43,091 bases of DNA from Bacilli bacterium (GTDB lineage Bacteria > Bacillota_I > Bacilli_A > RFN20 > CAG-826), in NCBI GenBank assembly GCA_017445245.1, contig JAFSUM010000030.1:1-43091 (forward strand), written 5' to 3'. Position 1 is the stretch's first letter. Each line of letters opens with the position of its first letter. Below, one piece after another: positions 1 through 43,091 of the stretch. Both the position numbers and the translations under genes were made by a program. The notes beneath the pieces were generated by a model. It made no database searches. It was not told where the DNA came from and was given only the letters and a program-made list of their open reading frames with translations.

Positions 1-1
1 C

Positions 2-1888
2 GGCTCCACTTTCCAATTCGGGTTCCATTATGTGCTAGGCGGATACGATGTTTGGCTAGGCGAAATCCTCTTATCGCTGTTTTTCTTGTTGCTATTCGGT
101 GGCATTTGCCTGCTGAAAAGGAAAATAACGGCGGGGGTCCAGTCGGGCCTAGTCTTAATATTCATATCTTTGATTGTGGCCGGCTTTATTGTCGCCGCGA
201 TCATGCATAAGGGCGGCATCGAGTCCTATAAGCCGGACTTCGCCAGTAACGGAAGCAGCGAATTCTCTCAGGTCGTTGGGGTTATCGGCATGATGCCCTG
301 GGCCTTTATTGGGTTTGAAAACATCTCCCACTCTTCCAAAAACTTCAAATTCAGGCACAAAAACGTCTTTAGGGTGCTGATCGCTTCCGTCATCGTCACC
401 GCGGTTATCTATATTTTGATTTGCATGCTGTCCATCAGCGTTTTCCCCAGCGAATACGCCAACTGGTATGAATACCTGACTTCTTCGTCCTCGCTAAGCG
501 GCTTAGACGGCATCCCCGCCTTCTATGTCATGCATCACTATTTAGGCACGTGGGGATTGGTGATGTTCGTCATCGCCTTAAGCGCCATCATCATGACGAG
601 CTTGATCGGCAATATCGTCGCCTTATCCAACTTAATCCAAACGATGTCCGAAGACCGCGTTTTCTTTAAGGGTTTTGCCAAATTGGATAAAAACGAGGCC
701 CCGCGAAACGTCATCATCTTCATTGTTGTCGTGACGGCGTTGATGCTATTTTTCGGCAGGGTATTAATCGGTTGGATCGTCGATGTTAATACCTTTTGCG
801 GCATCATTGTTTATACCTATATCTCCGCGATTAGTTTTGCCCAGGCCAAAAAGGACAACAACCTAGAAGGCCTCATCGCGAGCATAGCGGGTTTGGTGAT
901 TGGCGCGGGCTTTGCCATTTCCGTCGTGGCCAGCAGCTTCGTTAATGCCGATTATCTGGCAAAAGAATCCATCTTCATCTTCATTGTTTGGGCGGCAATC
1001 GGCTTTGGATATTACGGCTTTTTGGTCAAAAAGGACAAAAAGAGGATGTTCGGCAATTCCATGATTGCCCTGTTCGGCTTATTCGTCCTGATCGTTTTCG
1101 GCATCGCTTCTTGGGTGTTCAAAACCGCGACCGCGACTAGCGAGGTCAATATAGGCGAAATCACCTTTGCCCTCATCTTTAGTTCTTTATTGATCATCGG
1201 GACGCAACTAGTTTTCTTCTTTGTGTTCTCAACGGTCAAGAACCGAGAAATCAAGGTTCAGGATAAGTTATTTTATGGCATGGCCACGATGGTCGAAGGA
1301 AGAGACAAATCCACGGGCGGTCACATCAAAAGAACGAGCGACGTCGTCAAGTTCCTGGTTCAAGAAATGATGGACGATCCGTTATTGAACATCAGCTCCT
1401 CCTTTTCTCAAAGCATCATCAAAAGCGCCCCTATGCACGATTTGGGCAAAATAACGATCGATGACGCGATATTGAGGAAACCGGGCAAATTCACCGACGA
1501 AGAATATGCCATTATGAAAACCCATCCCAAAGAAGGTTCCGTCATCGTCAATCAAATCTTGGAAGACGCCGTCGATAAGAGCTTTGAAGAAATTGCGGTC
1601 AACATCGCCCATTATCACCACGAAAGGTGGGATGGCAAAGGTTATCCTAACGGCCTGAAAGGCGACGAAATACCCCTAGAGGCCCGCATTATGGCTATCG
1701 CAGACGTTTATGATGCCCTGGTTAGCAAAAGAGTATACAAAGACGAATTCTCCTTTGACGACGCCAACAACATCATTATTTCCAGCATGGGGAAACAGTT
1801 CGATCCGGGCTTGGAAAAGTATTATGTCCGAGCCAGAAGCAAAATCGAAAACTATTATTCCGAGTTAAAGAATAGGAAAGAGAAATAA
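2..1888 (+). CDS. APC-family permease fused to HD-GYP domain (5' truncated)
   Basis: The frame is open to the window edge, so the start is missing; the first possible internal start is a GTG at 32. The first ~400 visible residues are a string of hydrophobic segments with the APC-superfamily stretch [20 protein letters not shown] followed by a long membrane segment, as in amino-acid/polyamine transporters. From about residue 415 (counted from 32) to the end is an HD-GYP domain: [10 protein letters not shown], the HD pair in MHDLGKI, then [11 protein letters not shown] and [16 protein letters not shown] domains hydrolyse cyclic di-GMP or related dinucleotides, and the metal ligands and GYP motif are intact. 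I infer a membrane protein whose cytoplasmic phosphodiesterase may respond to a ligand bound by the transporter part. Whether it still transports cannot be told. Confidence is high for both domains. Confidence 0.85.
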
Positions 1889-2491
1889 CCGCTCGGTTGG
1901 GTCGCGGCCGGTCCAACTATAAAAGGGTGAGGGTTTCTTTCCGGGGCTTGGTGATCCCTTCTGTATTCCTTCGCCAAGGACGAATATTGAGAGAAGTCTT
2001 CCTCTTTGAAGAAAGACCCGGTCAATTGCAAGTCAAAGCCCTTTCGTCCACGTCCCATTGATATGATTTCTTCTGGGGTCGCCTCTGTGCTCGCCCCATC
2101 CTTGCTTTTATATATTTCCCGCGCTTTTTACATATCCACCCAGTTCAACTGTTGGGGAAATATTGGCACATATATGCATGCTTCCACGGACTTTTCCGCC
2201 CCCTTTTGTCAACGAAAAGCCACCTGGGGCCCCTTAACCCTCATTTCAATATTTTTATGTACCTTATAAATTCGCTATCCAAGATTCGAATATGGTGAAT
2301 AACAAAACCGAGTGATTAATTCTTTCTTCCTCAATTAACGCACTATAAATATGCTTTAGGACCTCTACGTTCACTAAGGCAAATCCTCTCCCTCGATTAT
2401 ATATATATGGATACAAGCGCAGAAATGGCCAAAATTGCGCAAGAGTCGCTTCGTTTTCTGGTCTGCCGTTATACCGAAATGAAGGCGCGAT
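1889..2491. other. Intergenic stretch without a supported gene
   Basis: About 600 bases between the permease/HD-GYP gene and the acetyltransferase. An 87-codon plus-strand frame at 2006-2269 has no recognisable protein features and no good ribosome binding site. Just after the upstream stop, GTTGG (1897-1901) and CCAAC (1913-1917) can pair but no T-run follows. The rest is AT-rich, with a TA tract near 2400. I see no tRNA, repeat array or other RNA. Confidence 0.5.
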
Positions 2492-2500
2492 TGGTATAAT
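2492..2500 (+). promoter_or_regulatory. Extended -10 promoter of the acetyltransferase gene
   Basis: TGGTATAAT is a perfect extended -10 element 35 bases before the ATG at 2535. There is no clear -35 box. GGGAGG at 2521-2526 is the ribosome binding site. Confidence 0.6.
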
Positions 2501-2534
2501 GCGAGAAGACGTTGCCTAATGGGAGGACCGCTAA

Positions 2535-3095
2535 ATGGACGAACTAGAAAGGATGCTCAGAGGAGAGGAATACTTCGGCAGCGACGATAAACTCATGAAA
2601 ATGAAGGCGGATACCCGCCGCTTTTGCGAATTGTACAACTCCTCCGAAGAAGACCAAGCCCGCCGAGCAGAACTCCTTTCCGCTCTTTTTGGCAAGGTTG
2701 GCGAAGGCGTCTTCATCAAGCCGCCCTTCCATTGCGATTACGGGACCACCATCTATATCGGCAAGAACTTCTTCGCCAATTTCGACTGCGTCTTCCTTGA
2801 CGCAGGCAAAATCACGATCGGGGATAATTGCAAGTTCGGCCCAAGAGTCATGATCCTTTCCGTCACTCACCCCGTAGAAGCAGATGCCCGTAGAGATGGA
2901 ATCAACATCCCCGTTGACGTCACGATCGGCGATGACGTTTGGATCGGCGCCGGAGCGATTATCTTGCCAGGGGTCACCATCGGCAATAAGGCGGTGATAG
3001 GCGCGGGGTCGGTCGTCACGAAAGACGTTCCCGAAAGTTGCGTCGTGGCAGGCAATCCCGCAAGGATCGTCCACTATTTGGCGTCATTGGAATAG
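2535..3095 (+). CDS. Maltose/galactoside O-acetyltransferase family protein
   Basis: 186 residues, the usual length of the LacA/Maa/NodL sugar acetyltransferases, which move acetyl from acetyl-CoA to a sugar hydroxyl. An N-terminal helical part (residues 1-60, with the Maa-type YN region) precedes a left-handed beta-helix of hexapeptide repeats (IYIGKN, ITIGDN, VTIGDDVWIGAGAIILPGV, VIGAGSVVTKDVP), ending with the family's VVAGNPARIV. His112 in the VTHP motif matches the catalytic histidine of LacA. The ATG has a GGGAGG site 8 bases upstream. The gene stands alone next to the mobile island. The sugar substrate cannot be deduced; cytoplasmic. Confidence 0.85.
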   Translation: MDELERMLRGEEYFGSDDKLMKMKADTRRFCELYNSSEEDQARRAELLSALFGKVGEGVFIKPPFHCDYGTTIYIGKNFFANFDCVFLDAGKITIGDNCKFGPRVMILSVTHPVEADARRDGINIPVDVTIGDDVWIGAGAIILPGVTIGNKAVIGAGSVVTKDVPESCVVAGNPARIVHYLASLE

Positions 3096-3177
3096 GCGCT
3101 CGCGGAAGCTTCCCGAGGCGGCATAATACGGATGGAAGGCCGTGTGCAAAATCGGATGGGCGGGACTGTGTAACGAC

Positions 3178-3302
3178 AACTCCGCTACTTTTTCGAGTCT
3201 TTTAAGCGCAACATTGCAACAGTCTCGACGTGCCCCGTATAGGGACTGGGAACATAAGAACGCGTCTGTGTCACGTGATTAGGAACATGTCAGGAACATG
3301 AC
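3178..3302 (-). repeat. att-like site A: third copy of the rlmD 3' end and left border of the island
   Basis: On the minus strand this reads HVETVAML-RLKDSKK-stop, the same C-terminus as RlmD at 17336, with only two mismatches to that copy over about 55 bases (3178-3233 against 17329-17384). Upstream of the core the resemblance switches to the arm at site B: repeated ATGTTCC blocks (plus-strand GGAACAT at 3249, 3282 and 3293) and, in the recombinase frame, a trace of a recombinase tail (LCSQSLYGARRDCC against LCSSTGDDARRDCC at B). It is therefore an att junction of a related element whose recombinase gene is otherwise gone. Confidence 0.75.
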
Positions 3303-3437
3303 TGGCCAGTCGGGGTTGGGTCATCGCGTTCGGTAGATATGTCGGTTTTATTCCGTATTTTTTTGCAGGGCTATTGTTTTAAGGGCTGGGGGCACGCCGC
3401 GCAAACCAAAAGAATCTATGAATCTTTGGGGGCGAAA

Positions 3438-4874
3438 TCAGGGGATACGGGTAAACAAGCTGTCGATCGTGAGGGATTGGTTAACGTAATTGCTGTAGCT
3501 GTTTTCCTTTAACCCGGAGACCGTGATGAACGTTATTTGGATCGAGGAGCGCTTCCCGCTGCGTTTGGCCAACGCTTTTTCCTTGTTTTCGATATCCCTC
3601 ATGACGTCCGCGTCGATTTCGAAATCGAAGCGCGAGAACTTCATCTCACAGAGGTGGAGGACTTTGTCCTTCCTCTCGATGACCAGGTCGACTTGGGCGC
3701 CTTGGTCGTCCCCTTCCGCCTTTTCATCAAACCCGTAGGCCTCGTAGTCGATGGCGAAGATTCCCAGATTGAAGCGAACCGCGTCCAGATGCGTCCGGCA
3801 GAGCAGTTCGAAGGAGAAACCCTCCCAGGCGGACGTCGAAGGCGTCAGGAAGGCCTTCGTGAAATACCCCTTCCGCTGCTTCGGCTTGTCCTTCACGAAG
3901 CGCAGATAGAAGAGGGAGAAGAAGTCGCAGAGCTGGAGGAGCTCCGTTTTGCGCTCGAAATAGTGCGTGTTTCTTCTCACCAACCCCGCATCAACGAGGT
4001 TATCAAGCATGTCGGATAGTTCGCCGTTATTTGGAATCTTAAGTCTGTCGGCGATTTCTTCGAAGCTAAACCCCTTCCTTTTCGTGGCGAGCAGTTCGAC
4101 TATGTTGATGTAACTCCGGTCCTTTTTGAAAAGCGTGTCGAACAGGTCCCTGAACTCGTTCTTGAGCTTTGGCTTGGGCCCAAAGAACAGCTCGTCGATA
4201 TTGCGCAGAGGGTCATAGGCGCCGTCGAACATGCGAAGATAATAGGGAATCCCCCCGACGCACATGTAGATGACCGCGATGTGGTAACGGGAATAGCGAA
4301 TCCCCCTCGAAGCGAAATAGCGCTCCGTCTCCTCCAGTGTGAACGGAAGCAGGTGGAGCTCCACGGTCTTGCGGTTATAGAGGCCGCCTTTGTTGCGGAG
4401 GATCTTCTCCGTGATCCAGGAGGTCGCCGAGCCCGCGATGACGAAGACGAGGTTGTGGACGCCGAGCCCGTAGTCGTTCCAAAAATGCTCGAACGCCTTG
4501 AGGAACCCGCTTTTATGGGTGTCGAGCCAGGGCATCTCGTCGAAGAAAATCACGGTTTTCCTATCCTTTGGTAAAGAAGAGATGTATTCCTGCAAGTAGA
4601 AGAAGGCCGTCGGCCAGTCGGATAGCTCGCCCGCGTCTTTCCCCGTTCTCCTCAGCAGCTCAAGGCGGAAATAGTTGAGTTGGCTCTTCTTGTCTTCCTT
4701 GTAGGCGCCCGTGATTTTGAAGTCGTATTCGTCGTCAAAAAACTCGTTGACCAAATAGGTCTTGCCGACCCTTCTCCTGCCGGTAACCACGACGAGCTGC
4801 GCCTCTTCCTCTCGAAGGCAGGCGGCCAGCAACCTGCACTCTTCTTCGCGGGCTATAATGTTCCCTTTGCTCAT
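3438..4874 (-). CDS. AAA ATPase with C-terminal DUF234 nuclease-like domain
   Basis: 478 residues. Walker A is GRRRVGKT (residues 32-39) and Walker B is VIFFDEMPWL (about 108-117), followed by a winged-helix region (IVELLATKRKGFSFEEIADRL, about 260-310). The C-terminal DUF234 part contains QVDLVIERKDKVLHLCEMKF, which looks like the D...ExK core of a PD-(D/E)XK fold. Such proteins are common, often multicopy, in gut bacteria and archaea and are poorly characterised; defence or mobile-element maintenance is often suspected. The ATG is the first in frame; the ribosome binding site is weak. It follows the unknown gene at 4953 in the same direction, with a hairpin between them. Cytoplasmic; function unknown. 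Confidence 0.85.
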   Translation of the reverse strand: MSKGNIIAREEECRLLAACLREEEAQLVVVTGRRRVGKTYLVNEFFDDEYDFKITGAYKEDKKSQLNYFRLELLRRTGKDAGELSDWPTAFFYLQEYISSLPKDRKTVIFFDEMPWLDTHKSGFLKAFEHFWNDYGLGVHNLVFVIAGSATSWITEKILRNKGGLYNRKTVELHLLPFTLEETERYFASRGIRYSRYHIAVIYMCVGGIPYYLRMFDGAYDPLRNIDELFFGPKPKLKNEFRDLFDTLFKKDRSYINIVELLATKRKGFSFEEIADRLKIPNNGELSDMLDNLVDAGLVRRNTHYFERKTELLQLCDFFSLFYLRFVKDKPKQRKGYFTKAFLTPSTSAWEGFSFELLCRTHLDAVRFNLGIFAIDYEAYGFDEKAEGDDQGAQVDLVIERKDKVLHLCEMKFSRFDFEIDADVMRDIENKEKALAKRSGKRSSIQITFITVSGLKENSYSNYVNQSLTIDSLFTRIP

Positions 4875-4917
4875 GCCGATATCTTAGGGGAAATAAACCT
4901 CGAACGCAATTATTAAT

Positions 4918-4951
4918 CCGCGAAAAATTAGATTTTTTACGATTTTCGCGG
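4918..4951 (-). terminator. Inverted repeat between the unknown gene and the ATPase gene, probable terminator
   Basis: CCGCGAAAA (4918-4926) and TTTTCGCGG (4943-4951) are perfect 9-base arms around an AT-rich 16-base loop, lying directly after the stop of the 4953-6035 gene. The A/T flanks allow termination in either direction. Confidence 0.5.
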
Positions 4952-4952
4952 T

Positions 4953-6035
4953 TTATTTTTTGTTGGCCGCCTCATCTAAGAAGCCAAGGATGCAAGCGGC
5001 TCTCGTCAACAGCTTAATTTCCTTGCCCGAACAAAGATCGAAGTCGATGTTTACGTACCTATTCCCATAAGATTCGTAAAACTCCCGCGCCATTTCGAGG
5101 CCCCGGCGTACATTTGGATCATATTCGCAAGGGCTGATCTCGTCCGGAATATAAGTAAAGGTCTTTTCGAGCTGATAGTGCGCCATCCCGTGCAGCCCCT
5201 CCGGCCTCTCTCCGATAAAACCTAGGCATTCGCCCGCTCCTTCGTAATCAAGATCGTCGATGCAGTCGCATAAGGCAGGCAAGACCTCGACGATTCTCTT
5301 CTTTATAAGCTCAAGGGCCAGGTCGTTTCCTGCGTGAAAAGAGAACGACAAAAAGTCAAGCGCTTCATCTTCTGGCCAAGTGTCTTCCACATAACGCTCC
5401 CGCATAATTGCCACAATATCTTCGAGCGTTTCTGTAGGGTCACCCTGCCTATTAACTTCCCGTTTTCGCCATCGTTCGTTTTGCTCGGATATGCATTTCT
5501 TTGCCCAACTGGTAATACCGTCTATGAACGAATATCTTTCCGCGACGAACCCTTTGAGATTGGCGAACGGTATGAAGGTGTCTTTTGTTTCGTTTTGAAG
5601 GTTGGTATAAACCCTTACTCCAACACATCCTTCATTTAGAAAGTGGCCATTGCAAAAAACCCAAGGAGAAACGTGCTTCTCCCCCTCCGCCATGAACGGC
5701 CTCTCCTGCCTTCGGTCCGTGCCAAAAGGATGCGCGAACACAATGGCCCTTAGGTATTCAAAGAAATCCTCGTCGGTCGGGCACGTGTCTTCATTAAAAA
5801 CCGGATGGTTATAGCGAAGGGCGCCGCTAAACCACTTCTTTCCGTCCTCTATATTCGGGTAGGCGCCGGTAACCTTATTGTGAACGATGCGGATTCCGTC
5901 TCGCAAAATGGCGGCGAAGACCATAAAGCACACGAAATCCTCCTCGGTTTCTGGCTGGGTTGAGTGGGCGTTAAGATAATCGACCGCGCTATCCATGCGA
6001 TCCATGAAGGCACAGATGAGATTCCAATTGCCCAA
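4953..6035 (-). CDS. Hypothetical protein, 360 residues
   Basis: No family recognised. The protein is acidic and soluble-looking, without signal peptide or membrane segments. It has aromatic-rich N-terminal helices (FMDRMDSAVDYLN, FVCFMVFAAILRDGIRIVHNKV) and a middle part with SPWVFCNGHFLNEG. The start is a TTG, with GGGAAG about 5 bases upstream; the nearest in-frame ATG is at codon 11. An in-frame stop lies about 45 bases before the TTG. It lies between the recombinase end and the DUF234-type ATPase, in the same direction, so it is cargo of the left-hand element. The real start is uncertain; the frame itself is convincing by length and codon use. Confidence 0.65.
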   Translation of the reverse strand: MGNWNLICAFMDRMDSAVDYLNAHSTQPETEEDFVCFMVFAAILRDGIRIVHNKVTGAYPNIEDGKKWFSGALRYNHPVFNEDTCPTDEDFFEYLRAIVFAHPFGTDRRQERPFMAEGEKHVSPWVFCNGHFLNEGCVGVRVYTNLQNETKDTFIPFANLKGFVAERYSFIDGITSWAKKCISEQNERWRKREVNRQGDPTETLEDIVAIMRERYVEDTWPEDEALDFLSFSFHAGNDLALELIKKRIVEVLPALCDCIDDLDYEGAGECLGFIGERPEGLHGMAHYQLEKTFTYIPDEISPCEYDPNVRRGLEMAREFYESYGNRYVNIDFDLCSGKEIKLLTRAACILGFLDEAANKK

Positions 6036-6214
6036 AAGGTCTTCCCGCTTTAAAAGATGTTGCTTGAATTAATCGTTTCCCTAAGGGCTGAAAGGAGCCT
6101 CTTGTCCAAAAATGCTTCCGTTCTGTTTATTCCGTTTTTCTTCATATCTATTTACTCGGGTCTAGCGAACCAACTCATGATCCACACGGGTTTTCCGCCC
6201 GAAATCGGCATTTC

Positions 6215-8029
6215 CTAAAAATTCGATGGCAAGCCTACTTTTTCGGCTCTTTCAGACTCAACATTGCAACAGTCTCGACGTGCGTCGTCACCTGTCGAGG
6301 AACATAAAGATTCTCCTGCGTCATGCCATGAGGAACATAAAGCGTCAGCAGATTTGCCTTCTTTGCCCTTGGCTGACGGCTTTTTCACATTGATTGAAGT
6401 CGACGAAGAGTCTTTGAAGATGAAGACCAGCCGATAAGGGTCAATCTCACCGTTTTCCTTTGAACCGACGATGACTTGCTCGATCACGAGATTGAAAAGC
6501 TCAGGTGAAAAGCGCTCGACGCCCCTGCCGGGCTGGGATTCTAGAAACGCCCTGGCCGACCGAACTCTTTCAGCGACCGCTTCCTGCTCAAACAAACGTT
6601 CGTCGTAGGAACGGATTGCAGACTCGAGCTCTTCGATTTCCTTTTTGATTTCCGCGGACTTTTTCCTATAGAAATCTTCGTCGACCGTCCCGTCGAGGAA
6701 GGCGTTGGTCAACTTGTTGATTTGCTCCTTCTTCGCGTCCAACAGCTTTCTTTGCCTTTGTGCCGTTCCCTTAACGCTGCTGCCGGAAAGGACAGCCTCG
6801 ACCTTGGCTAGCGTCGCCGCGATCATCGTCGATTTGTCCTTGAAGACAGCGTTATAGGCCAGGACGAAAGCCTCTTGGATGACTTCCTCGGGGATCCCTT
6901 TGCTATGGGGGCAGTTCTTTTTCCCTCCTTTGACCGCGCTGGCGCATTGCCAGACGACCTTCTTGTATTTCGTCCCTCCATTCCAGGACCTCCTGGTGAG
7001 GGCGTGGCCACAAAAGCCGCACTGCAACATCGATGACATGGGGTGTTCCCTTGAATAATTGGTGATTCGTCCTTTCTCGTCGCGTTTGCGATTCATCGCT
7101 CGCGTTTTTCTGATTTCGTTCGCCTTCTCCCAAACTTCTTTGCTCACGATCGGTGGATGATGGCCTTCAACGTAAGAGGATACGGACTCGCCGTAATTGA
7201 CGAGCCTGCGTTTGGAAATCGGGTCGACGGTGAATGTTTTGCCTTGCAGCAAATCGCCTTTGTAGCGTTCGTTGGTGATGATGCCGATGACGGTCGTGTC
7301 ATGCCAAACCCTGCCGCCCTTCTTTGTGACCCAGCCGCGTTCCATACATTCCCTGGCAATCATCGAACCACCAGCCCCATCGCAATACCTTTTGTAGATA
7401 TAGCGGACAATCTTGGCTTCTTCCTCGATGATGAAAAGGCTTCTGGTCTCTTTGTCAAAGCCATAGCCAAGCGGCACGGATCCCCCGACGAGCTCGCCAC
7501 GCTCCATGCGCATCCGGAACGTTTTCTTCACGTGGGCGGAGGTATTCATGATTTCCTGCTGCCCAAGGGAGGACATGAGGGTCAGCATGAATTCGCATTG
7601 TTCGGAGGCGGTGTCCATCTTCTCCTCCTCGAAACGGATGTAAACGCCCTTTTCTCGAAGAAGGCGTATGTAATAGACGTTATCGAGCGTGTTCCTGCCC
7701 ATTCGGGTGATGGATTTCATGTAGATGATGTCAATCTTGCCAGCCAAAGCGTCGTCTACCATCCGCAGGAAATCGGGGCGGTTCTCCGCCTTCGCGCCGC
7801 TGATGCCCTCGTCGGCATAGATCCCGGCGAAATCCCAATCGGGGTTCCTTTTGATGAACGATTCGTAGTACTCGGTCTGCGTGCGAAAAGAGCCCTGTTG
7901 CTCTTCGCTTTCCGTGGACACGCGACAATACGCGGCAACGCGGGGCCTTTTGACGTCCGACGGCTTGTTCCTGTGGGATATGCTCAAAGTGGGCTCGAAC
8001 ATCGTTACCTTGGGTTTTCTATCTTCCAT
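6215..8029 (-). CDS. Large serine recombinase (integrase of the right-hand element)
   Basis: 604 residues as integrated. Resolvase domain about 30-180 with catalytic Ser38 in YCRVST; recombinase domain about 190-310; zinc ribbon with Cys337, Cys340, Cys362 and Cys373; coiled coil about 410-490. It catalyses site-specific integration and excision. ATG with AAAGGAG upstream, overlapping the preceding small gene by 11 bases. The 3' end crosses the att core at 6262-6283: the last 15 residues (after DCCN at 589) are encoded outside the element. The same frame continues at the other end of the element (17361-17211) for 50 codons to a stop, so the excised circle should encode about 639 residues. The 3' end also overlaps, in another frame, the RlmD-like C-terminus MTQENLYVPRQVTT-HVETVAML. 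Confidence 0.93.
   Translation of the reverse strand: MEDRKPKVTMFEPTLSISHRNKPSDVKRPRVAAYCRVSTESEEQQGSFRTQTEYYESFIKRNPDWDFAGIYADEGISGAKAENRPDFLRMVDDALAGKIDIIYMKSITRMGRNTLDNVYYIRLLREKGVYIRFEEEKMDTASEQCEFMLTLMSSLGQQEIMNTSAHVKKTFRMRMERGELVGGSVPLGYGFDKETRSLFIIEEEAKIVRYIYKRYCDGAGGSMIARECMERGWVTKKGGRVWHDTTVIGIITNERYKGDLLQGKTFTVDPISKRRLVNYGESVSSYVEGHHPPIVSKEVWEKANEIRKTRAMNRKRDEKGRITNYSREHPMSSMLQCGFCGHALTRRSWNGGTKYKKVVWQCASAVKGGKKNCPHSKGIPEEVIQEAFVLAYNAVFKDKSTMIAATLAKVEAVLSGSSVKGTAQRQRKLLDAKKEQINKLTNAFLDGTVDEDFYRKKSAEIKKEIEELESAIRSYDERLFEQEAVAERVRSARAFLESQPGRGVERFSPELFNLVIEQVIVGSKENGEIDPYRLVFIFKDSSSTSINVKKPSAKGKEGKSADALCSSWHDAGESLCSSTGDDARRDCCNVESERAEKVGLPSNF
6235..6342 (-). repeat. att site B: internal junction and left end of the right-hand element
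   Basis: Minus strand: two TATGTTCC blocks (plus-strand GGAACATA at 6300 and 6332, 32 bases apart), then the 22-bp core at 6262-6283, then an RlmD-like end (SLKEPKK, stop at 6235-6237). The core is identical to sites A and C; beyond it the codons differ (SLKEPKK against RLKDSKK). The whole site lies within the recombinase gene's 3' end. Confidence 0.8.
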
Positions 8030-8270
8030 CTTTCCTTCTCCTTTCGGTTAGTTCTTTCGGCTTGCCTGACTCGCCGCCGGTAAGCCCGATCGTCCTTCTG
8101 CAAGACCAATCGCTTTGGACTTTGTATTCCTCCATCAGCGCCCTCTTCGCCGAATCGAACTCGGCATCGAGAAGAAGCCCGCCGTCGCGAAGCTCGCAGA
8201 GGATTTGGACGGCGTATGCGTATTCGCGGAAGTCCTCCGCGCGGGTGTTGGCGTTCTTGTTGCTTGGCAT
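8019..8270 (-). CDS. Small SHOCT-like protein preceding the recombinase
   Basis: 83 residues. The middle part, ILCELRDGGLLLDAEFDSAK followed by RALMEEY, resembles the SHOCT helical motif (leucine-rich, then L/G-L-x-x-x-E-F). The C-terminus is basic. AAGGAA lies about 9 bases before the ATG. The 3' end overlaps the recombinase start by 11 bases, implying coupled translation. Small proteins in this position may help control recombination direction or expression; this is inference, as no function is visible. Confidence 0.65.
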   Translation of the reverse strand: MPSNKNANTRAEDFREYAYAVQILCELRDGGLLLDAEFDSAKRALMEEYKVQSDWSCRRTIGLTGGESGKPKELTERRRKDGR

Positions 8271-8415
8271 CTTTATCTATTCCTTATGGGCTCATGTTTA
8301 TGCGCTCCTCCTTCTCCCTTATTGGGGAATGGGATTTCCGGATTCGGAACTCCGTTGTTGGCTTTGTTGCCCCAAAAGCATGAAAATGGGGCGGGATTTG
8401 TCGTGGTTTTCGCTA

Positions 8416-9858
8416 CTATGTGTCGCCATAGAGGCGAAGAACCCTGTCGTCTATTTCGCTCGGGTCAACCCCAAGTTGCTTGAACACCGTCGCTTGCGCG
8501 TCCTTAAGTTCTAGATAGGTCTCTTCCTTCTCCTGGAGCAGGTGCTCGTTGATGATGAATAGGTCGGAATTGTCCGCCCTGGCCATCCCTTCGAGGATCA
8601 AATACGCGACGACCTCCTTCATCAGCTTCGGGTAAGTGGCACACATCCGAAACAGGGCCCTTGCGCCGTCGTCTTTCATCCACACGGCGTTCTTCTTGAG
8701 CGTCCGTTTTTCTTTAACGGGCGGGAGTACCTTGTATTCCTTCCCCTCGCGGACGAACTCTTCCCAAGGGGCCCAGGTCTGGACGCGGTTCATGTGCTTC
8801 TTGTCGATCAGCTTCTCCTTGACCGTGATCAGCGAGCCGAGGGTCCCGACAATGAAGCGATGGACCTCTTCCGGCCCTTTCTCGTATGCCTTGAGCAACC
8901 TTTCCAGGCAATCGGCGGCGTGCTGGTGGAAGAAGCGGACCTCGAAGCGGATCCACTGCGTGCAGTTGGGCGTGATTTCGGGGTGGTTGGCCTTGACTTC
9001 GGCGATCTTGTCGTAGATGACGATTTTGTACGAGTTGTTGGTTCCGACCATCGCCGTCCACCCGTTGTGGCTCGATTCGACGAAATGCGCCGGCGTTGAG
9101 TCGCCTTCCTCTGGATCGGGGACGGACTTATCTTTCTTAAAGGCCTTAAGCGACGACGTGTACGTGTGCGTTTCTATCTTCTGTTTCAGTTCGTCGAACG
9201 GGATGAATCCTCCGAACTCGTCGGTTGGGATGTCTATCCTCGTGCAGATGCCGCCAAGCAGCAGAATTGACCGTATCAGCCGTTTCCAGGCGTCGAATTT
9301 GACCGCCTCCTGGTTTTTCAGAAACTCGTCGCCAATTCCGTCGACGGGCCCATGATCGCGAAGGGCGTAGTCCTCGAATTCGCGGCACCCCTGCCCGCTT
9401 AGGTCCAGGATGAAGGTCTCGTCCTTCTTTTTGTTCTTGTTTCGTCCGCCGCCGGCCGATACGAAGATGTGGACGCCGTATTGGTAGCCGCGGGCGTATC
9501 CGTCGAATCCCCTGCCTTCCTCAAAGAGCATCGGATCGATGTGCAGGGCGTCGAATAGCGGCCTCCAAAGCCAATCCTTCGAGGGGTTTGGTTTGAATTC
9601 TCCGTTGAACCTTGCCCTAAGCCAGTCGATCGAGGTGTCCACCATGGGGCGCGACTGGGGCCTACTAATATCATTTGGTGCTGTAGCGGGGGTGTTACTT
9701 AACCCCCGCGTCGCTTGCGCGACATCGGCACCGTCGCCTACGGCCTGAAAGCCGCTCGAAGGAGAGTCGGAGACCGCCTGCCGGCTTTGTCCTCCGACTC
9801 TTTCCTCGAGAGCGATGCTTCCTTCGAGTTCCGCTTTGTATTTGCTGTTTTCATCCAT
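8416..9858 (-). CDS. Rep_trans-family replication initiator / NicK-type relaxase
   Basis: 480 residues from the ATG at 9858, chosen because AGGAGG sits 5 bases upstream; the GTG two codons earlier overlaps that site. After a Ser/Gly/Pro-rich N-terminal ~70 residues comes VDTSIDWLRARF, then TRIDIPTDEF (about 206-215), IVIYDK (Tyr282, probable DNA-linking tyrosine) and WIRFEVRF (Arg304/Glu306). These are the family's ordered motifs, as in pT181-type Rep and the Tn916/ICEBs1 relaxases. It would nick one strand at oriT or dso for rolling-circle replication and mobilization. It is transcribed divergently from the XRE regulator. The hairpin at 9686-9709 inside its own 5' coding region is the likely nick site. 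Confidence 0.85.
   Translation of the reverse strand: MDENSKYKAELEGSIALEERVGGQSRQAVSDSPSSGFQAVGDGADVAQATRGLSNTPATAPNDISRPQSRPMVDTSIDWLRARFNGEFKPNPSKDWLWRPLFDALHIDPMLFEEGRGFDGYARGYQYGVHIFVSAGGGRNKNKKKDETFILDLSGQGCREFEDYALRDHGPVDGIGDEFLKNQEAVKFDAWKRLIRSILLLGGICTRIDIPTDEFGGFIPFDELKQKIETHTYTSSLKAFKKDKSVPDPEEGDSTPAHFVESSHNGWTAMVGTNNSYKIVIYDKIAEVKANHPEITPNCTQWIRFEVRFFHQHAADCLERLLKAYEKGPEEVHRFIVGTLGSLITVKEKLIDKKHMNRVQTWAPWEEFVREGKEYKVLPPVKEKRTLKKNAVWMKDDGARALFRMCATYPKLMKEVVAYLILEGMARADNSDLFIINEHLLQEKEETYLELKDAQATVFKQLGVDPSEIDDRVLRLYGDT
9686..9709. other. Candidate oriT / double-strand origin inside the relaxase gene
   Basis: GCGGGGGT (9686-9693) and ACCCCCGC (9702-9709) are perfect 8-base arms around an 8-base loop. 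On the coding strand the loop and right arm read TAAGTAACACCCCC, with a TAACA as in other NicK/Rep nick loops. From memory, the ICEBs1 oriT is a 24-bp inverted repeat with C-run/G-run arms in the 5' part of nicK, the same size and place. The nick position is not determinable here. Confidence 0.5.
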
Positions 9859-9887
9859 TTTCACCTCCTAACTTGCGCTTTGTGATG

Positions 9888-9929
9888 AATTCACACGGAT
9901 ATTAAAGCACCACAATCCGTGAATGTAAA
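9888..9929 (-). promoter_or_regulatory. Promoter of the relaxase gene overlapped by an inverted repeat (likely XRE operator)
   Basis: Minus strand: -35 TTTACA (plus 9924-9929), 17-base spacer, -10 TTTAAT (plus 9901-9906). An imperfect inverted repeat, AATTCACACGGAT (9888-9900) with ATCCGTGAAT (9915-9924), flanks the -10 and spacer. A repressor bound here would block relaxase transcription; the divergent XRE gene is the obvious candidate. Confidence 0.6.
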
Positions 9930-10004
9930 CGTATAATTCATCGTAAACTGCAAATTTCGGTACTAGATTTATCGCAACCCATTTCTTTTGAGCCTCGGCT
10001 AATT

Positions 10005-10010
10005 TATAAT
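10005..10010 (+). promoter_or_regulatory. -10 element of the XRE regulator gene
   Basis: Perfect TATAAT 27 bases before the ATG at 10037, with a strong GAAGGAGG site between. The -35 region (TTTCTT, 9982-9987, 17-base spacer) is poor, so activation or weak expression is possible. Confidence 0.45.
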
Positions 10011-10036
10011 CTACGCGATAAGAAGGAGGCTTTTTT

Positions 10037-10471
10037 ATGAAGTGGAAGCGCCTTATTGAAGTCAGGAAATCCTATGGGTACAAACAGTCCGACGTAGCGA
10101 AGAAGCTCGGTATCTCCATGGGGTCTTATTCCAGGTGGGAGAACCTGGAGTACCAGCCGAACCTGCAACAGCTGAGAAGGTTGTCGACGATCTTCGCCGT
10201 GAGCATCGACTGGCTCCTCTACAACGACCCGTTCGCGTCCGCCTCGCCCAGCCACACCAGAAACGTCATGAAGGTTGCACTACAGGCGCGCGAATGGGAG
10301 TTGTCAACCCTTTTTGGCTACCCCGACGATTGCGAACCGAAGACGCTGGCCGGTCTTATTGCCTACACGATCAAAAAACTCGACATCGATGATTACATCA
10401 GCGTCGAGGAGGTCGAAAGGCTCTTCAAGGGAACGCCCGCAAACGACCCGTTCCGAGAAGATAGCAAATAG
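10037..10471 (+). CDS. XRE-family helix-turn-helix regulator of the element
   Basis: 144 residues. The N-terminal Cro/C1-type HTH spans about residues 5-62 (IEVRKSYGYKQSDVAKKLGI, then SMGSYSRWENLEYQPNLQQL and FAVSIDWLLYNDP). The rest is a helical part ending ISVEEVERLFKG. The ATG follows GAAGGAGG. It is divergent from the relaxase gene across a 178-base region holding both promoters and an inverted repeat. Its position suggests it represses replication and mobilization functions of the element, as comparable regulators do in integrative elements. Cytoplasmic DNA-binding protein; target sites are inferred. Confidence 0.85.
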   Translation: MKWKRLIEVRKSYGYKQSDVAKKLGISMGSYSRWENLEYQPNLQQLRRLSTIFAVSIDWLLYNDPFASASPSHTRNVMKVALQAREWELSTLFGYPDDCEPKTLAGLIAYTIKKLDIDDYISVEEVERLFKGTPANDPFREDSK

Positions 10472-10499
10472 GGAAAAAGCGCGATGGTTTCTCGTTTTT

Positions 10500-10527
10500 A
10501 AAAAGTCGCGACACTGTCGCAACAATT
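10500..10527 (+). repeat. 28-bp direct repeat, leader copy, with internal palindrome
   Basis: Identical over 28 bases to 10838-10865 inside the DUF1016 gene. It contains GCGACACTGTCGC, a perfect 6+1+6 palindrome. This copy ends 3 bases before the GGAGG ribosome binding site of the DUF1016 gene, between the XRE stop and the start codon. Confidence 0.85.
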
Positions 10528-10542
10528 TGGAGGAATGTGAAA

Positions 10543-11583
10543 ATGGCAAATGAACTGATCGGCAAACAGGAAATTGACACGGTTTTTGAAACGGTTTCCG
10601 TCCTTATCAAGCAAGCGAAGCTTCGGGTTGCTGCAAGAATCAATTCCGAAATGGTAATGCTCTATTGGTCAATCGGGAAAACCATTTCAGAAGTTTTGCT
10701 CCATGGCGAAAAGCCGGATTATGGGAGGGGAGCAATCGAAGATATTTCGGCGCGCTTGACGTTGGAGTTCGGAAGGGGGTTCGACAAAACCACGGTTCAC
10801 CGTATGGTTCAGCTGTACCAAGAAATTCCAGAAGAAGAAAAAGTCGCGACACTGTCGCAACAATTATCCTGGTCCCATTTCGTCGAGCTTTTGCCTATCC
10901 AAGATGACCTAAAACGCGAATTCTACGCAACGCTTTGCGCGAACGAGGGATGGTCGGTCCGAGCCCTCAGGGAAAGGAAGAATTCCATGCTTTACGAACG
11001 CACCGCCATCTCGAAGAAACCAGAGGAGACCATCAAGAACGATTTGTTGGCGGTCCGAAAGAAAGGCGAGATGTCCGTCGATGTCGCCTTCAGGGATCCA
11101 TACGTCCTTTCCTTTTTAGGACTGGAGGACACCTATAGCGAGAAGGATCTGGAGAACGCGATTCTCGCCGAGATGCAGAAATTCATCCTGGAGATGGGCA
11201 GCGACTTCGCGTTCCTGGCCAGGCAGAAGCATTTCGTCCTCGACGGCGACGACTACTACATCGACCTGCTCTTCTATCACCGCGGGCTCAACCGCCTCGT
11301 CGTGATTGACCTGAAAATCGGAAAATTCAAACCTGCCGACAAAGGCCAGATCGAACTCTATCTCCGCTATCTTGAGAAGAACGAGATGCGGCCCGGGGAA
11401 AACAAGCCCATCGCCCTCATCCTATGCGCCGACAAATCCGAAGAGGCGGTCAAGCTGATGGGCTTGGACGAGGGCGACATCCGCGTCGCGCAATACCTAA
11501 CCAAGATGCCGCCCAAGGAAGAGTTCGAGAAAAGGCTGGCCCTGGCGATCGCGAACGCGAAGAAATCCTTGGATGGGAAGTAA
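10543..11583 (+). CDS. YhcG/DUF1016 family PD-(D/E)XK nuclease-fold protein
   Basis: 346 residues from the ATG at 10543 (GGAGG 9 bases upstream; a GTG two codons earlier is too close). The N-terminal helical DUF1016 part includes MLYWSIGKTI and the family motif VATLSQQLSWSHFVELL (about 98-114). The C-terminal DUF1016 part has YYIDLLFYHRGLNRLVVIDLK, the D...DLK core of a PD-(D/E)XK fold, then GQIELYLRYLEKNE. The family is common in mobile islands and near restriction-modification genes; its activity is not established, and a role in defence or DNA repair is inferred. It follows the XRE gene in the same direction, with a 71-base gap that holds the 28-bp repeat. Complete, cytoplasmic. Confidence 0.9.
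   Translation: MANELIGKQEIDTVFETVSVLIKQAKLRVAARINSEMVMLYWSIGKTISEVLLHGEKPDYGRGAIEDISARLTLEFGRGFDKTTVHRMVQLYQEIPEEEKVATLSQQLSWSHFVELLPIQDDLKREFYATLCANEGWSVRALRERKNSMLYERTAISKKPEETIKNDLLAVRKKGEMSVDVAFRDPYVLSFLGLEDTYSEKDLENAILAEMQKFILEMGSDFAFLARQKHFVLDGDDYYIDLLFYHRGLNRLVVIDLKIGKFKPADKGQIELYLRYLEKNEMRPGENKPIALILCADKSEEAVKLMGLDEGDIRVAQYLTKMPPKEEFEKRLALAIANAKKSLDGK
10838..10865 (+). repeat. 28-bp direct repeat, copy inside the DUF1016 gene
   Basis: Coding copy of the leader repeat at 10500-10527. Here it encodes the KVATLSQQL motif of the protein, so this is the likely source copy. Confidence 0.85.
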
Positions 11584-11756
11584 TAAGTGAGCCATCTAAA
11601 TGTACCTTTGGAAAAAGGAAGGCATTGAAAAACGGTCGCATAGCATCAGGCTTTGTTATGGGGTGCTACGGAAGCAGGCACAAAAAGCCGCGTTACACCG
11701 CGACCCTGCGCTGCGGAAGCCGGCCGATCGGCAACAAGGGCAACAAGGGCAACAAG

Positions 11757-12090
11757 GACATCGTCAAGGCTTATGGTCCGGGGGCGTTCGAGTTCTCCGA
11801 CAGCTTCCTCGCCGTGAGGGTTCCGTATAATCCGCTCGCTTTGGACTCGCCGCTTTCGAATGGTGGCGGTGTAAGTGGCGGAGAAGTCAAAAACGATGAC
11901 TTCGCGGCCATCCTCTCCTTCGTTTCCGAATCCGACGGGGCAACAACGGCGGATATTGTGTCCGGGACGGGGATGCCCAAAAGAGCCGTTGAACGCCGCT
12001 TGGCACCTTAAAGAAGGAGAAGAAGATCGTCCGTGTCGGCTCCGACAAAAATGGCCATTGGGAACTTCCGGGAAGAAGCGGCTCCGTTTC
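11757..12090 (+). pseudogene. 3' remnant of an AlbA/HATPase_c_4-type ATP-binding regulator
   Basis: The frame reads DIVKAYGPGAFEFSDSFLAV, then VPYNPLALD, the typical end of the GHKL-like domain of RecG-like/AlbA_2 ATP-binding proteins. A winged-helix tail follows (SESDGATTADIVSGTGMPKR, then AVERRLA). A frameshift at about 12005 leads to a stop, while the next frame continues with LKKEKKIVRVGSDKNGHWEL. The N-terminal AlbA_2 and ATPase parts are missing. Just upstream, three perfect GGCAACAAG units (11730-11756) mark the break. Nothing else is recognisable at 11584-11756. Confidence 0.7.
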
Positions 12091-12178
12091 GGTCCTAATC
12101 TCTTTGCCGGCAGATTCGTGCCTTAATGTGAGTTCTTTTTCGCTTTAGACTATCGATTATCGTGATTTCGAGCCAACT

Positions 12179-12193
12179 TCTACCTCAGGTAGA
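12179..12193. promoter_or_regulatory. 15-bp perfect palindrome upstream of the HTH-ABC gene, candidate operator
   Basis: TCTACCTCAGGTAGA has 7-base arms around a central C and lies 71 bases before the ATG at 12265. Size and symmetry suit a dimeric XRE-type repressor; the HTH domain of the downstream protein is the natural candidate. No convincing promoter boxes could be assigned. Confidence 0.45.
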
Positions 12194-12264
12194 GAAATAA
12201 TCGCCCAAAAAAATTGTTTTTGGCCACCCGTCGCTCAATGATATGGAACGTTTGGAGGATGCTT

Positions 12265-14430
12265 ATGGAAAAACAATACGAAATCGGCAACCTTATCACG
12301 AAGCTAAGGAAAGAGAAGAAACTGACGCAGTCTAAACTTGCCGAATCCCTCGGCGTGACAGACAAGTCGGTATCCAAATGGGAGAACGGTAAATGCCTCC
12401 CCGACGCTAGAATCATGCCTCGTCTGTGCGAGATACTTGGCATTACGGTAGAAGAGTTGCTGAATGGCGAATTGAACCCAATCACCGGTTCTGCGGAACT
12501 AGACGACCTCCAGCGCCTTGAGCACGTATATAAATATTATTCCGATGATAGCCGCCTCAACGTCGGCGTTTATGACGTGAACCTTACCATGAACCTTGGG
12601 GAGGTGATCGCTATAACGGGCCCATCGGGGTCAGGGAAATCCACGCTGCTCAAAACCATCGCCGGCATGGTACGGTTTGAGCATGGCGAAATCTATATAA
12701 GGAAAGAGGGCATTTCCCGCTTTGACGAGAGGGACTATGAGTCCTATCGGAAGTCGTTCGTCGGCTATATCTCGCAAAGCTATGGCGTCTTAGAACATTA
12801 CAGCCTGCTGGACAACCTCATCATCGTTCGCCTACTGATGGGGGATGGATATGGCGAAGCCAAGAAAAAGGCCCACGATATGCTCAGAAAATTGGGATTT
12901 TCCCGCTTCGCGAATAAAAAGGCTTCAAAACTATCCGGCGGCCAAAAGCAGAAGCTCGCGATCGCTCGGGCGCTACTGAAGGATACGCCGATGATTCTGG
13001 GAGATGAAATCACGGCCTCTTTGGATAAGAAGAGCGCGAAAGAGGCGCTGTCCTTCCTTTTCAGGCACTGCGAAGGGAAGGTGGTGGTGCTAGTGACGCA
13101 CCACTTCGAGGAGATGGAGGAGTGGTGCACGCGCAAGATCGTCATGGGCGAAGGGCGAATCGTCTCGGACGAGTCACTTATGGTGAAGCCTAAGCTTAGC
13201 GCCAAAGGCGTCGAAGAACCCGTTCGAGCAAAGAAGCGATTCCTTTTCATCCCCTTGCTAAGAAATCGCTTTGGGCTATTTTGCGTTTTGTCCATGCTTG
13301 CCCTAATACCCGTAGGGACGACCATCGCCGGGAATTATGGCCTCGATATCGCTTATGAGCAGACTTCCCATCGATCCGCCGATCGACTGTTTTCGGAGAA
13401 TGAGCTTCTGGTGCGCAAACAGGATGGTTTCTCCATGGAAGAGGCTAAGCGCATCGCTACCTCGACGGAAGGAACCGGCGTCATCGCGATAAAGCACGGC
13501 GGGGAGTATAGGCTTGTCGCTACGCCAAAAGTAGAGCAAGGCAAACAGATTTACCGCAGTCCCTATGGCTGGGGTGGCACATCCGTTTGGTTTACGAAAA
13601 CGGAGATTCGGCTTGAGGAAGGCTATTGCGAAATGAACCTCAGCGATTATCTAGAGATTCTGCCCACTCTATGCTTTTTCCTCAAGGAACAGTCCTCTTC
13701 CATCGGTTTAACCTATCTTGATGGCGATGGGGTAAGCCAAGAATGGCGGGTTTATTCCAATGTGCTGATCCTGGATGAATCGGTTACGGATTTCATTGTC
13801 CCTCAGGAACTATTGCCTGAGGGTTCCCGCCCTGAATCGGTGATCCTTCCCGATGGGACGGCGATCACCGATGTCGCAACCCAGTGGCCAGGCCTCGATC
13901 TTAGGGGCCGTGCCCTTGGCATTCCCAAGCGCTACTTCGAATGCTTTGCGGGCAGGGTCACGGACTTGCGTTTGCTTTGCCCCAAAGGGGAAAAGGCCGA
14001 GATGAAGGCTTCCCTGGTTCGGGAGGGCTATGTCTGCGCGACGAGCGAAGATGAGCTGGGCAGCCTACAGGATAACAGCCAACTTTTCATAATGGAGACG
14101 GCTTTTGCAGGCATTTCGATCATTGTCGTCACGGTTGTGCTCCTGCTGGCCAAAAAGCTTTCCTCGTCTATTTTGAAATCTCAGAAGAACGAGTTGGAGA
14201 CCCTTCATCAAATCGGCTTTTCCTTTGAGATTATCGGTTTGTCCTATGCGGGCCTGGAGTTTTTGCCCGTATTCGTTGCTTGCTTGGGCTTTGCCATAGC
14301 AAGCGGGTTCATGGGCTTTACGAGTCCGGTTTTGCTTTGGCTGTCTTTCATTGAGCTTGCTTGCTGCTGCGCGTTTTTGGTGAAGGGCAGCGCGAAGACT
14401 ATAAAGAAGTTGTTGGAGTTGGAACGATGA
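12265..14430 (+). CDS. Three-part fusion: XRE helix-turn-helix, ABC ATPase, MacB/FtsX-like permease
   Basis: 721 residues from the ATG at 12265 (GGAGG 6 bases upstream; the ATG at 12259 is too close to it). Residues 1-65 are a Cro/C1 HTH (LTQSKLAESLGVTDKSVSKW). About 85-290 is an ABC ATPase: Walker A GPSGSGKST, signature LSGGQKQKLAIARAL, Walker B MILGDE, switch His in VTHH. From about 335 come one membrane segment, a ~240-residue extracytoplasmic domain, and three C-terminal membrane segments, the 1+3 MacB topology. It overlaps the next exporter by ATGA, so the two probably form a heterodimer. Export or removal of a peptide or antimicrobial is inferred by analogy to MacB and BceAB. The fused HTH would tie a membrane transporter to DNA binding, which is unusual. 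Part of the mobile element's cargo. Confidence 0.85.
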   Translation: MEKQYEIGNLITKLRKEKKLTQSKLAESLGVTDKSVSKWENGKCLPDARIMPRLCEILGITVEELLNGELNPITGSAELDDLQRLEHVYKYYSDDSRLNVGVYDVNLTMNLGEVIAITGPSGSGKSTLLKTIAGMVRFEHGEIYIRKEGISRFDERDYESYRKSFVGYISQSYGVLEHYSLLDNLIIVRLLMGDGYGEAKKKAHDMLRKLGFSRFANKKASKLSGGQKQKLAIARALLKDTPMILGDEITASLDKKSAKEALSFLFRHCEGKVVVLVTHHFEEMEEWCTRKIVMGEGRIVSDESLMVKPKLSAKGVEEPVRAKKRFLFIPLLRNRFGLFCVLSMLALIPVGTTIAGNYGLDIAYEQTSHRSADRLFSENELLVRKQDGFSMEEAKRIATSTEGTGVIAIKHGGEYRLVATPKVEQGKQIYRSPYGWGGTSVWFTKTEIRLEEGYCEMNLSDYLEILPTLCFFLKEQSSSIGLTYLDGDGVSQEWRVYSNVLILDESVTDFIVPQELLPEGSRPESVILPDGTAITDVATQWPGLDLRGRALGIPKRYFECFAGRVTDLRLLCPKGEKAEMKASLVREGYVCATSEDELGSLQDNSQLFIMETAFAGISIIVVTVVLLLAKKLSSSILKSQKNELETLHQIGFSFEIIGLSYAGLEFLPVFVACLGFAIASGFMGFTSPVLLWLSFIELACCCAFLVKGSAKTIKKLLELER

Positions 14431-16424
14431 TTGAACTTAAAGATGTCACGAAAATATACGAATCGCTTGGCGGGGAAAGGTCCGTCGGCGTCGAAGGGAT
14501 AAGCCTAAGCATCGCCTCAAAGGGGTTAGTGTCGATATTTGGTCCATCCGGTTGCGGAAAGACCACATTGCTGAACCTGATCGGGGGATTGGACTATCCG
14601 ACTTCGGGCGCGGTGCTAGTCGACGGGGAAAAGGTGAATGATGCTTATCGCCTTAACCACATAGGCTGCATATTCCAGGATTTCGTGGTAGTGGATTCGC
14701 TTTCGGTCGCGGAGAACATCCGGTTGCTCGATAAATCGATGACGGATACTAAGGTCAACGAATTGCTCGATAGTTTGGGGATCGGGAGTTTGCGTGACCG
14801 CAAGGCAGGAAGGCTTTCCGGAGGGGAAAAGCAGCGCGTTTGCATCGCCAGGGCCATCGCGAGGAAACCCTCGTTCATCATCGCCGATGAACCGACGGGA
14901 AACCTGGATGAGAAGAATAGGATCGCCATCATGGATATCCTGAAATCCCTGTCGAATCATTATTTGGTGATCTTGGTTTCTCATGAGAAGGAACTGGTGG
15001 AACGGTATAGCGACCGCATCATCTTCATGAAGGATCATAAGGTCGTTTCCGATAGCGCACCGGAAAAGTCGATGGGCAAATTCGAAGATGGGCGCGACGC
15101 CAAGATCTGCCTGCCTAAGAAGAGGGTAAGGAAAAAGCGAATGAACACCGTCGCCGGGATTCTGTCCGCGATTGTCGTGATGGCGACTTCCTTCGTCTCA
15201 TCATTCGTGGCGGGGGTGGCGGACGCAATGAATCATCAAAGCGATATCGTCTACGCAGTGGACAAGAATCTGGAAGACGAGAAGAGGGAGAAGCTTTCCA
15301 ACGTCGCTTTCTTTGGCAATCAGAGGTTTGCCTTTGAACTTGAAGTGGGGGATGGGTTGACTTTCCACGCTCTGCCTTTGCCTACAGTCGCTCCGCTCCT
15401 TGCATACGATTTCTATTCCTCCGATCCATTTCCCCATGGGGAAGACGAATGCATTATCACCTCTTCGCTTGCGAAATCGATAATCGATGGAGCTTACGTC
15501 AAAACCTATATGGGCGGCATCGATTTGCCTGCGTCCTCGCTTGGCCTAACCCGCAGCGAAGACTTAATCGGAAATAGGCTGGACAAAGCCTACACCATAA
15601 AAGGCGTTGTTGATGGCGACGAGGATCGATGCTATATCAGCCCACGGCGCTTCTATGCTCGAAGCGGAACCGTGCAGGTGGGGAACGTTCTTTTTAACGG
15701 CGATTTCTATGATAGTTTCACCTATAGGAGATTCGCCAAGCAGGAAATACGCGACGATGTGATTTACGTGCCTTCCGCAGACATTTTTGGTGAAAGAACG
15801 AAGGCTTCGTTAAAGGGAAGAGAGTATTCCATTGAGGTTTTGCCATCTCTTGAAAGGATCGTTTTGCCCGGACCGATCGCAGAGTATTTCCTCGATTCGA
15901 ATGGATATGCCTGCGCTTACGACAACCAGGCGTTCCTTGCCGCGATAAAGGAAAATGGCGTCAAGGCGAAGTCCTTGAGGCAGGGCAAGCAGGATTCCAT
16001 TCAGGAAGCCAAGGTATTCTTCGGCTCGGTGATTGGCGGAGTCGGATTCATCGCCTTTGCCTTAATGCAGTTCTTCTTCTTTGTCGACATATCCACGCAT
16101 TTCGATGAAAGTCGGAACGAACTGGTCGTCTACCGCGCCTTGGGCGTCGGCAGAGCCAAACTCGTTACAGATAATGTCCTTGGCGTTTTCCTAGGATCCC
16201 TGCCCTCCCTTTGCGTTGGCTCTTTGACAGGCGCGGTTTTAACGCTGTTCATTTGCCGCAATGAATTGGCGGCCCTTTATTTCCTCCCAAATATCGGAGT
16301 CTTTTTCATCGGCGCGATCTTATCCGCGGCCATTATCGTTGGCGTATCCTATCTATATTCGCTGAAGAGATTCATGGGCAACGCCGCTGAGTTCAAAAGG
16401 GCGAACCTGATAACGGAGTCTTGA
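14427..16424 (+). CDS. ABC ATPase-permease fusion (MacB-like), partner of the HTH-ABC protein
   Basis: 665 residues; the start is the ATG overlapping the previous stop (ATGA). ABC ATPase at residues 1-225: Walker A GPSGCGKTT, signature LSGGEKQRV, Walker B FIIADEPTGNLD, switch His in VSHE. Then one membrane segment (about 238-262), an extracytoplasmic domain (about 263-525) and three C-terminal membrane segments (GSVIGGVGFIAFALMQFFFF, GSLPSLCVGSLTGAVLTLF, FFIGAILSAAIIVGVSYLY). This is the 1+3 layout of MacB/BceB-like exporters. It lacks the HTH of its neighbour. The two ATPase-permease half-transporters would make a complete heterodimeric pump. Substrate unknown; antimicrobial peptide resistance is an inference. 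Confidence 0.87.
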   Translation: MIELKDVTKIYESLGGERSVGVEGISLSIASKGLVSIFGPSGCGKTTLLNLIGGLDYPTSGAVLVDGEKVNDAYRLNHIGCIFQDFVVVDSLSVAENIRLLDKSMTDTKVNELLDSLGIGSLRDRKAGRLSGGEKQRVCIARAIARKPSFIIADEPTGNLDEKNRIAIMDILKSLSNHYLVILVSHEKELVERYSDRIIFMKDHKVVSDSAPEKSMGKFEDGRDAKICLPKKRVRKKRMNTVAGILSAIVVMATSFVSSFVAGVADAMNHQSDIVYAVDKNLEDEKREKLSNVAFFGNQRFAFELEVGDGLTFHALPLPTVAPLLAYDFYSSDPFPHGEDECIITSSLAKSIIDGAYVKTYMGGIDLPASSLGLTRSEDLIGNRLDKAYTIKGVVDGDEDRCYISPRRFYARSGTVQVGNVLFNGDFYDSFTYRRFAKQEIRDDVIYVPSADIFGERTKASLKGREYSIEVLPSLERIVLPGPIAEYFLDSNGYACAYDNQAFLAAIKENGVKAKSLRQGKQDSIQEAKVFFGSVIGGVGFIAFALMQFFFFVDISTHFDESRNELVVYRALGVGRAKLVTDNVLGVFLGSLPSLCVGSLTGAVLTLFICRNELAALYFLPNIGVFFIGAILSAAIIVGVSYLYSLKRFMGNAAEFKRANLITES

Positions 16425-16429
16425 TCGTT

Positions 16430-16546
16430 CCTTGCCTTTGCAATTTCATCGTTGGCCTCCTCGAGGGTCATCTCTGAGCTGCCGATCGCCTCGGAGCCCT
16501 CCCTCATGGAGCGGACGGCGGCAAGGGCGCGCCGGGTCATGCCCAA
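16430..16546 (-). pseudogene. Fragment resembling the C-terminus of a type II antitoxin
   Basis: The minus frame reads ALAAVRSMREGSEAIGSSEM, then TLEEANDEIAKARND, a pattern often seen at the end of RelB/DinJ-like antitoxins (MTLDEINAEIAxxR). There is no N-terminal DNA-binding part and no natural stop: the frame runs on into the opposite strand of the exporter gene. No toxin gene is adjacent. Bases 16547-16694 hold nothing I can assign. Weak call. Confidence 0.35.
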
Positions 16547-16694
16547 GGAAAACGGCTATTTTGTCGACGATTCCGAAACTCTTAGGCGAAAGGCTGGCAC
16601 AATACGATGTTGAATCGCATGGATTTATTCAATGGCTTAGGACATCAAAGTGGATTATGCGTAATACAGATTCCGAACTGGGCACGCTTTGAGA

Positions 16695-16991
16695 TTAGCT
16701 TGGACTGTTGAGCCGATAGAAAGTGAAACCCATGCCATTAAGGTAGGGGCATAAATCAATTGAAAAACCCGCCGGGCAGGATATGCCTCTGGCGGGTTTG
16801 TTTTGCTTTTCGCCGATGCTGTCGATGAACTTGGCGATCTCGTTCTTCTCGTCGGGGAGGCTTCTGCCGTTTTCCCATTTGGAGACGGACCTATCGGTGA
16901 CGCCTAAGGTATCTGCAAGTTCGCGCTGAGTGAGATTTTTGCGTTTTCTTTGTTCGGTAATGAGATTTCCTATTTCGTATTGCTTTTCCAT
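16695..16991 (-). CDS. Truncated XRE helix-turn-helix gene, paralogue of the HTH in the ABC fusion
   Basis: Residues 1-47 (MEKQYEIGNLIT start, then LTQRELADTLGVTDRSVSKW and ENGRSLPD) closely match the HTH of the 12265 protein, including the same first 12 residues. After LPD the similarity stops and EKNEIAKFIDSIGEKQ follows, then the frame runs through a terminator hairpin (16766-16798). So an internal deletion has probably joined the HTH to an unrelated 3' end, and the last ~30 codons are not real coding sequence. AAGGAG lies 7 bases before the ATG. It may still produce a small HTH protein able to bind the same operator as its paralogue. Confidence 0.5.
   Translation of the reverse strand: MEKQYEIGNLITEQRKRKNLTQRELADTLGVTDRSVSKWENGRSLPDEKNEIAKFIDSIGEKQNKPARGISCPAGFSIDLCPYLNGMGFTFYRLNSPS
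16766..16798 (-). terminator. Rho-independent terminator inside the truncated HTH frame
   Basis: AACCCGCC (16766-16773) and GGCGGGTT (16791-16798) form a perfect 8-bp stem. On the minus strand it is followed by a T-run; on the plus strand GGCGGGTTTGTTTT could also serve the exporter operon. Confidence 0.75.
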
Positions 16992-17141
16992 GTCTCGCTC
17001 CTTTCGTCCGCATCATGCGCCTAGCAAGTGGGCATGGCAAATAAATGGCTAAGAGTTCTCTCGGCTTTTGGTAGAACTTTTGTTTTCGACGTCGCCAATC
17101 GGTTTTCCGCCCATATATCTACGCAGTTCAGAAATTAGCGG

Positions 17142-17173
17142 GGGTCGTCGTGCCAAGGAACATAAGAACCTCG
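17142..17173 (-). repeat. Fourth att-arm-like block (D)
   Basis: AGGAACATAAGAACCTCG (17156-17173) resembles the arm blocks at A (GGGAACATAAGAACGCG) and B (AGGAACATAAAGATTCTC), with GTCGTC upstream as at B. It lies ~40 bases beyond the recombinase tail stop, on the element side of site C, so it may be an outer recombinase-binding repeat of the circular form or a relic. Nothing else is assigned in 16992-17210. Confidence 0.35.
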
Positions 17174-17210
17174 TTTTTCATCGAAAAGCCAGCATTTATC
17201 GTTATTTTCT

Positions 17211-17370
17211 TTACATATCTACGGCGTCGAGGTCTAAAACGCATAGGATTTTGACGGTCGCTCGGATGGCCTTCTGGCGCTCAAAACGCCCCTTCTCAAC
17301 GAAGGTAGCATGGCTGAAAAGCATCGATAACTCCGCTACTTTTTCGAATCTTTTAAGCGCAGCATTGCAA
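17211..17370 (-). pseudogene. Detached 3' end of the serine recombinase gene
   Basis: In the frame in which the recombinase crosses the att core (ARRDCCN), the copy at site C continues AALKRFEKVAELSMLFSHAT, then FVEKGRFERQKAIRA and ends LDLDAVDM at a TAA (17213-17211). That is 50 codons without a stop, with protein-like composition. Joining core B to core C, as in the excised circle, restores one continuous recombinase gene of about 639 codons. In the integrated state this piece has no start of its own apart from a weak internal ATG at 17324. Confidence 0.65.
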
Positions 17371-17384
17371 CAGTCTCGACGTGC
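17329..17384 (-). repeat. att site C: junction of the element with intact rlmD
   Basis: The core 17363-17384 is identical to sites A and B and encodes the HVETVAM of RlmD. The rest of the rlmD 3' end (LRLKDSKK and stop, 17336-17362) and the bases beyond match site A closely (56 bases, two mismatches in the coding part). RlmD coding upstream of the core is chromosomal; downstream it is supplied by the element. Confidence 0.8.
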
Positions 17385-18694
17385 ATCGTAAATGGGAACA
17401 TGTCGACCGGCTGTACGGATTCTAAAGAATAGGCTTTCGATAAATATTTCACATCACGCGCAAGCGTAGAAGGGTCACAAGACACATATACAATACGGTT
17501 GGGCTTAAGCTTGCAGATGGCGTCCAGGCATCTTTCGTCCGAACCCTTTCGCGGGGGGTCGAGGAAAACAACATCCACGTGTTGATTATTTCGAGCCATT
17601 CTAACCATGAAGGAGCTCGCGTCGTCGCAATAAAAGCGAACGTTGGAGATGCCGTTGCGCTTCGCGTTTTGGATTGCATCTTTAACCGCGGCTTCGACGA
17701 TTTCGACCGCGATGACGTTCTTGCAGGATTTCGAAGCGACCATGCCAATGGTTCCGATGCCGGAATACGCATCAAAGATGGTTTCTTCGCCCGTCAGACG
17801 AGCCGCCTTAATGGCCTCGCCATATAGTTTTTCCGTCATCACGGGATTCACCTGATAGAAGGATTTCGGGGAGATGCGGAAACGGATGCCACAAAGCATG
17901 TCCTCGATGAATCCGGGCCCATAGAGAACGCGCTCAAAGTCGCCAAGGATCACGTTGGTGTGCCGCGGGTTCACGTTTTGGACGACCGTGGTGATGAAGG
18001 GGCACTCCTTGACGAGGGCTTTCACGAAATTGTTGCGGGACGGAAAGGCTTCTTTATAGGTAACGAGGACCACCATGACGCCATCCAAATGTTTGGAGGT
18101 GCGGATGAGGGCGTGGCGAAGCATACCCCTACCCTCGTCTTCGAGGTAGGGCTCGATTTTGAAAGACGGCGCGAGTTTTTTGATCGCATCGAGAATCTGC
18201 TTCGCGCGCTCGTCTTCGATATAGCAGGTGTCGACCGGAACGATGACGTGGGTATTTGCCTTGTAGAATCCGCAGTACCAACGACCGCGATTGTCCTTGG
18301 CAAAAGGCATTTGGATCTTGTTGCGGTAGAAATAAGGGTCGTCCATGCCGATGCACGGGGCGACTTCCACGTCCATCTTCGCGATCTTGCGAAACTGCTC
18401 CCCTACTTTCTTCGTTTTGTATTCAAGTTGGGCGGGATATGCGAGCTGTTGGAAATCGCAACCCCCGCAGGCGGAGCATATTTTGCATTTCGGATCAACG
18501 CGGTCTGCGGACTTTTTCGTCAAACGAACGAGTTTTCCGAATTTTGCGCCGTTACGGGAATAATCGAATGCAATCTCCCCTTCTTCTCCCGGAAACATGG
18601 CGGAAACAAAATAGACGTCCTTGCCGTTTTTGACGACGCCTTTGCCTTCGTAGCTCAGGTCGACGCAAGTGGCGGAGAACGTCTTTGGAATCAT
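17336..18694 (-). CDS. rlmD: 23S rRNA (uracil-5-)-methyltransferase, RlmD/RlmCD family
   Basis: 452 residues. N-terminal TRAM domain (FSATCVDLSYEGKGVV), cysteine cluster at Cys70, Cys73, Cys76 and Cys79 (CKICSACGGCDFQQL) for a [4Fe-4S] centre, SAM-binding FDAYSGIGTIGM, FLDPPRKGSD, and the catalytic cysteine in VYVSCDPSTLARD. It methylates a uracil at C5 in 23S rRNA, using SAM. The ATG overlaps the metG stop by one base (TAATG), so metG and rlmD are translated together. The last residues after HVETVAM (LRLKDSKK) come from the inserted element. Whether it acts on U1939, U747 or both, as in Bacillota RlmCD, cannot be read here. Confidence 0.9.
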   Translation of the reverse strand: MIPKTFSATCVDLSYEGKGVVKNGKDVYFVSAMFPGEEGEIAFDYSRNGAKFGKLVRLTKKSADRVDPKCKICSACGGCDFQQLAYPAQLEYKTKKVGEQFRKIAKMDVEVAPCIGMDDPYFYRNKIQMPFAKDNRGRWYCGFYKANTHVIVPVDTCYIEDERAKQILDAIKKLAPSFKIEPYLEDEGRGMLRHALIRTSKHLDGVMVVLVTYKEAFPSRNNFVKALVKECPFITTVVQNVNPRHTNVILGDFERVLYGPGFIEDMLCGIRFRISPKSFYQVNPVMTEKLYGEAIKAARLTGEETIFDAYSGIGTIGMVASKSCKNVIAVEIVEAAVKDAIQNAKRNGISNVRFYCDDASSFMVRMARNNQHVDVVFLDPPRKGSDERCLDAICKLKPNRIVYVSCDPSTLARDVKYLSKAYSLESVQPVDMFPFTMHVETVAMLRLKDSKK

Positions 18695-20295
18695 TAGGCA
18701 GCCACCTTTTCTTTGGGGCCGGCCATCATTTCCGCGATGGCCTTGATTTCAGCCTCGCCATCAAGGCGGGGGAAGAGCTGGGCGCCCTTATGGACGGTCT
18801 TGCCATCGAGGCAACCGAACTTGGCGGCGTCTTCGTAAACGCCTTTCTCTAGGCCGAGGGATCTGAAGATTTCCGGCGACTTCTCAACTAAGATCGGGGA
18901 GAGCAATAAACCAGCCGCGTAGAGGACCTGCGCCAAATGGGACATGACGGAAGCGAGTTCCTTGTCCTTAGAAGGATCTTTGGCAAGAGCCCAAGGCGCT
19001 TTTTCTTCGATGTATTTGTTCGCACGCCCCACGAGTTCCATGACTTTCACATAGGCCTCGGTAACTTGGAGGTTGTCGTTAAGCGTCTCGTAGGCCACGA
19101 TGGTCTTGCGCAGCAAATCAGAAACTTCGACATCAATATCATCGAGATCGCCCGGGAAGGCAGGAATCGTGCCGCCGTAATACTTCTCGATCATCGAGAC
19201 GGTACGATTGAGCAGATTGCCAAGGTTATTGGCCAAATCGAGGTTGATGCGGAGGACGAATTGTTCGGGCGTGAAGGTGCCGTTCTCGCCGAAGGGAACT
19301 TCGGAAACGAGGTAATAACGAACAGCATCGACGCCATAACGTTCGATAAGAGGGTACGCGGAGATGGTGTTGCCCCTGGATTTGCTCATCTTGCCGTCTT
19401 TCATCATCAAAAGGCCGTGGACAAACACGCGGTTAGGCTTCCTTAAACCAAGGGATTCGAGGAACATCGGCCAATAGATGGTGTGGAAACGGTTGATATC
19501 GGCACCGATGACGTGAACGATTTCACATTCGGGATCAAGCCAGAACTTCTTGAAGTTGGAATCATCGGGCTGGAGGTAGCCAAGCGCGGTGATGTAATTG
19601 GTCAACGCATCGAGCCAAACATAGACCACGTGCTTCTCGTTTTCGAGAACGGGCACGCCCCAAGAGAAGGAGGTGCGGGAAACGCAGAGATCCTGAAGAC
19701 CCGGTTTGATGAAGGTGTTGATCATCTCGTTTTTGCGGGATTCGGGTGTGATGAAAAGCGGATTAGCGTCGTAATAGGCCAAAAGCGGTTCGACATATTT
19801 GCCACAGTTGAAGAAATAGGCTTCCTCGTCTTTCTTTTCGACCGGGCGACCGCATTCGGGGCAAAGATGTTCTTCGCCGACTTGGGTCTCGGTCCAATAG
19901 GATTCTTCATGGACGCAGTACCAACCGGTATAGGTGGAAAGATAGATATCCCCCTGCTCTACCATGCGGGAGAAAATCTTCTGCACGGTTTCGACGTGGC
20001 GGGGTTGCGTGGTGCGGATGAAATCGTCGTTTTCGATTTTCATCGCATCCCAAAGGGTAAGGAAACGTTTCGCGACATCGTCGACGAATTCCTGCGGGGT
20101 GACCCCGTTCGCGGCGGCGTTTTTCTGAATCTTCTCGCCGTGCTCATCAAGGCCGGTGAGGAAGAAAGTTTCGAATCCGCGGAGCTTCTTGCCGCGGGCG
20201 ATGACGTCGCACATGGTCGTGCAGTAGGCATGACCGAGGTGCGGGGAGGCACTGGGGTAATAAATCGGGGTAGTGATGTAGAACTTTTTGGACAT
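18694..20295 (-). CDS. metG: Methionyl-tRNA synthetase
   Basis: 533 residues from the ATG at 20295, which has AAGGAGG upstream; the frame is open further upstream but without family similarity. Class I signatures: HLGH (residues 19-22) and KMSKS (in MKDGKMSKSRGN). The zinc-knuckle part shows CPECGRP; the anticodon-binding helical domain follows. It charges initiator and elongator tRNA-Met. It ends shortly after the helical domain, so the extra C-terminal EMAP/Trbp111-like tRNA-binding domain found in many bacterial MetG proteins is absent. First gene of the metG-rlmD operon, with an extended -10 promoter upstream. Confidence 0.93.
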   Translation of the reverse strand: MSKKFYITTPIYYPSASPHLGHAYCTTMCDVIARGKKLRGFETFFLTGLDEHGEKIQKNAAANGVTPQEFVDDVAKRFLTLWDAMKIENDDFIRTTQPRHVETVQKIFSRMVEQGDIYLSTYTGWYCVHEESYWTETQVGEEHLCPECGRPVEKKDEEAYFFNCGKYVEPLLAYYDANPLFITPESRKNEMINTFIKPGLQDLCVSRTSFSWGVPVLENEKHVVYVWLDALTNYITALGYLQPDDSNFKKFWLDPECEIVHVIGADINRFHTIYWPMFLESLGLRKPNRVFVHGLLMMKDGKMSKSRGNTISAYPLIERYGVDAVRYYLVSEVPFGENGTFTPEQFVLRINLDLANNLGNLLNRTVSMIEKYYGGTIPAFPGDLDDIDVEVSDLLRKTIVAYETLNDNLQVTEAYVKVMELVGRANKYIEEKAPWALAKDPSKDKELASVMSHLAQVLYAAGLLLSPILVEKSPEIFRSLGLEKGVYEDAAKFGCLDGKTVHKGAQLFPRLDGEAEIKAIAEMMAGPKEKVAA

Positions 20296-20325
20296 ATGAG
20301 ATCCTCCTTCGTTCAAGACGGGCGT

Positions 20326-20334
20326 ATTGTAACA
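20326..20334 (-). promoter_or_regulatory. Extended -10 promoter of metG-rlmD
   Basis: Minus strand TGTTACAAT, 31 bases before the metG ATG; no clear -35. No T-box-like leader fits in the ~70 bases between the rpmE terminator and metG. Confidence 0.55.
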
Positions 20335-20367
20335 TTCTAAGCGCGCTTGTGTATGCATAACGCGTAG

Positions 20368-20390
20368 AAAAAGGACCGCCGAAGCGATCC
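20368..20390 (-). terminator. Terminator after rpmE
   Basis: Minus strand GGATCGC-TTCG-GCGGTCC stem with a stable TTCG loop (plus 20373-20390), followed by five T (plus 20368-20372). Confidence 0.85.
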
Positions 20391-20404
20391 TAGTTTTCGT
20401 TAAC

Positions 20405-20617
20405 TTACTTGCCTTGGGTCTGGGCCAGCTTCTTGTTGAAGCGGTCGATGCGGCCATCGGTGGTCACGAAGCGCTGCTTGCCAGTGTAGAAGGGGTGGCA
20501 GTTGGAGCAGGTATCGACCTTGATTTCCTTGAGGGTCGAACCACTCTCGAAGGTCGAACCGCAGGTGGTGCAGGTAACGACGCACTTCTGATAGTTGGGA
20601 TGGATTCCTTGTTTCAT
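20405..20617 (-). CDS. rpmE: 50S ribosomal protein L31 (zinc-binding type)
   Basis: 70 residues from the ATG at 20617 ([12 protein letters not shown]), with AAAGGAG 9 bases upstream. The two cysteine pairs TCTTC and [12 protein letters not shown] mark the zinc-binding type rather than the zinc-free YtiA type. Usual length. Monocistronic, with its own terminator; a possible -10 TATATT lies about 55 bases upstream. The intact zinc ligands suggest the protein doubles as a zinc store, as known for this family. Confidence 0.93.
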
Positions 20618-20691
20618 CTTTTTAACTCCTTTCGCCGTGAGCCGCATAGGGGTCTCACAGAGAGCGGGTAAAATATACCCTAGCCAAACGG

Positions 20692-20718
20692 AAAAAGAAA
20701 CACCGAAATGTGGGTTTC
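20692..20718 (-). terminator. Terminator after the MBL-fold hydrolase gene
   Basis: Minus strand GAAACCC ... GGTGTTTC stem (plus 20697-20718, one bulged T) followed by TTTTT (plus 20692-20696). Confidence 0.6.
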
Positions 20719-20730
20719 GTATAAATACGG

Positions 20731-21333
20731 CTATTCTTCGTGCTCGAGACGGATTTCGTCGCCTGGCTTTACGAGCATCGCCCGTTCATAGGAAACCCTC
20801 ATATCCTGTCGGATATCGAAAAGGCTTCCGGGTTTCATATGATAAGGGATTAAATGCTTGGGTTGGATGATTCCGGCGACACGGCTCGCTTCTTCCGGTC
20901 CCATGTTGTAGATGCCGTCAATCGGCAAGAACGCATAATCGATCCCGCGACGCGAAAGGCGATTCATGAAGGGCATGTAATCGGTGTCGCCCGCGACATA
21001 AATCAATACGCCATCGACTTTGATGAGGTAGCCGACGCATTCGGAAGGGTCATGATTCTTGTTTCCGGCAGGCACCGCGTGGACCTCGAAACCAAAATAG
21101 TCGAAGTCGCGGTAGATGCCATCGCTAAAAGCGTCCTTGCTATGGACGACGATGGTGCGCTGGCTCATCGGAACGATGTGAGTCGCATTATGGTCATAAT
21201 GTTCGTGGGTGACCAAGACCAAATCGGCGGTCGGTTCATATCCTTCTCCAGCGTAAGGATCGACGTAAAGAACCTTACCCGCATCGGAAGTGATTCTTAG
21301 GGATGCATGTCCTTGGTAAAGCAGTTTTGCCAT
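20731..21333 (-). CDS. MBL-fold metal-dependent hydrolase (UlaG-like)
   Basis: 200 residues from the ATG at 21333 ([14 protein letters not shown], the usual start of this subfamily). The metal-binding motif is THEHYDH; further ligands probably come from the conserved aspartate in YVAGDTDY and from HLIPYH. This small beta-lactamase-fold group includes UlaG and many uncharacterised hydrolases; the substrate is unknown. There is no clear ribosome binding site before this ATG; an in-frame ATG 13 codons upstream would add a hydrophobic MEFFALLAIII and is less likely. Divergent from tldD across 180 bases. Single gene with its own terminator. Confidence 0.8.
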
Positions 21334-21441
21334 GTTTGGAATAATGATAGCCAGCAACGCAAAAAACTCCATAAGCAAGAACAGGTTTCTTTGTAAAAAC
21401 CTCTTCTTTTTGTCTTTTTGTCGCAAAACCCTAATTTTCGA

Positions 21442-21469
21442 TTGAAAAATACGCGTGCACATGTAGATT
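21442..21469 (+). promoter_or_regulatory. Probable promoter of tldD-pmbA
   Basis: -35 TTGAAA (21442-21447), 16-base spacer, -10 TAGATT (21464-21469), 45 bases before the tldD ATG. Confidence 0.45.
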
Positions 21470-21513
21470 TATTTCGCTGCTTACAAAAGCAAATAAGAGA
21501 AAGGAACTCCAAT

Positions 21514-22923
21514 ATGATTAGCAAAGCATTGGCCCTAGAGGTGCTCAATGCCGCTCTCGCCACCGGCGGAGATTATGCCGAAATCTATGTTGAGGAGACC
21601 ACACCCGAGAGCTTCATGCTCGAAAACGGGAAGGTCGAATCGGTCGGCTCTCCCCAGGGTTATGGCTGCGGCTTACGCATTCTCAACGGTCTCCGTTCTG
21701 TCTATGGTTACACATCCGACCTCTCGAAGAAGAGCCTCCTCGCCTTGGCTGAGAAGCTCTCTGCTTCCTACGAAGGCGAACGCAAGATCACCGTGGAAAA
21801 GATCGGCAACGGCCGTTACAAGAAACATTCGTTCGTGGAGACCCATCTTCGCGATGTGCCCGCAGAGGAAAAAATCGACTACCTCCGCGAGATCTCCCAA
21901 ATCATCTCCGGCGTCGATCCGCGCATCGTCCGCGTCCAAACCGGCCTCACCTGCGCCGTAAAGAACATCGACCTCTTCGTCGCGGAAGGACCCGAAGCGA
22001 CCCACTTCCATAACATCGAGGAACGTTCCCGTTTGTTCATGATCGCCATCGCAGCCGGAGCAGAAGGCTTCGAAACCTACTTCAACGGCCCTGGCACCAC
22101 TGCCGGTTGGGAATTCTTCACGAAGACCTTGGACTATAAGAAGCTCGCGAAAGAGACTGGCGAAAAAGCCGTAATGATGCTCACCGCGAAAGAATGCCCC
22201 TCGGGACGTTACACCGTCGTCATCAAGAATGGTTGGGGTGGCGTCCTCTTCCACGAGGCATGTGGACATCCCCTTGAAGCCAGTTCGACCAGCAAAGGCC
22301 TCTCCGTCTTCTCCGATTCGATTGGCAAACCCATCGCCTCCCCATGCGTCTCCGCTTGGGACGATGGCACGATCGAGAACGAATGGGGCACCAGCGACAT
22401 CGACTCCGAAGGCGTCCCGACCCAGAAGAACGAATTGATCCGCGATGGCATCTGCGTCGGCTTTATGGTCGACCGTTTCTCCGCTAGACGCATGGACGGC
22501 ATCAAAGCTAACGGCACTAGCCGCAGGCAATCCTACCGCTATTGCCCGACTTCCCGCATGTCCAACACCTACATCGCCGCGGGCAAAGATGATCCCGAAG
22601 ACATCATCAAGGACACCCCGCTTGGCATCTATGTCGCCAACTTCGGCGGCGGTTCGGTCAACCCGACCACCGGCGAATTCAACTTCTCGGCTTCCGAGGC
22701 TTACATCATTCGCGATGGCAAGATCTGCGAACCCGTCAAAGGCTGCACCCTCATCGGCACGGGCCAAGAAGTCTTGATGCAAATCGACCGCGTCGGCAAC
22801 GACCTCGCCCTCGGTCAGGGCAATTGCGGCGCCGCCAGCGGCTCCGTCCCCGTCAACGTCGGTCAGCCCACGATCCGCCTAAAGGAAATCACCGTCGGCG
22901 GAAGAGGAGGTAAACTCGAATGA
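21514..22923 (+). CDS. tldD: TldD-family metalloprotease
   Basis: 469 residues from the ATG at 21514, with AAAGGAA upstream. The zinc motif HEACGH (residues 247-252) sits in GGVLFHEACGHPLEAS, and the C-terminal part has the family's GTSDIDSEGVPTQKN and GGGSVNPTTGEFNF. TldD and TldE/PmbA form a heterodimeric protease that cleaves unfolded peptides; it is known for microcin B17 and CcdA processing in E. coli and occurs widely as a two-gene unit. The stop overlaps the pmbA start by ATGA. TldD carries the catalytic zinc. Cytoplasmic. Confidence 0.92.
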   Translation: MISKALALEVLNAALATGGDYAEIYVEETTPESFMLENGKVESVGSPQGYGCGLRILNGLRSVYGYTSDLSKKSLLALAEKLSASYEGERKITVEKIGNGRYKKHSFVETHLRDVPAEEKIDYLREISQIISGVDPRIVRVQTGLTCAVKNIDLFVAEGPEATHFHNIEERSRLFMIAIAAGAEGFETYFNGPGTTAGWEFFTKTLDYKKLAKETGEKAVMMLTAKECPSGRYTVVIKNGWGGVLFHEACGHPLEASSTSKGLSVFSDSIGKPIASPCVSAWDDGTIENEWGTSDIDSEGVPTQKNELIRDGICVGFMVDRFSARRMDGIKANGTSRRQSYRYCPTSRMSNTYIAAGKDDPEDIIKDTPLGIYVANFGGGSVNPTTGEFNFSASEAYIIRDGKICEPVKGCTLIGTGQEVLMQIDRVGNDLALGQGNCGAASGSVPVNVGQPTIRLKEITVGGRGGKLE

Positions 22924-24239
22924 ACTTCGCCAAATTCTTTGAATTAGCCAAAGCAAAGGGCATTGAAGAAAGCCAGCTCTCCTTCTCCAAATCTAACGCC
23001 CTTTCCATCTCTTTGTTCCGTCACGAAATCGAAAACTTCTCCGTCAATGACAGCCAATCGGTCATCGCCGCCGGTGTCATCAACGGCAAATTTGGTTCCT
23101 GCCGCACGGAAAAACTCGATAAGGACACCTTCCCCTTTCTCATCGATAACATCCTTCTCGCAGCTAGACTGAACGAAAAAGAAGAGGTCGCGGATATCTT
23201 CCCGGGTTCGCAAAAGTACCATAAGAAGAACGTCTATAACCCCAAGTTAGCCGCGGTTCCCGCGAATGAGAAGCTCGCTCTTATCCAAGATATCGAAAAA
23301 GCGATCTACGCCGCTGATAAAAGGGTCTGTGACGTCGAAGTCGGCTATTCCGAACGCGAATCCGAATCCGGGTTCTACAACTCCTTTGGCCTAAAGTTGA
23401 AGCAAAAGTCCAACTACTTCTACATCATGGCCGAAGTCGTCATGCGCGAAGGCGAAGCGACCAAGACCAATTACGATATGTTCCTCGACTCCGATCTCGA
23501 GGCCTTTGATAAAGACGCCTTCGTAAAGCGTGTCGTCGAAGGAGCGGCCAAGAAGTTCGGCGCCGATTCGATTGCCTCCAAGAAGTATCCGACCGTCATC
23601 GATCGCGACGTCATGGCGGACCTCATCGACTACTTCCTCTCCTCCGCGATTGCCGACGAAGTGCAGCGTCACTCCTCGATGCTAGAAGGAAAGCTCGAGC
23701 AGAAAATCGCTTCGAGCAAGTTGACCATCGAAGAAAAGCCGCTCACCAAAAACGTCTTCTTTTCCTATTTCGACGGGGAAGGCGTGGCGACCCAGAACAA
23801 GGTCATCGTCAAAAACGGCGTCCTCAAGCAGTACTTCTATAACAGGGAGACCGCGAAGAAGGACAACGTCGAATCCACGGGCAACGGCTCTTGGGGCGGT
23901 GGCAAGATCGGTACGAGCTATGGCAACATCTTCGTCAAGCCGGGCAAAGTCAGTTTCGACGAGCTCATCGCTGACATCGAAGACGGTGTCTATATCACCG
24001 AGGTCATGGGCTTAGGCACTGGCATGAATAGCACCTCTGGTGACTTCTCTTGCCAAGCGGAAGGCTTCCGCATCGTAAACGGCAAAGTGGCCGAGCCGCT
24101 CACCCTCATCACCTTGTCTGGCAACTTGCTCAAGATGCTTAAAGACCTCAAGGGTTTCGATAGTAACGCCAAGATGACCCTCGGTTCCATCAGCATTGCA
24201 AACGCCCGTATCAAATCGATGAATATCGGCGGTAAATAG
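22920..24239 (+). CDS. pmbA: TldE/PmbA-family protease subunit
   Basis: 439 residues, start overlapping the tldD stop. It shares the TldD fold (GVINGKFGSCRTEKL near the N-terminus, FFSYFDGEGVATQNK, FVKPGKVSFDELIADIEDGV, then MGLGTGMNSTSGDFSCQAEG near the end) but has no HExxxH motif, as expected for the non-zinc partner of the TldD/TldE heterodimer. Adjacent, overlapping genes indicate equal production. Followed by a bidirectional terminator. Confidence 0.92.
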   Translation: MNFAKFFELAKAKGIEESQLSFSKSNALSISLFRHEIENFSVNDSQSVIAAGVINGKFGSCRTEKLDKDTFPFLIDNILLAARLNEKEEVADIFPGSQKYHKKNVYNPKLAAVPANEKLALIQDIEKAIYAADKRVCDVEVGYSERESESGFYNSFGLKLKQKSNYFYIMAEVVMREGEATKTNYDMFLDSDLEAFDKDAFVKRVVEGAAKKFGADSIASKKYPTVIDRDVMADLIDYFLSSAIADEVQRHSSMLEGKLEQKIASSKLTIEEKPLTKNVFFSYFDGEGVATQNKVIVKNGVLKQYFYNRETAKKDNVESTGNGSWGGGKIGTSYGNIFVKPGKVSFDELIADIEDGVYITEVMGLGTGMNSTSGDFSCQAEGFRIVNGKVAEPLTLITLSGNLLKMLKDLKGFDSNAKMTLGSISIANARIKSMNIGGK

Positions 24240-24254
24240 CCTGCAATTATCAAA

Positions 24255-24279
24255 GAAAAGCCGCAATTCGCGGCTTTTC
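24255..24279. terminator. Bidirectional terminator between pmbA and the membrane protein gene
   Basis: GAAAAGCCGC and GCGGCTTTTC form a perfect 10-bp stem around a 5-base loop. The T-rich right arm (plus) and the T-rich minus end let it serve both convergent operons. Confidence 0.85.
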
Positions 24280-24295
24280 GTTTACTTTTGTTTGC

Positions 24296-25453
24296 TTATT
24301 CTTCTGCGGGCTTTTCTTCCCAGGGAAGCGGGTCGAGATCCCAGGACAAGTGTTCTTCTTTGATCATGTCCTTGTCCATTTGCAGTAACGATTTTTCAAT
24401 CTCGCGGAAGTCTTTGTCGCTGGCTTTGACGAGCTTCTCGGCCTTGTCGATCGCGTAGTTGACTTCGCCCGCGTCGTTCTCGATGAAGGAGGCGATAAGG
24501 GCGTAGCAGCGAAGCGCGGTGATGTTCGGCATATTGGAGATGTAACGTTTGGCCTCGTCGTTAAGTTCTTCGTATAAGGCACGGCCTTCGTTTTTGCGGG
24601 GCTGCTCTAGCAAGGTCGCAAGTTTCAACGTGAGGGCATGGTCTTTCGTGGCTTTGGAGGCCTTGGATTCTTCGCCTAAAAGAGGTTCGAGAATCTTTAA
24701 CGCTTCTTGGGGCTTTCCTTCTCCAAGATTGCGATAGACGGAGACGAAATTAATCGCAGCCGTGAATTCGGTGATTTCGGTGTAGACCGGGGTCGCGGGA
24801 AGCGGCTGGCCGAGGAATTCGGCTTCTTCGGCGAGGAGGATGTTGTTATAGGCCTCCCTGTTAATCGGCTTGGAGATGAGAACGAGGATAAAGCCATCCG
24901 TGCGGGAATCGATATGGGCCGGGAAGAGATCATAGAGGAAGATAATGCCGCCGACGGTAAGGACGGTGACGACAAAGATGTGGACCCAGGCTAACGAGGG
25001 GGTCGTCTTTTCCCATCCCTGCGCGTTGACGATGAAGATCATGCAGATGATGAATTCGAGGAAAAGGAAAAGGACGGGGAAGAAAACAAAGCCCGTAAGG
25101 GAAGAGGTCTTAGGATCTTCCGGGGCGATCTTGGTTTCTTCGACGAGACCATCAAAGGAAGAGAATCCGTATTTTTTCTTTCCTTCGACCATCTTGTAAC
25201 CAAAGCCTAAAACCGACCATTTGAGGATGCGGTATTTTCCGACTTTCGCGCCCAAAAGGTGGCCAAGGCCAAGCAAGAAGGAATTAAGAAGAATGCCGGC
25301 AACAAGGCCGAGGATAACGAGCAACACTGAGTTCAGCGGCATCGAAGAATTGTAGGTGTCGATGATCGGTTTGATGACCGCGAGGCCGACGATCAAAGCG
25401 ACGGCGAGCATGCCGACGTACACCAAGAAGATGGCAAATTCGTTTCTTTTCAT
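24296..25453 (-). CDS. Membrane protein with M50-like core lacking protease residues and a helical repeat tail
   Basis: 385 residues. Two N-terminal membrane segments are followed by LLGLGHLLGAKVGKYRILKW, which lines up with the HExxH helix of site-2 (M50) proteases but has LLGLGH in place of HELGH. A further pair of membrane segments (TGFVFFPVLFLFLEFIICMI, AWVHIFVVTVLTVGGIIFLY) leads to PAHIDSRTDGF, like the M50 NPxxDG motif. Residues ~235-360 are soluble helical pairs, possibly TPR-like (LGEGKPQEALKILEPLL). Last gene of the P-ATPase/psuG/tetR/adh run, 9 bases after the dehydrogenase stop, with AGGAGG before the ATG. The M50 relation is inference by eye; function unknown. Confidence 0.7.
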   Translation of the reverse strand: MKRNEFAIFLVYVGMLAVALIVGLAVIKPIIDTYNSSMPLNSVLLVILGLVAGILLNSFLLGLGHLLGAKVGKYRILKWSVLGFGYKMVEGKKKYGFSSFDGLVEETKIAPEDPKTSSLTGFVFFPVLFLFLEFIICMIFIVNAQGWEKTTPSLAWVHIFVVTVLTVGGIIFLYDLFPAHIDSRTDGFILVLISKPINREAYNNILLAEEAEFLGQPLPATPVYTEITEFTAAINFVSVYRNLGEGKPQEALKILEPLLGEESKASKATKDHALTLKLATLLEQPRKNEGRALYEELNDEAKRYISNMPNITALRCYALIASFIENDAGEVNYAIDKAEKLVKASDKDFREIEKSLLQMDKDMIKEEHLSWDLDPLPWEEKPAEE

Positions 25454-25462
25454 AGTTCCCTC

Positions 25463-26632
25463 CTATAAGAGCCGGGTGAGGATCGCTTTGACGTCCTCCA
25501 TATTCAGTGATTGGTGGCAACAGCCAATCAGACGTGTGTTGTTGCCAGTCGCGAGGGCGGCCAAGGAAGGGATGTCCTTCTCGCCAAGGCCGACATCGGC
25601 GAGGCGAGTTGGCATACCGATGGAAGCAAAGAACTGCCTCATCGATGTGACACCTATTATAGCCATCTTTTTCAAATCATCACCTTTTATATTAAATAAG
25701 ACCTCTGCCATATGGGCGAATTTGGTGAGGTCGCGGTCTAAAACGTACTCCGCCCAAGCGGGGAAAATCAAAGCGACGCCAGCCCCGTGAGTGATGTTCG
25801 GGGCATAACCAGACAAAGCGTGTTCGATTGGATGAACGACGAAGGAGAACTTCTTTCCGATACCCGTAACCCCGTTATGAGAAAGCGAAGAATTAAGCAT
25901 CAGCCTGGCCCGCGCTTGATAATCGGTGGGGTTCGCGAGAGCGTCTTTAATGGCCTTCATCGTATTTTTGACCAAGGATAGAGCCCATTCGTCTGCGAGC
26001 TGGTCGTCGTCAGAAGGATCGAAGTAGCGTTCCAAAGAATGCATCATGATGTCGCTTCCACCCGCCGCAGTTTGGTAAGCGGAGACGCCATAAGTCAATT
26101 CGGGGTTTTCGACCGCGAAAGCCGGGCGATTGAAATCGGAATTGAAGCCTTGCTTAATTTGCCGCTCATCGTCTTGGATGACGGCGGAGTTCGATAGTTC
26201 GCTTCCAGCAGAAGCATGAGTCAAGATGACGCCGACGGGCAACGCCTTCTTAGGTGAGGCGATATGCAAATTGAAGTCAAAGGTATCGCCTTCATAGCAT
26301 GCACCGCAGGCAATCGATTTGGCCGCGTCGATGGGCGAGCCACCTCCAATGGCAAGCAGGAAATCCACGTTATTGGATTTAGCAATTTCGACCCCTTTAT
26401 GAACGAAGTCAAGCGTCGGATTCGGCCGGACGCCAGAGTGAATCAAATAGGCAATCCCCTTCTCTTCCAATTTCTTAAGAACGAGGGGCAAAAGGTCTGC
26501 CTCAATGCGCTTGGAGCCGTAAACAATTAGCACCTTTTTCGCGCCAAAATCGGAAAGAATGTCGCCGATTTGCGATTCTTTTCCTTTTCCGAAATAGATT
26601 TTTGTCGGCGAAACAAAGTCGAAATCGATCAT
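25463..26632 (-). CDS. Iron-containing alcohol dehydrogenase
   Basis: 389 residues, usual length for the group III (iron-dependent) dehydrogenases such as BdhA/YqhD. NAD(P)-binding GGGSPIDAAK (96-105); metal ligands Asp194 and His198 (SDIMMHSLE), His267 (VVHPIEHALSGY) and His282 (THGAG). It reduces aldehydes to alcohols or the reverse with NAD(P)H. Residue 39 is Gly, which in this family often goes with NADP use; this is only suggestive. The start overlaps the tetR stop by ATGA, with AAGGAGG upstream. Probably regulated by the adjacent TetR protein. Confidence 0.9.
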   Translation of the reverse strand: MIDFDFVSPTKIYFGKGKESQIGDILSDFGAKKVLIVYGSKRIEADLLPLVLKKLEEKGIAYLIHSGVRPNPTLDFVHKGVEIAKSNNVDFLLAIGGGSPIDAAKSIACGACYEGDTFDFNLHIASPKKALPVGVILTHASAGSELSNSAVIQDDERQIKQGFNSDFNRPAFAVENPELTYGVSAYQTAAGGSDIMMHSLERYFDPSDDDQLADEWALSLVKNTMKAIKDALANPTDYQARARLMLNSSLSHNGVTGIGKKFSFVVHPIEHALSGYAPNITHGAGVALIFPAWAEYVLDRDLTKFAHMAEVLFNIKGDDLKKMAIIGVTSMRQFFASIGMPTRLADVGLGEKDIPSLAALATGNNTRLIGCCHQSLNMEDVKAILTRLL

Positions 26633-27189
26633 TTCGTTTCCTCCTTTTTACTAAGGGCAACAATGGAAGGAAGGACGATGACGGTTAGGTTATTAATGAA
26701 CTTTCCCATCTTGGTCGCGAACCGTTCCGGGGTAAGCTTTTGGTCTTTGAAACAGAACCCGAATTCGTCGGCGACGATGTGGGCGACGCGCCTGGCCGCA
26801 CTGCGAACGCCTTCCTTTTTGACCTCGAGAGGCTTTTCGCCATCGGTCCAGAGAGTGAATAGCTTAGCGTTAAGTTTCCCGAAGATGAAATCGTCGGTCA
26901 AATCGCGGGCCGCCGAATTATAAGTCGCGCGGAAGAAGGAAAAGTTATCGCGGATATAGATAAGGAACCCATGCATCGCCGTTTTAGCGTCTTTGGCCCC
27001 TTCTAGGGCTGGAATGTCTTCATTTAGAAGAATGGCCGCGATGAGGTCATAGATGTCCTGATAATGGTAATAAAACGTCTGGCGGTGGCAGCCGATCTTT
27101 GCGCACAAAGCCGTGACGTTAATCTCCTCCAAAGGAGTCGTGCGAAGCATGTCCTTCAACGCATATTTGAATTTTGCTTCGGTAATCAT
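26629..27189 (-). CDS. TetR-family transcriptional regulator
   Basis: 186 residues. The N-terminal HTH is complete: FKYALKDMLRTTPLEEINVT, then ALCAKIGCHRQTFYYHYQDI (residues ~5-46), with the family's HRQTFYYHY recognition helix. The C-terminal ligand domain looks like that of the DhaS/TetR_C group. It overlaps psuG upstream and the dehydrogenase downstream by ATGA on both sides, so it is made with the enzymes it probably controls. The ligand may be an aldehyde or alcohol; this is inference. No operator identified. Confidence 0.88.
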   Translation of the reverse strand: MITEAKFKYALKDMLRTTPLEEINVTALCAKIGCHRQTFYYHYQDIYDLIAAILLNEDIPALEGAKDAKTAMHGFLIYIRDNFSFFRATYNSAARDLTDDFIFGKLNAKLFTLWTDGEKPLEVKKEGVRSAARRVAHIVADEFGFCFKDQKLTPERFATKMGKFINNLTVIVLPSIVALSKKEETK

Positions 27190-28097
27190 CGGACTCCTTT
27201 CTTGGCGGCCAAACTAATCGCGATTTGGGCGCCTAGTTCCGCATTATGACGGACGAGGGCGATATTCGTTTCTAATGATTTTCCGCCAGTCAATTCGACG
27301 ATGCGTTTTAACAGGAAAGGGGTCGCTTCTTTGCCTTTGATGCCCTGCTCCTCGCATTCGCGGACCGCTTGATCGACTAAAGAATCGATATAGTCATGAG
27401 GCAAAGCCATCTCTTCGGGGACGGGGTTAGAAATGAGAACGCCGCCTTTTAGGCCGAGGTTCTTTTTGGCCAAAAGGATATCGGCAGCTTCTTCCGGGGT
27501 CTGGAAGACATAGTCGACGGGACCATCGCTAGAAAGACTATAGAAGTTGGCGAAACGGGGAGCCTTGTTCGACAAGACCGTGACGCCTTCGGTTTCCAAA
27601 TATTCGAGAGTCTTGGGAATATCGAGAATCGCTTTCGCGCCAGAGCAAATGACCGTGACATCGACTTCGCCGAGCTCTTTGAGGTCGCGCGAGATATCAA
27701 ACGTCGTCTCCGCCCCGCGATGAACACCACCGATTCCGCCGGTGACGAAGATATCGATGCCCGCCATTTTCGCGCACAGCATCGTCGCGGATACGGTCGT
27801 CGCGCCATAAAGTTTTTTGGCAACGACGATAGGAAGATCGCGTTTGGACACCTTTGCGATGCCCTTCTTCTTTCCAAAGTCTTCGATTTGGTCGGGAGTC
27901 ATACCGATGACAATCTCGCCATCGATAATGCCAATCGTCGCGGGCACCGCGCCTTGATCGCGAATCACTCTTTCGACCGAGAGGGCGGTTTCGACGTTTT
28001 TCGGATACGGCATGCCATGGCTGATAATCGTGGATTCAAGAGCGACGACGGCTTTGCCCTCTTTCAGTGCTTTTTGGACTTCGTTATTGATGATCAT
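27186..28097 (-). CDS. psuG: Pseudouridine-5'-phosphate glycosidase
   Basis: 303 residues, the family length. N-terminal VALESTIISHGMPYPKNVET, then KRDLPIVVAKKLYGATTVSA, TGGIGGVHRG and a lysine-bearing SNKAPRFANFYS that matches the catalytic segment. It splits pseudouridine 5'-phosphate into uracil and ribose 5-phosphate (reversible). Its usual partner, the kinase PsuK, is not next to it; it lies between a P-type ATPase gene (14-base overlap) and tetR (ATGA overlap). Cytoplasmic homotrimer with a divalent metal, from family knowledge. Confidence 0.93.
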   Translation of the reverse strand: MIINNEVQKALKEGKAVVALESTIISHGMPYPKNVETALSVERVIRDQGAVPATIGIIDGEIVIGMTPDQIEDFGKKKGIAKVSKRDLPIVVAKKLYGATTVSATMLCAKMAGIDIFVTGGIGGVHRGAETTFDISRDLKELGEVDVTVICSGAKAILDIPKTLEYLETEGVTVLSNKAPRFANFYSLSSDGPVDYVFQTPEEAADILLAKKNLGLKGGVLISNPVPEEMALPHDYIDSLVDQAVRECEEQGIKGKEATPFLLKRIVELTGGKSLETNIALVRHNAELGAQIAISLAAKKGVR

Positions 28098-30549
28098 GGG
28101 ATTTCCTCTGGATGTATTTGATAAGTAAATTGGCGAGAACGTAAACGCCCGTCGAAACGGCTAACACGATGAGGACACCGAGCAAGAACGTCCGGGCAAG
28201 GCCGTTCCAAGGAATCTGAAGTAAGACGCCGCGGCTATGCTCGTCACGAACGAAATAGTCGATTACAAAGACGATAAGACCAAGAATCAAACTTCCCGCG
28301 AAGACGGTGCCGCGGTATTTCCGTAAAGGCCGGCAAACGCGGAAGAGGGTTACATAAGCAAAGAAAGAGAATGAAATGACCGATACGGCGATCATCCGCG
28401 GGAAGATGTCGTTCGGGTTTTCCGCGACCAAAGAGGGGAAGAGATAGCAAAGCAAGAAACCTCCGCCGACGCAGCACGCCTCCGCTAGGCCGCTAGGCAA
28501 TGATTTCGCGAGGATATTCCCCATCATGGAGCCCTTAAGGCGTTCGTTATTGGGTTCGAGGGCGAGGAAGAAGCTCGGGATACCGATCGCACAGATTTCC
28601 CATGCGATCATATGCGAGGTTTCAAACGGATAGGATGCCCCGCCGATGGCCATGGAAATCATGAAGGCCGTGGAGACCAAAAGGGCAAAGATCGTTTTGG
28701 CTAGGAAAAGGGAGCAGGAACGCTGAAGGTTATTGATGACCCTACGGCCCTGGGCAACAACGTCAGGCAAGGCATCGAAATCCGAGTTCGTGCAGATAAG
28801 GTGCGAGATGTTTTTCGCCGCCGCGGCACCGCTAGCCATGGCGATGGAACAGTCAGCTTGTTTAAGGGCGAGAACGTCATTGACGCCGTCTCCCGTCATC
28901 GCGACTTTATGCCCCTCGGCTTGAAGGGCTTGGACTATCCATTCCTTTTGTTCGGGCATAACGCGGCCAAAGATTTTCACGGTTTTGACGAGCTCGGGAA
29001 TGTCTTCTTTTTTAACCCCGCTCATGTCCACGCAATGCTCCGCTCCGACAAGTCCGCATTGCCTTGCGATCTCGGCAACGGTGATGGGGTTATCACCCGA
29101 GATAACGCGCACATCCACGCCGCTAGAGAGGAACCAAGCGATGTTGCCTTTCGCGGATTCTTTGATGTGATCTAGAAGGGTCAAAACCGCGCAAAGCTCA
29201 AAATTATCTGGCAATTTCCCGTTATCTATCTTGTTTTTTGAATAACCAAGAACCAAGCAGCGGTACCCGTTTTTGGAATATTGTTCGATGAGCTTTTCGA
29301 TTTCTTCGTCTTTCTTTGCAGGTACCGCCCCATAAGCACCGAAAGCATAAGTTCCGCCTTCTTTGAAGCTGACCGCGCTATAACGATAAGCCGAATCGAA
29401 GGGGATGAAGGTTTCGATTTCTTTGGAACAAGAATCGCCAAATTTCGTCCGTAACGCCTTGGCCGTCGCGTTGTTGTCTTTCGTGCCAGCTAGGACAGCA
29501 GATACGCCAAAGGCGATCTCTTCTTCTTTCGTTTCGCCCAAGGGGATGACCTCGTAGACGGACATGTTCCCGTCGGTCAAGGTACCTGTCTTGTCAAAGC
29601 AGACGACGTCGGCCCTAGCAAGCGTTTCGATGCAATAGAGTTCTTGGACGAGCATGCCTTTTCTAGCCAAGGCAATGACACCCGTGGTCAAGGCGATTGA
29701 GGTCAGCAAGAACATGCCAGTCGGCAGCATCGCGACCATGAGGCCAGACAAACTTTCGATGATATTTCTGCCGCGGGTGGTCATCGGGGCGAATTCGCCC
29801 ATGTCGCCGGGGTTTCGCAAGAAGGTGATGAGCAAATAGACGATCGCGAAAACCAGCGCGGCCGCCGAGCAGGCGACGGTAACGTTCCAAATCGATTGGG
29901 CGATCTCCGACTTCGGGCGTTTGAAGGAACTCGCGATGAGGCGGATTTTCTCCGCATAGGCATCTTCACCGACGTGCTGAACCTCGACCAAGCAAGTACC
30001 TGCGGTGATGAAAGAGCCGGAAAGAACTTCGTCGCCAACGGTTTTGTGCTGGGGCCTCGATTCACCGGTGAGCATCGATTCGTCCACCGAGACGCTTCCC
30101 TCGCGGATAATGGAATCCGCCGGAATTTCATTCCCCTGCTTCAGAACCAAAATATCGGAAATGACGATGTCGTCTACATTGATTTGGACTTGCTTGCCCT
30201 CGCGGATGACAAGAGCCTTTTCGTCGGAGAGGACCTTCAGTTTTTCCGTTAAATGACGGGCGTGGATATCCTGGTAGATACCGATGAAGACATTCGCGAA
30301 GAGGACAACACAGAAGATGTAATGGGAAAGCGAGAGTTTAGCCCAGATCATGACACCCATCACGGCGAAGAGGAGAAGATTAAACGGATTGCAGACGTTA
30401 TCGAAAAGAATCTTCCAATAAGACTTGGTGTGCTGCTTCTTCTTTTTGTTGGTCAAATGGGCGAGGCGGCGTTCTTCGACTTGGGCATTAGAAAGACCTT
30501 TTTCGATGTCGGTATTGATACGGAAGTCTTCGGGGTTGCCTCTAGTCAT
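28084..30549 (-). CDS. CtpE-like cation-transporting P-type ATPase
   Basis: 821 residues, complete. Actuator motif TGES (161-164), phosphorylation site DKTGT with Asp319, and GDGVND in the P domain. The M4 region reads VAMLPTGMFLLTSIAL, where related CtpE proteins (calcium-type, from family knowledge) have PEGLVLLTS; the PTG in place of PEG may affect ion choice. About ten membrane segments. No N-terminal heavy-metal (CxxC) domain. Substrate probably Ca2+ or Mg2+, by family only. First gene of a five-gene run, overlapping psuG by 14 bases. No ribosome binding site is evident before the ATG. An extended -10 promoter and an operator-like palindrome lie upstream. Confidence 0.88.
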   Translation of the reverse strand: MTRGNPEDFRINTDIEKGLSNAQVEERRLAHLTNKKKKQHTKSYWKILFDNVCNPFNLLLFAVMGVMIWAKLSLSHYIFCVVLFANVFIGIYQDIHARHLTEKLKVLSDEKALVIREGKQVQINVDDIVISDILVLKQGNEIPADSIIREGSVSVDESMLTGESRPQHKTVGDEVLSGSFITAGTCLVEVQHVGEDAYAEKIRLIASSFKRPKSEIAQSIWNVTVACSAAALVFAIVYLLITFLRNPGDMGEFAPMTTRGRNIIESLSGLMVAMLPTGMFLLTSIALTTGVIALARKGMLVQELYCIETLARADVVCFDKTGTLTDGNMSVYEVIPLGETKEEEIAFGVSAVLAGTKDNNATAKALRTKFGDSCSKEIETFIPFDSAYRYSAVSFKEGGTYAFGAYGAVPAKKDEEIEKLIEQYSKNGYRCLVLGYSKNKIDNGKLPDNFELCAVLTLLDHIKESAKGNIAWFLSSGVDVRVISGDNPITVAEIARQCGLVGAEHCVDMSGVKKEDIPELVKTVKIFGRVMPEQKEWIVQALQAEGHKVAMTGDGVNDVLALKQADCSIAMASGAAAAKNISHLICTNSDFDALPDVVAQGRRVINNLQRSCSLFLAKTIFALLVSTAFMISMAIGGASYPFETSHMIAWEICAIGIPSFFLALEPNNERLKGSMMGNILAKSLPSGLAEACCVGGGFLLCYLFPSLVAENPNDIFPRMIAVSVISFSFFAYVTLFRVCRPLRKYRGTVFAGSLILGLIVFVIDYFVRDEHSRGVLLQIPWNGLARTFLLGVLIVLAVSTGVYVLANLLIKYIQRKSHDHQ

Positions 30550-30583
30550 AAATAATCACGTGCGTATGCGTCTGGTGGCCAAT

Positions 30584-30592
30584 ACTATATCA
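30584..30592 (-). promoter_or_regulatory. Extended -10 promoter of the P-type ATPase operon
   Basis: Minus strand TGATATAGT, 34 bases before the ATG at 30549; no good -35 box, so an upstream regulator may be needed. Confidence 0.5.
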
Positions 30593-30629
30593 CGTTAAAA
30601 ACATTCGACTAGAACTCAATTTTCAGTAA

Positions 30630-30693
30630 CTTTCTATACAGTGTAGAAAACGCGTAAACGCCGAATGAAATTATTAAATGGCTGTATAGAAAG
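30630..30693. promoter_or_regulatory. Operator-like palindrome and distant inverted half upstream of the P-type ATPase
   Basis: CTTTCTATACAG (30630-30641) recurs perfectly inverted as CTGTATAGAAAG (30682-30693), 40 bases apart. The left copy is itself part of a near-palindrome, TTTCTATACAGTGTAGAAA (30631-30649, 8 of 9 pairs). It lies about 40 bases upstream of the -10 element. A dimeric regulator could bind both. The rest of 30550-30768 holds no gene. Confidence 0.45.
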
Positions 30694-30768
30694 AAAAAGC
30701 CTGCAAATTTGAAAGAAACGCGAAATTTAACAGGGGTTTTAGAATGTTTATGAGAAAACTGTAGGGTT

Positions 30769-31215
30769 TTATTTCCGTAGATTCTTAAAGAAGTCAGATA
30801 GCAAGGCCGCACATTCTTCGCGTAGTAACCCGCCTTCTACTAAGGTCGAAGCGTTCCCGTGCTCGAAGAGGCGATACTTACTTAGGCCCCCTTCCATTAG
30901 GTCTTCCTGGCCATAGACGAGGGTGCGTAAGCGGCTCTGCAAAATAGCTCCCGCGCACATGGCACAGGGCTCTAACGTCACATAGATCGTGCAACCAGAT
31001 AAATCCCAGCTTCCCAGATGTTTCGAGGCGTCTCTCAAGGCATTGATTTCGGCGTGGCCAGAGATATCGGAGTCCTTCTCGCGGGTATTATGCCCCCTGC
31101 CGATGATTTCACCGTCTTTAACGACGACCGCCCCGACGGGTATCTCACCCATATCGAAAGCGATGCGAGCTTCCGCGATAGCTTCTTTCATGAAGGACGT
31201 GTCTAGGTTTGCCAT
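30769..31215 (-). CDS. tadA: tRNA-specific adenosine deaminase
   Basis: 148 residues from the ATG at 31215 (MANLDTSFMKEAIAEARIAF); a GTG six codons earlier would overlap the SRP RNA further. Zinc/catalytic motifs are His54 and Glu56 (HAEIN) and Cys84/Cys87 (PCAMC). It converts A34 of tRNA-Arg(ACG) to inosine. The ATG lies about 7 bases after the inferred SRP RNA 3' end, so the two may share a transcript. No strong ribosome binding site. Confidence 0.93.
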   Translation of the reverse strand: MANLDTSFMKEAIAEARIAFDMGEIPVGAVVVKDGEIIGRGHNTREKDSDISGHAEINALRDASKHLGSWDLSGCTIYVTLEPCAMCAGAILQSRLRTLVYGQEDLMEGGLSKYRLFEHGNASTLVEGGLLREECAALLSDFFKNLRK

Positions 31216-31221
31216 AATAAC

Positions 31222-31303
31222 AAACCACCGCACAGGGGAAGATAGTTTAAGGCTGCTACGTTCCCGTCCTGACCTGGTTCGCTACCCGCTCCTCGCGATG
31301 GCG
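31222..31303 (-). ncRNA. ffs: Signal recognition particle RNA, small bacterial (4.5S-like) type
   Basis: Minus strand contains CCAGGTCAGGACGGGAAC, then GTAGCAGCC, the asymmetric loop and tetraloop region that binds Ffh. Flanking GAGGAGCGGG and CTATCTTCCCC, with terminal CCGCC/GGTGG, fit the closing hairpin of a short SRP RNA without Alu domain. The 5' end is placed about 6 bases after the -10 box; both ends are estimates. Located between serS and tadA, as in many Bacillota. Confidence 0.87.
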
Positions 31304-31308
31304 GGGTC

Positions 31309-31317
31309 ATTATAGCA
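31309..31317 (-). promoter_or_regulatory. Extended -10 promoter of the SRP RNA gene
   Basis: Minus strand TGCTATAAT, a perfect extended -10, 6 bases before the inferred RNA start. Confidence 0.7.
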
Positions 31318-31339
31318 AAGTCCCCAAAAGGAAGGTACG

Positions 31340-31371
31340 AAAAAAGGCTACTCGCATGTACGGGTAACCTT
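31340..31371 (-). terminator. Terminator after serS
   Basis: Minus strand AAGGTTAC ... GTAGCCTT stem (plus 31344-31371) followed by a T-run (plus 31340-31345), 9 bases beyond the serS stop. Confidence 0.75.
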
Positions 31372-31379
31372 AATTCGGC

Positions 31380-32660
31380 TTATTTTTTGATCGGGTGAAT
31401 CACTTCGAGTCCGCCCATCCACTTCCGGAGGGGCTCAGGGATTACGATGGAGCCGTCTTCGAGCTGGCACTGTTCGACTAGGGCCGGGAAGATGCGGGAG
31501 GTCGCTAGGCCAGAACCATTAAGGGTATGGCAGAACTTGGTCTTGCCGTTTTCGTCCTTATAACGGATTTTGCCACGACGCGCCTGGTAATCACGCGCGT
31601 TGGAAACCGAGGAGACCTCTTTATAAATACCCATGGACGGGATATAGACCTCGATATCGTAAGTCCTCGCCATCGAATGAGAGCAGTCGCCCGCGGCCAA
31701 TTTGTCGACCTGGTACGTTAATCCGAGTCCTTCGACGAGTTTCTGGGCCTTCTTGACCATCTCTTCGAAGGCGGCATCGCTGCCTTCTTCGGTGGTGTAT
31801 TGGACCATCTCGACCTTGTTGAACTGGTAGCCGCGGATCATGCCGCGTTCCTCGGTGCGGTAGCTGCCCGCTTCTTTGCGGTAGCAAGGGGTGTAGGCGA
31901 AGTATTTACGCGGGAGGTCGTCGAGGGTCAATATTTCGTTCCTATGGAGGTTTACAAGGGCCGTTTCAGCGGTCGGTAGGATGAACTTACGGGGTTCCAT
32001 GCCTTCGAGCCAGAAGACGTCTTCCTTGAACTTGGGGAATTGGCCAGCCGTGTATCCGGATTCGTAGTTGAGGATATGGGGCGGCAGGATCATTTCATAG
32101 CCATCGGCAAGATGGTTTTCGATGAAATAGTTGAGAAGGGCCCATTCTAGGCGCGCGCCGAGATTGGTGTAGATCCAAGTGCCCGTCCCGGAAATTTTCG
32201 CGGCCCTCTTGTAGTCGATGAGGCCGTTCATTTCGCATAGAGTCACATGGTCGCGCGGGGTGAAGTTGAATTTGTTTTCTTCGCCGAAATGATAGATGGG
32301 CTTGTTGTTTTCCTTTTCGCCGCAAAGAAGATCGTCATCCGGCAGGTTCGGAAGGACTTCGACGAGGGCGGTGATTTCGTTTTCGACCTCGGCGAGTTTG
32401 GCTTCGTCTTCCTTGTTCGCAGCGGCGAGCGCCTTGACCTTTTCGAAGATCGGCTTCACGTCCTGACCGGCTTTCTTAGCCGCGGGAACGGAGGCGGAAA
32501 GAGCGTTTTGTTCCGCTTTGTTCTTCTCGACCCTCTGAAGCAATTCGATGCGCTGCTTGGAAAGGGCGATGATGGGTTCGGGATCGAAGTCCCAGAGCTT
32601 TTTGGCAAGAGAAGCCTTCACGTATTCGGGCTTCTCGAGAATGAGTTTGATGTCGATCAT
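31380..32660 (-). CDS. serS: Seryl-tRNA synthetase
   Basis: 426 residues, the standard length. The N-terminal coiled-coil arm (about 30-110, Lys/Glu-rich) contacts the tRNA-Ser long arm. Class II motifs follow: the motif 2 region CYRKEAGSYRTEERGMIRGY and the motif 3 region NGSGLATSRIFPALVE. It charges tRNA-Ser (and starts selenocysteine synthesis where present). AGGAGG lies before the ATG. It follows the glycosyltransferase by 15 bases in the same direction, and is closed by a terminator. Confidence 0.95.
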   Translation of the reverse strand: MIDIKLILEKPEYVKASLAKKLWDFDPEPIIALSKQRIELLQRVEKNKAEQNALSASVPAAKKAGQDVKPIFEKVKALAAANKEDEAKLAEVENEITALVEVLPNLPDDDLLCGEKENNKPIYHFGEENKFNFTPRDHVTLCEMNGLIDYKRAAKISGTGTWIYTNLGARLEWALLNYFIENHLADGYEMILPPHILNYESGYTAGQFPKFKEDVFWLEGMEPRKFILPTAETALVNLHRNEILTLDDLPRKYFAYTPCYRKEAGSYRTEERGMIRGYQFNKVEMVQYTTEEGSDAAFEEMVKKAQKLVEGLGLTYQVDKLAAGDCSHSMARTYDIEVYIPSMGIYKEVSSVSNARDYQARRGKIRYKDENGKTKFCHTLNGSGLATSRIFPALVEQCQLEDGSIVIPEPLRKWMGGLEVIHPIKK

Positions 32661-32675
32661 GGATTAACAATCCTC

Positions 32676-33665
32676 CTAGATAATCGATTCGTATAAAGTT
32701 TTGAGCTTCGTGCCGTGATGGATCAGGTTATGAGATTTGGCGATCACGAAGGCAGAATCTATTGTGCTCTCGGCTTTGCCGGAGTTCAACGCGCTTAGAT
32801 ATTTTCCCATCTCTTCGGGCGTTTCGAAGAAATAGCAGGACTCCCCTTCCACTAGAAGTGGATTCCCTCTTGCGGAAGCGAAGGCCACGACCTGCGTCTT
32901 CGAGGCAAAGGCCTCCATGGGTCCGATGGAATTAGGCCGCATCGAATCGGTCGCGATATAGGCGATCGAGTTCATAAGGGCGCTGCGATAGATGTCGTCC
33001 TGGACGATATTTTGGAAATGGAGGTTGTCCGGTTTCCCGAATCCGCGAATAAAACGGAAGAAGCCGAAACGGTCGTTGCTATAGGTCGAACCGAAGAAAT
33101 AAAACGACAAATTCGGGCAGGCTTTTACGGCTTTCTTAATCGAATTGAAGCCTTTTTTATCGTAATAAGAACCTGTCGCGACAACGATTTTCTCTTCGGG
33201 ACGAACCGCGAAATAACGCTGAAATATACGGCTTTCCGCAGCCGTGTTGGAGAAACGGTTGATGCGGACGGCGGGCTCTAAAACTTCGATGCGGGTGAAT
33301 ACGCCAGACTCCTTCGCGAAGATCTTTAGCCGCTCGGAAGGCACCAAGACGAGGTCTGCGTCATTGAGCATGGAAAGGCCGCGCTTGGTGATTTCTAGCT
33401 TCGTCTTGACGGTCAGGAAGCTGGCCCTAGGGTCATCTTCGGCAAAGAACGCGGAGACGACGCAGGGAACCCCCTCCTCCTTTTTCTCCTTTAGCAATGC
33501 GTGGTCCGAAGGAGCAAGAAAGTGGGCGACGTCCACCTTTTCGCGAGGCGAGTCCACCCACGAGATATCCGCCACCTCACAGGCGCCTTTGAGGGTTTTG
33601 CGTAACCGCGAGCCCTCAAAAGCGTCGGTGGCTTTACGTGTTGAGTAAGGGATAAAGACCTTCAT
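32676..33665 (-). CDS. Glycosyltransferase, GT4-like (GT-B fold)
   Basis: 329 residues. The C-terminal half has the GT-B nucleotide-sugar domain pattern: EEKIVVATGSYYDKKGFNSI, then NLSFYFFGSTY and MRPNSIGPMEAFASKTQVVA, in which the GPMEAFAS stretch with its glutamate fits the GT4 EX7E-like region. The N-terminal half (MKVFIPYSTRKA) is the acceptor domain. No membrane segment or signal peptide. AGGAG precedes the ATG, 12 bases after the gyrA stop. Acceptor and sugar are unknown; glycolipid or polysaccharide synthesis is likely. Its place between gyrA and serS is not a fixed feature of origin regions. Confidence 0.78.
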   Translation of the reverse strand: MKVFIPYSTRKATDAFEGSRLRKTLKGACEVADISWVDSPREKVDVAHFLAPSDHALLKEKKEEGVPCVVSAFFAEDDPRASFLTVKTKLEITKRGLSMLNDADLVLVPSERLKIFAKESGVFTRIEVLEPAVRINRFSNTAAESRIFQRYFAVRPEEKIVVATGSYYDKKGFNSIKKAVKACPNLSFYFFGSTYSNDRFGFFRFIRGFGKPDNLHFQNIVQDDIYRSALMNSIAYIATDSMRPNSIGPMEAFASKTQVVAFASARGNPLLVEGESCYFFETPEEMGKYLSALNSGKAESTIDSAFVIAKSHNLIHHGTKLKTLYESII

Positions 33666-33677
33666 GGGTCTCCTGTT

Positions 33678-36410
33678 TTATTCTTCGCCGCCCTCTTCCG
33701 AAGCGTCTCCGTCGAGAGTATCGGGCGTGAAGGGCTTATCGTCGATGAGGGTTTCATCGATTTCCTGCTCTTCGGGCTCGTATTCTTCCTCTTCGTCGGA
33801 GTGCGGGATGACGGCGATCGAAGCGACGCGGGTATGTTCATCAATATTGATGATCTTAACGCCCTGCGTGTTGCGGCCGGCGATTTTGATTTCGGCGATC
33901 GGGGTGCGGATGACCATACCGGACTGGGTCACGACGAGGAGGTCTTCGTCGCCGTTAACCGCGCGGACGCAGCAGAGCTTGCCGTTTTTGGCGGTCAAAT
34001 TCATGGTCGTAACGCCCTTGGAACCGCGGTGCGTGATGCGGTAGCCGTCGTAATGACGGGTCGTACCATCCTCGAGAACGACGTCTTCGTCCATGGTGTA
34101 GGAGATCTTGCCATAGCCGCGGGTCGAGAGAACGAGGAGCTTGTCGCCTTCGAAGGAGCCGGTGACGCCGACGATCTTCGAGCCGTCCTTGAGGTCCATG
34201 CCGGAGACACCGGTGGCGGAACGGCCCATGATGCGGACTTCGTCTTCCTTGAAGGTGCAGAGCTTGCCGTTGCTGGAAGCCAGAGAGATATAGCAATCGC
34301 CATGGGTGCGCTTGACGTCGAAGAGTTCGTCGCCTTCGCGTAGACCAACCGCGATCTTACCGTTACGGTTGATATTCTCGTATTCCTTGAGGGACGTGCG
34401 TTTGACAAGGCCGTTGACCGAGGTGAAGAAGAGGAAGTTGTCTTCCGCGTAATCTTCGCACGGAACGATGGCGAGAACCTTCTCTTCCTTGTCGAGGTTG
34501 AGGAAGTTCTGGGCCGGGACGCCTTTGCCGATACGACCGGAATCGGGGATCTGGTAGCCGCGGAGGCGGTAGACCCTGCCGAAGGTCGTGAAGAAGAGGA
34601 TGTCGATGTGCGTCTTGGTGTGGACGATGAGCTTGGTGATATCGCCGGCGGTCATCTTCATGCCAGTCAGGCCACGGCCACCGCGGTGCTGGGCGGCGAA
34701 GGTATCGCCATCCATGCGCTTGATGTAGCCGTTGCGGGTGAGGGCGATGATGATGTTCTTTTCGGGGATGAGGTCCTCGTTTTCGATGTCGGCGGACTCG
34801 TCGGAGATCTCGGTGAGACGCTTATCGCCGAACTTGTCTTTGATTTCGGTGATTTCCTTGATCATCAAGTCGACGATGTTGTCGCGCGACGAGAGGAGGC
34901 GGTTGTACTCGGCGATATTGGCTTCGAGCTCGGCTTTTTCGGCCTGGAGTTTGTCTTGCTCCATGCCCTGCAAGCGGCGAAGGGTCATCGCAAGGATGGC
35001 GTCGCACTGCTCGGAGGAGAGGCCAAAGGCTTCGAATAGACGCTGCTTGGATTCGGAATCTTCCTTGGAATCGCGAATGATATGGATGACTTCGTCGATG
35101 TTATCGTGAGCGAGAATCAAGCCGTCGACGATGTGGAGGCGACGGGTGTCTTCGGCGAGAAGGAACTGGGTCCTGCGAGTGAGTACCTTGACCTGGAACT
35201 CCACGTAGTCGCGGAGCAAGGGGACGATGCCAAGCGTCTTCGGGGCACCGTCTTCAAGGCAGAGGTTGATGATGCCAAAATTGGTCTGAAGAGCGGTGTG
35301 CTTGAGGAGGTTGTTCGCGACGACTTCAGGGATGACGTCCTTGCGGAGTTCGATGACGACGCGGATGCCTTCTTTGTTGGATTCGTCGCGGACGTCCGTG
35401 ATGCCTTCGATGACTTTGTCGCGGACGAGCTGGGCGATATTCTCGATCATGCTCGCCTTATTCACCTGATAGGGAATTTCGGTGACGATGATGCGGGATT
35501 TGCCGTTATCCATTTCCTCGATGTGGTATTTGGAACGGATGGTGATCGATCCGGTGCCGGTGCGATAGGCGTCGAGGATGCCCTGACGGCCGAGGATGAT
35601 GCCGCCGGAGGGGAAGTCGGGACCGAAGAGGTATTCGGTCATGATTTCCTCAGGGGTGATATCCGGGTTCTTGGCGACGGCGATTACAGCATCGATGGCT
35701 TCGGACATGTTGTGCGGGGCCATGTTGGTGGCCATACCGACGGCGATGCCTTGGGAGCCGTTGACGATGAGGTTCGGGAAGCGCGAAGGAAGAACTTCCG
35801 GTTCCTGGAGGGTACCGTCGTAGTTGGGAACGAAATCGACCGTGTCTTTGTCGAGGTCGCGGACCATTTCGAGGGAGAGTTTGCTCATTCTGGCCTCGGT
35901 GTAACGCATGGCGGCGGCTTCGTCGCCGTCGATGTCGCCGAAGTTACCGTGGCCGTCGACGAGGGTGTAACGGAGGGAGAATGGTTGGGCCAAACGGACG
36001 AGGGTGCCATAGAGGGCAGAGTCGCCGTGGGGGTGATATTTACCCATGACGTCGCCGACGATACGGGCGCATTTCATATGCGGCTTGGAAGGAAGCATGT
36101 TGGTTTCCTTCATGCCGTAGATGATGCGGCGCTGAACGGGTTTGAAGCCGTCGCGGACATCGGGGATGGCACGGGAAACGATGACCGACATCGAGTAGTC
36201 GAGGAAGGCGGTACGCACTTCGCTCGTAACATCGCGGTCGATCAAACCGGGGATGATGCCGGAGACGGCGGCCTCATGGCCGAACATGGAGTCTTCGGAT
36301 TGGGCTCCCTCGTGGGAGAAATGAGGGATGACGTCCGCTTCTTCGACGGCGTCTTCTTTTTCTTCTTCGGGCTCTTCGCCTTCGAGGATTTTCTTTTCGT
36401 CGTTATCCAT
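33678..36410 (-). CDS. gyrA: DNA gyrase subunit A
   Basis: 910 residues, longer than the usual ~820-880 because of an acidic N-terminal extension (~55 residues) and an acidic C-terminal tail. Catalytic Tyr170 in [10 protein letters not shown] (E. coli Tyr122). The C-terminal beta-pinwheel has a GyrA box QHRGGRG. In the quinolone region, Ser131 matches E. coli Ser83, but Gly135 (codon 36006-36008) stands where E. coli has Asp87 and most Bacillota have Glu or Asp. With GyrB it introduces negative supercoils. AAAGGAG precedes the ATG; 18 bases after gyrB. Gyrase rather than topoisomerase IV, by the box and by position. Confidence 0.96.
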
Positions 36411-36428
36411 TTTTGGTCTCCTTTCTCA

Positions 36429-38477
<2,049 letters not shown>

Positions 38478-39548
38478 CTAGTTCCTCCTTGCAGCAGTAT
38501 TGCGGGCGACCTCGATCACGGAGGCGCCTTCTAGTTTTAGTTGGGTCGCGGTCAGGAAGCTCTGCCCTAATTCCTTCAACAGGGAGAGCAGCCTTGCGAC
38601 ATGGTTGGCGTCAAGTTCGCTCGTGACGTCATCGAGCACGCAGATGGGCTTTTTGGTCTCCTCTTCCACTAAGAAGAAGGTGGAGAGCTTGAGGGCCAAG
38701 GCGGCCATCCGGTTTTCGCCTTGCGAACCACGAGAGGCGATATCCCGCCCGTCGATGCGGAGGGAGAAGTCCTCTCGATGGATTCCGACGGAGGTCGATT
38801 TGTGAGCCAAGTCGCTCTCCAAAGCCTCGGAATAGGCCTTTTTCGCTCGTTCGGCGAAGGATCCGTCGTCTTTCACGAATCCGCGATAGACGAGCCCGCA
38901 GGAGGCATCCACGCCCCTTAGACGCCCCAGCACCTTGGGCAAGACGCCGTTCAGCGAGGTGACGTACATCGTCCTATAACGGTCGATCGGCTCGGCGACT
39001 TGGATGAGTTGGTCGGTGACCACCTCCAATAACGCCTTGTCGGGATTAGATTGTTTTAGCAATGCGTTTCTTTGCTTCAACAACCGATTCGACCGCCCGA
39101 GCAGGTTCATGTAGTCGGCCGATACCTTGCTAAGGCTCATGTCCAGGAACGCCCTTCTCTCGCTAGGCGACCCCTGGAAGAGGGTAACGTCAGAGGGCGA
39201 GAAGAGGACGACGTTGACGAGCTTGCTCAGTTCGGCCAGTCGGCGGAGCGGTTTGCCATTTAGGAAGACGGATTTGCCTTCGGGTCCGATGCGGATGAGA
39301 ATCTCGCGGCGGAGATTCCCTTCCCGGACATAGGCCGTAACGCTTCCTTCGACAGAGCCGTCCCTTACGAGGTCCTGCTCTTCGTTCGTCCGCCATGAAC
39401 GGGCCAACGAGAGGAGGTAGACGGCTTCGGCGAGGTTTGTCTTGCCGGAACCGTTCCCCCCGAGGATCAGGTTTTCCCTTCCCCCGAATTCGATATCGAG
39501 GTTTCGGTAATTCCGGAAATCCTTCAGGACAAGTCTTTTAAGGATCAT
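38478..39548 (-). CDS. recF: DNA replication and repair protein RecF
   Basis: 356 residues, the usual length. ATPase of the SMC/Rad50 type: Walker A GGNGSGKTNLAEAVYLLS near residue 33, signature SRGSQGENRMAALALKLS, Walker B ICVLDDVTSELD. It loads RecA at gapped DNA with RecO and RecR. The start overlaps the S4-domain gene's stop by ATGA. Note the start LKDFRNYRNLDIEF, which is the RecF hallmark. Confidence 0.95.
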   Translation of the reverse strand: MILKRLVLKDFRNYRNLDIEFGGRENLILGGNGSGKTNLAEAVYLLSLARSWRTNEEQDLVRDGSVEGSVTAYVREGNLRREILIRIGPEGKSVFLNGKPLRRLAELSKLVNVVLFSPSDVTLFQGSPSERRAFLDMSLSKVSADYMNLLGRSNRLLKQRNALLKQSNPDKALLEVVTDQLIQVAEPIDRYRTMYVTSLNGVLPKVLGRLRGVDASCGLVYRGFVKDDGSFAERAKKAYSEALESDLAHKSTSVGIHREDFSLRIDGRDIASRGSQGENRMAALALKLSTFFLVEEETKKPICVLDDVTSELDANHVARLLSLLKELGQSFLTATQLKLEGASVIEVARNTAARRN

Positions 39549-39757
39549 GAGGCGATCCGGTAGGTTCCGCCCTTAACGACTACTAAGTCGCCCGGGTAGA
39601 GCTTTCGGCCTCGCCGCTGGTCAACCTCGCCATTCACCAGGACCCTCTCGGTTTGGAGGAAGAATTTCGCTTCCCCGCCGTTTCCGATGAGGTTCGCCAA
39701 CTTGAGCAGCTGCCCGAGGGCGATGTAGGGAGTGGTGATTTTGACTTCGCGTTCCAT
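39545..39757 (-). CDS. yaaA: S4-domain RNA-binding protein of the YaaA/RlbA type
   Basis: 70 residues: IALGQLLKLANLIGNGGEAK, then FFLQTERVLVNGEVDQRRGR and KLYPGD, a complete S4 fold. Small S4 proteins stand between dnaN and recF in most Bacillota. The role is probably RNA or ribosome binding; precise function uncertain. The ATG has no strong ribosome binding site. Its stop overlaps recF. Upstream lie the dnaN terminator and a palindrome (39793-39811). Confidence 0.9.
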   Translation of the reverse strand: MEREVKITTPYIALGQLLKLANLIGNGGEAKFFLQTERVLVNGEVDQRRGRKLYPGDLVVVKGGTYRIAS

Positions 39758-39792
39758 GTTCGATAAAAGACGGTTTTCACCGCTGGAATTAG

Positions 39793-39811
39793 TTTACTAC
39801 ATAGTAGTAAA
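39793..39811. repeat. Palindrome upstream of yaaA
   Basis: TTTACTAC-ATA-GTAGTAAA, perfect 8-base arms, 36 bases before the yaaA start. It overlaps the end of the dnaN terminator. It may be an operator or promoter part for yaaA-recF-gyrB-gyrA, or a second hairpin; no assigned function. Confidence 0.5.
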
Positions 39812-39834
39812 AAAAGGTAGTCCTTTCGACCACC
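39809..39834 (-). terminator. Terminator after dnaN
   Basis: Minus strand GGTGGTC-GAAA-GGACTACC stem (plus 39816-39834) followed by seven T (plus 39809-39815), about 20 bases after the dnaN stop. dnaN is thus separated from the recF-gyrase genes. Confidence 0.8.
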
Positions 39835-39855
39835 CTTTTAATGGTTTTTTTTCGT

Positions 39856-40977
39856 TTAATAAGTGCGCATTGGAGTGACCAATTCGATCACCGAGTCATC
39901 TTTGGGGTTTTGGACGACAAAGGGCTTCATTTCGGCTTGGAAGCAAAGGCGCACATCCTCGGTTTTGAGGGCTTTGATCGCATCGACGACGAAGGCCGAA
40001 TTGAAGGAAACGTCCAAGCGTTCGCCCGTATATTGGAAGGTGCGGATGGATTCCAAGGCGGAGCCGGTTTGTTCGCCCCTAGCGGAAACCTGCACTTCTT
40101 CCTCACTCATGGAGAGTTTGACGACCGAATCGCGCTCGGCGGAGATCAGCGAGGCACGAGACATGGCCGAGAGGAGCTCTTGGGCATTGACTTCGAGGAA
40201 GTAATTGAAGGTCAAGGGAATGATCGTGCGAGAGACCGGGAAATTGCCGGAAACCAGGCGCGAGCAGACGACGATGTTTTCGAAGAGGAAGAGGATGCTC
40301 GATTCGGAGACGGCGAGGGTCACGCGGTCCACGCCTTCGAATAGACGAGAGACGTCGACGAGCGTCTTCGCGGGAACGTTGCAGACGAAACGGGCATCAG
40401 AATCGATGTTGATGGTCTTCCTAGCTAGACGTGCCGAGTCGGTCGCCGTGGCCGTCAGAATGCCGTTTCCGGCCTCCAGATTGACGGCGGTGAGAATCGG
40501 GCGCTGCTCCTTGTTGGAGGCGGCGAAGGCGGATTGCTCAATCGCTTGGATCAAATCCGAGGCAGGAAGAGTGAGGATGACCCCATTGGGTTCGAGGTCG
40601 ATATCGGCAAACTCGCTGGCCTTCACGCAGTTGAGGCGGATGGAGGAACGGCCGTCATCGATTTTGGCGATGCACTCGTCGATGATTTCGAGGGAGAGTT
40701 CGGCCCCTTCCATCAAACGGACTTCTTCGGTGAGGAGTTTGGCATTGACCAAAGCGGAGCCTAGGCCATAGGCGCGAATGACTTCCTTTTCGCCGACGCG
40801 ATAGGGAACAAGGGCTTTGATGGTGATTTCCTTGCTGGTTCCGGTGATCTCCAAACCCTTTTCGTTAAGATTGAGTTTGAGATTGCTTAAAAGCGGATCC
40901 GGGGATTTGCCACCGATCGCCTTCGAGGCGACGGCCAAGCCTTTGAGGAACTGTTCTTTGTCGATGCTCAGACGCAT
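39856..40977 (-). CDS. dnaN: DNA polymerase III beta clamp
   Basis: 373 residues, the usual length. Three clamp domains; N-terminal MRLSIDKEQFLKGLAVASKA and C-terminal IELVTPMRTY, the beta-clamp ending. It forms the sliding ring for the replicative polymerase. AAGGAGG precedes the ATG. It has its own promoter in the dnaA-dnaN gap and its own terminator. Confidence 0.96.
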   Translation of the reverse strand: MRLSIDKEQFLKGLAVASKAIGGKSPDPLLSNLKLNLNEKGLEITGTSKEITIKALVPYRVGEKEVIRAYGLGSALVNAKLLTEEVRLMEGAELSLEIIDECIAKIDDGRSSIRLNCVKASEFADIDLEPNGVILTLPASDLIQAIEQSAFAASNKEQRPILTAVNLEAGNGILTATATDSARLARKTINIDSDARFVCNVPAKTLVDVSRLFEGVDRVTLAVSESSILFLFENIVVCSRLVSGNFPVSRTIIPLTFNYFLEVNAQELLSAMSRASLISAERDSVVKLSMSEEEVQVSARGEQTGSALESIRTFQYTGERLDVSFNSAFVVDAIKALKTEDVRLCFQAEMKPFVVQNPKDDSVIELVTPMRTY

Positions 40978-41079
40978 ATTTCTTTCCTCCTTACTCCATT
41001 AATTTGTTTTGAATTCTTATATTAGTTTTATTAAGGGCTGTGCGCAGTGTGCGTAACTCTTCCGCGCAGGTCGTGGCAC

Positions 41080-41108
41080 ATTGTATCATGCGACGACGTT
41101 TTCTTGAA
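41080..41108 (-). promoter_or_regulatory. Promoter of dnaN
   Basis: Minus strand: -35 TTCAAG (plus 41103-41108), 17-base spacer, -10 TACAAT (plus 41080-41085) preceded by TGA, so also an extended -10. The leader to dnaN is about 95 bases. Confidence 0.7.
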
Positions 41109-41110
41109 TA

Positions 41111-41129
41111 CTTTATTTAATAAATAAAG
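41111..41129 (-). terminator. AT-rich palindrome directly after dnaA
   Basis: CTTTATTTAATAAATAAAG is a perfect 9+1+9 palindrome 5 bases beyond the dnaA stop and just upstream of the dnaN promoter. It could be a weak terminator or a protein-binding site. Confidence 0.4.
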
Positions 41130-41134
41130 GGTAT

Positions 41135-42490
41135 TTAGGATAACTTCGCTTTCAACTCGGATATCGCCTTTTGCATATCGGCGTCGGTTTTCAACGATTT
41201 CTCCACTTTTTCTACACCTTTCATCGCGGTGGCGTGGTCGCGGCCTCCAAAGACTTGCCCGATTTTGGTGAACGGGGTATCCAGAAGCGACTTCACGAGA
41301 TACATGGCGATGTGACGGGCCAAGGCGATTTGCGAGGTGCGAATCTTGCCGGTTATCTGCGAAGGCGTCAGGTTGTAATAATCCGCGACGACAGCGATGA
41401 TTCGGGTCTCCGTGACCTTTGTGCGGTCTTCCTGGGCCGAGATGAGACCGCGGATAGCCTCGGTGGCCACGGGCATCGTGATGTGCTTCGTCGGATGCAT
41501 GTTGATCGTGTAGAAGAGGAGGCGAGTAAGCGCACCTTCAAGCTCGCGGACGTTATTCGAGAAGCGGGAAGCCAAGAAGGCAATGACGTCATCATCGAAA
41601 TCGTGAACGTCGAGACCGCCTGCCGCAATTTTATTGCGAAGAATCGCTTTGGAAGTTTCGAGGTCCGGGCGTTTGATGGAGAGGACCAAGCCGGCCTGGA
41701 ATCTGGATTTAAGACGTTCGTCGAGGCCTTCGAGAAGATTCGGGGCCTGATCGGAGGTGATGACGATTTGCTTTCCGGCTTTGATTAGGTCCGCGAAGAC
41801 GACGAAGAACATCTCCATCGTTTTCTTTTTGCCGATGAGGAATTGGATATCGTCAATCAAAAGGACATCGACTTCGTTCTTGAAGAATTCCTTGAGACTT
41901 TCCTCTTCCTTGTAGCCTTGGGCGAAGCGGATGTATTCGTCGATGAAGTCCGCCGCGGCAATGTAGAGGACCTTAGAGGTCGGGGAATCGGCGTGAATGG
42001 CGTTACCAATGGCCTGCATCAAGTGGGTTTTGCCCAAACCGGACTCGCTATAAAGGAGCAACGGATTGAACAATTTGCCCGGGCTATTCGCGATCATGAG
42101 GGAAGCTTGGTAGGCTTCGCGGTTGGGGTCGCCGACCACGAAAGCGTCAAACGTGAACTTCGAATCGAGATGACTATCCGCGAAGAAACGGGGCTTCCCC
42201 TTCTTGTCTTCGTGAATCTTTTTGGCTTCGGATTTTTCGACAAAGCGAATTTGGAAGTTTGTGCCGGTAACCTCTTCGACGCAAGAAGTGGCAAGCTCTT
42301 TGTATTTTTGCTCGATGATGATGGGCGCCAACGAAGAATTCGTGACGACGATCATCGTGCTTCCGTCGAGGGAATCGATATAGGTCCCATCGAAAAAGGC
42401 GTCGTAGACTTTTTGGTCCCTAAGTCTGTCTTTGATTTTGACGAGAACGCGGTCCCAGAGCTGTGCGATTTCGGATACGGTTGAATTCAT
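41135..42490 (-). CDS. dnaA: Chromosomal replication initiator DnaA
   Basis: 451 residues from the ATG at 42490, chosen because AGGAGG lies 7 bases upstream; an in-frame ATG at 42547 lies upstream of the -10 box. N-terminal domain I (EIAQLWDRVLVKIKDRL), AAA+ domain with Walker A SESGLGKTHL (148-157) and Walker B VLLIDDIQFL, and the C-terminal DNA-binding domain with the signature GGRDHATAMKGVEKVEK. It binds DnaA boxes and opens oriC. The boxes at 42617-42883 lie upstream, so autoregulation is likely. Confidence 0.96.
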   Translation of the reverse strand: MNSTVSEIAQLWDRVLVKIKDRLRDQKVYDAFFDGTYIDSLDGSTMIVVTNSSLAPIIIEQKYKELATSCVEEVTGTNFQIRFVEKSEAKKIHEDKKGKPRFFADSHLDSKFTFDAFVVGDPNREAYQASLMIANSPGKLFNPLLLYSESGLGKTHLMQAIGNAIHADSPTSKVLYIAAADFIDEYIRFAQGYKEEESLKEFFKNEVDVLLIDDIQFLIGKKKTMEMFFVVFADLIKAGKQIVITSDQAPNLLEGLDERLKSRFQAGLVLSIKRPDLETSKAILRNKIAAGGLDVHDFDDDVIAFLASRFSNNVRELEGALTRLLFYTINMHPTKHITMPVATEAIRGLISAQEDRTKVTETRIIAVVADYYNLTPSQITGKIRTSQIALARHIAMYLVKSLLDTPFTKIGQVFGGRDHATAMKGVEKVEKSLKTDADMQKAISELKAKLS

Positions 42491-42512
42491 GTCGGGGCCT
42501 CCTGCAGGGAGA

Positions 42513-42518
42513 ATTATA
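42513..42518 (-). promoter_or_regulatory. -10 element of dnaA
   Basis: Minus strand TATAAT, 22 bases before the ATG, leaving a very short leader. No good -35 box at 16-18 bases. Confidence 0.55.
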
Positions 42519-42616
42519 GAATTCGTAGTGCGGTTTTCCATGGGCAATTTTTACGAAAATTAAACTGCGCACACCCCAAGGGTCCAAAGATGCCTAGATA
42601 TAGGCGTTTTTACTGC

Positions 42617-42883
42617 TTATTCACTTTTTCACATTGTGCAAAACTTGTGGAAAACTTTTGATGAAATTATCAAGTGTGCATAACTTGGATTTGTAAACGT
42701 TTTCAGCACATGCGATACCCGATAAAAAATAACGATGATTTCTCGACAAAATTGAATTTGGTAATAGAAAATGTGAACGATTGATAACAAGGGTGTGGGT
42801 TGACAAAACAGTACTAAAATCCCTTCCCAAACCCCAGTTTACGCACTGTGCGGAACCCTTGTTTTTGGGCAAAATGTGAAAAA
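42617..42883. other. oriC region: DnaA box cluster upstream of dnaA
   Basis: Matches to TTWTNCACA: TTTTTCACA (42625-42633, plus); on the minus strand TTTTGCACA (42635-42643), TTTTCCACA (42646-42654), TTATGCACA (42675-42683) and TTTTTCACA (42875-42883); plus a one-mismatch TTATTCACT (42617-42625). Four to five boxes are packed in ~70 bases. An AT-rich stretch (42720-42780) between the two groups could be the unwinding element. Together with the dnaA gene order this marks the chromosomal origin. Confidence 0.8.
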
Positions 42884-43091
42884 AAGTGTCAACGGCAAGG
42901 AAAACGGCTTCCCTCGAAACACTCCTTTGCCCTTTTATGCCTATATGCGTTTGATAGTTCGCAAGTAAATCGCAACAGCCGGCCGGCGCGCGAGGAAACG
43001 TAGTCACGATGGCCGGTTTTCTCCGTCCGAAAACCCATAAGGAGGCCGATTTCCCCCGTTTTCGCCCCTTTTTCGGGCGTGCGAAAGCCCG
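42884..43091. other. Right-hand end without a supported gene
   Basis: No convincing frame or RNA. GC-rich patches such as CAGCCGGCCGGCGCGCG (42975-42991) and a hairpin-forming CGCCCCTTTTTCGGGCG (43064-43080). In Bacillota the next gene on this side is usually rpmH, which is not reached here. Confidence 0.5.

Follow-up and report, generated by a model that had tools for sequence, protein, structure and literature searches.

In the HD-GYP phosphodiesterase PA4781, the sensory part of the protein is a receiver domain. In PmGH, a second c-di-GMP enzyme of this kind, the same position is taken by a GAF domain (PMC4159591), and in DvhD, an HD-GYP protein that has lost its metal ligands and acts as a c-di-GMP receptor, by a dCache sensor (PMC13090378). 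Transporter folds, in turn, are found as the input of other signaling proteins. In the SLC5-STAC kinases CbrA and CrbS/MxtR, a LeuT-fold transporter domain lies N-terminal to the signaling part in one chain; CbrA combines an SLC5/SSS domain of 13 transmembrane (TM) helices with a cytosolic STAC bundle, and a transceptor model has been proposed for it (PMC13022988), while a review of the SSS family reported that, “at first glance”, there are no SSF + HisKA proteins in Gram-positive bacteria (PMC7918813). Ks-Amt5 couples a trimeric Amt fold to a histidine kinase without a PAS, HAMP or STAC linker (PMC5764959), and the 5TMR/S-component receptors join another transporter-related membrane fold, that of the ECF S-components, to kinase, GGDEF and EAL outputs (PMC11109136). 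How the transport cycle of a LeuT-fold protein is converted into a signal is an open question both for CbrA and for eukaryotic transceptors, and the inputs of most c-di-GMP enzymes in gut Firmicutes are unknown.

Here, we describe a gene at the start of the window (the whole stretch of DNA analyzed, 43,091 nucleotides, contig JAFSUM010000030.1 of a Bacilli bacterium assembly) in which an APC-type permease and an HD-GYP domain share one chain, hereafter APC-HD-GYP. Our preferred reading, to which we assign a probability of roughly 0.6, is that the product is a permease-derived membrane receptor which gates a c-di-GMP-hydrolyzing HD-GYP domain, probably in complex with a partner protein of three TM helices (3-TM) encoded beside it. 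By analogy, the protein would work like CbrA or Ks-Amt5, yet it lacks the defining features of both families, and its fold is unrelated to that of the 5TMR/S-component receptors. A permease wired to c-di-GMP turnover would tie external nutrients directly to the surface or biofilm programme of rumen bacteria.

An initial annotation of the window had proposed this fusion, with its HD and HHExxDGxGYP motifs, and the open frame, the Pfam matches and the positions of the motifs all bear it out (Table 1). The frame, cut short at its 5' end by the contig start, encodes 628 amino acids and gives matches to AA_permease_2 at window residues 22–328 (E 2.5e-22; 79.8 bits against a gathering score of 27) and to HD_5 at residues 462–603 (E 3.1e-28, far over the curated cutoff). 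The rest of the gene was located in the window's own genome by a search with the module of the orthologues: the start of contig C17 (G000:C17:494-1, reverse strand) encodes the N-terminal 164 residues. C17 and the window start share 135 bp, with a single mismatch (134/135 identical), and joining the two contigs gives a complete gene of about 748 codons.

Table 1. Positions of the features discussed in the text, in window coordinates unless a contig is named.
Feature	Position	Strand	Basis
APC-HD-GYP gene	2..1888	+	single open frame, 628 of about 748 codons, 5'-truncated at contig edge
APC permease core, before TM4 to TM12	2..1051	+	window aa 1–350 = full-length orthologue residues 121–470; Pfam AA_permease_2
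TM6 unwound segment of expected ligand site, PWAxxGxE	296..319	+	P, W, G, E invariant across all aligned fusion types (alignment A3)
TM13, first helix of extra hairpin	1064..1132	+	AlphaFold2 helix 475–497 (L005 numbering), outside APC fold
TM14, one long helix into HD-GYP, likely signal helix	1151..1297	+	AlphaFold2 helix 504–552
HD-GYP domain	1298..1855	+	HD_5; nearest solved PmGH 4mcw, PA4781 4r8z
HD dyad, MHDLGK	1436..1441 (H and D codons)	+	sequence; invariant in 12 orthologues
HHExxDGxGYP motif	1616..1648	+	sequence; HHE, DG, GYP invariant in 12 orthologues
c-di-GMP-I riboswitches, two (L209)	G000:C35:54734-54809 and 49321-49396	+ and -, respectively	above gathering score

A wrong join between a permease gene and a neighboring HD-GYP gene, which the annotation itself had named as the outcome that would undo its claim, might be suspected when the window begins at a contig edge and the contigs of several metagenome-assembled genomes (MAGs) end within the operon. 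Besides the overlap of C17 with the window start, a search for the architecture returned full-length orthologues of 740–750 amino acids in at least 12 other, independent assemblies from rumen and gut metagenomes, which are 60–95% identical to the first alignment row across permease, junction and HD-GYP, and the record of Lachnospiraceae bacterium RM5, which is not labeled a MAG, holds an APC-HD-GYP gene that is independent of these. Because of these orthologues and the RM5 gene, we exclude an assembly join, the probability of which we consider negligible. Within the window's order, the gene is present, whole or in part, in 13 of 279 genomes. The contig ends that fall inside the two-gene operon (window position 1, G052:C16, G074:C4, G104:C41 and G180:C34) suggest that the locus varies between strains or contains repeats. 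The plasmid records searched gave HD-GYP or partial matches only, and we took proteins of 430–450 amino acids matching query residues 270–620 for membrane HD-GYP proteins of another kind, not for APC fusions, and set them aside. Elsewhere in the window, an AAA ATPase of the ATPase_2 family lies at 3438–4874 on the reverse strand (Pfam E 3.6e-15).

Turning to the membrane part, the AlphaFold2 model of an orthologue has 14 TM helices at moderate confidence (pLDDT 73), and its residues 5–473 match AdiC (3ob6_A; Z 38.0, rmsd 3.2 over 418 residues), which places the protein in the LeuT-type APC fold; other APC amino acid transporters are also matched, and the structural matches include KimA with c-di-AMP. 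By sequence, the APC part gave no match in the PDB when searched directly with phmmer, while a profile search matched CAT1, GkApcT and AdiC. The fold and the TM6 motif region are thus shared with the SLC7-like AdiC, CAT and LAT transporters, at about 16% identity, whereas a GWG replaces their small-residue TM1 motif and both an extra hairpin and a cytosolic enzyme have been added. The description of a membrane core followed directly by HD-GYP has to be amended: both parts are real, but the membrane part of the model consists of 12 APC helices plus a separate hairpin, TM13 and TM14, which lies outside the APC fold (the VIA alignment to APC transporters stops near residue 473). In the model, TM14 leads straight into the HD-GYP helix at residue 556, and neither the model nor Pfam gives a STAC, HAMP or PAS domain in the protein. 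This sets it apart from CbrA, since its Pfam family is AA_permease_2 and not SSF, the membrane hairpin of the model leaves no room for a STAC four-helix bundle, and the output is HD-GYP; it likewise differs from Ks-Amt5, as Pfam finds no Amt domain and an APC fold is joined to an output of dimerizing kind.

The nearest solved sequences to the HD-GYP domain are PmGH (4mcw, E 2.9e-33) and PA4781 (4r8z, E 5.8e-30), with V-cGAP3 also among the nearest. As in PmGH and PA4781, the catalytic residues are conserved: the HD dyad, HHExxDGxGYP and the metal-ligand His and Asp residues are all present, and every residue essential for hydrolysis by PmGH is kept (D183, H189, H221, D222, K225, H250, H276 and H277), as are D305 and D308. 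In PmGH, alanine substitution of any metal ligand other than E185 or D305 essentially abolishes activity, which also requires D183 and K225 (PMC4159591); the equivalents of the latter two, in RDxxTGxH (where the Asp precedes the first metal His by six residues) and in HDLGK, are found in 12 of 12 aligned orthologues. The third-metal ligand Glu185 of PmGH is replaced by Ser (Val in L013), so that the domain falls outside the trinuclear subgroup and a two-metal site is likely; Glu185 is not needed for membership of the HD-GYP phosphodiesterase family as a whole, and its loss in PmGH reduces but does not abolish hydrolysis (PMC4159591). Judging from these intact motifs, the domain is predicted to be a c-di-GMP phosphodiesterase. 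That it might instead act on another cyclic dinucleotide (e.g. 3'3'-cGAMP), or be a noncatalytic scaffold, with c-di-GMP not being the output, is an idea to which the proximity of V-cGAP3, a cGAMP phosphodiesterase, and the replacement of Glu185 lend something; we nevertheless consider it improbable, as the sequence is slightly closer to those of PmGH and PA4781, both of them c-di-GMP enzymes, all PmGH-essential residues are kept, and the genome contains c-di-GMP-I riboswitches.

The rest of the c-di-GMP machinery is also encoded in the window's genome. Nine GGDEF matches, at least two of them with an intact GGDEF/GGEEF motif, answer the annotation's question of whether GGDEF proteins are present and dispose of the possibility of a genome without a cyclic dinucleotide cyclase; in addition, there are four HD_5 matches and an EAL-like segment visible in the sequence beside one GGDEF, while no PilZ match was found in this genome, which is 74% complete. 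The two riboswitches precede predicted exported proteins with GSxAWF-type N termini and without a Pfam or NCBIfam match. Two proteins of the riboswitch locus have relatives (32–47% identity) that adjoin stand-alone 3-TM HD genes in two further genomes (G220 and G212), in neighborhoods that also contain GGDEF and GGDEF-EAL genes (the latter by Pfam in G212), which hints that the 3-TM module family may act on surface proteins via c-di-GMP.

The idea of a transceptor formed by a single protein, which we consider likely to be right in outline, is probably incomplete, as both a 3-TM HD partner gene and a wider fusion family had gone unnoticed. In the window's genome, the partner gene lies directly upstream of the APC-HD-GYP gene, with a 4-bp ATGA overlap, and encodes a protein of 288 amino acids in which about three TM helices are combined with a degenerate, HD-GYP-like domain. 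The latter keeps HDxG, HHE and the metal-ligand positions and has GYY instead of GYP, while the lysine of HDxGK is often absent. The nearest solved fold is that of DvhD, from which it differs in that its metal-ligand positions are kept. At 12 of the 14 loci of the window's clade with upstream sequence, the partner is found within -4 to +25 bp (the exceptions being L013 and L105), and in four genomes (G052, G104, G180 and G074) a contig end truncates the partner gene, such that its neighbor there may simply be unassembled. When the 3-TM part alone was searched against 255 neighboring frames, it matched only the APC-HD-GYP partners and two kinase proteins, both from distant genomes, one immediately upstream of an APC-kinase gene (G564) and one a few signaling genes upstream of such a gene (G873), so that here, too, the output of the 3-TM partner is that of the permease fusion, kinase with kinase. 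Of the 15 genomes of the order that carry an APC fusion, 14 also have the module, compared to 10 of the remaining 264 (Fisher p 2e-16, inflated by the shared ancestry that accounts for part of the co-occurrence), which shows association and not a complex; four genomes (G220, G216, G212 and G071) have the module without an APC gene.

Taking these observations together, we propose that the APC core would bind a small extracellular solute, and that the rocking movement of the APC fold would pass through the extra hairpin and along the continuous TM14 helix to a dimeric HD-GYP domain, altering its rate of c-di-GMP hydrolysis. The protein would probably do so in complex with the cotranslated 3-TM protein, the degenerate HD domain of which may pair with or regulate the catalytic one, and the signal would reach the c-di-GMP-I riboswitches that precede the predicted surface proteins. 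The class of ligand, the enzyme activity, the direction of regulation, the formation of a complex, and the loss or retention of transport are points that we infer.

The same APC module is found in proteins with five output architectures, being fused to HisKA-HATPase-REC (a hybrid histidine kinase), GGDEF, GGDEF-REC-GGDEF, GGDEF-EAL or HD-GYP, and the HD-GYP fusions of Lachnospiraceae RM5 and G779 stand on a branch separate from that of the window's protein. Many of these fusions came to light when genomes of Clostridia and other groups were searched with the module. Ten fusions are carried by seven of 25 genomes chosen through the loci of the HD-GYP search, and fused frames of 738–979 amino acids by seven genomes of a 391-genome sample of the class of Lachnospiraceae RM5. 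When 40 permease domains were placed in a maximum-likelihood tree, the fusions all fell into a single clade (100/100), separate from the free-standing permeases; within this clade, the c-di-GMP-type outputs form one subclade that also contains one kinase. AU tests, for which we defined the groups with the tree already in view, reject a single clade for HD-GYP (p 0.0008), for GGDEF (p 0.0056) and for the kinase (p 5e-41). Thus, the permease module has been retained through repeated changes of output, which is the behavior of a sensor module.

This exchange of outputs also bears on a reversed arrangement, in which a working amino acid permease would be opened or closed by an HD-GYP domain that senses c-di-GMP. 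Such regulation has parallels in KimA, on which c-di-AMP acts and which is among the structural matches, and in DvhD, where an HD-GYP domain is a c-di-GMP receptor (PMC13090378). We find it rather implausible for this protein, given that the metal ligands lost in DvhD are kept and that the module also carries kinase and diguanylate cyclase outputs, which produce signals and do not read them.

The initial annotation knew of no characterized protein with this pairing, and our search of the literature for APC permeases fused to HD-GYP, GGDEF or a histidine kinase found no description in open-access papers, an absence that is not proof, and a permease-derived bacterial receptor family with interchangeable outputs is apparently undescribed so far. 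Given that one and the same module is joined to a kinase, a cyclase or a phosphodiesterase, the conversion of a LeuT-fold transport cycle into a signal could be addressed directly in this family. It is testable because the kinase type is found in Eubacterium ruminantium FB3002 and the HD-GYP type in Lachnospiraceae RM5, both named strains, the records of which are not labeled as MAGs. We tentatively put forward, with some doubt, a broader proposal in which these proteins represent a widespread receptor class, where APC and 3-TM subunits form a heteromeric sensor and matching cytosolic outputs (HD with HD-GYP, kinase with kinase) are exchanged together.

The receptor reading gains strong, if indirect, support because the module is shared by five outputs, forms one clade, and is conserved in both unwound segments of the expected ligand site, with the PWAxxGxE segment of TM6 (p 0.0015) and the GWG segment of TM1 (p 0.02) being more conserved than random core columns. 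The small residue between the TM1 glycines that is typical of, but does not define, the APC family (Thr in GkApcT, Ala in CAT1) is Trp in every row of alignment A3 except L138, which has Phe. We considered this Trp as a hallmark of sensors and rejected it, because free-standing permease relatives also have it, so that it marks a subfamily and not sensing. The ligand of the APC core is most likely an amino acid or a related compound; because Trp replaces the small residue of the solved transporters, the bound compound may be something other than an ordinary amino acid.

These segments are also relevant to whether the APC core still transports, such that the transport cycle, and not just binding, would drive the HD-GYP domain, as proposed for CbrA. 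CbrA both transports histidine and signals (PMC13022988; PMC7096432), and the conservation of the core segments fits such a dual function. Ks-Amt5, on the other hand, is a permease turned sensor, showing that transport can be lost (PMC5764959), and the Trp in the TM1 site is unusual in comparison to solved transporters, even though free-standing relatives share it. We regard such a dual function as less likely, if far from negligible, and favor a receptor that would gate HD-GYP upon solute binding.

The surroundings of the wider fusion family contain a number of further signaling genes. In G768, a genome with the title Eggerthellaceae (Actinomycetota), the APC module is joined to GGDEF-EAL (L128), which indicates that the family may cross phyla. 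A solute-binding lipoprotein adjoins a 1461-amino acid APC-GGDEF-REC-GGDEF frame (L131/L151, G761), and a similar solute-binding protein (SBP_bac_1) is found near an APC-kinase gene (L163, G054); a conserved solute-binding neighbor was suspected and not used, since no such family reached the three-locus threshold in neighbor clustering. In Eubacterium ruminantium FB3002, an SBP_bac_3-PAS-GGDEF protein (L149:1907-5311) adjoins the APC-kinase gene, and at another locus a stand-alone HD protein (L158:5302-5892) lies directly downstream of an APC-GGDEF gene. Finally, proteins of REC-GGDEF-EAL type recur near APC fusions (L157, L159, L148, L152 and L160), and L149 and L157 also encode a short protein that looks like a histidine phosphotransfer domain, which together suggests a phosphorelay to c-di-GMP.
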